The notes under the pieces: generated by a model
Databases searched by the model: none
What the model saw: the letters and a program-made list of their open reading frames with translations, nothing else
What the model was told of the DNA's origin: nothing
Source of the DNA: Gordius sp. MW1
Lineage: Eukaryota > Nematomorpha > Gordioida > Gordea > Gordiidae
Length of the DNA stretch: 64,000 nt
Direction of reading: 5' to 3'
Assembly: GCA_964036665.1 (NCBI GenBank)
Contig: OZ038530.1
Span: 5,904,501 to 5,968,500 of the forward strand
In this document: piece after piece, positions 1 through 64,000 of the stretch
Position numbering within the stretch: the first letter of the stretch is position 1
Layout: each line of letters starts with the position of its first letter
Made by a program: the position numbers and the translations under genes

Positions 1-51
1 TTTATTAATTACAAACATAACGAAATTTTTAAAATTTGTGTGTAAATTTAG

Positions 52-3000
52 GATTTCACCTTTCGCCCAAACCTTCGTCATACATACCAGAATCTTGTAT
101 GTTAATCCTTTTGGGCGTATTTTCTGGAATGATCATCTTTTTTTCGCGAATCGGAAACATTGATTACACCCTATCGACCGGTGTCTTTTTCTTGTTTTTG
201 CTACCTCCCATAGTGTTGGAGGCTGGCTACTTCATGCCGAGGAGACCATTTTTTGAGAATATAGGCACGATATTATTACTTGCGGTCGTGGGAACTCTTT
301 GGAACACACTTTGTATGGGCTTAGCTCTATGGGGCATTTCCCGTTCAGGTATTAAATGTAAATGTCAAGTTTGCTATTATTATATGATCGGCTTAGGTTT
401 GGTCGGATTTCAAGTTCCATTGCTACATTGCTTATTGTTCAGTAGCTTGATATCAGCGGTTGACCCGGTGGCTATATTGGCTGTGTTCGAAGAAGCTCAA
501 GTCAACGAAGTATTACACATAGTCGTGTTTGGGGAATCTTTGCTAAATGACGGAGTCGCCGTTGTAAGTTAAACACTTAACCGATGTTTGCAGACTACAT
601 ATATACATATAATTAATATATGTTCACGACTTTAAAATAAAAACTGTTTATTGTTTAACGCTCTTAGGTATTGTATAATATGTTCGGAGTTTACAGCAAG
701 ATTGGGTATCAAAATATTATAACGCGAGACATCGTTAACGGTATTCTCTCATTTTTTGTGGTTGCCTTGGGGGGCACGTTGATAGGAGTTTTGTTTGGTA
801 TATTTATCGGATGGCTCACCAAGTAATTTAGCACCTAAAAATATTTTAACGCTTTGTTTGGTTAGGTACACGGTAAAGGTTACAATTATAGAACCGTTAT
901 TTGTCTTTTTACTGGCATACGTGTCATACCTCGTGGCTGATATGTTCAAGTTATCCGGAATATTAGCGTAAGTTGCACATCCATTTTGATATGAAGAAGA
1001 TTATTTTAAATTATAGGATTGTTTTTTGTGGGTTAACCATGAGAAAATATGTGGAAGCTAATATAGCACCGAAATCTGAAACGACCGTGAAATACACGAT
1101 GAAAATGTTGAGTAGCATGTGTGAAAGTATCATATTCCTCTTCTTAGGACTGTCGACGGTTGTCGATTACCACGTCTGGAACACCGCGTTCACTTTATTT
1201 TCCATCTTCTTTTCCCTCTTATTTAGAGCTCTAGGTCAATAAATTTATTTTTTTAATTTAATCTATACCATCGTAATTGCATATTTTTATGTTGCAAACA
1301 AAAATAGTTTGTCTTTAGTCATTTTTAGACCAAAATATACATTTTTAATGGAGAATTAACAAAATTTTTGAATAGTTATTTGTTTTAGATTTGAATTTTT
1401 AGGCTCTTATTTAAAGAACAAAATATTTTCAATCTCATTTGATCCTGTTTATTATTTATAAGAACCCATCGATATAGTTGTATTTTTTGCATAAATTTAG
1501 GTGTCTTGATAATGATCCCTTTTTTGAATCGTCGACGCTTAATCAAGATGGGTAGCGTTGATATCTTTATTTTGATATATGGCGGGTTGAGAGGCGCTAT
1601 TTCCTTCTCTTTAGCCCTCTTGCTAGACGAGGGATCAATCGGTGAAATTAATAAGAAAATGTTCGTTACCACAACTGTAACCATTGTCATATTTACATCA
1701 TTCTTTCAGGTTTGTTTATGCAAGCTTACGAACATTCGTATTCAAATTTTATATTTATCCGAGTAGGGTTTGACGATAAGACCACTGGTCGAGGTTTTGA
1801 GAGTTAAGAAGGCTGTCGTCAAGGATAAAAACATGGGTGAAATTTTATTCGAAAGGGTATAAGTTATTAATTTAAGCGATTAACAACCTTTTAGTGCTTT
1901 GATCATTTACTTGTTGGAATTGAAGATCTAGTGGGTGCTAGGGGAAGGAACAGAATTAGAGATCAGTGAGATAATTAAAATGTTATGTTATATATACGTG
2001 CAAAGGTTTGAGGTTTTTGAATCAAAATATCTGAAACCTTATCTCATGAAACGAGCCCCTCAATCCAGAGAAAATAAATTGATTGAAGTATGTACCAAAC
2101 TCAACTTGAAAGATGCCAACGCCTACATACAGCAATGCGGAGGCGACATACTTGCTATGAAAAAGGATTTATCGTACAATAAATTTTATAATCGTATTAT
2201 TTTATTTTAGCTTTTATTCTCATTAATTTGATAACCTATTTTTATATATTTATGGGATAAGAATGATGGATGACTCTCAGGCCATAGGAGATATGCCAGT
2301 GATAGATACATCTCACCTTGATCCCGTATATTCAAATCGGGAAGATAACGATAAGTGGCATGGAATGATGGAAGATATCATGTATCAACCTCGTCAAAAA
2401 GTATCCACTCCGTCTTTAAAAAATTTCACATACTTCAAAATAGCGCATTTTTGTGTATGTATTTCTAATATTTCTCTTCAATTTTCTTTCTTGCCTTTCC
2501 TCAGACCAGCTCAGTAAGTGCCCTTTTCACTTTATGGCTCAGATTTATTAAATATGCTTGCAACCATTAGTTCATATGCTTGAATAACTGTGCTTTGCTT
2601 CAAACCAAATATACCCGTTCAAGCCCGCGAATTAAATAGTATTTTGAGTCTAATTTATAGAAATACCAGTATTATTTTATTCGCGGACTCGTGAATCGAG
2701 CATATATATGCTATTTCTTGAAAGGTTTAATATTTGTATGTTGTTTAAAGTAGGCCTCGAGTGCTATACGCTTCTTGCTATACTTATTTGACATATTTTT
2801 AGATTAAAAAATACAGTCGTCATATGTTATTCGACAATCCGCCTCACGTCAGCATACAAACTACCCCTGCGCACAGGCATACTTCGAGACTAAAAACTTC
2901 AAGGCCATTACTTGAACCAAAATCGTACAAAAAGCCTCGAAGCTCGGAAAAGACCTTAAGTAAAACAGGTAAAGGGCAATTTTTATATCGTGTGAATGAA

Positions 3001-6000
3001 TTACATGGCTATAATAATTGAAAATATATTTAATAGAAAGTATCAGGAGTAAAACATCGATAAACTCCAGCCGATCCAGGTACGGTGGAATAGGTGCCAC
3101 GTTGCGACGTTTGTCGCTAAGCTTAACTGGTTCACCGACCCATGAAGCTCCTTCAAATAATGGTATACGCAGGCCAGATGATGCCATATATTTTTCCGCG
3201 ACGCCGCTCAAAAAGATTCCTGAAGTACCTAGTTCGAGCCATTTGGAGGTGAATGGGTCCACGGCAAATACTATAAAACCGACGTCGACACCTAGCCAAA
3301 AAATATCTCCAAATGAACCTTACGGTTCTGAAGAAGGCGTAGAAGTTATCGAAAATAAAGGTGTTTCGCCTTCAGCAAGTCTAAAACACGTTAATTTCAT
3401 AGCAACTCCTAAACCGGCCCCTTCCTCAAGTCCAAAATCTGCCACAAGTTTACATTGCGTTAAAACTTTGAGCGATATAATTATTTTTAAGCTAAATATG
3501 CTGTATGAGACTATTGTTCAATTTTAAACTGACAGAAAGATCTATCCAAAATCAAATCGTAAATGATGACCCTCACAGTGATAGGGAAAACGAAAGGTTG
3601 CTGAAAGATGAGGATTCATCTGGTGCAAACACATCTACGCCCCCAAAAATACCCTTGTCAACGACCCATATACCAAAACCGCCGTATAAGCTGTCACCAG
3701 CTGCCTCCATGGTAACATTAATTTCATCATAAAAAGGAGAATTAGTTTCATAAGAGTCTTTCTTACGTGGCTTAGGCGGGGGGGGGGGAAGGTTCCGGGT
3801 AAATTAAATCAATATTAAATTTATAATTATTGTACGAAATATTATGTATACAATTATAATAGGTCTATTGTTAGCTTTGTGTAGAAATTAACAATAGGGG
3901 AGACGGGGGAGTAAATGGCCATTAAAAATTAAATCACGTTTTAAAAAAATTAATAATGTCTTTTATAATATTTTTATTGGAATACATTGTTATAGTCTAT
4001 TTCTACTATAAGAAAAAAAATCGAGAAAAAAGTGCATATAGTTTTTTTATAAAATGAGTTTAAAAAATCAAAAATCCTAAAAATTTTAAAAGTGCCCGGG
4101 GCTAGTTATAGCTCTGTTCAGGGGATAAATTAACCCTGACGTTTTCATTTCTTAATAGTGTATGCTAACTCAAATCCATAAATAGGTTGTTACATTATAA
4201 AAAACATAGAAAATGCAAATATAATATGATTGTATTTTACATAATACAAATAAAAAAGGGTCAAGATGACAATCTGAAAAGTACACTAAAGACAGATTTT
4301 GCAATGGAAAAAAACTTTAAATCGTTTTTTTAAGTATAATCATAGTCTATTTCTATTCTAATTACACTAAGTTGGATTATAAACAAAATTTTTGTTTTTT
4401 AAATTTTGTCATTTGTATGACCCAATGAAAATGGCTAGAACTAGCCCCTCTCCGACTAGCCCCGACCCCTATTTTCATAAACATTCAATAATTTTACATA
4501 TTCGATTGCGAATAAATATTTAATCATTAGATGGTTTTTATATAAAAAATATCCCTTTATTTAATAAAAGTTAAATCAATTCAAAATACAATGCCAAAAA
4601 ATTTTATGTGCAAAATACAAAATTTTGTCAAGGCTACTAATAGCCCCGAAAAATCGTTTTTCTTCTATAAAAATTTTAAATTTTATTTTTTTCTAAACAA
4701 AAATTTTTTACTTATACCTTATGGAAAAATACACATATGGTTTAAATTTTAATTATATATCATTATTATTTTAAAAATAATTACAAAGATAATAGTAACC
4801 CCGGGCTACGACTAGCCCCGGTCTCTCCTAATTAAATTAGCGCATTTATTTATTCTCTTATCGAAATTAATATTATGACGAAAAGCTAGTCTAGGCTAAT
4901 ACCAACCCTTTTCCCGCCCTACTTAGTGTTAAAAATTAATAGAAATAGGTTAATCAATACTTTCCTAAAATAGTTACATATGAACTGTGTCTATTAATAA
5001 TTTATTGACCTTCCATAACTTCATTTATAAAGCAACCGGTAATATAGTTTGGTCTTGCTCATAATCTTTGTTTTATTTATCATAAATTTGTAAAAATTAA
5101 GCTTGGAAAATAGTATTTGTTTCTATAACTTTCATTGTAAAGCCCAAGATCATTTTAATGTATAATTCACAGTATCAAATGTATGAGGTCAAAAATAATG
5201 CTAAAAATTAACAGATTTAATTTAGCCCTTTGATATTATTTATTTTTAATCCTCAATTTTTTAATATATATTTGCCAATTCTATTTTTTTTATAAATACT
5301 ATGAATTAAGAATTAAAGTCTTGCAGTCAGATTGTACTAATTTTTGGGTCGAGATATAGTTTAGCTCTTAGATATTATTTATTTTTTATCCTCAATTTTT
5401 TAATATATATTTGCCAATTCTATTTTTTTCATAAATAATATGAATTAAGAATTAAAGTCTTGCATTCATATTGTACTAATTTTAATATCTGAAAATTCCA
5501 TTTATAATAATTATTCAAATTATTTAACCTTAATTTAATTCTACACTAAACAGAAAAATCAACCGGCAATTTGCTTGCAGATTTTAGTAGAGTTTTCGCG
5601 GTACGTCAAGAATATTTGCTTTTAAGGTTGCTAAAAACAGCGATTTGGGCGTTATTCAAACCAGAGACCAGAAATGCCCGGCCCGGCCGGCCCACGGGCC
5701 GGGCAGGGCCGGACAACTGTCTTAAATTTTAACTGTCGGGCTAGCCCGGACGGGCACGCTGATAAGATTCGGGCAATTCAGGCATAGTTAAATTAAAATC
5801 ATAGTATATTATCTTGTTACTTATTTATTAGATTGTATATTGCGAATGCTGCCACCCCCAAGCTAAATCTTTGCCCGCTCTATTTCTTAGCCACGTTTAT
5901 GGAAAGGATTGAAATATTAATATTTATGTAGCCATTTCATGGTTCGCAATACACACGTGGGCCGTCTAGACTTAAAACAAAGGCTTCATGCCATAATTTT

Positions 6001-9000
6001 TTTAAAAAATGAAATCAAATTCAATTCGCCTTTTTTATTCCCTAATCTACGCTAATACTTATTTCTAGTTTCTATTATAATTAATTTCCATATCATTCTT
6101 TTTCCCCCCATTTTATTCGCCCTTTATATTTTCTTATCTACGCTATTAATTATTTTTATAATACACAACTAATAATTCACAACCATTCTTTTTTTGCTTC
6201 AAATAAAAAAAATTTCCATTCTATTCTTAGCAAAGTAAGTATTAATAATTGAAAAAAAAATTTTATTACTAAATTGCATTAGCAATTAATCTATCAAAAT
6301 TCTGTGACCTTTTTTTAAAAGTGGTTGAAAGATTTTGGGATTGCATAAATTCGGGTCTAACGGGCAAATTTGAATGGCTCGGGCATGGCCGAGCGGACAC
6401 TTAGAAGGTTCAGGCGGGCAATTCAGTTAAATTTTAAACGGGGCCCAATTCGAGCAGAAAATTTTTAACAAATCTGACCTCTGTTTGGGACCGCATAAAT
6501 TCGCGATTAACGGGCAAATTTAGGGTTAGCGATTCGGGCGGGCCCGGGCGGACACTTAGATGGGTTCGCGCGAGCCCGGGCGGGTAATGAAGTTAAAAAA
6601 TTGAATCAAGCCGGGTCCGGGCAGAAAATTCTAAACAAATCTGACCTCTGATTCAAACGTCCATAACTTGCAAATTAATCGGTAAAATTTTGATAATCAA
6701 TAACATTTAGAAATAGAGAGAATTTTGTTAGTTTAATAAACATCAATTAATTATAAAATGGAACATTTCAAAAACAAACCTCAGTTTATACTCTATAAAT
6801 TACAAATAAAAATCTAATTAATTATTTAGTAGGCTTTTAGCGGGCCTTGCGTATATCTAGGCCCGGGCCTAGCCCCTTAAATTATATTACGGCCACTCGA
6901 GGCTCGGCCCGTTGTTTTATTTTATAGCAGAGGTTTTTTTTTATCATGTCTAGTAATTCTCGATAATTCTAGGTATGTTTACTATATAAACATTTTTCTA
7001 TAAGTTTTATATTTGATCACACAACGCCCTTAATTTGGTGGAAAAAGATATGCGCCAATTAAGCTAATAGTGCTCTGGTGGTTAGAATATTTTTACTGCT
7101 GCCTTCTTGTGCGGCTTAATAATTTAGCCTAGATTAGGTAAGAATTATAGTAAACTCAGGAACAAACTGGCAATGAGGAGTAACATAATTGTGGCAATAC
7201 GACACATTCTATATATAAGCCGCCTAAATTTTTGCGATTATGATGCTAGGTGATCTTCAGAATGAATTAATGGACCTATTGATTTTGTTAATATGTTATA
7301 ATATACATTTTTAATTACATATGTAGGCATATTTAATATCTTGTTGCATGTATTAAATATTAGATGTTAAATGGGTTGTTTTTTTGGTTTTTATAATCTA
7401 TATATATAAAGTAAAGTGTATATATGTATGTAAGGGCTAATCTCGGAAACTACCGGCCCGATTCGCGCGAAAATTTACCCCTAGGTTCCCAGGGCGGCCA
7501 GGGGTAAAATAGCTTTTTCAGAATCCTAAAATTCCTTTTAATTTTCGAGATATTGGGTTTTATGCGTTTTGACGTTCAATAAAATGTCAATCAAACGCAC
7601 CTCCTCGCGTTCGTCGAAAATTTGAATATACAGACAGTTCTGTAGTAAAAGTGTATCACTTATAGTAGTTTGTAAAACGTAATCTTTTCTTAACGGTGAC
7701 AACATAAATTTTATGAATTAAATTCCTTAAACGTCATCTTTTCTTAACGGTGACAATATAAAATTTATGAATTAAATTTCTTAAACGTCATCTTTTCTTA
7801 ACGGTGACAAGACAACATAAAATTTATGAATTAAATTTCTTAAACGTCATAACGGTGACAACATAAAATTTATGAATTAACCTGAAATAAATAAAATTAT
7901 AGATTATTTGAGAAAATATATAGGTGAAGAAGATGAATTTTTCTCATTATCATTAAATGAGATATTTTAAATGAGAAAGATGAGAGTATATATAATTTAA
8001 ATGTAATATAAAATATCTCCAAAGTTGATTATTCTGAGTAAATGCTATTTATATATAAATGTCATTATTTATCTATCATTAATTTTTATTAAATGAGATA
8101 TTTAAATGCGAATAAATTCTGAAACTACCGGCCCGATTCGCGCGAAACTTTACACGTAGGTTCTCAGGGCGGCCAGGTGTAAAATAGCTTTTTCAGATTG
8201 CTAAAATTCCTTTTAGTTTTAAAAATATCGGACAATTCTCGGCCTTTTGGTTTTAAAAAAGGGCTAAATTCTGAAACTTCAGATCCGATTCGAGCGAAAA
8301 TTTAGCCGTAGATGCCCAGATAGGCCAGGGGTAAAATAGCTTTTTCAGATTCCTAAAATACCTTTTTGTTTCAAAAATATATGACGTCATACATACAAAG
8401 CTGAAGTTTTCTCGAATTAGATATCTAAAAGTATAATAAAAATGTTACAGTATACGGTTAAAATTATTGGGGTTTAACAGACTATTTAAATTAAATAAAT
8501 AAAATTTAAATTATGCAGTTTTTGTCATTATTATCACGTGGTCGATCATAGAAGCATATTTTTAATAATTATCCATCCTTCAATTAATTATTTTATTATA
8601 TTAAAGAAAATTGTATTTCAAATAAATCAGCTAACTAGAAAAATAAAATAATGGTATTATTGTATAATAAGTAACAGCTTTAATAAGCAATTTTTTCAAA
8701 AACATTTAATTTTAGTCGGATTTGATGACTAAAACAGAATTTGCATTTGGTTTGTCTTATTATATAAATATATACTAAAAATAGTGGGTTCATAAAATCA
8801 TTCGGACCTTTCACATTATAAATTATTTCATATATGACCCCATTTTAGATAAGTCTTATTAATAGCTTATACTTAATTAACCACTTAAGGACTGAGCCAA
8901 AGCAACGCTTGGCCGGGCACAGCTAGTAGTATATATTGATAAAAAGTTAATTCAAAATGATGTTAAAAGAACGGGAAAAGAGATGTAAACGATAATAATT

Positions 9001-9680
9001 AACTTAGTTATCTTTTAATATGTTATAATGGCTAGTTTATTTATATTGTTGATTTACTTTACATTATGTTCTCTAATTATTTCCCATATCCCTGGGAAAT
9101 TTTAAGCTATTTATTTGAATGTCATATATGACGAGGAAGTATATGCGTTGTCCACTTGCATTTTATTCTTTCTTAAAATCTTCAATCATAAATTAAATGT
9201 CTTATTTAGGGTGGAGGTGCTGTCGTTTCACCGATATCAATCATAGTTAAGGACCACGACAAACCTGACAAATTGATTGACATATCCGATGACAAAAATG
9301 TCTTGAGTGATCAAGCAACGAATGGCTCACAAGAACCAGAAAAGAATGAGGAAGAGCCATCATCTCCCCCTAAAGATGAATTAACGATAGCCGAAAAGGC
9401 TTTACCATGGAAAACACCTTCCCCACACCCACAAAAAATGCCCAACCCACCAAGAAAACTGAGTGACGCTTATTTCAATTCGCCCGCAAATTTATCATCC
9501 ATATTGGAACAAAACCCTGCACCTCCGCCGAGTAATCAAGATTTGTTAGAAGCAAAATTTGAAAACTTAGGAGTTCCAGAAAAAGAAGCGCTTTTAAATA
9601 AGACGCGAAGTTCTGAGGTTAGTTCTTCTGCTTCTTTCATATCGGCGTACCCTACACCTCGAAAAGATCCTTTAGCTTGA
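52..9680 (+). CDS. Na+/H+ exchanger, NHE2/NHE3-like, copy A (5' exon missing)
   Basis: SLC9-type plasma-membrane Na+/H+ antiporter. Exons: 52-348, 397-563, 668-822, 866-967, 1017-1234, 1501-1709, 1767-1856, 1895-1965, 2006-2173, 2262-2400, 2803-2968, 3037-3447, 3536-3711, 9210-9680; all GT-AG and phase-consistent, giving 945 residues after a first exon lying left of the window. Family signatures seen: [58 protein letters not shown] (acidic and Asn residues of the ion site), [30 protein letters not shown] and [17 protein letters not shown]. The cytosolic tail is long, Ser/Pro-rich, and carries LRRLSL (PKA-like) and [10 protein letters not shown]. The last intron (3712-9209) is full of transposons; reading through it would stop at 3732 and give a short tail. 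No disabling change seen. The family is certain; the subtype is inferred. Confidence 0.93.
3895..4830. mobile_element. TIR element in last intron of NHE-A
   Basis: The ends are inverted: TAGGGGAGACGGGGGAG on the left, and the right end read on the minus strand is TAGGAGAGACCGGGGCTAG. Internal ACTAGCCCC-type motifs recur near 4110, 4440, 4640 and 4810. No coding capacity. A duplicated TA may be the target site, which would suggest a Tc1/mariner-like origin, but the superfamily is not settled. A related end (ctaggagagacggggct) occurs at 62608. Confidence 0.6.
5232..5470. repeat. Direct duplication, about 138-bp period
   Basis: Two near-identical segments beginning GATATTATTTATTTTT start at about 5232 and 5370 and share the body through GAATTAAGAATTAAAGTCTTGCA. 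A local tandem duplication inside the last intron of NHE-A. Confidence 0.7.
5662..6650. mobile_element. Non-autonomous hAT element with GC-rich ends
   Basis: Flanked by a perfect 8-bp target duplication ATTCAAAC (5654-5661 and 6651-6658). Terminal inverted repeats: CAGAGACCAGAAATG on the left, CAGAGGTCAGATTTG when the right end is read on the minus strand. Both subterminal zones are rich in GCCCGG. The right end is internally duplicated (about 6330-6480 and 6490-6650). 989 bp, no transposase seen. Confidence 0.85.
6830..6930. repeat. GC-rich hAT end fragment
   Basis: A short GC-rich island with GGCCCGGGCCTAG and GCTCGGCCCG in AT-rich intron. It resembles the subterminal sequence of the hAT element at 41782-42925 but has no clear partner end, so probably a relic. 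Confidence 0.35.
7397..8926 (+). mobile_element. Non-autonomous Helitron
   Basis: Starts TCTATATATATAAAG directly after A and ends GCCGGGCACAGCTAG directly before T. These are the canonical Helitron 5'-TC and CTAG-3' ends inserted between A and T. The subterminal sequence GGAAACTACCGGCCCGATTC is of the insect-type Helitron style. That 5' block recurs at about 8117 and, more diverged, at about 8270. An internal tandem array of about 55-60 bp units (CTTAACGGTGACAA...) occupies 7690-7880. No Rep/helicase coding seen. It lies in the last intron of NHE-A. Confidence 0.82.
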
Positions 9681-10061
9681 TATGTGTAATATTCATATGG
9701 GCTAGCCTAATGTGATCATTTATAGTCCTTTCAAAGTGCTAACCATTTCTAAATTTTGCCTGTCAAACAAATCTTTTTTTGACACACTGTCGACCTTATA
9801 TGCACAATTTCTCAAGCTGCATAGTTTTGCATCGAATGACTCTCTTTTCATTTCAATTTATTATTTAATTGATATGTGTATATTTTAAATTTTTCCATTT
9901 AGGTTGCCATTTAACATTCGATACGATTTGTATTAAGTATTTTTGTTTGTTATAATTAATATGTTATCGTTTGCTTTGTTAAGTAATATATAAGATAAAA
10001 TGAATTATCTGTAAAACAATTTCAAATTGACCCTTTCAATATAATTGAATTGTTTTTCAAT

Positions 10062-10067
10062 AATAAA
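10062..10067 (+). terminator. Candidate poly(A) signal of NHE-A
   Basis: AATAAA 382 nt after the NHE-A stop codon, the first good hexamer before the hAT element at 10513. Confidence 0.4.
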
Positions 10068-10820
10068 GATATAAAATACCATGAGCTCATTTTCATTCTA
10101 CGCTTTTAAAAAATTATTATCAATAGTCTATGAAACTTTGGACATAATAAGTAAAACAACTTAACAAAGTATTATACGTTGTTTTTTAAATCTGTTCCAA
10201 TATATATACTCAAATTTTTGTATCAAAATTGAGAGTCATAATTAAAATGAACTTAACGTTCCAATATAATTCTTAACTCGCACAACAAGCAAATTTATTT
10301 TATTTTGCAATATCGCATAGATTATTGTATTTATTTGCCTTTTTGATTAAAATAGGCCATAATAAATAGACAAGTTCAATTGTCTTTTCATTCCATTTTA
10401 ATAGTGAAGTGAACATATATTTTACTAATTATTTATGACATCTTTTACACATTTAAACTTTAGACAGACAAGGTACAATTGGTTGAAGATGTCTACGAAT
10501 GTATAACACATTCAGTGGCGTAGCTAGGGGGGGCCCAGGGGGCCCGGGCCCCCCCAAGAGCAAAAACCGGGCCCCATAGGCCCCCCCCAAGGGAAAAATC
10601 GTGGGCCCCCGGGCCCCTTCCACCATTATTTTTTTTTATCTTAATTAAGAAACAATATAAAGATTATTATTATTGTTTCTGAATAAAAGTTTTAATTAAC
10701 GAGTTTCAAAGCCCAAATTTGTTTAATAAATGCAATTACAACGGTTAATAGCCTAATATTAACTTTAAATGATATTAGAAATGAGGACCACTATCAAATT
10801 CTTTATAATAAGGCAAAAGA

Positions 10821-13113
10821 TATAGTTGTAAAGTTGCTCTAACGCTCCGACTTGGACGTAAACACATATCTAGCATATGTGCTCTGACGCAGGAGCTTTG
10901 TCATCGAGAGAGGTAAAATGCTCAAGATGTTAAGTTGTAACAGCAAATACAAGCTCAAGCAGTAGGAATATTAGCTTGTTTACAACTTTAAATAAAAGTA
11001 GTTTTGTAGGAGCAATTGCTGATAGCAAGTTGCTCATCCATTTTGCTCAACGAATGTGTTAATTAATTTTGTGACATATCGCAATTAATCTGCTCAGCAA
11101 ATGTGTTAATTACTTATGTCTTATGTGACTTATCGCCTATCCTATCTCTCATAGGCCTAGCATGAAACGTTGTTATTCATATTCTTATTTTAAAAAGTCC
11201 TCCTCTCTCCCCATTTATTTGTTGTAATTTATGTGTATATTTGGTGAGATTTAATAAAATAATAATGCTGATTTGGTGTCAATACTTTAATTTGAACTAA
11301 AAGATATAAGAAATCTAAATAAAATATATGTAAATAAAAATATTTTTGTCATGTTTTAAACAATAAACTTCAAAATCGTTTGCCAAAAAAATAAATTCAC
11401 ACCTTTAATAAAACTATCACCTTGTAACCTGGGTTAAAAAACCATATTAAAAATGTCAAAAAGTTTACTAGCATTTGGGTAAGACAGAAAATTCAAAAAT
11501 TTATATTTAAAGCAATAAAACATATTTTTGGCATATATAAGCGTAAATTTTGAAATCATTAAACAGATTTTGGCAATCTATATAGAATATTCTACAAAGC
11601 GAATTTCCCACCTTTTATAAAACTTTGCATTGTGACCTGAACTAAAAATCTTATTAAATATAAATTTAGAAACATTACATATTAAAATGTCAAAATAAAT
11701 ATTTATACAATAAAACATAATTTCGCCATTTATAAAAAATAAAAAATCATTTTAGATACATATAATAAAAACCGAGAAAAAAAAAGTTGGCACTTTTAAT
11801 ATAATTATAACATTGTAACCTGGCTTAAAAACCATATTAAAAATGTCAAAAAATTTATTAGCATTTGGGTGAGACAGAATATTCAAAAATTTATATTTAA
11901 AGCAATCAACATATTTTTGGCATGTATAAAGGCCTAAATTTTTAAATCATTAAACAGATTTTAGCTATCTATGTAGAATATTCTATAAAGCAAAATTTCC
12001 CACCTTTTATAAAATTTTGCATTGTGACCTGGACTAAAAATATTATTAAATATAAATTTAGAAACATTAAGTCATATTAAGAATGTCACAAAAAATATTT
12101 ATATAATAAAAAATAATTTCGCCATTTATAAAAAATAAATTTTACAAATCATTTTAGATACATATGATAAAAATCGAAAAAAAAGGATTAGTTCGCACAT
12201 TAAATAAAATCATAACATTGACACCTGTTCTTAAAAACAATAAAATATAAATTTAAACCATATTAAAATTGTCAAAAAAATTATTACCACCTGGGTGTGA
12301 CAGAAAATTCAAAAATTTATAATTAAAAAAATTTTTATAAAATTTTTGGGCATGTATAAAAAATAAATTTTAATATCATTAAACATATTTTAGTCATATA
12401 TAAAGAAAATTGCAAAAAAAATTAGTTCGCACATTTAATAAAATTATAACATTGATACCTGTTCTTAAAAACAATAAAATATAAATATAAACCATATTAA
12501 AATTGTCAAAAAAATTATTACCACCTGGGTGTGACAGAAAATTCAAAAATTTATAATTAAATAAATTTTTATAAAATTTTTGGGCATGTATAAAAAAAAA
12601 ATTTTAATATCATTAAACATATTTTAGTCATATATAAAGAAAATTGCAAAAAAAATTAGTTCGCACATTTAATAAAATTATAACATTGACACCTGTTCTT
12701 AAAAACGATAAAATATAAATTTAAACCATATTAAAATTGTCATCTTACAAACTTGATACCCCCCCCCTTTTGAGGAAATCCTACTTACGCCTATGCAAAT
12801 AGCCATATTATTGTTGAACAACAGAATGTATTAAAACAAAACAACACATTATAATGTGATATGAGATGCTATGAGCAGTTTAGAGAAACTGCTTGCTCAT
12901 AGCATCTGCTGATATTAAAGTTGTTAGTTAACTTATAATGCTGCTCAGGCACACAGCTCTATACATGAGTTACTTTTTGCTACTACCCCTTCGCCTCTCT
13001 AGCATTTTCATCTGATACTGTATCCTACTCATGAGTAGAGTAGGATACACAATGCTTGTGAGGGGACAGAGCTCACAGTGAGCAATGCTCACTGGAGCAA
13101 ATTACCATCACTA
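10821..13113. mobile_element. Nested hAT-like element inside hAT copy 1
   Basis: The duplicated octamer GCAAAAGA flanks it (10813-10820 and 13114-13121). The sister hAT copy at 33641-36055 reads straight through this point, so it is a genuine empty site. The ends are imperfect inverted repeats (TATAGTTGTAAAGTTGCTCT and TAGTGATGGTAATTTGCTCC). No transposase found. The interior is mostly an AT-rich tandem array. A further terminus-like motif near 12760-12795 (poly-C followed by CCTATG) suggests a second-order insertion. Confidence 0.85.
11300..12750. repeat. AT-rich long-period tandem array
   Basis: Degenerate tandem repeats with recurrent blocks: CATATTAAAAATGTCAAAAA, GACAGAAAATTCAAAAATTT, and 'cacc' plus 'taataaaattataacattg'. 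Copies recur at roughly 200-450-bp spacing. The closest pair (about 12190-12400 and 12420-12660) is nearly identical. No coding potential. Confidence 0.7.
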
Positions 13114-13117
13114 GCAA

Positions 13118-13760
13118 AAGATTTAGCTGCAATTTTTGATTTATTACCTTCTAAACGTATTAAAAAACCAAAAAATATGACACATTTTACTCTTTTGAAT
13201 CTACTAATTCATTAATTGATTTCAAAATTGATTTATATTATCCTATCATTGATAGAATAATAGCAGAATTAAACATAAGATTTTCGAAAATTAATTGTAA
13301 TTTATTTAAGTCCTTAGAGGGTTTAAACCCTTCATCCTTTTGCGATAAATCTCTTTTATCAGAAATAATTAACCATTATGAATTAAAACTGGAAGACGGC
13401 GAAATAAATATGGCAACATTTTTTGTAAAACATTATAACTCTTTATCTTCAAATAAAATAAAATGCAATGATATTTTTTCACTTATTAAAATTTTGCCCT
13501 CAGTAGTGTTTCCAAATTGTATTATTTTGCTTAAAATAATTTTAACTATCCCAATAACTTCAGCTTCATGCGAAAGATCGTTCTCACTGCTAAAACGGAT
13601 TAAAATTTATCTTCGTTCCACAATTGGACAAGATAGGTTATCTTCCTTAGCTTTATTGAGCTTAGAACATGACTTTATAAATTTTATTCCCCCGGATGAT
13701 ATTATAAATTCGGTTGCAACATCGAGTAAAAGGCGTAATGAACTACTATTAAAAGACTAA
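13118..13760 (+). pseudogene. hAT transposase, C-terminal half (degraded)
   Basis: The open part (13410-13760, 116 codons) contains ITSASCERSFSLLKRIKIYL and QDRLSSLALLSLEHD, the C-terminal dimerisation block of TTF-type hAT transposases. Upstream, LPSKRIKKPKNMTHF and later ELNIRFSKINCNLFKSL are recognisable, but a frameshift near 13190 splits the frame. The inverted copy at 34875-35225 differs at only five of these 116 residues. Confidence 0.85.
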
Positions 13761-13998
13761 TTTTAATATTTAATTAAAAATTATCTGGGCTTTTAAACTT
13801 TTTAACACTTTCAAAATATATTAAAATATTATTAAATTTACGAAAATTCCATCCTGGATTCAATTTAATTGTTTATCTCACATGCTTATTGTTTAACATA
13901 TCTTGCATATTTTTATGTACCACATGCACATATAAAGCCAATAGTTTTCCAAAAAATTGTTTGTACACCATTTTTTCCCCTTTTTTAGTGATATCCCA

Positions 13999-14238
13999 TC
14001 ATAAGTTTGATAAATTAATATTAATAACAAATTCCTGAATTTTATAGACAATTGTTAAAGCATCCAAACTTTCAAGGGATAAAAATCCCCAAAAAATTTC
14101 TTTTGGTGTGCCATTGAATTCAACAAAATGTACACAAACGCTAAGTTGTTCTGTGCATCTCACATCTCTAATTTCATCTAAAATTGTCAAATAAAATTTT
14201 GATTCATTTAATTTTGACAGAATATTTTTAAAGTTCAT
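13999..14238 (-). pseudogene. hAT transposase, N-terminal/central fragment, opposite strand
   Basis: 79 codons with YLTILDEIRD, CTEQLSVCVHFVEF and IFWGFLSLESLDA, matching the catalytic-Asp region of TTF-type hAT transposases. It points toward the C-terminal half on the plus strand, so the two halves are tail-to-tail, as in the sister copy. Confidence 0.75.
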
Positions 14239-15783
14239 TTAGCCGTTAAATTTATTAGTTCTTTTTAATTTTTAGGTGGTGTAGGGGGGGGGGGGTTGTG
14301 CAAATATATCTATAATATCAAGGGGCAATAACTTCTAAATACTAATCTTAATTTCATAATTAATTTTTTATATCTTATGTTATAATTGCGCCTTTTGAGG
14401 ATCTAACCTAAAAAAGGCTTTTAAATGTTCTCATTGTTTTCCTGATATAAATGCTGCCTGAAAATGCTGCCAATATTGCATATGTAAAATTAAAATTTGT
14501 TATATATATGGCCAAGATTCTTTGGGTTGTGGCAATAATTTTTATAAAAACTTTTTTATATAGTTTTTTAACTATTTGCATTATTTTTTAAAATGTCAAC
14601 GATTTCTTGTCAATATCCCCGTTCCACTTTTACCCTTACAAACTTATTATACCATGTGAAATTTTCTACATTGTTTTAACTACATCACTTTGTTTTATTT
14701 ATGAATAAATTTTATTAATTTTATGCCCTATAAACATGAGGGGACATATTAGTGTGATATAAATAGAAAAAATACACAAAGTAGTAGCGGAATTTTAAGT
14801 TTGTCCAACGTTTATGAAAGAAAATTTTTTTAATTGCATTTGACCCATGGTCGTATTTAGGTTTTGGATTGGGGGGGGGGCAAAACATATCTTTTATTCT
14901 TAAAGGTGTGGGTAGGAAAATTTTTCTGTCCCCCCCCCTCTATTTGACCAGCTCAGCCCCCCCAAGGCAAAAAGGCTAGCTACGCCACTGAACACATTAT
15001 TTATTACATAACATAAAAAGTCTGCTACACAAATAAAGTATGGCCTAAACTTAGTAAAGATTTTAATTTAATCTTTATGGATACTCATGCCAAAAACGTG
15101 CTTTGCTAATCATAGTTTGGGTTAAAGCAACAAATCAAAATGTTGAGGATCGCGGTCACGGGTAATATTGCACATCTTGGTATCGAGATAAGCAAACAGC
15201 GTTGCTTTATAGATTTATTTATACATATAACACTAAAAAGCGATTTGAATTTATAAAGGTATAATTTAAGTAAAAAATTATGAAATGCTTATTTTCTTAT
15301 GCCAAGTATGCTATGAAAAAATGCTTAATTAAACCTTTCGACATAAAAATTAAAAGTTAATCCATAGAAGATTATGCAAGGAGTAGCTTAGCTCTAATTC
15401 ACCTAAGCTAATATACGAAGTAGTGATGGGAAAACCTCAGGTTTTGACGATGCAACCTAATAGGTTAGGCTTTTCAAAAAACCTTGAGGTCTTTAGAAAC
15501 GCTAAAATCTGCCTCAAAATTAGAGGTCAAAAATTAACCTAAAAACCTCGAGGCCAATTAGAAGCTTATAGCTTAGGTCAGAGCGCAAAATTAACCTAAA
15601 CGCTTAGGTTAATAAATATTGACCTAGCCTAAGCTAAACCTTTAGGTTAATTTAATTCACCTAAGGTCGATATTTCTTTTTTTATATACCGTAAAATTTC
15701 AACTTAACTACGGTCTTTTAGCACTTTGTCTGCTTAATTTTGATCATATTAATTGCTATGCAATTTATGGGCTCGTTTTTTGT

Positions 15784-15866
15784 TGTCCGTCCGTCTGTCC
15801 GTCCGTCTGTCCGTCCGTCTGTCCGTCCGTCTGTCCGTCCGTCTGTCCGTCCGTCCGTCCGTCCAT
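15784..15866. repeat. GTCC/GTCT microsatellite
   Basis: Tetranucleotide tract alternating GTCC and GTCT, just inside the left end of repeat S1. In the inverted S2 copy the tract is shorter (about 32083-32110), as expected for slippage. Confidence 0.9.
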
Positions 15867-16299
15867 CCCTATCTATTTGCATTGGGTATATTAGGTTATC
15901 GATTTTTTAAATTAATGCACGAGAAAGAGGTGCCCCACCCCTCATCTCTATCTCCCTCGCTGTGTTATTTTTTAAATTAATGCATAAGAGGTGCCCCACC
16001 CCTCATCTCTATCTCCCTCGGTGTGTTATATATAAGATTTGTTAAATTATCTATTATATAATAAACATAGATAAAAGTTGTTTACTTTTAATGCTATGCA
16101 ATTTAACTAGTTATATAACAAACATAAATAAAAGTTGTTTACTTTTAATTGCTATGCAATTTAACTAGTTTTTGTTATATAATAAACATAGATAAAAGTT
16201 GTTTACTTTTAATGCTATGCAATTTAACTAGTTATATAATAAACATAAATAAAAGTTGTTTACTTTTTAATTGCTATGCAATTTAACTAGTTTTGGGGT

Positions 16300-17280
16300 T
16301 AGAATCCCGGAGTTTTTTTTGACTCTTATGATTGTTCTTGTTACTATCATTGATAATAAGAATTTTTGGCCGTCCGCTGGCTGCTGACCAATGAAAAAAA
16401 TGACCATTGGCCAAAATGTGAATCGAAATTATTTTTTTCGTTTTTTTTGACTATTATGATTGTTCCTGTTACTACCATTGCTATTATGACTTTTTGGCCG
16501 TCCGCTGGCTGCTGACCAATGTTATATAATAAACATAAATAAAAGTTGTTTACTTTTAATTGCTATGCAATTTAACTAGTTTTTGGGTTAGAATCCCGGA
16601 GTTTTTTTGACTCTTATGATTGTTCTTGTTACTATCATTGATAATAAGACTTTTTGGCCGTCCGCTGGCTGCTGACCAATGAAAAAAATGACCATTGGCC
16701 AAAATGTGAATCCGAGTTTATTTTTTCGTTTTTTTTGACTATTATGATTGTTCCTGTTACTACCATTGCTATTATGACTTTTTGGCCGTCCGCTGGCTCC
16801 TGACCGATTGAAAAAATGACCATTGGCCAAAATGTGAATCGAAATTATTTTTTTCGTTTTTTTTGACTATTATGATTGTTCCTGTTCCTACCATTGCTAT
16901 TATGACTTTTTGGCCGTCCGCTGGCTGCTGACCAATGGAATAAAATGACCATTGGCCAAAATGTGATTCGAAAACTTTTTTTTTCGTTTTTTTTGACTAT
17001 TATGAATTTATATCCACTTTTACCGTGTCCTGCCTGCTGACCAATGGAAAAAAATGACCATTGGCCAAAATGTGATTCGAAAATTTTTTTTTCGTTTTTT
17101 TTACTCTTATGAATTTATATCCACTTATACCGTGTGCTGGCTGCTGACCAATGGAAAAAAATGACCATTGGCCAAAGTGAGCATCAAAATTTTTTTTTCC
17201 GTTTTTTTGGCTATCATTGACATATAGAGTATCTGTTGGTACTGACCAATAGAGAAAAAGTGACCATTGGCCAAATTTTT
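16300..17280. repeat. Tandem array with CCAAT palindromes
   Basis: About eight units, each with GACTATTATGATTGTTCCTG, TTTTTGGCCGTCCGCTGGCT, then CTGACCAATGG, an A-rich spacer and GACCATTGGCCA. The last two parts form an inverted repeat around the A-run. Units degrade toward the right. Apparent ORFs on the minus strand here are frame-open repeats, not genes. Confidence 0.85.
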
Positions 17281-17635
17281 TATTTTTTTAATTAAAAATT
17301 GTTCAAATTCAACAAAAAATTTCTCCCAACAATTCTGCAAATTCTTAACATTGTGTTGTTTTATAATATAATGTTTGTTAGACCCATAATCACTAAAGGC
17401 CATAAAAACTAATGTAATACGCAACTAGATGCAAACACTAAATCTTACCCTAACCCTTGCCTATATTACATTTTGCCTTTATTACATTTTGCCTATAATG
17501 GAAAATTTGTATAAATAATTAATTAATCATTAGGCATTTAATACCCCCCTATAGGCATTCTCGCCCCTTCCCACCTTTCTCGCCCATAAATTGCATAGCA
17601 AATATGATACATTTATACGAAGTAAAGATGAGTCG

Positions 17636-17692
17636 TCCCCCCTTCCCTTCCCCTCTTCCCTTCCCTTCCCTTCCCTTCTCCCCCTTCCCACG
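17636..17692. repeat. Polypyrimidine mirror-type tract
   Basis: About 57 nt of almost pure C/T built from CCCTT units, next to the terminal hairpin of S1. The complementary tract is at about 30256-30302 in S2. Confidence 0.8.
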
Positions 17693-17929
17693 AGGGCCGA
17701 AGGCCTGAGTTATAATATATAAACGAAATTTTAATATTTATTCCAATTAAAATTCAGTGAGATTTAACTAAAAATATAATATAATTTTAATCTATTTGAA
17801 TTCTTTAATTTTTAAGGAAAAATTGCGATTTGGGTTATTAATACATACCTACCTCTATCGAGTGTTTTATTTTTAATTGCATTTTGTAACATACTCCTTT
17901 TTTGTGCAATGTAGCGTGACTGATAGTGG

Positions 17930-18565
17930 TTCTATTTCACAACAAATTATTTGCTAAGTTTTTTATTCAAATTGCTAAGTATTTTTAGCGTCGGAGCTAA
18001 GTTTTTTATTCATTTGCTAAGTATTTAATTCTTGCTAAGATTTTAAATTAATTTTAAGTTTTATAATCAAATGCTAAGTATTTTATTCATTTGTTAAGTA
18101 TTTAATGAATTTTGCTAAGCATTTTATTGTTTTGCTAAGTTTTTTATTTATTTGATAAGTATTTTAATGAATTGCTAGTATTTAAATATATGCTAGGTCA
18201 ATAAATAAAAAATTAAACATTTTCGAAAATCTTACCATTAAAACTTTGCCCTTTTTTAGCTTTAAAGCATTATTATCTTTTTTTAATACTCAGCATTTTG
18301 ATTAAAATTCCTAGCTTAAAATTAAAAAAAATACTTAGCATTTTAATTAAAAAACTTAGCAAAACAAAAAATGCTTAGCAAAATTCATTTAAATAATTAG
18401 CAAATGAATAAAATACTTAGCATTTGAATAAAAAACTTACAATTAATTTAAAAACTTAGCAAACGAATTAAATACTTAGCAAATGAATAAAATACTTAGC
18501 TCCGATGCTAAAAATACTTAATTATTTGAATAAAATACTTAGCAAATAATTTGTTGTGAAATAAA
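17930..18565. mobile_element. Foldback element of CTTAGC repeats
   Basis: A long inverted repeat centred near 18250: the left arm begins ATTTCACAACAAATTATTTG and the right arm ends with its complement. Arms are about 260-300 bp, built from units like GCTAAGTATTTTATTCATTT. The landmark GCGTCGGAGCTAAG on the left is matched by CTTAGCTCCGATGC on the right. No coding sequence. Confidence 0.8.
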
Positions 18566-18923
18566 AATGTTATGAAAATGCTAATTTTCTTGAAGTAATG
18601 AAAATATGTATAATGGAAATTTGAAGTATTATAAATATATATATGGTGAAATATAATAGTGTAAATATGTAAGATATATTAATATAAGTAGAGTTAATGA
18701 TAATGCTTAAGTGTGCGAATGATGATGCTTGAAGTGTGAGAATGATGATACTTGAATTTGAAATGGGAGTGATGAAACTTGAATTTGAAATGGGAGTGAT
18801 GAAACTTGAATTTGAAGTATGATGTGATGACGTGTATATATAAATGAAAATGTGTTCTAGGAAAATCATATGATAAATGAATGTATATTCTTCATGTTAT
18901 GTGTTAACATTCTGCCACCCCCC
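18566..18923 (-). mobile_element. Possible 3' LTR and polypurine tract of the Pao element
   Basis: On the minus strand, downstream of the Pao integrase, a G-rich tract (complement of 18910-18923) is followed by TGTTAACAC, a plausible LTR start. The other end of the LTR is not identifiable, and a 5' LTR was not found. Confidence 0.35.
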
Positions 18924-19209
18924 CGTTGAAAGTACTATCATCCAAATTGGTAGATCCGTGAAGAAAATCATCGATAGGTGTTGGAATTGGGAATCTTTAT
19001 TTACTAGAGAGAGGTTTCGAAGTGATACAAAAATAGAAAAGTGAGTAAAAACGTGTATATCCAACGTATATAATACATACCAATTAACGATAATTAGATT
19101 GACAACACAACGGTAAACAACATATCCCCTGAGGCACTTCGCACTCCAATTACCTCTCTACAATAGGTAATACATGCAGTCTTGTTACTGCCCTTTTGAT
19201 CAAACCAGC

Positions 19210-20458
19210 TTATGTTCGTAAAGTAACTCCTCTAGTTACTCCATCTGAGCATAGGTGAATTTCTTGAATACGGGCTAAAGGCCATTTGAGAGGTGGCGTG
19301 TTATCCTCCTTAATTATTACAAGTTGACCGACCTTTACATTCTGAAATGATTTTTTCCATTTTTTACGCATCTGAAATCGATTTCAATACTCCTTTGACC
19401 ATCGGCGCCAAAATTGCTGTAGTAATAATTCTGTCTGCTGCCATCGAGATAAAGTATTCAATTTTGCAGTTGTCCAATAAGGTTCAGAGATAGAAGTGAA
19501 AGAAGAGCCAATCAAGAAATGCGCGGGAGTTAAGCATGATAAGTCATTTGGATCTTCTGACAATTGTGTAAGAGGTCTTGAATTAATGATGGCTTCGATT
19601 TGAATCAAAAGTGTGGTGATTTCTTCATAGGTTAATAGGGCTTGACCCAATACTCTTCTCAAATGATGTTTGGTAGATTTGACGGCTGCTTCCCATAAAC
19701 CACCAAAATGTGGTGCTCTTAGTGGAATAAAGTGCCAATTAATGCCCTGTTCTGCCAGTTTCAACTTTATTCTTTCGTGGTTGCTGGGACCAAGTAAAGA
19801 CTGTAGCTGTAATAATTCCTTGTTAGCTCTAGTAAAAGTGGTTGCATTATCGGAATAAATATTGAGTGGTTTACCTCTTTTAGCTATAAAGCGTTTTAAA
19901 GCATTAAGAAATGCTTCAGTGGTAAGGTCTAATACTAACTCTAGATGAACTGCTCTTGTATTAAGACAAACAAATAATGCAGAATAGATCTTGAGCTTGC
20001 TGTTTCGACGTTTACTCTCCCGAATTTGTAATGGTCCAAAGTAATCTAGACCGGTGTCATAGAATGGTCTGGTAGGTACAACCGACAAGTTGGAAGATTG
20101 CCCATGATACATTATTGTGGTCTTGGTTTAACCTTAAAACAGGTAATGCATTTTCGTATTACTTGCTTGACAAGAGATCTGGCACTGATGGGCCAATAGG
20201 CGGTTCGAACATTAGCTATAGTATTTTGCACACCAGTATGCAAATATTCTTCATGGTACATTTTAATTATGAGATTAGTAATGAAGTGATTTTTTGGAAG
20301 AAGAACAGGATGTTTTTGACTAAAAGGGACACTTGCGTTTCTTAATCTTCCGCCTACTCTGATTACACCATCGTGAAGAAAAGGGGTTAAACTGAGTATT
20401 TTACTGTTGTTTGATACCCTATTAAACTTTACAAGGGTATGTAAATCTGTTGAAAAAC
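19210..20458 (-). pseudogene. BEL/Pao retrotransposon, integrase region (broken)
   Basis: Read on the minus strand, the order is FLHDGVIRVGGRLRNAS, then an H2C2 zinc finger (YHEEYLHTG...RKCITCFK), then the integrase core (FYDTGLDYFGPL, TRAVHLELVLDL, YSDNATTF, HFIPLRAPHFGGLWEAAVKS), then RWSKEY and DNTPPLKWPLARIQEIH. A frameshift near 20080-20115 and a stop after RWSKEY (about 19384) break it. The upstream part continues at about 21788-21845 (SLSTTELSQATLIVLNL) beyond an inserted LINE. Confidence 0.88.
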
Positions 20459-20461
20459 ATT

Positions 20462-21787
20462 CTTCTTATTCTTCTTCTTCTTCTTTATCGTGTTGAAAAT
20501 CCCACAGACGTGGGGTAAGTTTTCAGCAGCCTCTTCCATCTGAGTCGCGTAAATGCCATGCCAATATCCATCTGTTTGACGTCCATATCCTTTTCGACCA
20601 GTCGTTTCCAGGTGGCACGTGGTCTGCCCCTTCCTCTTCTTCCAGGCACGTCCATCTCCAGCGTTCGCCGTGTGACATCGTCCTCGTCTCTTCGTAATAC
20701 ATGGCCGTACCACCGAAGTCGATTTTCTCTTAAGAAGTCCTTCGTCGCTTGTATACCCATCTTTGTCATCAAGGATTCGTTCGTCCTGCGATCCAGCTTG
20801 GTGTAGCCTAAGCTCCATCGCACCATTCTCATTTCCGTGACTTGCAAGAGTTTCTCCTCCGCGGTGATTACAGCCCATGTTTCGCTCCCCTAAAGCAAGA
20901 CCGGTCGCACGATTGTTTTGTACGCCTTGCTTTTCAACCAAATTGGTATCTTTTTGTCACACATGACACCGGAGATGCTGCGCCACTTGGGCCATGCTTT
21001 CTTGATCCGAGAATGGACTTCGGCGGTACATCCTCTCTCTTGATGTAATAGCGAGCCAAGATATGTGAACTTATCAACCTCCGTGTACATTGGACCGTTA
21101 TTTTTGCATTTGCGGACTACCGCCCATTGTTTGCATGTAAACCGTTTTCTTCTCGCTGACCTTTAACCCGAATTCCGAAAAACGTTCTGACCATTTTCCT
21201 GATGAAAAACCCCTTCTCTTGTTTCAACGCATAGGACATATCATCGGCATATAGCATAGTCCAAGGGGCTGGCTTGTGCAAGTTCTTTGTTATTGTATCC
21301 ATAATTAGATTAAACAAGAATGGGCTTAACGCTGACCCTTGATGTTGTCCAATCATTATTCGGAAGGGTTTCGTTTCTCCTACGGTAGTCCTAACAGATG
21401 CAACCGCGCCATTATACATTTCCTTGATAAGTCGAACATATCCTTCGGGTATATTTCTGACTCTAAGGAACCACCATATTAAGTCTCTCTGAACGTATCG
21501 TAGGCCTTTTCTAAATCGATGAAGACCATATGTAAGTTCTTTCTTATGTCGCCATATTTTTCCATCGTCTGCTTCAACGCAAAGATTGGATCCATCGTTG
21601 ATTTACCGGCCACGAATCCAAACTGATTAGGCGAGAGACATACTTCGTCATTGAGCCTTTTCACTAGCACCCTTTCTAGTAGTTTTAGTGAGTGGCAGGT
21701 CAACTTGATACCTCCAAAGTTGCCACATTCCTGCGCGTCTCCTTTGCCTTTGTATATGGGTATGATCGTACTTTCTTCCATTTGGAC
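20462..21787 (-). pseudogene. RTE-like LINE, 5'-truncated, inserted in Pao
   Basis: Reverse transcriptase blocks on the minus strand: ESTIIPIYKGKGD, SPNQFGFVAGKSTMDPIFAL, HMVFIDLEKAYD, GQHQGSALSPFLFNLIMD and MLYADDM. A C-terminal region follows: KFTYLGSLL, RLRWYGHVLRRD and GRRGRGRPRATWKRLVEKDM. The 3' end is a GAA-rich simple repeat, typical of some RTE elements. Several frameshifts and stops. Flanking Pao codons join on either side, so insertion caused little loss. Confidence 0.85.
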
Positions 21788-21845
21788 AAATTTAACACAA
21801 TTAATGTAGCTTGAGAAAGTTCTGTGGTTGACAAGGATCCATATT
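21788..21845 (-). pseudogene. BEL/Pao fragment upstream of the LINE
   Basis: SLSTTELSQATLIVLNL on the minus strand, the stretch before the integrase zinc finger in Pao polyproteins. It is continuous in sense with the fragment starting at 20458. Confidence 0.6.
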
Positions 21846-22072
21846 CCAAATGATTTTTACATTTAATGTTTGAATAAAACCGTAAACAATATGCTATAAT
21901 TCGTGTCAGTTTCCGAAAATTATAATATTTTGTTAACAAAGGATTAGTCTTACAAATAGTAGAGCAGTTAGCGCTTTAAAAGACCTTAGAGGTTTTCAAG
22001 GAACCTCTAACCTAGCCTAAGGTAGACCTAGGCGTGACCTACGCCTAACTTCTTCCCACTACTTATACGAAG

Positions 22073-24605
22073 GCATATTTGCTCCTTAATATTAAGGATT
22101 TATCAATTGAGACAACAAGGCCAATAGTAAGTTGGTATAATTTCCAAATCAAACATGTTTTTGGCTTCAATTTCAAACATTTATCAAAATGATGTGTGTG
22201 CGTGGAATTAAAACCATAGATAATAATACTTTCCGTTATATACTCATATAATAAGTAGCATCGTGCCTCACATTGCACTCCATGATTTAACATGAAACGT
22301 CTATATGATTAACTACAACATTTAAATTAATATAACCTGTGATACACCTTTATGTATTACTCAGTTTCATTTCTGCATTCATAGGCGTAGCCAGGATTGC
22401 CTCAAGGGGGGATTTCAGGAAAATTTGATAAATAATACTTTTAAACGAAAATTTATTAAGCGTATATGCAGTGGTGGCGGAGGCGGGACTATTTAATTAA
22501 GGGGAAGGGGGGTAAATTTTGTGTCAAATAATTTTGATTAAAGAAAAATTAATTAAAATTATATAGATTCAATTTCTACGATTGGTTTTTGTTGATGCAT
22601 TAATAACATCTTTAGTGACGCAAATTGTAAAGAGCTCCTTTTAAATTTTCTGGTTGCGCTAATTAGGTCCATTGTTTGAACTAAACACTTGCAAGAACCT
22701 TTTAGGCTTAATTTGCCCACCAGTACCAAAAATTGTACTGCCACGGGACCGTTAAAATGTAATCATAAGCCCGAGTTCGCCCCTGCTTTTTTGCAAAGCA
22801 TAGGTCCAGCCTTCACCTTCCCAAAAATTCTTATATATTCTGGGTTTTTTTAAACATTTTTTGTCAATACTTAAACAATCCTTAATTTTTATGTTGTATT
22901 CAATATCATCAATCAGCTCAGCCACGCTTCTGTTTATTTCTAACAAGTAACGCGCCGTTAAATTTTCACTAGTAGCACTTGAAATTGCATAAAACCATTT
23001 ATGATAACTGAAACTCTATGCAAGGTTAATTTTATGTAACTAATTATCCCTATTTTTGTTAATGTTTCACAGTCCCATTATTAAAAAATAAAAACTTTTG
23101 GAATCCACTTATTTAAAAATCGCAAGTTCTAATTCTATGAATAAATAACAAACAAAAATTAATATGGATGTATATATTGTAAAGTTAAATAATAATAAAA
23201 TTTGATAAACATCATAAAAAACACCTATTTTATATATTAAAATAAAAAGGTTTTGCCCTTACTAATAGCTAGGACCGTCCCGAACCCGTTTCATTACCAT
23301 AACACTCGTTCAAGCCCGACCCGCAAAAAGCCCACCCATGCCTGGCTTTGGCGGTTTATATCATGATCATTAAAAAGTAAACTTAAGGAATTTACTAAAC
23401 CATGAAGAATATTATTTTTAGTTAAATTTTCACATCAATTTCTTCTGTAGAATTAGCTCACACAACACAATTTATAAAGAAATTAGATTTTAAAGTACGT
23501 TTAAAAATGAAGCATGCATGAATGAAATGTGCAAAACGCTTTGTAAAATTATCATTTACATTGAGCATTAATTATTTGTATTTTATTATTATACTCTTCT
23601 CTAGTAGTATACCGCAATTTCTATAAACAAGGAACTAATGTAAGTTTAAATAGTCATGTTGAATACTTAAAAAATATAATAGTTGCCCTTTGCATTTTCC
23701 TCGTTTATTTTAGAGGTTGAGATAGTTTTTTAGAGAAATAATTAAAAATTACATTTCTACTTATTAGAAAACACGCACTCGGGACAGAAAATTTACGTAT
23801 AAATAGTGTTAGAATTAGGAGATTTCATCTAAAATTAAACATTAAATTAATTAAGATAATTTATTTTTTCTATATGCACAATACTAAGACTCTTATTAAT
23901 ATTATTGAATTTATCCGTATAATTTGAAAAAAAATTAAATTTCTTTTGCCAATGAGGGGAAGGGGGGGGGGGGGGGTTCGGGGGTTCTAACCCGAACCCC
24001 CCCCCCCCCCTTCCCTACGCTACTGCCTGCATCAATAACTTCATATATTTAGGGTTTAATTGATTTGTACAAATTTTTCTAATTAATCTCTAGCCCTACT
24101 CTTTCTGGCTCTGTCCAAATCTCATACACATAGGGTGATTGAGGTGGCGTCCATATATGGTAGTAAGGTGAAAAAAATAATAATTTAAAAATAGGGAGAA
24201 ACTTATAGCATTCATGTCTAATTGTAAGGTTCAAAATTGTTACATTTTAATTTAGCCTATTTAAATATTACAACTTGCTTAATTGTAGCTCCCACTAAAT
24301 AGATCACAAAATCGAAAAAAATTCGCGCAAAATTAATAATAACTTAGCAAATAAATAAACTGAGAATTAAATATAAACTTGGAGAGTGTAAGACTACTAA
24401 ATAATTTGTTCTGCCTTTGATAAATTATGTTATTTAAATGGGGATATAGAGAATAACATATTTTAATTTTTGTTTGGAACGATAATGGCATGTTGCCATT
24501 GTCATAATTATTTTTAAATGCTAAATTTAAGTTATAGCTTTGTATTTTATGTGATTACTCAAAACATTTAATTTATTCAATGTAACAATCTACGCATCTG
24601 GAAAA
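22073..24605. repeat. Degenerate repeats and hAT-like termini, no gene
   Basis: A hAT-like terminus, CATAGGCGTAGCCAGG, lies at about 22381, with a second end-like motif, CAGTGGTGGCGGAGG, at 22469. Weak open frames on the minus strand at 22559-22946 match nothing I recognise. A GC-rich relic (CCCGACCCGC type) lies at 23270-23350. The G/C hairpin at 23955-24016 is listed separately. The rest is AT-rich with nothing recognisable. Confidence 0.45.
23955..24016. repeat. Long G/C hairpin
   Basis: A run of about 15-16 G followed by TTCGGG, the 8-nt loop GGTTCTAA, then CCCGAA and a matching C-run. GGGGAAGG at the left pairs with CCTTCCC at the right. The stem is close to perfect over about 26 bp. 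Confidence 0.85.
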
Positions 24606-25203
24606 TATTCGAGATTCGATTCGGAATTCGGTTCAAGAATTCGAATCCTTATGTGTAGGTTTCGAATCGAATATTTAAGTAGCCAAGATTCGGAAATCCG
24701 AATCGAATCCTTGAAAAAATGGAATTTTAATTTCTTTTAAGAGGAGGAAAGCTGCCAAATTTTTTTTTGTTAATTTAAATAGATGAGGCGCAAATACTCA
24801 GCTGTTTTTATATTAACGCATTTTAGTTATTTTTCCTGCTACAATTTGATAAAGTTTGATTTAAAATTTTCCAAACTTACATAACTTATGGATAACGTGG
24901 CCACAATTTAAATAAATTAAGGACTTTGATAAAAATTTTAAGACATCCTAAAAATATTCCACGATTAAAGGCTATATGAAAGAATTTGACCCACCAATTA
25001 ATTACATAAAAGTAAAACTTGACATGGTAGTCACAGTCAGGTGGATCAGCACCTAACTAATGATATAAAAAGCTATTAATTGCTATGCAATTTATGGGCT
25101 CACTTTCCATTTTGTTTGTCACGCTATTCGGCGTGCGCACCGAACGTGGATGTCACGCACCGTTTTGTTTACGTTTAATTTTTATTAATTTAACCAGTTT
25201 TTG

Positions 25204-25229
25204 GGTTCGAATCCCGGGTTTTTTTTTTG
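25204..25229 (+). promoter_or_regulatory. Box B-like motif with oligo-T
   Basis: GGTTCGAATCC fits the RNA polymerase III internal box B consensus, and CGGG plus a run of nine or more T follows at once. The arrangement repeats at 25506. Weaker forms (GGTTAGAATCC) occur at 16297 and 16586 in S1 and, inverted, in S2. No convincing box A is seen upstream. Confidence 0.4.
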
Positions 25230-27746
25230 ACTATTATGATTGTTCCTGTTACTACCATTGATAATAAGACTTTTTGGCCGTCCGCTGGCTGCTGACTACT
25301 GGAAAAAAATGACCATTTGGCCAAAATGTGAATCCAAGTTTATTTTTCCGTTTTTTTTGCCTCTTATGATTGTTCCTGTTACTACCATTGATAATATTCC
25401 TTTTTGGCCGTCCGTTGGCTGCTGACCAATGAAAAAAACGTGGATGTCTTGCACCGAATGTCTTTTTTGTTTACTTTTAATTTTTGTTAATTTAACCAGT
25501 TTTTGGGTTCGAATCCCGGGTTTTTTTTTGACTATTATGTTTGTTCCTGTTACTACCATTGATAATAAGACTTTTTGGCCGTCCGCTGGCTGCTGACCAC
25601 TGGAAAAAAATGACCATTTGGCCAACAAGTGAATCCAAGTTTATTTTTTCGCTTTTTTCCGCCTATTATGATTGTTCATGTTACTACCATTGATAATCTG
25701 ACTTTTTGGCCGTCCTCTGGCTACTGACCACTGGAAAAAATGGTCAGTGTCCGAAAGTGTGAAGCGAAATTTTTTTTCCCGTTTTTTTGACTCTTATGAT
25801 TGTTCCTGTTACTACCATTGATAATATGACTTTTTGGCCGTCCGCTGGCTACTGACCATTGGAAAAAAATGACCAGTGTCCGAAAGTGTGAAGCGAAATT
25901 TTTTTCCCGTTTTTTTTGACTCTTATGATTGTTCCTGTTACTACCATTGATAATATGACTTTTTGGCCGTCCGCTGGCTACTGACCATTGGAAAAAAATG
26001 ACCATTGGCCAAAGTATGAAGTAAAATTTTTTTCCTCGTTTTTTTGGCTAACATTGACTTATAGAGTATCTGTTGGTAGTGACCAATGAAAAAAATGACC
26101 ATTTGGCCAAAATGTGAATCGAAATTTTTTTTAGTTTTTTTTGACTCTTATGTATTAATAGATTGTCTTTTGGTACTGACCAATGGAACAATTTAGCACA
26201 TGTAAATTTTTTGATATATCTTTATGATACCTGTGACAGTTTTAGATGCGCGGTCGTAACAGGCAATAGCGTCGCTGATAGTTTCGTCGTAAGGATTTTT
26301 TAATTTTTATTATTATTTCCCATTAATTTCTATGTAAAAATTTTTAATAATTTCTATGCAATTTTTTATTATAAGCTACAATAGGAATTATCCCAATTTA
26401 ATAACATTTTACCTTAACCAAAAGTAAGTTTTTAAATTTTATCATTTTTAGATGCGCGTTCGTAACAGGCAATAGCGGAGCTATTGCATATCGCTGGTAA
26501 TTGTGCCATTTTTAGATGCGCAGACGTAACAGGACGCCTAAATTAATTACTATTTTTAACAAAGTTTTCCATTATTACTAACCAAAATTTATAGAGATGG
26601 ACCTTTTGCATATCATTTTAAGAAAGATGTAAAATAATAAAAATTAGGTTTCCTCATTTTAAAAAGGAACTTATTAGTTCCTTTTTGAACTAGTTCCTTT
26701 AACAGCTCTAGCTAAACCAATATTAAATGGCTTTTAAATAATTTGTTACCAAAACAATCAAAGTATCGAATAGTGAGAGCTAATGTATATGAGAAATATT
26801 TTAATAATTGAACTACAATCATTTTTTAATAACTTTCATATAAGATGGAACAATTATTTTAGTTACATTTCTTTACCGTTACTAAATAAAAATTACCTCT
26901 GAATTACGTAGCGAGTTTTTTATTTTTATATTGATTATACGTTAAACCCCTACCCCTCCCTATCTTACCCTTCCACCGCTGAGTTGGTATTATTAGGGGG
27001 CGGGAGTGGAGGAGATCATCCCTCAACCCCTTTTTATTATTATTGATTTTTATATGCTTTTGGCAAATTAACGGAGGGAAAGGGGGGATAGTGTGCGCGT
27101 TTAGTTTTAACGGAGTGAAAGGGGGGGGGGAAGGAGGTAGTTACTCTTCTATTCCCCCTCACTTCAGGCAAATACACTTAGAGCGCCAAGTCAGCTGTTT
27201 ATATCACTCAAATATTTATAGGGCTATTTATTTTTAAATCTTTTAAATTAGAAAATTAATCTTTAATTTAATTAACTGCGAATTAGGGCATACTAATTTA
27301 AAGGTTTCCTTTACTTACACTAACGTTCCACTAGATTTTGTTTTGGTTCAAACAGTTTAACTTAAAAATGAAATGGTTGCATTTTTTCTAGCTTTATATT
27401 TTAATGTATTCAATCTTCTCGGAACTTTTGGTAATAATCCAGCCTCCTTATGCTGACCCCACTTCTTATGTATATACCTTATCTAATCTCTGTTATTTAA
27501 CGCCTCTTTTATCATTTAATAAACATTAATCTCTCCTTCAATAATTTAATCTTTCATTTAATAAACATTAATCTCTCCTTTTTAAATACATTTTTAATAT
27601 ATTCCAAATGTCTTTGTATAATGTTATGTTTTCCATATGAACCTATTATAAATGACGTCTAACTCTATAATTCAGTACACTTTTAAAAAACATTTTATCG
27701 TAAAAATATGTTTATCAAAAATGAAATTTAATTGATCAGACAGGGA

Positions 27747-27890
27747 CATGGACGTAGCCAGGTTTTGGTTTGTGGGGGAGGCGAAACGTTTAAAATTTCA
27801 ATCAGGGGGGGGGGGCCAAACCTACAATTTTTAATTTTTACGGGTTTTTTCATTGAAAAATTTTATTTTCGTCATTTAGGGGGGATTTCT
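27747..27890. mobile_element. Partial hAT MITE
   Basis: Starts CATGGACGTAGCCAGGTTTT, followed by poly-G. The interior (TTTTTCATTGAAAAATTTTA) is shared with the complete MITE at 37653-37800. A clear right terminus is missing. Confidence 0.55.
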
Positions 27891-28360
27891 TATTTGAACT
27901 AAAGGTCGACCAAGCAAAACCCAGGCAAAACTAGTCCCCCCCCCACTAAATGACAAAAAATTTCAATAAAGCTTCCTCCAAGAGTTACATTTTAGCCCCT
28001 TCACCCTCCTAACCTAAAATGTTTAACCTAATTTCATTAATTAAAAAATAAAAAATAAAGATGATATTTATATACTTTATCCAGCCGATATTTATACACT
28101 TAACTCATTTATATTTTCCCGCTTCGTCAAATTGTAAATCAAAATAAAATTTTACGTTTTTTTGGCTAACATTGATACCTACCTATGCCCGTCAGTCCAA
28201 TTCTTTTGCATTTAATACCCCCCTATAGGCATTCTCGCCCCTTCTCACCTTTCTCGCCCATAAATTGCATAGCAAATAAGCTACATTTATACGTAGAATA
28301 GATGAGTCGTCCCCTCTTCCCTTCCCCCCCCCCCTTCCCTTCTCCCCCTTCTCCGGGGGT

Positions 28361-28505
28361 CTGGGGGCGGAGCCCCCAGGAGATGGGGGTTTGGGGGTGT
28401 AGCCCCCAACGGGGGACTGGGGGCGGAGCCCCCAGCAGGGGGTTTGGGGGCGAAGCCCCCAAGGGGGTCTGGGGGCGAAGCCCCCAGTTACGCCCGAAGG
28501 GCGTA
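28361..28505. repeat. Array of six GC-rich hairpins
   Basis: Hairpins at 28361-28379, 28391-28409, 28417-28435, 28444-28462, 28469-28487 and 28489-28505. The first five share the stem GGGGGC/GCCCCC (with one C-to-T variant) and a 3-nt type loop. Outer pairs alternate between CT...AG and TT...AA, always keeping complementarity. The open frames across here on both strands come from the repeats and are not genes. Confidence 0.85.
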
Positions 28506-28779
28506 TATTTTAGTAAGGCAGGCATTGGATGATTTGGTCTTTAAATTCCATAAAGAGGAATTACTATCCATCACCAATGGGAACAAGTTAAAAACGTCAA
28601 ATCAATACTTTTTTGTTTTTACAGTGCAACTAATTTAATATCCGGGGAGCAATATCCCACAATGTACTTGTTATTACCGGTATATTATTAACTAATAGAG
28701 ATTTTGGCAGGCATAGAAGGCCACGCTGTCAATATGGCCAAATAAAAATGAAAATTTGGCATTGAATAAGAATACAGCC

Positions 28780-29145
28780 ATATTAGCAAGTGTCTTCGAT
28801 CCAAGGCTTAAGATTCAATACTTGAGTGTCTACCATCTCTACATGGCATATCCTATAATGAAATTTTAAGATGATATGGAACCTGCTACAGAAAATCAGA
28901 TTGATTTTGTATTAACTAGCGAGGTATCAACCCTGGATCGTCCATTTAAGAGCGACATGAACGCAAAGTCTCCATTGGAGACATTTTTTCACACACCACG
29001 TGTGGCCTCCAATGTTAAACCTCTTCAATGGTGGAAATCGAATCAACATCGTTTTCCAGCCATCCAAAAATTGGCAAAGTTCTCTCAATACCTGGATCAT
29101 CTACCCCGTGAAAAAGAATTTTTTCGACTGGAACCAATTTATTGA
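28780..29145 (+). pseudogene. hAT transposase C-terminal relic
   Basis: ASVFDPRLKIQYL at about 28786 matches the LDPRFK block of hAT transposases. Later PLETFFHTPRVASNVKPLQW, followed by WKSNQHRFPAIQKLAKF, matches the WWK...FP..LA block. The only long frame is 28876-29145, and the two blocks are not in one frame. Confidence 0.75.
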
Positions 29146-30039
29146 CCAAACATAAACAATCGTCTGAGGAAGAAGGTGTTAGGAATATAATTTGTTTTTA
29201 GGTTGGCTAAAAACGGTTCTTAATTGTTTTCACATATTGACATAGTTTTTTGTTAATATTTTTATTTTTAATGTGTGTATCTTTTTTTACATACATTTAA
29301 ACAATTTTTTTTTGAATGTATATGCAAATTAAATAAAAACTTTTTTAATAATTAAAAAATACTGAATACATATTCTAATCGATTTCGAATCCTTAAATTT
29401 TTTTCGAATCGAATTCGAATCTTCATTTTAAAATTCGACGTATCTCGAATCGAATCTTTTTAAGAAAAAAAAATATATTCGATTCGATTCGAAAACCAGA
29501 GGCGCATAAAAATCTTCATAATGTCGTTTTAATGTATTACATAGGCTTAACCAGGATTTACATTAAAAGAAGGAAGCGGAAGAAGTTTGAAAAACCATTT
29601 AGAAGGAGGTGCCGGCAAGATGATAAAAATTTTTAATGTTTAATTAATTAAATTTTATAGATTTTTGGAATTTATAGGAATTTGAAACAATTTTTTATAA
29701 AAAAAACATAAATATTTACCCATCCCATCTTTAATCTAATTAATATGTTTAAACCCGGATTAATAAATAGTAATTTAATAAAAGAAACAATAATTTGGCA
29801 AAATTAAAAATAAAGCTACATTTTATTATGTCATTATAAAATAACAAATTATCTTTAAAACGTTTTAAAATTAAGTAGAGCACCAGAAATTCGGAACAAA
29901 TGAGTGTGAGACAGGATCTAAGATATAAAAGACCTATACATTTTACAAATTGTTTTAACATAAGTAATAGTATAATATAGATTAATAAAAAATATGGTAG
30001 AGATTTAAACCCAATGTATTTAGACCTAATTAATTAGCT

Positions 30040-30240
30040 GTGCTAGTTCAAGCGTTGCTTTGGTTAAATTTTTAATTCCTAAATTATTTTTTTTTGAAAC
30101 TGGTGAATTTGGCCCCCGCGCCTTTTTTAAGCACGTCCATACCCGCACGCGTGTTTGGCCTGCGCTGGGAGATCTCTAGGGAGAGTGACAACAGCTGTTA
30201 AATAATATAACTAGGAAATTTTATCTTTAAGATAAAAAAC
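30040..30240 (-). mobile_element. Helitron-like 3' end, minus strand
   Basis: Read on the minus strand, ACCAAAGCAACGCTTGAACTAGCACAGCTAA then T (not all contiguous with the family end) resembles the 3' end of the Helitron at 7397-8926 (CCAAAGCAACGCTTGG...CACAGCTAG). It sits next to S2, so S may have Helitron-like ends, or a separate element may abut it. Confidence 0.4.
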
Positions 30241-30242
30241 TC

Positions 30243-32142
30243 GGGCCTTCGGCCCTCGTGGGAAGGGGGAGAAGGGAAGGGAAGAGGGGAAGGGAAGGGG
30301 GGACGACTCATCTGTACTTCGTATAAATGTATCATATTTGCTATGCAATTTATGGGCGAGAAAGGTGGGAAGGGGCGAGAATGCCTATAGGGGGGTATTA
30401 AATGCCTAGTGATTAACTAATTATTTATACAAATTTTCCATTATAGGCAAAATGTAATAAAGGCAAAATGTAATATAGGCAAGGGTTAGGGTTAGATTTA
30501 GTGTTTGCATCTAGTTGCGTATTACATTAGTTTTTATGGCCTTTAGTGATTATGGGTCTAACAAACATTATATTATAAAACAAAACAATGTTAAGAATTT
30601 GCAGAATTGTTGGGAGAAATTTTTTGTTGAATTTGAACAATTTTTAATTAAAAAAATCAAAATTTGGCCAATGGTCACTTTTTCTCTATTGGTCAGTACC
30701 AACAGATACTTTATAAGTCAATGATAGCCAAAAAAACGGAAAAAAAATTTTGATGCTCACTTTGGCCAATGGTCATTTTTTTTCATTGGTCAGCAGCCAG
30801 CACACGGTAAGGTGGATATAAATTCATAAGAGTAAAAAAAACGAAAAAAAAATTTTCGAATCACATTTTGGCCAATGGTCATTTTTTTCCATTGGTCAGC
30901 AGCCAGGACACGGTAAAAGTGGATATAAATTCATAATAGTCAAAAAAAAACGAAAAAAAAAGTTTTCGAATCACATTTTGGCCAATGGGCATTTTATTCC
31001 ATTGGTCAGCAGCCAGCGGACGGCCAAAAAGTCATAATAGCAATGGTAGGAACAGGAACAATCATAATAGTCAAAAAAAAACGAAAAAAATAATCTCGAT
31101 TCACATTTTGGTCAATGGTCATTTTTTCCATCGGTCAGGAGCCAGCGGACGGCCAAAAAGTCATAATAGCAATGGTAGTAACAGGAACAATCATAATAGT
31201 CAAAAAAAATGAAAAAATAAACTCGGATTCACATTTTGGCCAATGGTCATTTTTTTCATTGGTCAGCAGCCAACGGATGGCCAAAAAGTCTTATTATCAA
31301 TGATAGTAACAAGAACAATCATAAGAGTCAAAAAAAACTCCGGGATTCTAACCCAAAAACTAGTTAAATTGCATAGCAATTAAAAGTAAACAACTTTTAT
31401 TTATGTTTATTATATAACATTGGTCAGCAGCCAGCGGACGGCCAAAAAGTCATAATAGCAATGGTAGAAACAGGAACAATCATAATAGTCAAAAAAAACG
31501 AAAAAAATAATTTCGATTCACATTTTGGCCAATGGTCATTTTTTTCATTGGTCAGCAGCCAGCGGACGGCCATAAATTCTTATTATCAATGATAGTAACA
31601 AGAACAATCATAAGAGTCAAAAAAACTCCGGGATTCTAACCCCAAAACTAGTTAAATTGCATAGCAATTAAAAAGTAAACAACTTTTATTTATGTTTATT
31701 ATATAACTAGTTAAATTGCATAGCATTAAAAGTAAACAACTTTTATCTATGTTTATTATATAACAAAAACTAGTTAAATTGCATAGCAATTAAAAGTAAA
31801 CAACTTTTATATATGTTTATTATATAACTAGTTAAATTGCATAGCAATTAAAAGTAAACAACTTTTATTTATGTTTATTATATAATAGATAATTTAACAA
31901 ATCTTATATTATAACACACCGAGGGAGATAGAGATGAGGGGTGGGGCACCTCTTATGCATTAATTTAAAAAATAACACAGCGAGGGAGATAGAGATGAGG
32001 GGTGGGGCAACTCTTTCTCATGCATTAATTTAAAAAAGCGATAACCTAATATACCCAATGCAAATAGATAGGGAGGGTAACGGACGACGGACGACGGACG
32101 GACGACGGACACCAAAAAACGAGCCCATAAATTGCATAGCAA
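30243..32142 (-). repeat. Complex repeat S, copy 2 (inverted relative to S1)
   Basis: Same order of parts as S1 on the opposite strand: hairpin GGGCCTTCGGCCC (30243-30255), polypurine tract, 19-mer at 30338-30356, palindrome units (30660-31330), AT units (31360-31890), GAC/GGAC tract, and the inverted 19-mer at 32124-32142. Sequence is near-identical to S1 over long stretches. Confidence 0.75.
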
Positions 32143-32169
32143 TTAAAAATATGAGGACGATGGGATGAG

Positions 32170-33420
32170 TAGGGCTAAGGGTGATCTAGAGGTGTAAACT
32201 GGTGGAGAGAGTAATGGGTAGTAGTCTTCAAGGGCCTGCCGCGGCTTACCAGTAGATATCGTTTCGTTTGGTTAACCTCATAGACTAGATAGACTGCTCA
32301 TTATACGTACACACGTACCGAAAAAGTGATGCCAATTTTACCGCCATCTTGAACATAAGAAGCAATCAACGTTATAATGGGATTCTATATATATTCTCTA
32401 TTTTTTACCTTCTATCTCACCCGGGGAGGGGGGGTGTTTTGCCTCCCCCCAATTTTTTACCCTCTTTCTGATGAGGGGGGCAGAGGCCGAAGAGGGGTGT
32501 TTTGCCCCCCCCCCCAATTTTTTACCCTCTTTCTGATGCGGGGGCGAGGAAGGGGGGGGGCAGGGGTTGTTTTGCCCCCCCTTATTTTTTACCCTCTTTC
32601 TCACACAGGGGGGGGGGTCTTTTGCCCCCCCCCTAATTTTTTACCCTCTTTCTGATGCGGGGGAGAGAGGGATCAGGGGGTGTTTTGCCCCCCCCCTTAT
32701 TTTTTATCCTCTTTCTGATGCGGGGGAGAGGGGGGGCAGGGGGGTGTTTTGCCCCCCCCCCTCCTAATTTTTTACCTTATTTCTGATGAGGGGGAGAGAG
32801 GGGGCAGGGGGTGTTTTGCCCCCCCCCCAATTTTTTACCCTCTTTCTGATGCCGGGGAGAGGGGAGGGTGATTCGCCCCTCTTCTTATTTTTACCCTCTT
32901 TGTCACCCGGGGGGGCGGAAAGCCCTTTTTAACCCTTTCATAATATTTTTGTGAATTTGTGCGGTCACAGTGGTGACAAATGTCATAATCAACATTTTCT
33001 ATTGAAAATTTTTTTTTTTGAAAATTGACTATCACCCCCCCCCCCCCCTCTTTCCGGCATCAGAAAGAGGGTAAAAATCAAGGGGGGGGGGCAAAACACC
33101 CCCTGCCCCCCCTCTCCTCCGCATTAGAAAGAGGGTAAAAAATTAGCCCCCCCCCTGCCCGCCCTCATCAGAAAGAGGGTAAAAAATTAGGGGGGGGGGC
33201 AAAACACCCCCCCCCCCCCCTCCGCGGGTGAGATAGAAGGTAAAAAATATAGAATATATATAGAATCCCATTATAACGTTGATTGCTTCTTATGTTCAAG
33301 ATGGCGGTAAAATTGGCATCACTTTTTTAAAGGGAATGAGCAGTCTATCTAGTCTATGGTTAGCCTGTAGTTTTAAATGGGTCTGGGTCATTCCAATTAA
33401 TTCCCTAGTTTACACTGTTT
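32170..33420. mobile_element. Foldback element with G/C-run tandem core
   Basis: The arms match in inverted orientation. AACCTCATAGACTAGATAG (about 32272) pairs with CTATCTAGTCTATGGTT (about 33345). GCCATCTTGAACATAAGAAG (about 32343) pairs with its complement at about 33283. The core is a tandem array of about 55-65-bp units: TTTTTTACCCTCTTTCTGATG, G-run, then GTTTTGC plus C-run. It is plus-oriented at 32405-32930 and reversed at 33040-33240. No genes; frames here are artefacts of the runs. Confidence 0.82.
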
Positions 33421-34393
33421 TTTCTTTCCCGTGCATAAATAAGAAAACTGTGGCAGGATGTAAATAGGTTACAAGTACAAAATATTACCCTGTTACATTA
33501 TTGAATTATCACAGCGAAATTACATCGATCGGCCACTTAAATTTTTCATTTAATTTAGGCTCTTTATTCCACTTGTCAGCTGCAAGTTGGACCAAAACTA
33601 AAGAAATAGGCATATAAATTCTATTTGAACAATCGGTCTCCAGTGGCGTAGCTAGCCTTTTTGCCTTGGGGGGCTGAGCTGGTCAAATAGGGGGGGGGGA
33701 CAGAAAAATTTTCCTAATCACACCTTTAAGAATAAAAAATATGTTTTGCCCCCCCCCCAATTCAAAACCTATATACGACCATGGGTCAAATGCAATTAAA
33801 AAAATTTTCTTTCATAAACGTTGGACAAACTTAAAATTCCGCTACTACTTTGTGTATTTTTTCTATTTATATCACACTAATATGTCCCCTCATGTTTATA
33901 GGGCATAAAATTAATAAAATTTATTCATAAATAAAACAAAGTGATGTAGTTAAAACAACGTAGAAAATTTCACATGGTATAATAAGTTTGTAAGGGTAAA
34001 AGTGGAACGGGGATATTGACAAGAAATCGTTGACATTTTAAAAAATAATGCAAATAGTTAAAAACTATATAACAAAGTTTTTATAAAAATTATTGCCACA
34101 ACCCAAAGAATCTTGGCCATATATATAACAAATTTTAATTTTACATATGCAATATTGGCAGCATCAGGCAGCATTTATATCAGGAAAACAATGAGAACAT
34201 TTAAAAGCCTTTTTTAGGTTAGATCCTCAAAAGGCGCAATTATAACATAAGATATAAAAAATTAATTATGAAATTAAGATTAGTATTGAGAAGTTATTGC
34301 CCCTTGATATTATAGATATATTTGCACAACCCCCCCCCCTACATCCCTACACCACCTAAAAATTAAAAAGAACTAATAAATTTAACGGCTAAA

Positions 34394-34631
34394 TGAACCT
34401 TAAAAATATTCTGTCAAATTAAATGAATCAAAATTTTATTTGACAATTTTAGATGAAATTAGAGATATGAGATGCACAGAACAACTTAGCGTTTGTGTAC
34501 ATTTTGTTGAATTCAATGGCACACCAAAAGAAATTTTTTGGGGATTTTTATCCCTTGAAAGTTTGGATGCTTTAACAATTGTCTATAAAATTCAGGAATT
34601 TGTTATTAATATTAATTTATCAAACTTATGA
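34394..34631 (+). pseudogene. hAT transposase N-terminal/central fragment
   Basis: Counterpart of 13999-14238: LTILDEIRDMRCTEQLSVCV and IFWGFLSLESLDA. Stops occur in the upstream part that is still open in copy 1. Confidence 0.7.
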
Positions 34632-34874
34632 TGGGATATCACTAAAAAAGGGGAAAAAATGGTGTACGAACAATTTTTTGGAAAATTATTGGCTCTATAT
34701 GTGCATGTGGTACATAAAAATATGCAAGATATGTTAAACAATAAGCTTGTGAGATAACAATTAAATTGAAACTAGGATGGAATTTTTGTAAATTAAATAA
34801 TATTTTAATATATTTTGAAAGTGTTAAAAAGCTTAAAACAAGTTTAAAAGCCCAGATAATTTTAAATATTAAAA

Positions 34875-35225
34875 TTAGTCTTTTAATAGTAGTTCATTAC
34901 GCCTTTTACTCGATGTTGCAAACGAATTTATAATATCATCCGGGGGAATAACATTTATAAAGTCATGTTCTAAGCTCAATGAAGCTAAGGAAGATAACCT
35001 ATCTTGTCCAATTGTGGAACGAAGATAAATTTTAATCCGTTTTAGCAGTGAGAACGATCTTTCGCATGAACCTGAAGTTATTGGGATAGTTAAAATTATT
35101 TTAAGCAAAATAATACAATTTGGAAACACTTCTGAGGGCAAAATTTTAATAAGGGAAAAAATGTCATTGCATTTTATTTTATTCGAAGATAAAGAGTTAT
35201 AATGTTTTACAAAAAATGTTGCCAT
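34875..35225 (-). pseudogene. hAT transposase C-terminal half
   Basis: 116 codons with SCERSFSLLKRIKIYLRST and QDRLSSLASLSLEHD, five substitutions from copy 1. The upstream coding remnant (about 35226-35770) is interrupted by a MITE and a frameshift. Not a working transposase gene. Confidence 0.8.
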
Positions 35226-35323
35226 ATTTATTTCGCCGTCTTCCAGTTTTAATTTATAATGGTTAATTATTTCTGATAAAAGAGATTTATCGCAAAAAGA
35301 TGAAGGGTTTAAACCTTCTAAGG

Positions 35324-35590
35324 GTGCGTCTTAATACGCGATTTTGAATCTAGATTCAAAAAGCGAATGCATGTTGAAACATAGCCGCGTCTTAATACGA
35401 GCGTCACTTCATTTTTGTTTTGTTTTTGTGTTTTTGCGCGTAAAACAAATATTTATCCTCTAATTACGCTTATTAATGCATATTCATATGGTAATTGAAC
35501 TAAAATTGTTGATTCCACGACATGTATATCCCATATTTAGACAAACAAAAATATGGCGCCATGAAGTTGAATCGTATATTAAAACGGGCC
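35324..35590. mobile_element. 267-bp MITE inside hAT copy 2
   Basis: Absent from copy 1, where the sequence runs straight through. Flanked by CTAAGG on both sides (35318-35323 and 35591-35596). Contains TTAATACGCG and ATTTTGAATCTAGATTCAAA. A related fragment lies at 36326-36400. Confidence 0.75.
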
Positions 35591-36325
35591 CTAAGGACTT
35601 TAATAAATTACAATCAATTTCCGAAAATCTTATGTTTAATTCTGCTATTATTCTATCAATGATAGGATGATATAAATCAATTTTGAAATCAATTAATGAA
35701 TTAGTCGATTCAAAAGAGTAAAATGTGTCATATTTTTTGGTTTTTTAATACGTTTAGAAGGTAATAAATCAAAAATTGCAGCTAAATCTTTTGCCTTATT
35801 ATAAAGAATTTGATAGTGGTCCTCATTTCTAATATCATTTAAAGTTAATATTAGGCTATTAACCGTTGTAATTGCATTTATTAAACAAATATTTGGGCTT
35901 TGAAACTCGTTAATTAAAACTTTTATTCAGAAACAATAATAATAATCTTTATGTTGTTTCTTAATTAAGATAAAAAAAAATAATGGTGGAAGGGGCCCGG
36001 TTTTTGCTCTTGGGGGGGCCCGGGCCCCCTGGGCCCCCCCCTAGCTACGCCACTGTCGGTCTCACGACTAAAAGCGTTCGATCAATGTTTTTAGTCATCG
36101 TATCCAACCGCCAAAACAAAAGTATAAAGACACTTTGTAGGAAGTTGAGGTGTTTTATAATTTATAAAATTCAAAACATAAATTTTAATATGTTAAAAGC
36201 TTAACCCATTCTTCGCATAATTATTATTGAGCTTAAATTGATAAGTAAAAGTAAAAATCCAATTTGTATTCCTGAAAATTATATACATTAATCAAGGAAT
36301 TTTGAATATTTGCAAATTGAAGTAA

Positions 36326-36400
36326 GGGTGTGTAATACGCGATTTTGAATCTAGATTAAAAAAATCGCATGCATGTTAAAATTTAAACGAATCTGCCCTT
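36326..36400. repeat. Fragment of the TAATACGCG MITE family
   Basis: TAATACGCGATTTTGAATC plus TAGATT and a GCATGCATG block, matching the start of the insertion at 35324-35590. No second end seen. Confidence 0.55.
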
Positions 36401-36788
36401 TGTTTTATATCCTTAATTTACATATTTAATAAAGCCATATATATTACCTTAAGTTTCTCTCTATTGTGTTAAAACTAGTATTACATATATTCATATGTGA
36501 GAAAATTAGCTTTCCAGCTAAATTCGCTGGTATGCTTCAAACAAAGCAGCTCCATTCCACAAAATTATTGAGATATCTAATATGTTTTAGCTCATATTAA
36601 TAAACAATCGAATTCTAATTTACATATAAAGTGGGATGATAATGATTTATTAAAGAAACGGTATTATCGACTAAAAAATTTTGTAATAAATTATGATTGT
36701 TATAATTAATTAGTTTAATAAGACACTCAAATCACAACTACCTAATTGGCATAGTGAGGGGGGGGGCCTACCTGCTTGATGAAGTAAC

Positions 36789-36957
36789 CATGGGCGTAGT
36801 CAGGGGGGAGGGCTGCCCCCCCCCCTAAATGACAAATTTTTTTAATACAAAAACCCTCAGAATTTAAAAAATATTATGTTTTGCCCCCCCCCCCCCCTAA
36901 TTGAACTTAAAAACCATTTCGCCCTCCCCCCTAATCCAAAACCTGACTAAGCCCATG
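36789..36957. mobile_element. hAT-type MITE
   Basis: Termini CATGGGCGTAGTCAGG and, inverted, CATGGGCTTAGTCAGG. The interior is poly-C/poly-G with GTTTTGCCC. No clear target duplication. Confidence 0.65.
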
Positions 36958-37652
36958 AATCAGTGCAAGTTGTCCTATAATATAAATAAATTTAAAAGTT
37001 TTGTGCAACAACGCGATGCAAATAAATGCATCAATTTGACAACCCTAACCTTGACTGTCTTAAAACAACAATTTGAAGCGGTATTTGCACCATCATCCAG
37101 TTTAAAAATCGTGCTTTTTCAATTAAATAAATCACTTCTAATGGCCCCATCTTTAAATTACTATCAAATATGGTTTAACAATGAATCCCCACCCCCTTCT
37201 TGCTATATCAAGTAGCAAAGAAAAGGTAAGTTAGATAATATACCTTGGGGCAAGGTTTTCCCATCCCTCTATCTATGTCTACATATATATTAGTAACATC
37301 GCATAAGGATTTGGGATTATTGATATGCCTCATATGTTAAGTTTAAGTTCCTTCCCTGTATTCATCTTCGCATACCTGGGTTCTGGCGACTCAGCCAAAA
37401 CAAAATTACCCTTTGTTAACATGAAATTAAAACATTAACCATCAACGAAAATGTTGCATCATACGATCCACTCAATAAATCTAGAATATCATAAATAAAA
37501 ATTCACAAAAAATAATCGCCGAAAAATTCCAGAATTTACAAAGGTTTATTTCAAATATACATTAATACAATTTTTATGAATATAGTTTAACGTAAAAAAA
37601 CTTTTTATCTATGCTAACCGCTTAAATTAATCAAGGTTTATAAATCAAAAAT

Positions 37653-37800
37653 CATGGGCGTACCCAGGTTTTGAATTAGGGGGGGGGGCAAAACGTTTAA
37701 AGTTCATTTAGAGAGGGGCAAAACATAAATTTTTTTAATTTTTCATTGAAAAAATTTTTTTTCGTAAATTAGGGGGTGCCCCCCCCTGCGTACGCCCATG
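37653..37800. mobile_element. hAT-type MITE with perfect target duplication
   Basis: 148 bp with termini CATGGGCGTACCCAGG and, inverted, CATGGGCGTACGCAGG. Flanked by TCAAAAAT on both sides (37645-37652 and 37801-37808). Confidence 0.88.
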
Positions 37801-37848
37801 TCAAAAATACATGAGCATAAAAGATTTGAATATATAAATAGAAAGAAC

Positions 37849-38012
37849 CATGATCGTAGCTAGGGGGTGGCGGGGGGGGGCGGCTACCCCCCCTCTAAAG
37901 CCACAAATTCTTAAAAAGTTATTATAACTATGGTTTAAATTTCAAAAAATTACTATTTTGCCCCTCCCTAAAGCATTATCACCCCTCTAGTTCAATCCTG
38001 GCTTCGCCCATG
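37849..38012. mobile_element. hAT-type MITE
   Basis: Termini CATGATCGTAGCTAGG and, inverted, CATGGGCGAAGCCAGG, with a G/C-run interior. No matching flanks. It lies about 540 bp upstream of the NHE-B start codon. Confidence 0.65.
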
Positions 38013-38553
38013 TAACTTCATCATCTGAAATTCTTTCAACTAAGCCATGTCAAATTTGTTTTTATGACGATTGGTTGGAATTCGGAAAAGGTTCTAACTT
38101 TGAAACTTACCTTAGTTTTATGACCGTAATTAAAATCTAGTTCTTTAATTTCCATGAACAATTTAGCTAAATGTTCTGAGGTTTCTTTTGATTCGAATCG
38201 TCTTTCTACGCTTAAATTCCAAAAAATATCATTAAAGAGTAAATTATTATTAAATGAAAGATTATTATAATCTTTAAATAATGAAATAATTGGAATCCTT
38301 GAGTTCAACCCTATAAACCAAGCAATCGCATTTAGGGGGAAATTTATTGGCAACCGAATCAACGTAGAAGAAATACAATTAGATTTATTGGATATTGGAT
38401 TTTATTGTTGTCTATGAATGTTTACCTCATTTATTGATTAATTCAAATAATTCATCCTTGTAGATAAATGCATGCGATATTTTATATCACAGAATTATAT
38501 GTAAATTACGAATCGCCAAGCAACGAATTATTATATCGTAAAAGCAGGCGAAA
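38013..38553. other. Upstream region of NHE-B
   Basis: An open frame on the minus strand (38036-38362) matches no family I recognise and has no intron or neighbour context, so I do not call it a gene. The promoter and 5' UTR of NHE-B should lie here; no clear TATA or initiator can be singled out. Confidence 0.35.
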
Positions 38554-41500
38554 ATGTCCGAAGTCACTATATCAATATTAACAACTTCAGTAATGTTTGC
38601 TTTTGCATATGCTGTCGAGCATACCCCACCCCCAACTCACATAGAAAATGGGGTCGATCATTACAGAGTGGCCGAATTCAATTTTCACCACGTCGAAACG
38701 CCTATTATGATCACTTTATGGATGGTTTTGGCGAGTTTATTTAAAATAGGTGAGTTTGTATTATATAGTTTTGTCCTTACATTCCACCTAGACGTATATG
38801 CATTTGCGACTTTAAAATGGCTACCATTTATCAATTTTTTTATACTCTTTACATCTGACAAATAATATTTTAAAATGAATTTTATGTTTTATTTTTTCAC
38901 ACCCAAACAATCAATTTTATTGTCAGATAAAACTATGTTATCGTAAATAACAAATTCTACATCTCGGAGAATATATTATAATGATGTTAATGGTAATAAT
39001 GTACATCACGCAATATTCGCAGCATTCTATTTTTCACCGAAGCCATCAAGTTACGTCCCTGAATCGTGTATGCTAATTTTGCTGGGTGTCATAGCAGGAA
39101 TTGTTTTATACTTTTCAAAGCTAACGGGCATCGATTATACATTGTCAACGACAGCATTCTTCCTATTCTTGCTGCCACCCATTGTGTTAGATGCAGGCTA
39201 TTTTATGCCGAGGAGACCCTTTTTCCAAAATCTAGGCACTATCCTAGTCCTTGCGATCTTTGGGACACTTTGGAACACATTGGCTTTGGGGTTCACTCTG
39301 TATGGATTATCGGAAACAAGTAGTTACTTTTTTCCCTCCGCTCCGACTTGACGTGAGTTTTAAAATAGGCGCCATGCAGTTCGAAGCTTAGTCTAGGGGA
39401 ATTTTAAATGCATTATAAAGCAAAATGGCTTATTAGGTTTCTAATTGCGCCTCATTAAGTCCCCAATAAATTTATACTTTTTCACGACATCCGCTCTCGT
39501 AGAATGTCGACTAAAACAATATGGCTAAGATTTATATTAATCGACTCACGTTGTTACTGTTTTATTATCCGCAAGAATTTCTTTGGCGGGACGACATGCT
39601 ACCTCAAGTTACTTTTAGGTTCAATAATAAACTCGGACCAATTAAATTAAAAAATATTCACAAATTTATTATTTAAGTTTTTCAGTTAATTTTTCGTAAA
39701 AAATTCCAATTTGCTTTTCTAATTTGGCAATTTATAAAAATTGATCAAGTATTTTTAATATTTTTACCTTTTCGTCACGATAACAATTTTTTTGATTTCT
39801 CTTCACATCATTTTTTTAAAAGAAACTCTGCCGCCCTACATGTATTTAATTAGATAAACCCTACGATTGTTTTAAAATTAGGGTTTTATCAAACTTTGCA
39901 TAGTAACTATTTTGCCACGCAATTTTAGGTATATATATTTATTTTAAATTTTTTAACGACAGGAGTTCTTGGGTTTGATATACCTCTGATGCATTGTCTT
40001 TTATTTGCGGCATTGATATCTGCGGTAGATCCGGTGGCTATTTTGGCTGTTTTCGAAGACGCGCATGTCAATGAAAACCTCAACATCATAGTTTTTGGTG
40101 AATCGCTCCTCAATGACGGTGTTGCTGTGGTATTATTTTCACGCCTCTAATTCACTAGATATATATATATATATCTTTATATGATTGGCTGCAATTTATT
40201 TTTATATTAATCTTATTTTTACGAAATATTTTCCAGACTTCACCCCTAAACGACCAACTACTATTTTTATTTTATTATCTCCCTTTTAAAAATTTCATTA
40301 AAGCTTATTAAGTTTAGACAGAGGAATTTTTAATACATACATATAAATTTGGTAAGCATTTGCGGCATATATAAAGTCAAATGCAATGAGTTAAAATTGG
40401 AGTAAGACTTTTCAATAGAATTTTTGTGAGTCGTGTTATTTATAGAAAGGCGTTCTAAATCAACATAAAAAGGACTTTCTTTAAATTTGTATGAAATTGT
40501 TTAAAATGCAAGCAAATTTTATATAATACTGAAATTTAAGGTAAAACATAGATAGTAAATGCGACTGGATTATTATAATTTATATTTAGTGCAATGTAAT
40601 GACAAAAATTATGAAAGCTAGACTAGCCTATTTAAATAAAATCATAAGATAATCAATAAGTATGTGAAAAATTTTAGCTGTAAAAATATATAGATTTTTT
40701 AATTCTGCCGGCAATTTTATCTTTGGCACCTTTATAGGATTTTATCGATTATTTTTAGTTACAACACCTCAGTGTAAAAAGGTATTTATAGTTAATATTT
40801 GAAACTAATTAATTTTTATCTTACAAAAAGAATCTTTTGAATAAAAAATTATTTTCTTATAAAACTTTATGTTCCCTTTTTCGGTAAGGAAACATGTAAA
40901 AAATTGCTATGACCCTAATAATGATAATGTAAATGTTAATTTTTAGAACAAACTGTGTAATATAAAAGTGTTAAACTTAATAGAGACTTGTCTAATTTGA
41001 ATGCATTGCTGGTGTTTAATTTTAGGTTTTATACAACATGTTTGGAGCATACAGTCGAATTGGTATTAATGGGATAACGAATCAAGATATAGGAAACGGT
41101 ATTTTATCCTTTTTTGTAGTGGCATTTGTCGGTACAATGATCGGAATTATTTTCGGACTTTTTACCGGATGGTTGACGAAGTAATTAATATATTTAGACC
41201 GAAAGTTATTATCAAATTGCATATTACCGTTATTTGTATTTAATTTTTTAAGATATACTGAAAAAGTTAGAATTATTGAACCGATATTCGTGTTTCTATT
41301 GGCATACTTATCCTACTTGGTTTCTGATATGTTTAAACTGTCTGGAATATTGGCGTAAGTTATATCATTTATAACTCCTTCCACTAATATCTAGAGTCAA
41401 TCCACAAATTTTTACAATGACTATCATCATTCGATTTTGCTGGATACTATCATAAAAATTTGTGGAAGGGCTCTAGAAATTGTGATATTTTACTATTTAA

Positions 41501-44500
41501 TTAGTACATATCAATAAATTAGGATAGTATTTTGTGGTTTGATCATGAGAAAATATGTTGAAGCTAATATCGCGGTTAGTTCCGTGACCACGGTGAAGTA
41601 CACTATGAAAACTTTGAGTAGCATGTGTGAGAGCATCATATTCTTGTTTCTCGGTTTGTCAACTGTCGTAGACACTCACAAATGGAATACGGCGTTTACG
41701 TTGCTGAGTTTGCTATTTTGCATCGTTTATCGAGCCCTAGGTATAATAATTTCCTTTAAAGTATTGTTAGTTTAGAGAGCTTAGAGGTCTGCACGGGCCG
41801 AACTTTTAGATTCAGGCCCGGGCCATACCCGCGCAAATATATTATTATGGCCCGCACCCGGCCCGCAAGAAAAACTCAAAAATTGAGTAAAAACAAGTCT
41901 ACGTTGGTACAAAATTATTTTTTTAATGTTCAAAAAATAATTTAGCTATAGCATAGAAAATCGGTTTTAATCAAAGTTTATAATTTAATATTGTCAATAA
42001 AAGACTTCTATTCTGTCAGGCTATCATTTCGTTCTTCTCCTTCTGTGCGATCACTCGTAGCACTGTTGGCTGGAATTGACAAAAACTTTATAGCCTATTT
42101 TGTTTAGTTTGGTAGCGTAAGTTGGTGTTCTTTCCACCATAAAATCACATCTAGCTGCACATCTTCAGGTTATAGTTTTGATTTAAGATAAGTTTCAACT
42201 TCTTGAAATCTTCAATCCTTTCTTCTTCATCCACCTAAATGAAAATATCCATACCTGTCTCACCAATAGATAATTGCTTATTGTTGCACACCTGAGCTGG
42301 ATTGCTCATTTGGACGACCTATGCAAAAGAGCCAGGATCGTCTTGCATGGATTTCTTTAAACATTCTGTTACCGTAGTTTTTACAAAGTTTTTTTCATCT
42401 TCGGGTAGAATTTTTAAGTGCGAAACTAAGGACCAAGAAAGGTTGATAGTTTATGATAAATATAGATCTTAAACTTCAAAATTAGCATAGTTTGGGCTCT
42501 TGATTTTATTTTATAGATATTTAAGTAAACAGGATCATCATTACACTTAGAGGATGGAATCAAATTTGTGTTTTTAATGATGTTAAAAAGGGTGATACTT
42601 TATAGAGTGTGCATATTAATTAATGGCATGTTTTGTTTTTTGGAAACGCCTTCAAGTTGTTCCTTTAATCTTTGCCAGGGAAAAAACTGATTATTTCATC
42701 ATACATCTCATGCAAACTTTGTAACATAATGATTTTTGAGTTCCACCATATTGTTGCTTAAAAATATAAATTTTTTTATCATTAAGCTAATAGCATTGGT
42801 TTGTTTTTAAATTATAACTATAGTATAAAGTTAAATAAATTCAAATTTTGTCATTTCAAAGCCCAAGCCCGGCCCGCATTTTTTATTGCTCTTTTTAGGC
42901 CCGGCCCGGCCCTTGCAGACCTCTAAGAGAGCTATCATGCCCCTTCTGATTACTGCTAATAATAACCTCTTTAGACCGATAAATTACATATTCTGTAATC
43001 GGGGCTCATCATTTCTAATATTAGACCTTCTTATTTTGCTAACGGCCATTTAAACAAGATATTTTATTAAATAATGGTTTTTAAGATCAGGGAACTTTAT
43101 TAGTTTAACTATGCCGATTGCTTTTTCGTATCGTTTTTTTTACTAATATTTTTTATCTGCCCAGTCTCAGGATGCACTCTATGTCGCTCTAAACTTTTAA
43201 ATAGCAAACTTAGTCTTGAACATGCTTAAGTTAGGTTTACAAAGTATTGTAGTATATTAACTAGCAAGCAATATTTATGTTTTAAAACCTTTTTGGTCAG
43301 CTTAAAAACAATAATAAGAAATCTGCAGGGGCGATTTTTATAATTATATATATATATTTAAATATATATTCAAATATACTAAATACTATTATTTTCTTTA
43401 AATCTAGGTGTCCTTTTCATAATCCCTATTATGAATAGATATAGATTGGTAAAACTTGATAAGGTAGACATGTTCATCTTAATATACGGGGGCTTGAGAG
43501 GTGCTATTTCATTTTCTCTGGCATTGCTTCTGGATGAAAAAATAATAGGCGTGGAAAATAGGAGGATGTTCTTAACCACAACGACAGCTATCGTCATATT
43601 TACCTCGTTTTTTCAGGTTTTTTGTAGTAGAATCAAATACATACAATTAGCAATAGGGTTTGACCATAAGACCTCTCGTTAATTTTTTGAGGGTTAAAAA
43701 GGCGGAGAGCAAAAACTTAAGCCTATGTAGCATAGTTTACGAAAGGGTAAATAAACTTTTTGCTATTGCTTATAATTTTTTAGGTGTTTGAATATCTATT
43801 GCTCGGCGTAGAAGAAGTTATGGGATCGCGGGGCAGTAATCGGTTAAGAGAAAGGTTGGCAACTAAAAAGCGTTTTATTTTATTTTTTAAGATTCGCCAT
43901 ATTTGAATCCAAACACCTGTCACCCTATTTAATGAAAGATGTACCCAAGTCGAGAGAGAACAAATTGTTGAAAGTTTGTCAAAAGCTGAATTTTAAAGAA
44001 GCCAACGCCTTTATTGAGCAGTATGGAGGAGATTTGAACGCCCTCAAATCCGATTTGGGGTTTAAATTTATATTGCAATTTTTTTAAAATTAAGTTTAAC
44101 AATAGGCATATGTCACAACCTGAACCACCACCACCTGATGCTCCTATGGCTGGAACCAGAATGGATTTAGAATCGAAACATGATGCTAGTGAAAAATGGA
44201 AATATCTAGTTGATGAAATGATCCACAAAAAGCCCCCTAGAGTATGAGCTTTTATGCAACTTTGATGTTAAATCTTTAATTTTACTCTAGGTTTCCAGGT
44301 ATAGCAGACATATGATATTTGATGAAGAGGATAAGAATACCATGTCCGATCTTACAGCATTGCAGTATAAGTATCAAGCTAAAAAATTTAAGGCGGCCAG
44401 GCCGATGATAGAACGTAGAATATATATTTTTTTCATTATTAATATACTATAATCTAGCGAAATTTCGAAATACTCAGCCAAAAACAGGATCTAAAAAGCA

Positions 44501-46088
44501 TACAGTCGGTGATGCTATTCGTCGTTTTTCTTTACGCATTATGGGATCCGAGCCCGGTTTCTTAAATTTACATCTTTAAACATTTGAGCGATCCTATCAT
44601 ATTTTTACATGTTAAAGTTAGCTTAGAAGACAACCCAAGACTCCACCCGCTGTCGGTTTTTGACCGTGTTTAGATGTTTAAATCTTAATCATTGGTCGGG
44701 GTAGTGTTGTCTCTCTAAAATATGATTGCGCCTAATAATGATCAATATAATGTGATAGATTCATAATCCTAGAATTTAACAATTATACAAAACTCAATCC
44801 TATTAAAATTTTTTAATACAAATTAAAATATATAGCTTTTCTTTAGTATGTCTAATTATATTTGTTATAACCAAAAATATGATTAATAACTTATTTTATT
44901 ATATATGCCTAAAAAAGTTAGTGTAAGCTGTTTTATTGATTGGAAATCTAATGCTTATGTAAATTTAATTGAGGCATGTAAATATTTAATAAAATTATTG
45001 TCTTGATCTCGAAAGATTAAGTTGTGTTTTGAGTTCTTAGTTTAAATTTACCCTTTAGTCGGGTCAAGTTTTAAATCAATCTTGTATAAGATATAGGTAG
45101 GAAAAATAAATATCGTAAAGAACTTAGTCAACTTATGTTATAATTATGGTATATGAAATTTAGAGTAAATAATTATCCAAAATAGTTTTCTTAAACTGAT
45201 TTTTTCAAAAGAAAACGTGCCAGTTAGCGACACTAATGAAAACATGGACGAACAAAGTTCTGCTAATGGATCAACTAAAAAATTATCCACGATAAAAAGT
45301 TCTCAACCTAAGCTCTACAACATTATAGACCAACTCAAAATGAACAAAAAAATTGGTTTTGAAAATACGGCCGCTAATTTCGAAGACGAAGAAGATCTTT
45401 CAAGTTTTATATTATTAATATCAAATCCATTTTTTAATTGTTGATATTTGAAATAAATATTAATATTAACTGCTCTAGCCTCAGTGAACAAAAAACATAC
45501 ACTTCAAATTCCATCTTCCACTCCTCAAATTCCTACTATTACCTTTAGTGGTCCTGAAGTAAAGTTCTTCCAAAAATAAATAGTGAAATATTATTGTGTC
45601 AATTAAGTTTTATCATCATCTCCAAGATTTCAAAATTTTTACTAAATCCCTTAACTATATTAATAACCTGGTGTGGTTTTGTTAATTTTATAAGGAATCA
45701 TTAGAGGATGAGGAAGTCAGACGCCATTCTCTGACGCTCGCCGAAAAAACGTTGCCATGGAAAACACCACCCCTTACACCTTTAAAAATGGCTACACCAC
45801 CAAGAAAAATGAGTGATGTATACATGGGACAAGATATAGCACCTGATATAAACAATAATCTCCTCACATCGCTCTACGTAACTAATGCTTCTTCGTCGCT
45901 GATCACTTCTAAAGAAGCAGAGATGCAAGGTAAAAGAACAAAAATCAAGATATAAAAGCCACACGCCATAACTTTATCTCTAATATATAACTATTTCCAT
46001 AAAAATAGATAAAACTAGTGAAGCTGAAGCAAGGAATTTAGTAGATGTCCACGACAACACATTCCATCCAGATAATACCAAACTATGA
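38554..46088 (+). CDS. Na+/H+ exchanger, NHE2/NHE3-like, copy B (complete model)
   Basis: Paralogue of the exchanger at 52-9680. Exons: 38554-38749, 39023-39319, 39963-40129, 41026-41180, 41253-41354, 41523-41740, 43408-43616, 43657-43746, 43784-43854, 43892-44059, 44106-44241, 44291-44414, 44458-44556, 45212-45403, 45479-45558, 45695-45929, 46009-46088. Total 2619 nt, 872 residues, every junction GT-AG and in phase. The start ATG follows GCGAAA, a good Kozak context, and opens a hydrophobic signal-like N-terminus. Seen: [11 protein letters not shown] (D187), FGESLLND (E211, N215, D216) and [17 protein letters not shown]. The tail has two PKA-like sites, RRFS (666-669) and RRHS (777-780), and the motif [13 protein letters not shown]. 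Exons 2-10 match copy A in length exactly (297, 167, 155, 102, 218, 209, 90, 71, 168). Intron 6 holds a hAT element. Looks functional. Confidence 0.94.
41782..42925 (-). mobile_element. hAT element in intron 6 of NHE-B
   Basis: Target duplication AGAGAGCT (41774-41781 and 42926-42933). Near-perfect TIRs TAGAGGTCTGCACGGGCCG and, inverted, TAGAGGTCTGCAAGGGCCG, followed by GCCCGG-rich DNA. On the minus strand near 42110-42210, [11 protein letters not shown], a stop, then [14 protein letters not shown] recall the hAT C-terminal block, so it derives from an autonomous copy. Now decayed. Confidence 0.88.
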
Positions 46089-46400
46089 TACGTTATAATA
46101 TCTAATATATATATATATTTCTATGCTTGCAACTTGACATATTTTGTGTGTAATACACAAGCTCACAATCACAACATATGCAATTACCATTCTATACTTT
46201 CACCATTAAAGGCATATGCATATGGCTCCATTTATTTGTCCAAACATTTTAAAGCCTAAATAGTTTGAACACAGCTATTATAATAACAAATGTTGGTGAT
46301 AACTGGATGAATGATGATAGTATTTTTAAATCTGCTACTTTTAAATACACCATTTATGCCGTTCCATGCTTTTATAAGTTAATTTATTGATTATACATTA

Positions 46401-46406
46401 AATAAA
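46401..46406 (+). terminator. Candidate poly(A) signal of NHE-B
   Basis: AATAAA 313 nt past the NHE-B stop; a second AATAAA-like hexamer follows at 46411. Confidence 0.4.
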
Positions 46407-46409
46407 GGA

Positions 46410-47569
46410 AATAAACTATTACATTTTAATTATGATGTTTAAAATTTATATAATCATGTATGTTAATAGAGTGGTGTGAGTTAGGTTGGAATTCCCAAGC
46501 AAAGAAGAAGCATACATAAATGCTTTTAACATTAGTAAATGTGAGCTATTAAAAAAAATTATATAAAAAATGAATTTTGAATTTAATAAAAAATAATTTA
46601 TTTTATTTTTGAATCAATAGTTTAATTTATTATATAATAAATAAATAAAATATCCAGATCTTATATGTTCAAAGTTCAAATAATATTATATGCAGTTAAA
46701 TCAATCGCCAAGGGCAGATAGCTGATTGGCTTAGTTTCAAGTTGAATTTAATCTATAAATGGGCTTGCATATGCTATCCACCCATTATTTTATCAACTAA
46801 GGCGATAATTGTGCTATATATATTATGAAATTTTTAATTAAAGCTCTATAATTGTAAAAATAACTTAAACACAAAATTATATTTTAAAAAGAATTAGATT
46901 TAATTTTCTATATTTCTTTCAAAAGCGACACTCATAAAATTTTAGCCGAAAATATAACTTGTACAATTTTACTGATCTTAAATAAGAAAACAATGAGCTT
47001 AAATTTATTTGGGTTGTCCTCTTGTTTTCAAATTTTAAGGATAAGGTACATAATGATAAATATATGGCGAGAGTGATCACAATAATTAAAATATTCAAAA
47101 TTAAAAATTAAAATGCTTGAAAATATTGCGTTCTTGCAGGAAAGAGACCACAGGCGAGATTGGCTCACAAAATTTAAATACTTTAACTGCTGGTGGCTTT
47201 CTAGGTACAAACATAATATTAGAGAGATTATTAATGCAATTTTATCCAAAACCGTCGTGGATATTGATTTATATAATTTAATAGTATTATTTATCAAATT
47301 TCCGAACCCCCCCCCCCCCCCACCCTTTAGGCAATCCTGCCTACGCCACTGTTGCTCATTATAAAATTAAATATGAGCTCCTGAATATGGCATATTTCTC
47401 TTCAATTAAAACAAGTTCAACCTTAAAATGGTTTAAATACATTACTTGTCCTATCCGGTGTGAACCATCCTATATTTTATATTCGAATTAAAAATCAAGG
47501 AATAGAATTATAAAAATTATTGGCGTCACATTTAAAATGTGTAAAGTTGGATCCCAAAACTGTTCAAGT
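46410..47569. other. AT-rich intergenic, one solo hAT end
   Basis: No gene recognised. Open frames at 47028-47364 on both strands have no family resemblance. A solitary hAT terminus, poly-C then CCTGCCTACGCCACTG, lies at 47303-47351. Confidence 0.4.
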
Positions 47570-50500
47570 TAGAGAACTGCAAAGTCACTTTTTTCAACAC
47601 GGACCCGACCCGAATTTTGTAAATATTTTTAACCCGAGCCCAATTCGATCCGAAGGCATTTTAAAATCTTCAACCCAAACGCGACCCGACTCGAAGACAT
47701 TTTAAAATTTTAAACCCTAACCCGCCCCGAAAGCGTTTAAATTTTTTAACCGAATCCCTCATAAACGCGTTTTAAATTTTGGTATCTAACGCAAGTTTAA
47801 GAAAATTTGCGGTGTGCATGGGCGTAGGCAGGGGGTGGCAGGGGCGGGCGGCTCTAAATTAAAAAAATCTTAAGATATTTTGTCAAATAGTAGCTAAAAT
47901 TCGAAAAAATGGTTATTTTGCCCCTCCCGTAATCATCATTTCCCCATTTTTATCCCGGCTGCGCCCATGAGTAGTGGTGGGGAAAACCTGAGGTCAGGTG
48001 GACCTCAGGTAAACCTGAGGTGAGGTTTAGGTTAACCTAAAACCTAAACTTAAGGTGAGGTTCGAGGTTTATAAGGACCTCAAGGTTTTTCATATAAAAA
48101 ACCTTAAAACCTCAGGTCCACCTTGAGGTCACCTCGAGGTTTCAACAAGTATGCTTCATCTTTTATATCTTAATTTTACGACTAAATTATAGTCTCTAAC
48201 AAAAATTTTTTATTAAGTATATATATATATATTAAAAATAGTTCAAAATTTATTTTAATAGCAAATTACGTATATAATGTATAAATTTTTACACTCTATT
48301 AAATTATCATTTTACTTGATAGAATTAATGCATGTGTATTTTGCTGCCATCTACATTGTATTATATTTTTATAACACATTTTTAAAATTCCCTGCCTATC
48401 TATGGCATCCTGTGATATACACACCTTTTATTTTTTTAATAGTTCTTTTATGGACAAAAAGGGATAATTGTATGAATTTTATGTATTTTAGATTGTATAA
48501 ATAGTAAGACGGCCGGGCGGCACCAAAAATAAATATACTTTTTTTATATCTTAATTAAGAATTCCTCATTTACTTTAAAATGCTCAGCTTTAAATTAATA
48601 ATGCTCAAGTATTTTTGTTAAAATGCTCAGTAAAATAAATTCATAATTTGTGATATTAATTTATTATGCGCTTACATTTTATAAATAATAATTTAATTGG
48701 TATAAAATTTTTTTTTAAATTAAGAACTTTGCCCCCTACCTTTTTTTGTCCCGTTGGTTTCTCCCCCCTTCCTTTTTTTACCCTCTTTCTCACCTGGGGG
48801 GAGGGGGGGGGGGGGGGTAATTTGACCCCCCCCCCCCCCCTTTTCCCAATTTTTTTTACCTTCTTTCTCACCCGGGGGGGATTTGATTTGGGCCCCTTAT
48901 TATTTGCACTCTTCCCCAGGTGAGAAAGAGGGTAAAAAAGGGGTGTTACAAGGGTGGGTAAATCACCCCCCATCCCTCCCCCCAAGAGGGTAAAAAACAA
49001 GGGGGGGGGGGGGGAGAAACCAACGGGACAAAAAAAGGGAGGGGGCAAAGTTCTTAATTTAAAAAAAAAATTGTATACCAATTAAATTATTATTTATAAA
49101 ATGTAAGCGCAAAATAAATTAATATCACAAATTATGAATTTATTTTACTGACCATTTTAACAAAAATACTGAGCATTATTAATTTAAAGCTGAGCATTTT
49201 AAAGTTAATTTACTGATCAATTTTGAGTTTTTAACTGGGCACTTTAATAAAATACTGAGACTGAGCATTTTTTAATTTATTACTGTGCATTTAAATACCA
49301 TCTTTTTTTAATTATGATGTTTTTCGAGATTTGATCACGTCACGTTATATAGATTTAGTAAATAAAATCAAATTGCTTAAAAACTTTATCTTGGTTGACT
49401 TAAAATGAAGTTTATGCTGTTTAAATGAGGAATTCTTAATTAAGATATAAAAAAAGTATATTTATTTTTGGTGCCGCCCGGCCGTCTTACTATTTATACA
49501 ATCTAAAATACATAAAATTCATACAATTATCCCTTTTTGTCCATAAAAGAACTATTAAAAAAATAAAAGGTGTGTATATCACAGAATACCATAGATAGGC
49601 AGGGAATTTTAAAAATGTGTTATAAAATTATAACACAATGTAGATGGCAGCAAAATACACATGCATTAATTCTATCAAGTAAAATGATAATTTATTAGAG
49701 AGTAAAAATTTATACATTATATACGTAACTTGCTATTAAAGTAAAGTTGTTTGAACTATTTTGAATATATATATATACTTAATAAAATTTATTTGTTAGA
49801 GACTATAATTTAGTCGTAAAATTAAGATATAAAAAATGAAGCATACTTGTTGAAACTCGAGGTGACCTCAAGGTGGACCTGAGGTTTTAAGGTTTTTTAT
49901 ATGAAAAACCTTAAGGTCCTTATAAACCTCGAACCTCACCTTAAGGTTAGGTTTGAGGTAAACCTAACCTTGAGGTTAAGGTTTATAAAACCTCAGGTTA
50001 CCCCACAACTACCCATGAGGGTGCTTTAAATTTAATCGACAGAAAGTTTGATTTATAAAACGAATCGATACCAGATATTTTGATAGCTAAATTTTTTTGA
50101 ATGATTTATTTTAGAGATAAATATAATAGCCAACATCAGGTCACATTTAATTTGAAATGTCTCTTTTACAAATCTATCATTTAATAAATTTAAACTTACA
50201 TTTATCTGTTTTATGAATATATATTTATTTAGTTTAAATTAATTATGAACTACCGATTCACACTATTTAAATACAATTTAAAAATATTATTTTGTTGATA
50301 TGTTTTACAGGAGTCAAATTTAAATTTGCGTCCAAATTAAAACAATCAGATTAAAAAAGACAAAAGGAATTTAATTAACTGAATGAATGTTCTTCAATTA
50401 TGCATTTTGATATTAATCAAAAAATATTATACACAATAGCATTAATCTAAAAGATATATCTATTTTGCAATGTAAGATTCATAACCTTTGACCCGACACT

Positions 50501-50607
50501 TTAAATCCCACCCGACAGCATATTAAAATTTTTAACTCGAACCCGGCCCGACCCAAAAACATTTTAAAATTTTCAACCCGAACCTGACCCGACCCGAAGA
50601 CATTTCA
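47570..50607 (+). repeat. Repeat X, copy 1, carrying a foldback insertion
   Basis: Starts TAGAGAACTGCAAAG, then repeats of ACCCGACCCGAAGACATTTT type. A shared AT-rich body at 50020-50480 (TTTAAATTTAATCGAC... to GCAATGTAAGATTCATAACC) is followed by more CCCGACCCGA repeats. The same order on the minus strand forms copy 2 at 58045-58746. A hAT MITE-like block (47819-47969) and the foldback (47972-50011) lie within. Confidence 0.7.
47972..50011. mobile_element. 2.04-kb foldback element with hAT-type ends
   Basis: Perfect 8-bp target duplication CCCATGAG (47964-47971 and 50012-50019). Ends TAGTGGTGGGG and, inverted, TAGTTGTGGGG. The two halves are long inverted repeats of about 0.85-1 kb: AAGACGGCCGGGCGGCACC at about 48508 is mirrored at about 49470. 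The spacer (48720-49030) has C/G runs and TTTTTACCCTCTTTCTCACC motifs. Subterminal motifs of ACCTGAGGT type match element T (15421-22064). No convincing protein. Confidence 0.88.
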
Positions 50608-50639
50608 TACTTTACGTTTAATAAGAGCTCAAAAGTGTC

Positions 50640-51880
50640 TTGTCATAGACCTAAAAAAGATGATGGCTTAAATCATTCAATTATAGTTGGCATGGGCAAA
50701 TCCGTATTCCAAAATTAATTTGGAAGTTTAAGAAATCACAGTTTTCCTAATAAGGGAACTAGCAAACTTAAATTAATATAAATAATAATAAAGAGCCCTT
50801 TTTATGTGTTCTGTCTTTGGAAGAATAACTACCATAGTATTTAGGAAAAAGAGTTTTTAATTGGTACAATAATGAAATTAAAAAGTTTACAAATCATTCA
50901 TCAGATATTTTTTGCATGCAGCCGATAATCCGAAAATGTTAATAATATTAATTAAATTTTATTTTAAAATCAAAGTTTTCAAATACTAAATTAAATTTAC
51001 TACCTTTGGGTAATACCGCCTAAGTCCCTGAATCCCGGATTATAATTTACAATTAATATATATAAAATATTATGCTCTCAGCTATGTATATGTTCAATTA
51101 CTTTTAAACTCACTTTTAAGCACACTTTATAATGAACAAAAGTAATTGAGGCGCTTTGCTTTGTATATAATAGATAGAATTTAACGATATGACTTTATAT
51201 AATCGATGATGGTGTATAGTCATATTCAGCTAGATTCATGCATTTATTTAGGCCCATTTTTTATATTAAACTTCGAGCCTTTAGTCACTTTGGAATTGCT
51301 ATGGTCAAATTTTTGTTAAAATTCTAAAACATAACAAAGCGGCAAAAATATGATTAAATAATGTTTTATACTTAAAAAGTGTCAGCTTCCTGTTTTATTT
51401 TCACCTTTTTTTTTGGCAAAAGCTTTAAGAGGGCTTGTTACTAAACATTCCAATATTCCCTTTGTTGCAGTAAGAAGTCACGTGACTTTAAATGCACACA
51501 GTTAATTTCATTGGTTTACATTCAATTAATATCTTCTTTCTCAGTCACAAACCATACCTTTTCCTCGAAAATCATATATTAATAACATCTCCAACAGTGG
51601 TGACAGGCTGGAACCTTTATAAAAAGGCTTAGGCACTAGAAAATTAAAATATAACTCAGCCAATACTGTCACTAATCATTTTCATAATTTAATTTGGAAT
51701 ACCTTTTAATTAGTTAACTAATGTCTGTGAGTAATGAACATCTAATTCTTGATCCTTTAATAACCTAACCTTATAACTTTGCATTTTACCAATTAAGTTT
51801 TTGAAAACTTTTGAAGATTTAGGTAACAGCCTATATTCAGCTGAGTCATTCATTGATAAGCATTTCAGGGCATTGATTGG
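50640..51880. other. Intergenic DNA upstream of PNP
   Basis: AT-rich, no repeats or frames recognised. A polypyrimidine-AG at about 51868 could be a 5' UTR acceptor for PNP. Confidence 0.35.
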
Positions 51881-51911
51881 TAGTTGACCATACCATTTTT
51901 TTATATAAATT

Positions 51912-54900
51912 ATGTCTAAAACATCAAGCTCACCTAGACCTAATATTGGTATTGATAAGAATCTTCTTTGGGTTGAAGCTAACGAACTTGCAAAATATAT
52001 TAGTGACGCTTATAATTGTTCACCTTTAAAAAAAACGAATGATTTCAATCCTCTTGTGGGTATCATTTGTGGATCTGGCTTAGGAAATATTGCCGAAATA
52101 TTTGATGGGGATGATGAAATGGCAAAACAATCTAAAAGGCTTACCATGAATTACAAAGATATGCCTCACATGCCAGTATCATATGGTAAGAATTAGATTT
52201 GATTTTTATATTGCTCCTAGTTGAGGGACATAAAAATCAATTAACTATTGGTAGTATTAATGGCCAATATTTGTCCCTTTGCTTTCAAGGTAGATCTCAT
52301 ATTTATGAAGGCATTGACCCATATAAAGTAAGTAACTAAGAGGGCATTGTATTTATAGAGTATTAACTTTAATATGTTTTAACTATTACATACTTTAGGT
52401 TACATTACCAATTAGGGTTATGAAGTTGTTAGGAGTTAAAACATTGTTTGTTACAAACTCCTCCGGTTGTTTATCCAAACATCTCAAACCAGGAGACATA
52501 ATGATTATTAAAGATCATATAGATTTTGTTGGGCTTGCTGGTAATAATCCCTTGGTTGGATTAAATGATAAAAGGTAAAGCTTTTTTCTTTCTTTTATTA
52601 AAGGTTGAATTTAATTTTATATTTCTAGAATTGTAAATTTTAAAATTTTATCTGATGACTTTCTACTTTTTTAAAATGTAAATTAATAACAAAATTATAA
52701 TGATATTTTTTATTTCTTAAAAATTTTGGATTTGATCAAACATTTATCAAATGAAAAAATGTTGCTACCAAGTATGACAAAAAATTTCAGGGGTTAACAA
52801 GCAATGTATTAATTGAAATATATTGACGTTAGTTGCATATGAGGAAAAAATAATTAACTTCTTTTAATTTAGAAATTAATAGACAATAGCAAACTTTTTT
52901 TTGGTTTTAAAAAATCCTAGATAGAGAAAAATTGTTTAGTTCTAAAATTTTTAATGAGTAATTGTCTTTTTCTAAATAAGTGGATGCAATTGCTACATAC
53001 ATATAGAAAGCCAATGTTTAAATGAAATAATTTGTAGTGGTATAATTAGGGGAAGGCCAAGACCCTTACCCCCCAAGTGCAAAATCACTTCTGCCCCCCC
53101 CCCAAGGAAAAAATCTTGGCTTACTTGGCCCTAAGCAATTATTTAATTTATTTTAATTTAAAGATAACAATATTCTATGTATATTAATTAATTTTAAATA
53201 AATAAATATTTTTCCAATTATGCTAATTAACAATTTAGCTTTGTTATTTATTAACATGCAATTAGAATAAGCAAGCAAAACTTTTTCCTAAGGCCTCTAG
53301 CTCCAATCTCCAAACACTAGCTTAAATCAAATGTGTATATAGTATATTTTTTGAAATTAAGCAATATCAAATTGTAAAGACCTTTGTTGTTTTTATTTTT
53401 TATATTATTTTACAAAATTATAATTCTTGTCAATATACTGGGTTCATTTTGGGTTTTTATTATTGATCTGTACAAACTCGTTAATTTTATATAGCCTTAA
53501 TATAGTTTTTTCATTTTCATTGTTTTCATGTTATTTAACCATTGCTATGCAGGTTTATGTATTATTCATTATAAATTAAATTTTAATTATTACAGTTGTA
53601 TATATATATATTGTTAAAGAAGAAAATTTACAATTTTTTATAAAAGGAAACAAAATAAAAATTTTTGACCCTGGGTGGGTTTGAGCTTTTTGGAGATTTA
53701 CGTGTTAGGTCTAATTTTAAATGTAAAAGTATTTTATGATCCTTTAGATAAGTTTCATTATATCAAATATTGGAGCTAAAGGAAATTTAAAATAATCTTA
53801 TTTGGTTTAACTAGCCCAAAACTGCATATCCAAATTTGGATCATGGAATTAATCTATAATTCAAATGGATATGTTTAATTTATAAATTTAAATTAAAAAT
53901 ATTTATATAAAAATTATCTAATATATAAAATTGGGGGCAGCGCTCCTCTGTTAAGCCTACAACCTGGCGAACTCTTGGTAAAAAATAGCCTGGCCCCTTA
54001 ATAACAAATGGTAATTGTAAAAATATGGTTGATTTATCAAATAGCATTTATTAAAAGATATTTTTTACGGTATTTTAAAGCGATAGAGTTATTATAAATG
54101 ATATTACAGTGGGGGAAAGATACAAATAGAAACATACTAATGTATTGTAGCTAAATGTATTACTCTTTGGTGCAGTTTTAGTTTTGCTTTTACATTCTAA
54201 TATACTATGTGTTGCAGCTAAAATAAACTGGCCAAAAAACATTAGCTATTTTGCCCGTGCATTTGAAGTGTGGGAGTTCTTTATTAATGCCTGGGGTTAA
54301 GGATTGAATGTTTTTGTAGAAAAGTCGCGGGTTTAGTGGCAATTTTTTTTAGAATTAGAAACAAGGGAAAGTGAAAAAGTGTTGTTACATACGAAATTGA
54401 AGCTATAAACATTTACTCAAATTATAATAAGATGGGTGTGACTTAAAAATTGTGTAAACTTTCTAACGTTTTGAACTTCAATGTGTGCTCGACCTTGCCC
54501 ATCTAAGTGTGATTGGTGCTTGTTTTGAACGGCCTTCACCTTTTTATGTTATATTAACAAATTTCCCTTAACTTGCTTGTGTTTTCTAAAAACCCAATTG
54601 CGGCAAAGTTGGCCAAGCAGTTAGACAGATTAACTGGCTCACATAAAAATTTTAAAAGCTCGACACTGGTCGCATTTTAGTTTAAAAGATTTGTACTTGC
54701 AAAACTCTCAGGGGTCCTGTCTTAGACTAAAAGCGATGGTTGCAACAAGCATTTACACTTCAATTACTTGCATTTTGATGTTGATTGTTTTGCAAATTAA
54801 TGACCTTATAGATGGGGCGTCGCGTTTCCCGACATGAAAGGTGCCTACGATCCCGACCTGAGGAACAAAGCGATTCAAGCCGGTCAACGCCTGAAGTTGA

Positions 54901-55740
54901 CACCCTATTTAAAGGAAGGCATTTACGTCATGATGGGTGGACCCTATTATGCTAACGAAGCGGAAAAACTCATGTTCGCCCGGTTCGGTGGCCACGCCAT
55001 TGGTAATCCACTTTGATATAAATGCCATAATATTTTAGTACTTTAGCAATGACAAAGATTGCTCTTGAACTCCTGATTCCAACAATTATCGTTGATGAAT
55101 GATAAAGGAAACAGCTGGTTTATTTTATCAATTAGGTGACTTTAGGTTAACTGAGATTACAATCCCAATTCTATGTTTCATAAAGTAAGAATTTTAAATG
55201 GTAATATAGTTAAGGTCCACACTTGTGTGCCTTAGTTAAGCTCTTCTTCCCAAATCGTAAAGCTGCAAATTTCGGAATTTTAATTTTTTAAGACTATCTT
55301 AATATCAATTGACAATTTACCCTTCGAAAACAATTGAAAGCAACTTGTTTTGAAGACATGAAACCATAAATATTTATTAATTATGTCTGCATCCATACAA
55401 AGTTTAACTTTTATTAAGCTTGTGGCCTTTGAGTTTGCAATTGTTAAATACTTTTCATTTAAAAAAGTGTTGCCTCCATAATTATGTAATAATAATTATA
55501 TGTTTTGTAGGGGCGAGCACCGTTCCCGAAGTACTGGTCGCCCGTCAAAGCATGATGAAAATTTGTGGGTTCAGTTTAATAACAAGCCCCTTTTGCGACC
55601 CCAACGACGACTACCAAAATCCAGACACTGCCCCCAAGGATCCCGAACAAATGCTGGCCCTCTCGGTTGACGATGGTTCTCGCAGAATTGGGCAGATCAT
55701 TAAAGAAATTTTAACCAACACCGGCCCCGCTCCACCGTAA
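51912..55740 (+). CDS. Purine nucleoside phosphorylase family protein, divergent base pocket
   Basis: Trimeric (low-mass) PNP fold: phosphorolysis of purine nucleosides, cytosolic, purine salvage. Exons: 51912-52185, 52221-52327, 52399-52574, 54812-55002, 55511-55740; all junctions in phase, 325 residues (human PNP is 289; the extra length is mainly N-terminal). Phosphate-site residues are present: CGSGLG 53-58, QGRSHIYEG 114-122 and STVPE 252-256. Y224 (human Y192) is also kept. Residues that hold the base in human PNP differ: A116 becomes S148, F200 becomes Y232, E201 becomes A233, M219 becomes A251, N243 becomes S275, and the H257 region is not conserved. Intron 1 is only 35 nt; intron 3 is 2.2 kb. 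Family membership is secure, but 6-oxopurine specificity cannot be assumed. An intact frame argues against a pseudogene. Confidence 0.93.
52575..54811. repeat. Intron 3 of PNP with decayed MITE pieces
   Basis: 2.2 kb, AT-rich. Fragments at 53030-53130 (GGCCAAGACCCTTACCCCC mirrored by CTTGGCTTACTTGGCCC) and 53930-54000 look like MITE remains. No exon that would keep the frame is apparent, and exons 3 and 4 join in phase as an Arg codon. Confidence 0.5.
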
Positions 55741-56058
55741 TTCATTCGGACAATGATTAGGAACACTTTTAATTTTGAAATACATTCTTTAAAGGGTGCC
55801 CAAAACTTTGACCAATTATTTCCCTCTTTTACATTGATGTATCATCTACCTAGTCTATTTACTTTATTGCTTGTTATCCTTTCAACTACTCCTATCTCTT
55901 TATCTTTCCTCTATCACATACTACAGAATTGTTGGCGGTAATCAAAAGCGAAAAAGAGACGAAAAATAGTATCATCCTTGCTCTTTGCTACCTCTTTAAT
56001 CATGCGTTTGTCACAATGAACTAGTTATATTTGTTTTTGTTGTTTTAATTGTTAATTT

Positions 56059-56064
56059 AATAAA
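56059..56064 (+). terminator. Candidate poly(A) signal of PNP
   Basis: AATAAA 319 nt past the PNP stop, followed by a TGT-rich stretch and a lone copy of the S-family 19-mer at 56138. Confidence 0.35.
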
Positions 56065-56137
56065 TGTCATATTTTCCGCTCAGGGAATTAAAGTACCTGC
56101 AAATACTCAACCTATGCACAATCGAAATGCTTATTAA

Positions 56138-56156
56138 TTGCTATGCAATTTATGGG
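56138..56156 (+). repeat. Solo S-family 19-mer
   Basis: TTGCTATGCAATTTATGGG, identical to the termini of S1, S2 and S3 but without the rest of the repeat. An element-end relic or an excision footprint. Confidence 0.6.
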
Positions 56157-56843
56157 TATTATTTTATTATAAATATATGTTTTTATGGGCTCTTTCAATT
56201 TCAATATCTAATATATTTACCCTTAATATCTGTCGCAACATTAGTCTAAATATTATCCTCTATTTTGTTTTTAAACAGCAATTATATGGCTAATTTTTTA
56301 CCCAAAACTAGACACTTTGTCGACTCTTATAATACATTATATAATCCAAATTTATAAATGATCCATATTATTGTGGATTTAATGTAGTGATCATAATTTT
56401 TATATATTATACATATAGATATATATCTTTTATCAATGCAATCATTAGATCTCGTCGTCCCTATTACCTCTTTATTTCGTCCCCTATATGGTTTTTATGC
56501 ATGTAGATAGGAGAATCGTCTATTTTACAGATGGACGTTGCCTAAAAGTTAACACCTCCGGAAATTATTTACATAAATAGTATTTCGAGCTATATATAAT
56601 ACATTAACAATTACTGCGAATATGTCAAATTATGTATAATTTAGTAAAGGCATAAAATAACTAATCAGTGAATGTGTTGTTGTGTTTTCTGGTTACCTCT
56701 CAACCACAGTTTCTCACTAAAAGTGGCACTTAACACCTTAGTGGCGCTCTGTAATATTAATATTTTAAAGTAATTTTATTATTTAAACATTTGTATCAAG
56801 AAAAGCTGTATTATCGATTTGCCGTTGTATCATAATATAAACA

Positions 56844-56849
56844 TTTATT
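56844..56849 (-). terminator. Candidate poly(A) signal of the Neto-like gene
   Basis: Minus-strand AATAAA about 100 nt after the stop at 56951. Confidence 0.35.
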
Positions 56850-56950
56850 ACATAAATAGTAATAAATATAATTTAATATGGTATTTAAAAGATAGTTATT
56901 TTTACAAACGTTTTAAACTTTTAAGACATATATGAGACATAGTTAAAAAG

Positions 56951-59900
56951 TTAAACTCTGGTAGGATAGCCTCTAATAGTATGAGAAATGGTTGTAGGGT
57001 CGTAAGAACCTAATGTGGATTGATTGTAGCCATAATCATCAATAGATGAGGAATTAATTAGACTGTCGTATGTAGATATGTTTAGTTCAGATCCGCGATT
57101 TTTTGTTGAGTTTTCCAAAGATGGAGGTCTTATAAAATTTGATTTTTTGTACAATATTAAATTGTTTTATTCTCGATAACTATGGTATTGTCCCAAAAAG
57201 TCTTATTTTCGGTATGATGAAATTAAATACTTTTTGAGTCATACACAGTCATCATCGAGAATGTTAAAGTAAATTTAGCGTTATGTTATGTAATTTTACT
57301 CGTGAGGTTTGTCAGTGATTTCGCAATTCAGAGACGACATGGGCGCTTTTTTGTAGAAATGTATGGATGAGGAGGAAGATTTATTATCTTTGGTTCCTCT
57401 AAGGTGACAACAATTCAAACAATACCCTTTATACCAACTCTTCCTATCATCGGAATCTTGGGATCCTTTCATAAAACTGTCGTGGATAACTTTTAAAAAT
57501 TACGACATATATTTACACAATGTAGAGATACCATCAACTGATTCATCGTTTTGGGCTCTTCTATTATTCCCCCTTTTGAAAGGTGAAAATTTCACAAGTA
57601 AACATAGTATAGTAGATCCTACTATTATTAATGGTATGACGACGCTTAAACTGATCAACATCGGGTATTGACCTACAATTTGACACAGTTTTAATTGCTA
57701 TAGTTTTTAAACATGAATTACATCTTTCTTCGTCGGTTGCATCTATTCCCGGACAATCTTGAATTTTGTTACAAGCCAACGATTTGTCTATGCAAAAATA
57801 TGCTGGTGATGGGCACGTTGCGTGTTTACTCGTATTTAGGCACGCTTCGCTTCCTCTGCACAAAATTCCGGACGGGCATGTACCTAAAAATTATGGAAGA
57901 TTTAAGTCTTATAGAACATATATAATCTTATAAATATATTTTTGACAAAAACTTACTATTCAGCGACACCTTGACCCATCTTATTTTGAATCCTCCTTCC
58001 AATCCCTTAGCATAATGCGCTGTTTCAAACCTATCCGAATTAGTCAAAATTTTAAAATCCTTTCGGGTTTGGGTTGAAAATTTTAGTATGCTTTCGGGTC
58101 GGGTTGGATTAAAAGTGTCGGGCCAAAGGTTATGAATCTTACATTGCAAAATACACAGGACAGGACATATCTTTTAAATTATTACTATTATATATAAAAA
58201 ATTTTTAATCGAATTATATAATTGAACATTATTCATTCAGTTAATAAAATTCCTTTTGTTTTGTTAAATCTGATTGTTTTAATTTGGAAGCAAATTTAAA
58301 TTTGATTCGTTGAAGGTAAAATATATCAATAGAATAATATTTTTAAATAGTGTGAAGTGGCAGTTCATTATTAATTTAAACTAAATATGTATTCATAAAA
58401 CAATTAAAAGTATGGTTAAATTTATTAAATGATTCATTTGCAAAACTATATATTACAAATTAAATGTGACCCGATATTGTGGGTGCTATCATATTCATAT
58501 ATATCTCTATAATAAATCATTCAATGAATTTAGTAATGAAAACCTGTCGTATCAATTAGTTTCTTAAATCGCACTTTAATTTGTCGATTAAATTTAAGAA
58601 CCCTCATGGGCGTAGCCAGGATTGAAATTAGAGAGGGCAATAATGACTTTCGGGTCGGGTTCGGGTTGGAAATTTTAAAATGCTTTCGAGTCGGGTTTGG
58701 GTAGGGTCGGGTTCGGGTTGAAAAAAAGTAACTTTGCAGTTCTCTACCTACTATTAATTTCAATCATTATTTTTTAATAGATTCCCATAAGTCTTACGAA
58801 ATTTAGTAATGCATTAACTATTACTTTATTACAGCCAAATTTCTGCCAGTCAAATAAGAGCGATCAGCTTCGTTTTCAAAATATTTAACGTTCCCGCATA
58901 CATTTAACAAAGGCGTGTCGGTATAAACCAAATTTTCGTAACCGTCGTATATTTTAACATTGGCCAAATTGCATCCAGCTATAATAATGTTACATTTTTT
59001 TTGAGATAAATATTCTTACAAAGCCCTCCTTCCAAATGCAATTTTTCAATTCTCATATAAATTCTCCAGTATTTTTCTACCCTTATGACCCATAAACAGC
59101 TGAGACCGGGAGCATAGTTGTCAGGGTACCCAGGTGACGTTATATAACCCGCACTTTGGTCATTTATAAAATTGTGACACACACCATTTGCATCTTTTGC
59201 CAGGGTGTTGGGGCTAGTTACGTCTCCTTGACTCGCATTTAGTTTCAGGCGAGTCACGTTATTATGAGGTGGTTGATTATTTGTAAAATATTTGTCGTAA
59301 AATGGGAAGCGAAACTCATCTAACAACAAAATACTTGAGAGGAAAGAAATAGTTTGTAATATACTTTCGGGGACGAAATTGAATGAAGCGTTAAAACCTT
59401 TGAATTGCTTGTTGGGGCCATCGAAATTAGAAACAAATCTCATCTCCATCTTGCTCTGAAAGGAATATAATGGTTTTGGAACATTGTGTATGTCTCCGCA
59501 ATATCGTCCAATCAAATGTTTAATACCGTTATTCGCTACGTTGTATACTTCGAGGTAGTCGTTTAAACATCTATATGTAATTAATTTTAAGATTTTATAT
59601 TTTTTGCCTTAAATGTTAAACAATATCAAAGCGATGGCGATGGATGAATTTGTGCACATATATCTAAAGAAATTTCCAAGCGCCTCAAGGGACTTAAAAC
59701 TTGAATTTTGATTATTAATTGAAAATTAACAATAGGTATCAACCTATGATTGCTCATTTATCTATTATCTTAAACATCTAACAGGCGTATTGATAATAAT
59801 GTAGTACTTTCTCATAAATCTAATTTCATGTTTGGGAATTAAAAATACTGACCCGTGCTTTTTGCCAGCTCTTAGATCAAACGTTTCAAATTGAATTATG

Positions 59901-60030
59901 ATTCCTTCGTAGGACGACCCTTTGAACGTGTAATAGCATTGAGATTTAGGAGGGTAATATGAAGGATAATTTGGGGTAAAAAAGGTCCCTTTCTTTGTTT
60001 TAGAACCATCAAATACATGCACGCATACAC
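56951..60030 (-). CDS. Neto-type CUB-CUB-LDLa transmembrane protein (5' exon not found)
   Basis: Minus-strand exons, 5' to 3': 60030-59853, 59570-59020, 58978-58825, 58030-57957, 57883-57722, 57672-57532, 57489-57300, 57128-56951. All are in phase; 541 residues plus an unseen signal-peptide exon upstream. CUB1 runs from VCVHVFDG to NASFNFVPE and CUB2 from VCHNFINDQSAG to GGFKIRWVKV, each with four cysteines. CUB1 has the calcium-site style NDYLEVY. Then come a Cys-rich link, one LDL-receptor class A module ending GIDATDEERC, a single TM helix (LSVVIPLIIVGSTILCLLV) and a Ser-rich cytosolic tail ending PTRV. This order matches Neto, an auxiliary subunit of ionotropic glutamate receptors; worm SOL-2 is of this type. 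Alternative: another CUB/LDLa receptor of the suppressor-of-lurcher group. Confidence 0.85.
58045..58746 (-). repeat. Repeat X, copy 2, in an intron of the Neto-like gene
   Basis: Minus-strand copy of repeat X: TAGAGAACTGCAAAG at 58746, CCCGAACCCGAC repeats, the AT-rich body, then CCCGACCCGAAAGC repeats. It fills nearly all of the intron 58031-58824. It holds GCCCATGAGGG once, the unoccupied equivalent of the foldback target site in copy 1. Confidence 0.75.
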
Positions 60031-63000
60031 CTAAAATTATCGACAATATGTGCAAAAGATATAATAAAACCCTTTTTTGCTATAGTTTACTTATCAATAA
60101 TGTCTTTTTTGTTAAGTTATGTATCCTCTTAATAGAAACCACATTTTTTCTCAGTGTTGTGTTTTAATTTCATATTTCACATCTCGAAACTTTTTTGTGT
60201 ACAAACTATTAACTATACCATTAAAACTTTTATTTTTAATTATATTTTTCAAATTTGTTACAATATTCAAGTTATCTTTCTACCTTTTATATGCGTTTAA
60301 CCAATATGAATTTTAAACGGCACAAATAGAAACAGCCTTGAGCCGAGATAATCTTATGATCTAATTTACATAATTGCCATAAAGCGGATGCTGCGTGGGT
60401 GGGTGACCAAAAGAATGCACCAAGGACACACAATTACATTTGCGTCCTATTCCGTTAGAACAAATCCATTATTGATTAAATCTGAGCCCAAGCCTGCTTT
60501 AATTGTTAATTATTATTTTTGCCAAAGTCTACTAACCAAATATGTAACTTAATGATGTATAAATATTGTTAGGCCATTGAATTTATTAAAATATTAGGGA
60601 TTATATACTCTTTTTTAATATTAATTTGGTTTTGCAAACCTCCCAAATATTTTTTTCCTCAAATTTATCATGATTATTGTAACGTCTCTAAAAATCATCA
60701 TAATGCATAATTAAAAAATCAAGTATGTTAATTAATATACGCAGTGAAGCATACATTTGGCATTAATGATAGCCACTATATGAATTAGTTCAATGGCGTT
60801 ATATTAACGAGTTGATTAAATATATTATTTGCAATATTTCTGTAATTCAAATAATTTACTTAAAATTTTTACGAAATTTTGAATTAGGAATATCAGAATT
60901 ATTTCTTCATTTTTTCTGTTGTCCATTCGATGCCTCAAAGAATACTAGAATACAGCTTCAATTTTATTATTGAATGCAATCCTATTTATTAGAAGGGCGG
61001 CATAAAGGATTGGATATCAAAGAATCCCGATTTAAAGATTTTGAAATATATATCATGATTTTTGTCGATATTATAACCATTTCTAAGTTATTGGAGCCAT
61101 CTGTAGAATAAATTGGAATTTTGTGCGCTTCGAATAATAAATCACGCTAATCGATGTATCCTATATGAGATGGGCTAATGTTGAAGATGATGATAATGTA
61201 TTAAAATTAATATTCTTAAAGCGTCATCTAAATAACATTTTCCCATTTAAACACAATAATCTGGAAACTAACTTAAAAATATAAATTTAATTATATTAAA
61301 ATTCAAATACTGTTTAGATTAAGAATAAATTAAAAACTGATCAAAAAAAGCATAAAAGTGTTGAAAATATTAATATTTATAAAAATGAGGAAAGAGGGAT
61401 GGATGAGTTTATTTACTGAAAAAGTTATTATTCTGAATGAATGAGAAATCGATTTTTGTTCACTCATCCAGTGGGTGGGTGTTGGATGTAGATAGTGGAT
61501 TTGGTGTAAATCTCCTTAACAACCAAAGGATTCATCATTTAATTTTTGTTTAACATCCTCCTCCATTATGCTTTCTTTAAACGCTCTTTTAGAGTAGTAG
61601 ATTTAAGTTTATTTAATGCTTGTCTACTTATATTTTAGCTGTCTTATTCTATAGGAATTAAATTAATTCGCTTTGGCATGTGTCTATTCAAATTTAAATG
61701 CAATTACACATAAATTGTACCATAGTATATTTAACATTTGAAAGAAAAAGCTTTTAACCAATTTTTATAATTCAAACCTCAAACTTTCCTCCAATAATTT
61801 ATTCATTTTTAAATAAGCTTTAATGGGTCGGAAAAAGGTATTAGAGTAGCTTCTCACAATTAATGAGGCGAAAGTAAGTGTTTTGGTTAAATCCCGTCGC
61901 TTTTTATCTCTTTACTTTCTAATCTATTTTATTATGACAGATATATTTTTTAACTAACGAAATTTGTTCCATTTTATAGCTCTTCTAAAATCAATTTTTT
62001 CTATTGAAATTAAGGAAAAACATTATAATTTTTGGATGAAAATAATAACACAATAAGTACAAAAATTGAATCAGTTGATTAATGTAATTTGTTATTAATA
62101 CTTTGTAAGCCTTAAATCTTTTATTGTAAGTCATTATTTTTTTAAAATAGAAATCATATTATGTATTTAAAATTTTCAAACGAGGCGAACTTGATCTTAA
62201 ATTGTGAAGCTTCATCGCAACCATAATTGTTAGTATATCAATGAGAGTTAATGAAATAGAACATTAAATAGTATTTGAAAAGTGAATGATAAACTCTAGA
62301 CTTAAAAATTGCTAAAAACCTATAATTAAAGATCAATAAAAATTATACATTAAAGACTCTAATCAGAGTGATATACAACCCTAGCGCATACAAGGGTCGA
62401 TTATTGTATTAAACGACTCTTTGTTCATCTAAATTATTTTCCCAAAAAATTGTAAATAAATTAAAAAATAATTGTATAAAAGCTTAAAAATATAGATCAA
62501 AGAGTATCTATTATTGAATTAAATCCATTTTTGTACACGTTACTCATATGAATTAATGATTACTAATAATTTTATATTATATTTAATTTTATTTACAAGA
62601 TTTGATCTAGGAGAGACGGGGCTAAATAAAAACCGGGGTTCATGTAACTTTGTGATTATTTTTTGTTATATAATATCAGTCAATGATTTTATGGAAAAAA
62701 ATAGAATTAAAAATTTACAAAGGAAAATAGTTTGTCGGGTAGTAGTAAGTAACCTTAACTAAATTTTGTATTTTTTAATTTTTTGGTTATATATTTTAAA
62801 TTGACCTATTTATTTTTTTAGTTATAAAGGAGTATTAATTTTTTAACTATCGTCATCGTGAATCAATAACTTTTTTTATTTGCATTATATTATGGTAAAT
62901 TATTATTAATCATATAAAATATAGGAGTAGGGGCAAGCGGAGAAGAGTTAGTGCTGGTTCTGCCTTATTGTTCTGAACTCATCAAGACAAATAACAAGAA

Positions 63001-64000
63001 ATGAGAAATTAAAATTAGCTTTAATATTTCAACTTAAGATCTGGAAGAGAAATACTAGGGTTATATATTAATAGACTATTTAGAGATTTTTGTCAATGTA
63101 GAATTTATTTTATAGGTGCATGGGTCATGTTGTCATCTTGACCAATATCACATTTATATACTATATTTTTTTCATCAAAAAATTTTATTTACATTAAATT
63201 GAGAAGGAAAATTAAAAAAGTAGTGTACACCTAAATGGTTATTGTATCCCCAAAGAGGCTAAGTTCCCGGGTGCATTTTAAATTTATAGGACTTTTGCTA
63301 ATTTTGAAATCAATTTGTAAAAAAAACAACAAAAATGTTTTCTATTGTTTTTCTAATAATAGAAATAGACCTTAAAAATGTATTCCAAAAAATTAAAAGA
63401 AAACTTTTAGCGCGTTTTTTATGTTTATTTTAGACCAGGTCTATTCTATAATTATTTAATTAATTTAATAATAATCAACATTAGAGCCAAAGCTAAATCA
63501 ATGGCTCTGATGCATAAATGAATTTTGGTAACATTCATCGTACGCTTCATTTTTTTGTCTATAAAAATTATTCGTAAGAAGTACAAAAAAATAAAAAACA
63601 TAACGCATAACAAATAAACGCTATTGATTTAAAATATAAAGGTCCTAGCTGAATTTTTAACTTTTGCCTATGTCTAATGAACTTCTGACATTTTCACAAA
63701 AACTAATACTATCATGGGCGTAGCCAGGGGGGCAGGGGGGAGGCGCGTAATTAAGAACCTAATTAGTAAAAAAAACTAAAGAATCCCGAAAGATTTATAA
63801 TTATAATATGTTAATAGAACCTTACAAGTCGTAATTTTTATTTTTCGTTCTGCTCCCACAATCACGGGGTTTGGTTTAATCATTTTGTCTATTTTGATCA
63901 AGTAGGCGCCATGTTCTAATTAATCTTCTTAATGATCAAAACTTTATTTGTTTTCATTTTCTACGTAACACAAGATGGTACTTCCTCTGAAGTCTGCACC
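60031..64000. other. AT-rich region upstream of the Neto-like gene, no recognised gene
   Basis: The missing first exon (with signal peptide, ending in phase 1) should lie here or beyond, but I cannot single one out. A TIR-like end at 62608 (TAGGAGAGACGGGGCT) matches the element at 3895-4830. A hAT MITE terminus, CATGGGCGTAGCCAGG, lies at 63713. Open frames such as 60119-60316 and 62556-62762 are low-complexity and unconvincing. Confidence 0.5.

What the first reader, a model, noticed from the sequence alone, without database searches (positions are those of the whole stretch)
51912..55740. PNP with the phosphate site kept but the purine-binding residues replaced
Seen: the frame is intact and CGSGLG, GRSHIYEG and STVPE are kept. 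Aligned without gaps to human PNP over this part, E201 becomes A233, N243 becomes S275, M219 becomes A251, F200 becomes Y232 and A116 becomes S148; the H257 region also differs. E201 and N243 are the residues that make human PNP select 6-oxopurines. Replacing both while keeping catalysis-side residues suggests changed substrate choice (adenosine, a modified nucleoside, or a non-catalytic role), not simple decay.
Basis: partly seen in the sequence, partly recalled or inferred. Interest (0 to 1): 0.75.

Follow-up and report, generated by a model that had tools for sequence, protein, structure and literature searches.

The report
Nucleoside phosphorylase with rebuilt purine pocket
An invertebrate gene for a nucleoside-splitting enzyme keeps its phosphate-gripping parts but has lost the residues that recognise the usual purine base; it belongs to a family of about a dozen such genes in the same genome, most of which have also changed that pocket, so the family looks like a natural series of enzymes with altered substrates.

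Summary
Window 51912-55740 holds an intact five-exon trimeric-type PNP gene (325 aa). Phosphate-side and catalytic residues (S33, H64, R84, H86, Y88, E89, Y192, S220, T242) are kept. E201 is A233, N243 is S275, M219 is A251, K244 is P, and no His stands at the H257 position.

The context changes the interpretation. The animal's 211.8-Mb genome holds 12 PNP genes that I could model (a lower bound) plus one MTAP-like gene. Two (L010, L012) keep E201 and N243. Two have E/T, six Q/S, one D/A, and the window gene A/S, so 8 of 12 lack both. E201A was seen in none of 25 other rows; M219A in one (the D/A paralogue).

Changes at columns at least 90% conserved fall mainly in exons 4-5 (8 of 28, against 1 of 36 in exons 1-3), five of the eight at or beside the pocket; at strictly invariant columns the contrast is not significant. 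No carboxylate remains at either base-contact position, so an MTAP-like or N243D-like adenosine enzyme is not predicted.

Best reading: a long-lived paralogue with changed nucleoside specificity; a pseudoenzyme is the main rival. Substrate, expression and orthologues were not testable.

The parts
51912..52185 (+). Exon 1: start codon, phosphate loop CGSGLG (S33 equivalent); intron phase 1
52221..52327 (+). Exon 2: EGH (H64) and GRSHIYEG (R84, H86, Y88, E89); the preceding intron is only 35 nt; intron phase 0 after it
52399..52574 (+). Exon 3: TNSSGC (A116S, A117S, G119C); intron phase 2
54812..55002 (+). Exon 4: F159 kept, Y192 kept, GPYYANEAE (S199Y, F200Y, E201A, T202N), V217I; intron phase 1; GC3 0.61
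55511..55740 (+). Exon 5: M219A, STVPE (S220 kept), FSLITSPF (T242 kept, N243S, K244P, V245F), no His at the H257 position; stop codon; GC3 0.56
52575..54811 (+). Intron 3, 2237 nt, AT-rich (GC 0.27); no alternative PNP exon found inside it

Best explanation
The gene is an old, intact paralogue of the animal's trimeric-type purine nucleoside phosphorylases. Its phosphate-binding and catalytic side has been kept, while the purine- and ribose-contacting side has been rebuilt. The most likely mechanism is still phosphate attack on C1 prime of a bound riboside (S33, R84, H86-E89 and S220 holding phosphate, Y88 on the ribose). The base, however, is held by a smaller, uncharged pocket (A233, S275, A251, Y231/Y232), so the preferred riboside is probably not inosine or guanosine. 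Shown: sequence, gene structure, family membership, kept and replaced residues, and two canonical copies in the same genome. Inferred: trimer, retained catalysis, changed substrate.
For: Open frame and splice sites; intron phases 1/0/2/1 as in 8 of 8 group A and B models and in the re-modelled D gene. Best solved relative: 1vfn, named purine-nucleoside phosphorylase (bovine, recalled), E 1.2e-58. NCBIfam TIGR01697 238.1 against its cut-off 197.1, and NF006054 (purine-nucleoside phosphorylase) 237 against 218. Of columns conserved in at least 90% of 24 other sequences, the window gene changed 1 of 36 in exons 1-3 and 8 of 28 in exons 4-5 (Fisher p 0.008); five of the eight (R158, S199, T202, V217, M219) lie at or next to the pocket by my reading of the published site list. 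Of 23 published active-site positions it keeps 11, the fewest of 25 sequences set against human PNP, yet S33, H64, R84, H86, Y88, E89, G118, Y192, G218, S220 and T242 are kept (list from passages of PMC9916683). It groups with the genome's other PNPs at 99/97, end branch 1.48 changes per column, so it is old and has not lost its frame. L010 and L012 keep E201, N243, M219 and H257. GC in exons 4-5 is 0.52-0.53 while introns and flanks are 0.24-0.35, which fits coding constraint on those exons.
Against: No expression, structure or activity data. The E201 and N243 contacts are described as crucial for catalysis in trimeric PNPs (PMC9916683, passages), so losing both may mean very weak activity. 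At columns invariant in the 24 others the contrast between the halves is small: 1 of 22 against 2 of 15, p 0.55, and one bacterial row, L042, shows more such changes (3 of 24 and 2 of 15). No orthologue was available, so present-day selection cannot be measured. By NF006054 the protein would be annotated as an ordinary PNP.
Confidence: 0.52

Rival explanations
1. Pseudoenzyme: it folds as a PNP and binds phosphate but no longer cleaves nucleosides. It may act as a partner subunit in mixed trimers with canonical copies, as a sensor, or as a storage protein.
For: E201 and N243, called crucial for catalysis (PMC9916683, passages), are both lost, with M219 and H257. F159, which reaches into the neighbouring subunit, is kept. 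Nucleoside-phosphorylase-like proteins have become storage proteins in Populus (PMC3751785, title and abstract start in the search listing only).
Against: If catalysis were dispensable there would be little reason to keep R84, H86, E89, Y192 and S220; exons 1-3 keep 35 of 36 columns conserved at 90%.
Confidence: 0.28
2. Recent loss of function: a gene still intact but no longer selected.
For: Long end branches: 0.99 in exons 1-3 and 2.4 in exons 4-5. At strictly invariant columns the two halves do not differ significantly. E201A, G119C, K244P and E259M occur in none of 25 other rows.
Against: No stop, frameshift or broken splice site in 978 nt. At columns conserved at 90%, changes concentrate in exons 4-5, five of eight at or beside the pocket.
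Confidence: 0.12
3. Chimaera: exons 1-3 from one PNP lineage and exons 4-5 from another, joined in intron 3.
For: Third-position GC jumps from 43 of 185 codons to 82 of 141 at the exon 3/4 boundary, p 1.6e-10. Exons 4-5 share STVPE, T242 and YVM with human PNP, while groups A, B and C have STAPE, A242 and mostly YCM (L017 has FCM). Exons 1-3 group firmly with the genome's PNPs (98/94; 97/95) but exons 4-5 do so only weakly (58/0; 80/57).
Against: The D paralogue shows a smaller step at the same boundary (0.18/0.26/0.15 against 0.35/0.39) and also has ASTV and T242; group A shows a weak step. The human-like residues may be ancestral. No donor copy was found in the genome.
Confidence: 0.12

Closest known systems
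Mammalian trimeric PNP (human, bovine)
   Same: Profile and sequence relationship, phosphate loop, R84/H86/Y88/E89, Y192, S220, T242, F159
   Different: E201A, N243S, M219A, K244P, no His at 257; identity to human 46% in exons 1-3 and 41% in the core of exons 4-5
Engineered human PNP E201Q:N243D (hDM; PMC2799393, passages read)
   Same: The same two positions altered; group A of this genome has Q201 naturally, with S243
   Different: The window gene has Ala and Ser, so no Gln/Asp pair to hold a 6-amino group
Schistosoma mansoni PNP2 (PMC6128611; abstract and sections 15, 18, 20 and 21 read)
   Same: Invertebrate second PNP with a changed pocket and broadened substrates, including cytidine
   Different: SmPNP2 keeps the Glu and Asn and changes Ala118 (A116 in human numbering by the paper's offset of two) to Leu and the gate loop; the window gene loses both and has Ser at A116
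MTAP
   Same: Same superfamily; the genome has its own MTAP-like gene L018, whose partial model scores best with MTAP models, 188.2 bits
   Different: The window protein is far below the MTAP cut-off (66.5 against 274.85) and has no Asp at the N243 position (motif recalled)
Populus nucleoside-phosphorylase-like storage proteins (PMC3751785, title and abstract start only)
   Same: Precedent for a phosphorylase-like family taking a new role
   Different: Plant family; sequences not compared here

Membership tests
Trimeric PNP subfamily (TIGR01697 / PF01048) | Profile score over the curated cut-off | tested here: met
   TIGR01697 238.1 against 197.1; PF01048 133.2 against 25.1
Trimeric PNP subfamily (TIGR01697 / PF01048) | Phosphate/catalytic residues S33, R84, H86, E89, S220 | tested here: met
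Trimeric PNP subfamily (TIGR01697 / PF01048) | Homotrimer in solution | not testable with these tools
   No protein; no model was made
Purine-nucleoside phosphorylase equivalog NF006054 | Score over the cut-off 218 | tested here: met
   237; the D gene falls just short at 217.3
Inosine/guanosine-specific PNP (TIGR01700) | E201 and N243 | tested here: not met
   A233 and S275
Inosine/guanosine-specific PNP (TIGR01700) | Score over the equivalog cut-off 293.35 | tested here: not met
   244.5; weak test, since canonical L010 also falls short at 280.8 while human scores 403.9
MTAP (TIGR01694) | Score over the cut-off 274.85 | tested here: not met
   66.5
MTAP (TIGR01694) | Asp at the N243 position (motif recalled) | tested here: not met
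   Ser
Adenosine-cleaving PNP of the E201Q:N243D type | Gln and Asp at the two positions | tested here: not met
   Ala and Ser
Pseudoenzyme or storage protein | No phosphorolytic activity | not testable with these tools
   Needs an assay

The most novel reading that the evidence does not exclude
The genome holds a natural series of PNP paralogues in which base recognition has been dismantled by degrees (E/N, E/T, Q/S, D/A, A/S) while the phosphate machinery stays. The window gene would be the end point: a riboside phosphorylase for a non-purine riboside such as nicotinamide riboside or a pyrimidine or modified nucleoside, working without either of the two residues thought crucial for trimeric PNP catalysis.
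Probability: 0.2. Interest if true: 0.72.

Novelty: new variant of a known kind. Interest (0 to 1): 0.45.

Why it matters
Trimeric PNPs are textbook 6-oxopurine enzymes, and E201/N243 are described as crucial. One genome with two canonical copies and at least eight that lack both residues gives a ready-made set for asking how much of PNP catalysis depends on base contacts and which ribosides such enzymes can take. Six of the copies carry the Gln that protein engineers put at position 201, together with Asp at 243, to obtain adenosine cleavage.

Tried and rejected
Alternative exons restoring E and N: none seen in the window by tblastn with 13 queries; the remaining matches have E 0.04 or weaker.

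Transposon capture: the gene lies between inverted arms of about 560 nt (50012-50573 and 58610-58046), but these are 76% alike and belong to a repeat with 1619 first-look candidates genome-wide, 40 of them scored. I take them as two ordinary copies.

Foreign origin of exons 4-5 from their high GC: not needed. The 11 exon-level matches of actin-type and GTPase-family genes examined span GC3 0.18 to 0.68 (a few include read-through intron), and the intron phases match the family.

Chimaera: my first reading of the GC step, kept as a rival only after the D paralogue showed the same kind of step.

Species: not named. Contig C12 is a mitochondrial contig whose COX1 reads with TGA as Trp; AAA as Lys and AGA as Ser are my reading of the context by eye. 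A guess at horsehair worms led only to a listing and is not claimed.

Viral contigs: 16 stretches matched a pattern, none encoded a relative. Flanking stretches L063-L065 on C4 gave no PNP model over score 90. Structure prediction was not run: the tool takes window proteins that the DNA gives letter for letter, and a spliced protein does not fit that rule, so I did not send it.

Weak points: models of L019 and L020 are mis-spliced around exon 3/4 (phases), so their letters at 154-160 are not to be trusted; R158 in the count is touched by this. Group A models begin inside the frame, with no in-frame Met upstream before a stop, so a further 5 prime exon or a lost start is possible there. L011 was left out of the count and the trees, and entered re-modelled as L062D; near-identical L014-L016 were left out of the trees. 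On the second check I lowered the best reading from 0.55 to 0.52 and raised decay from 0.10 to 0.12 because the strictly invariant columns do not separate the halves.

Full report
The gene. Five exons between 51912 and 55740 join into a 978-nt frame (325 aa) with GT-AG at all four introns. The introns are 35, 71, 2237 and 508 nt. Intron phases 1/0/2/1 are the same in all 8 group A and B models and in the re-modelled D gene (exon lengths); the L019, L020 and first L011 models are mis-spliced and differ. Searches with exons 4-5 over the whole genome find, besides this locus, nothing above 50% identity, and that only over short pieces.

What is kept and what is lost. PMC9916683 (passages read) lists 23 active-site positions of mammalian PNP. 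The window protein keeps S33, H64, R84, H86, Y88, E89, G118, Y192, G218, S220 and T242. It changes A116S, A117S, G119C, F200Y, E201A, V217I, M219A, N243S, K244P, V245F, H257 (Glu, gap) and E259M. That is 11 of 23 kept, the fewest of 25 sequences set against human PNP: 12 from this genome and 13 bacterial. Taken one by one, F200Y (18 of 25 other rows), A116S (4 of 25) and N243S (6 of 25, all group A) are not unusual. E201A, G119C, K244P and E259M occur in none of 25, and M219A only in the D gene.

Family context. A Pfam PF01048 scan of the genome gave 24 exon matches from 35 candidates, a lower bound. Fetching the places and modelling them gave 12 PNP genes and one MTAP-like gene (L018; its partial model scores best with MTAP models, 188.2 bits, below the whole-protein cut-off 274.85). 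Group B (L010, L012) keeps E201, N243, M219 and H257. Group C (L019, L020) has E and T. Group A (L009, L013-L017; four of them between 5.74 and 5.83 Mb of the window's own contig C4) has Q and S. The D gene (L011/L062) has D and A, shares M219A with the window gene, and lacks the F159 loop. Thus 8 of 12 lack both specificity residues, and two canonical copies remain. Of 13 bacterial PNPs from the one genome scan (35 pattern matches, 13 confirmed), 11 keep E201, 10 keep N243 and 13 keep M219; L031 and L034 have Met and Asp.

Is it decay? Of columns conserved in at least 90% of the 24 other sequences then aligned, the window gene changed 1 of 36 in exons 1-3 and 8 of 28 in exons 4-5 (Fisher p 0.008). 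The eight are R158, S199, T202, D215, V217, M219, H230 and V260 in human numbering; five are at or beside the pocket, three are not, and R158 is touched by the L019 model error. At columns invariant in all 24 others the numbers are 1 of 22 and 2 of 15, p 0.55, so the evidence for a local change rests on the looser threshold and on the pocket residues themselves. Trees give the window gene an end branch of 0.99 in exons 1-3 and 2.4 in exons 4-5; the D gene has 2.02 and 2.33. The genome's PNPs including the window gene form one group at 99/97. The place of the window gene as sister to the rest has 91/83 and is not firm. The window and D genes as a pair are neither shown nor rejected (p 0.17 on the full alignment).

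Composition. Third-position GC is 43 of 185 codons in exons 1-3 and 82 of 141 in exons 4-5 (p 1.6e-10), while introns and flanks stay at 0.24-0.35. I first read this as a chimaera. The D gene shows a smaller step at the same boundary and group A a weak one, so a family-wide trend is the simpler view. The 11 other exon matches examined span GC3 0.18 to 0.68.

Mechanism. In trimeric PNPs the contacts of Glu201 to N1 and Asn243 to O6 are called crucial, and Glu89-His86-phosphate is a proposed triad (passages of PMC9916683). The engineered human pair Gln201/Asp243 cleaves adenosine-based prodrugs (passages of PMC2799393). SmPNP2 shows that an invertebrate PNP can take cytidine through pocket changes while keeping Glu and Asn (sections of PMC6128611). 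The window protein has kept the phosphate side and replaced the base side by small uncharged residues, with room on the ribose side from M219A and the missing His. I infer a phosphorylase for another riboside; nicotinamide riboside or a pyrimidine nucleoside are guesses from pocket chemistry, not results. A pseudoenzyme is the chief alternative.

Novelty. Of the literature searches bearing on this (others listed, the last out of 664), none listed a paper whose title or abstract start describes animal PNPs lacking both residues or an animal PNP family expansion; the nearest are SmPNP2 and the Populus storage-protein family. Only open-licence papers are held and I saw listings, so this is weak evidence of absence. 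I rate it a new variant of a known kind.

Noticed in passing
L009, L013-L017 (G000 contigs C2 and C4): Six PNP paralogues, four of them in a cluster at 5.74-5.83 Mb of C4, carry Q201 and S243; position 201 matches the engineered adenosine-cleaving human PNP (E201Q:N243D). Their models have no in-frame Met upstream.
   Followed up: partly
L062, reverse strand, exons 1423-1573, 1615-1718, 1827-1984, 4478-4674, 6923-7122: An intact 269-aa PNP relative lacking the F159 loop, with E201D, M219A and N243A; a second extreme pocket.
   Followed up: partly
L031 and L034 (Natribacillus, Geomicrobium): Bacterial PNPs with Met at the E201 position and Asp at N243, with S33, R84, H86, E89 and S220 kept.
   Followed up: no
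L020: Phosphate loop reads CESGL instead of CGSGL in an otherwise group C copy.
   Followed up: no
window 50012-50573 and 58046-58610: Inverted copies, 76% alike, of a very abundant dispersed repeat (1619 first-look candidates in the genome) flank the gene.
   Followed up: yes
window 33-572 and 38947-39351: Two similar frames that both match the sodium/hydrogen exchanger family PF00999 (115 and 60.4 bits), suggesting a local duplication.
   Followed up: partly
window 58979-59608, minus strand: A frame with two CUB-domain stretches (PF00431) downstream of the gene.
   Followed up: partly
G000 contigs C1, C3, C4, C5, C8: Many COX1-like pieces in the large contigs, including a near full-length one at C8:2829490-2830827: likely nuclear copies of mitochondrial DNA.
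   Followed up: no
L024 (mitochondrial contig C12), about 3690-4030: A short tandem repeat before COX1, and a nad1-like frame on the opposite strand to COX1 (by eye).
   Followed up: no
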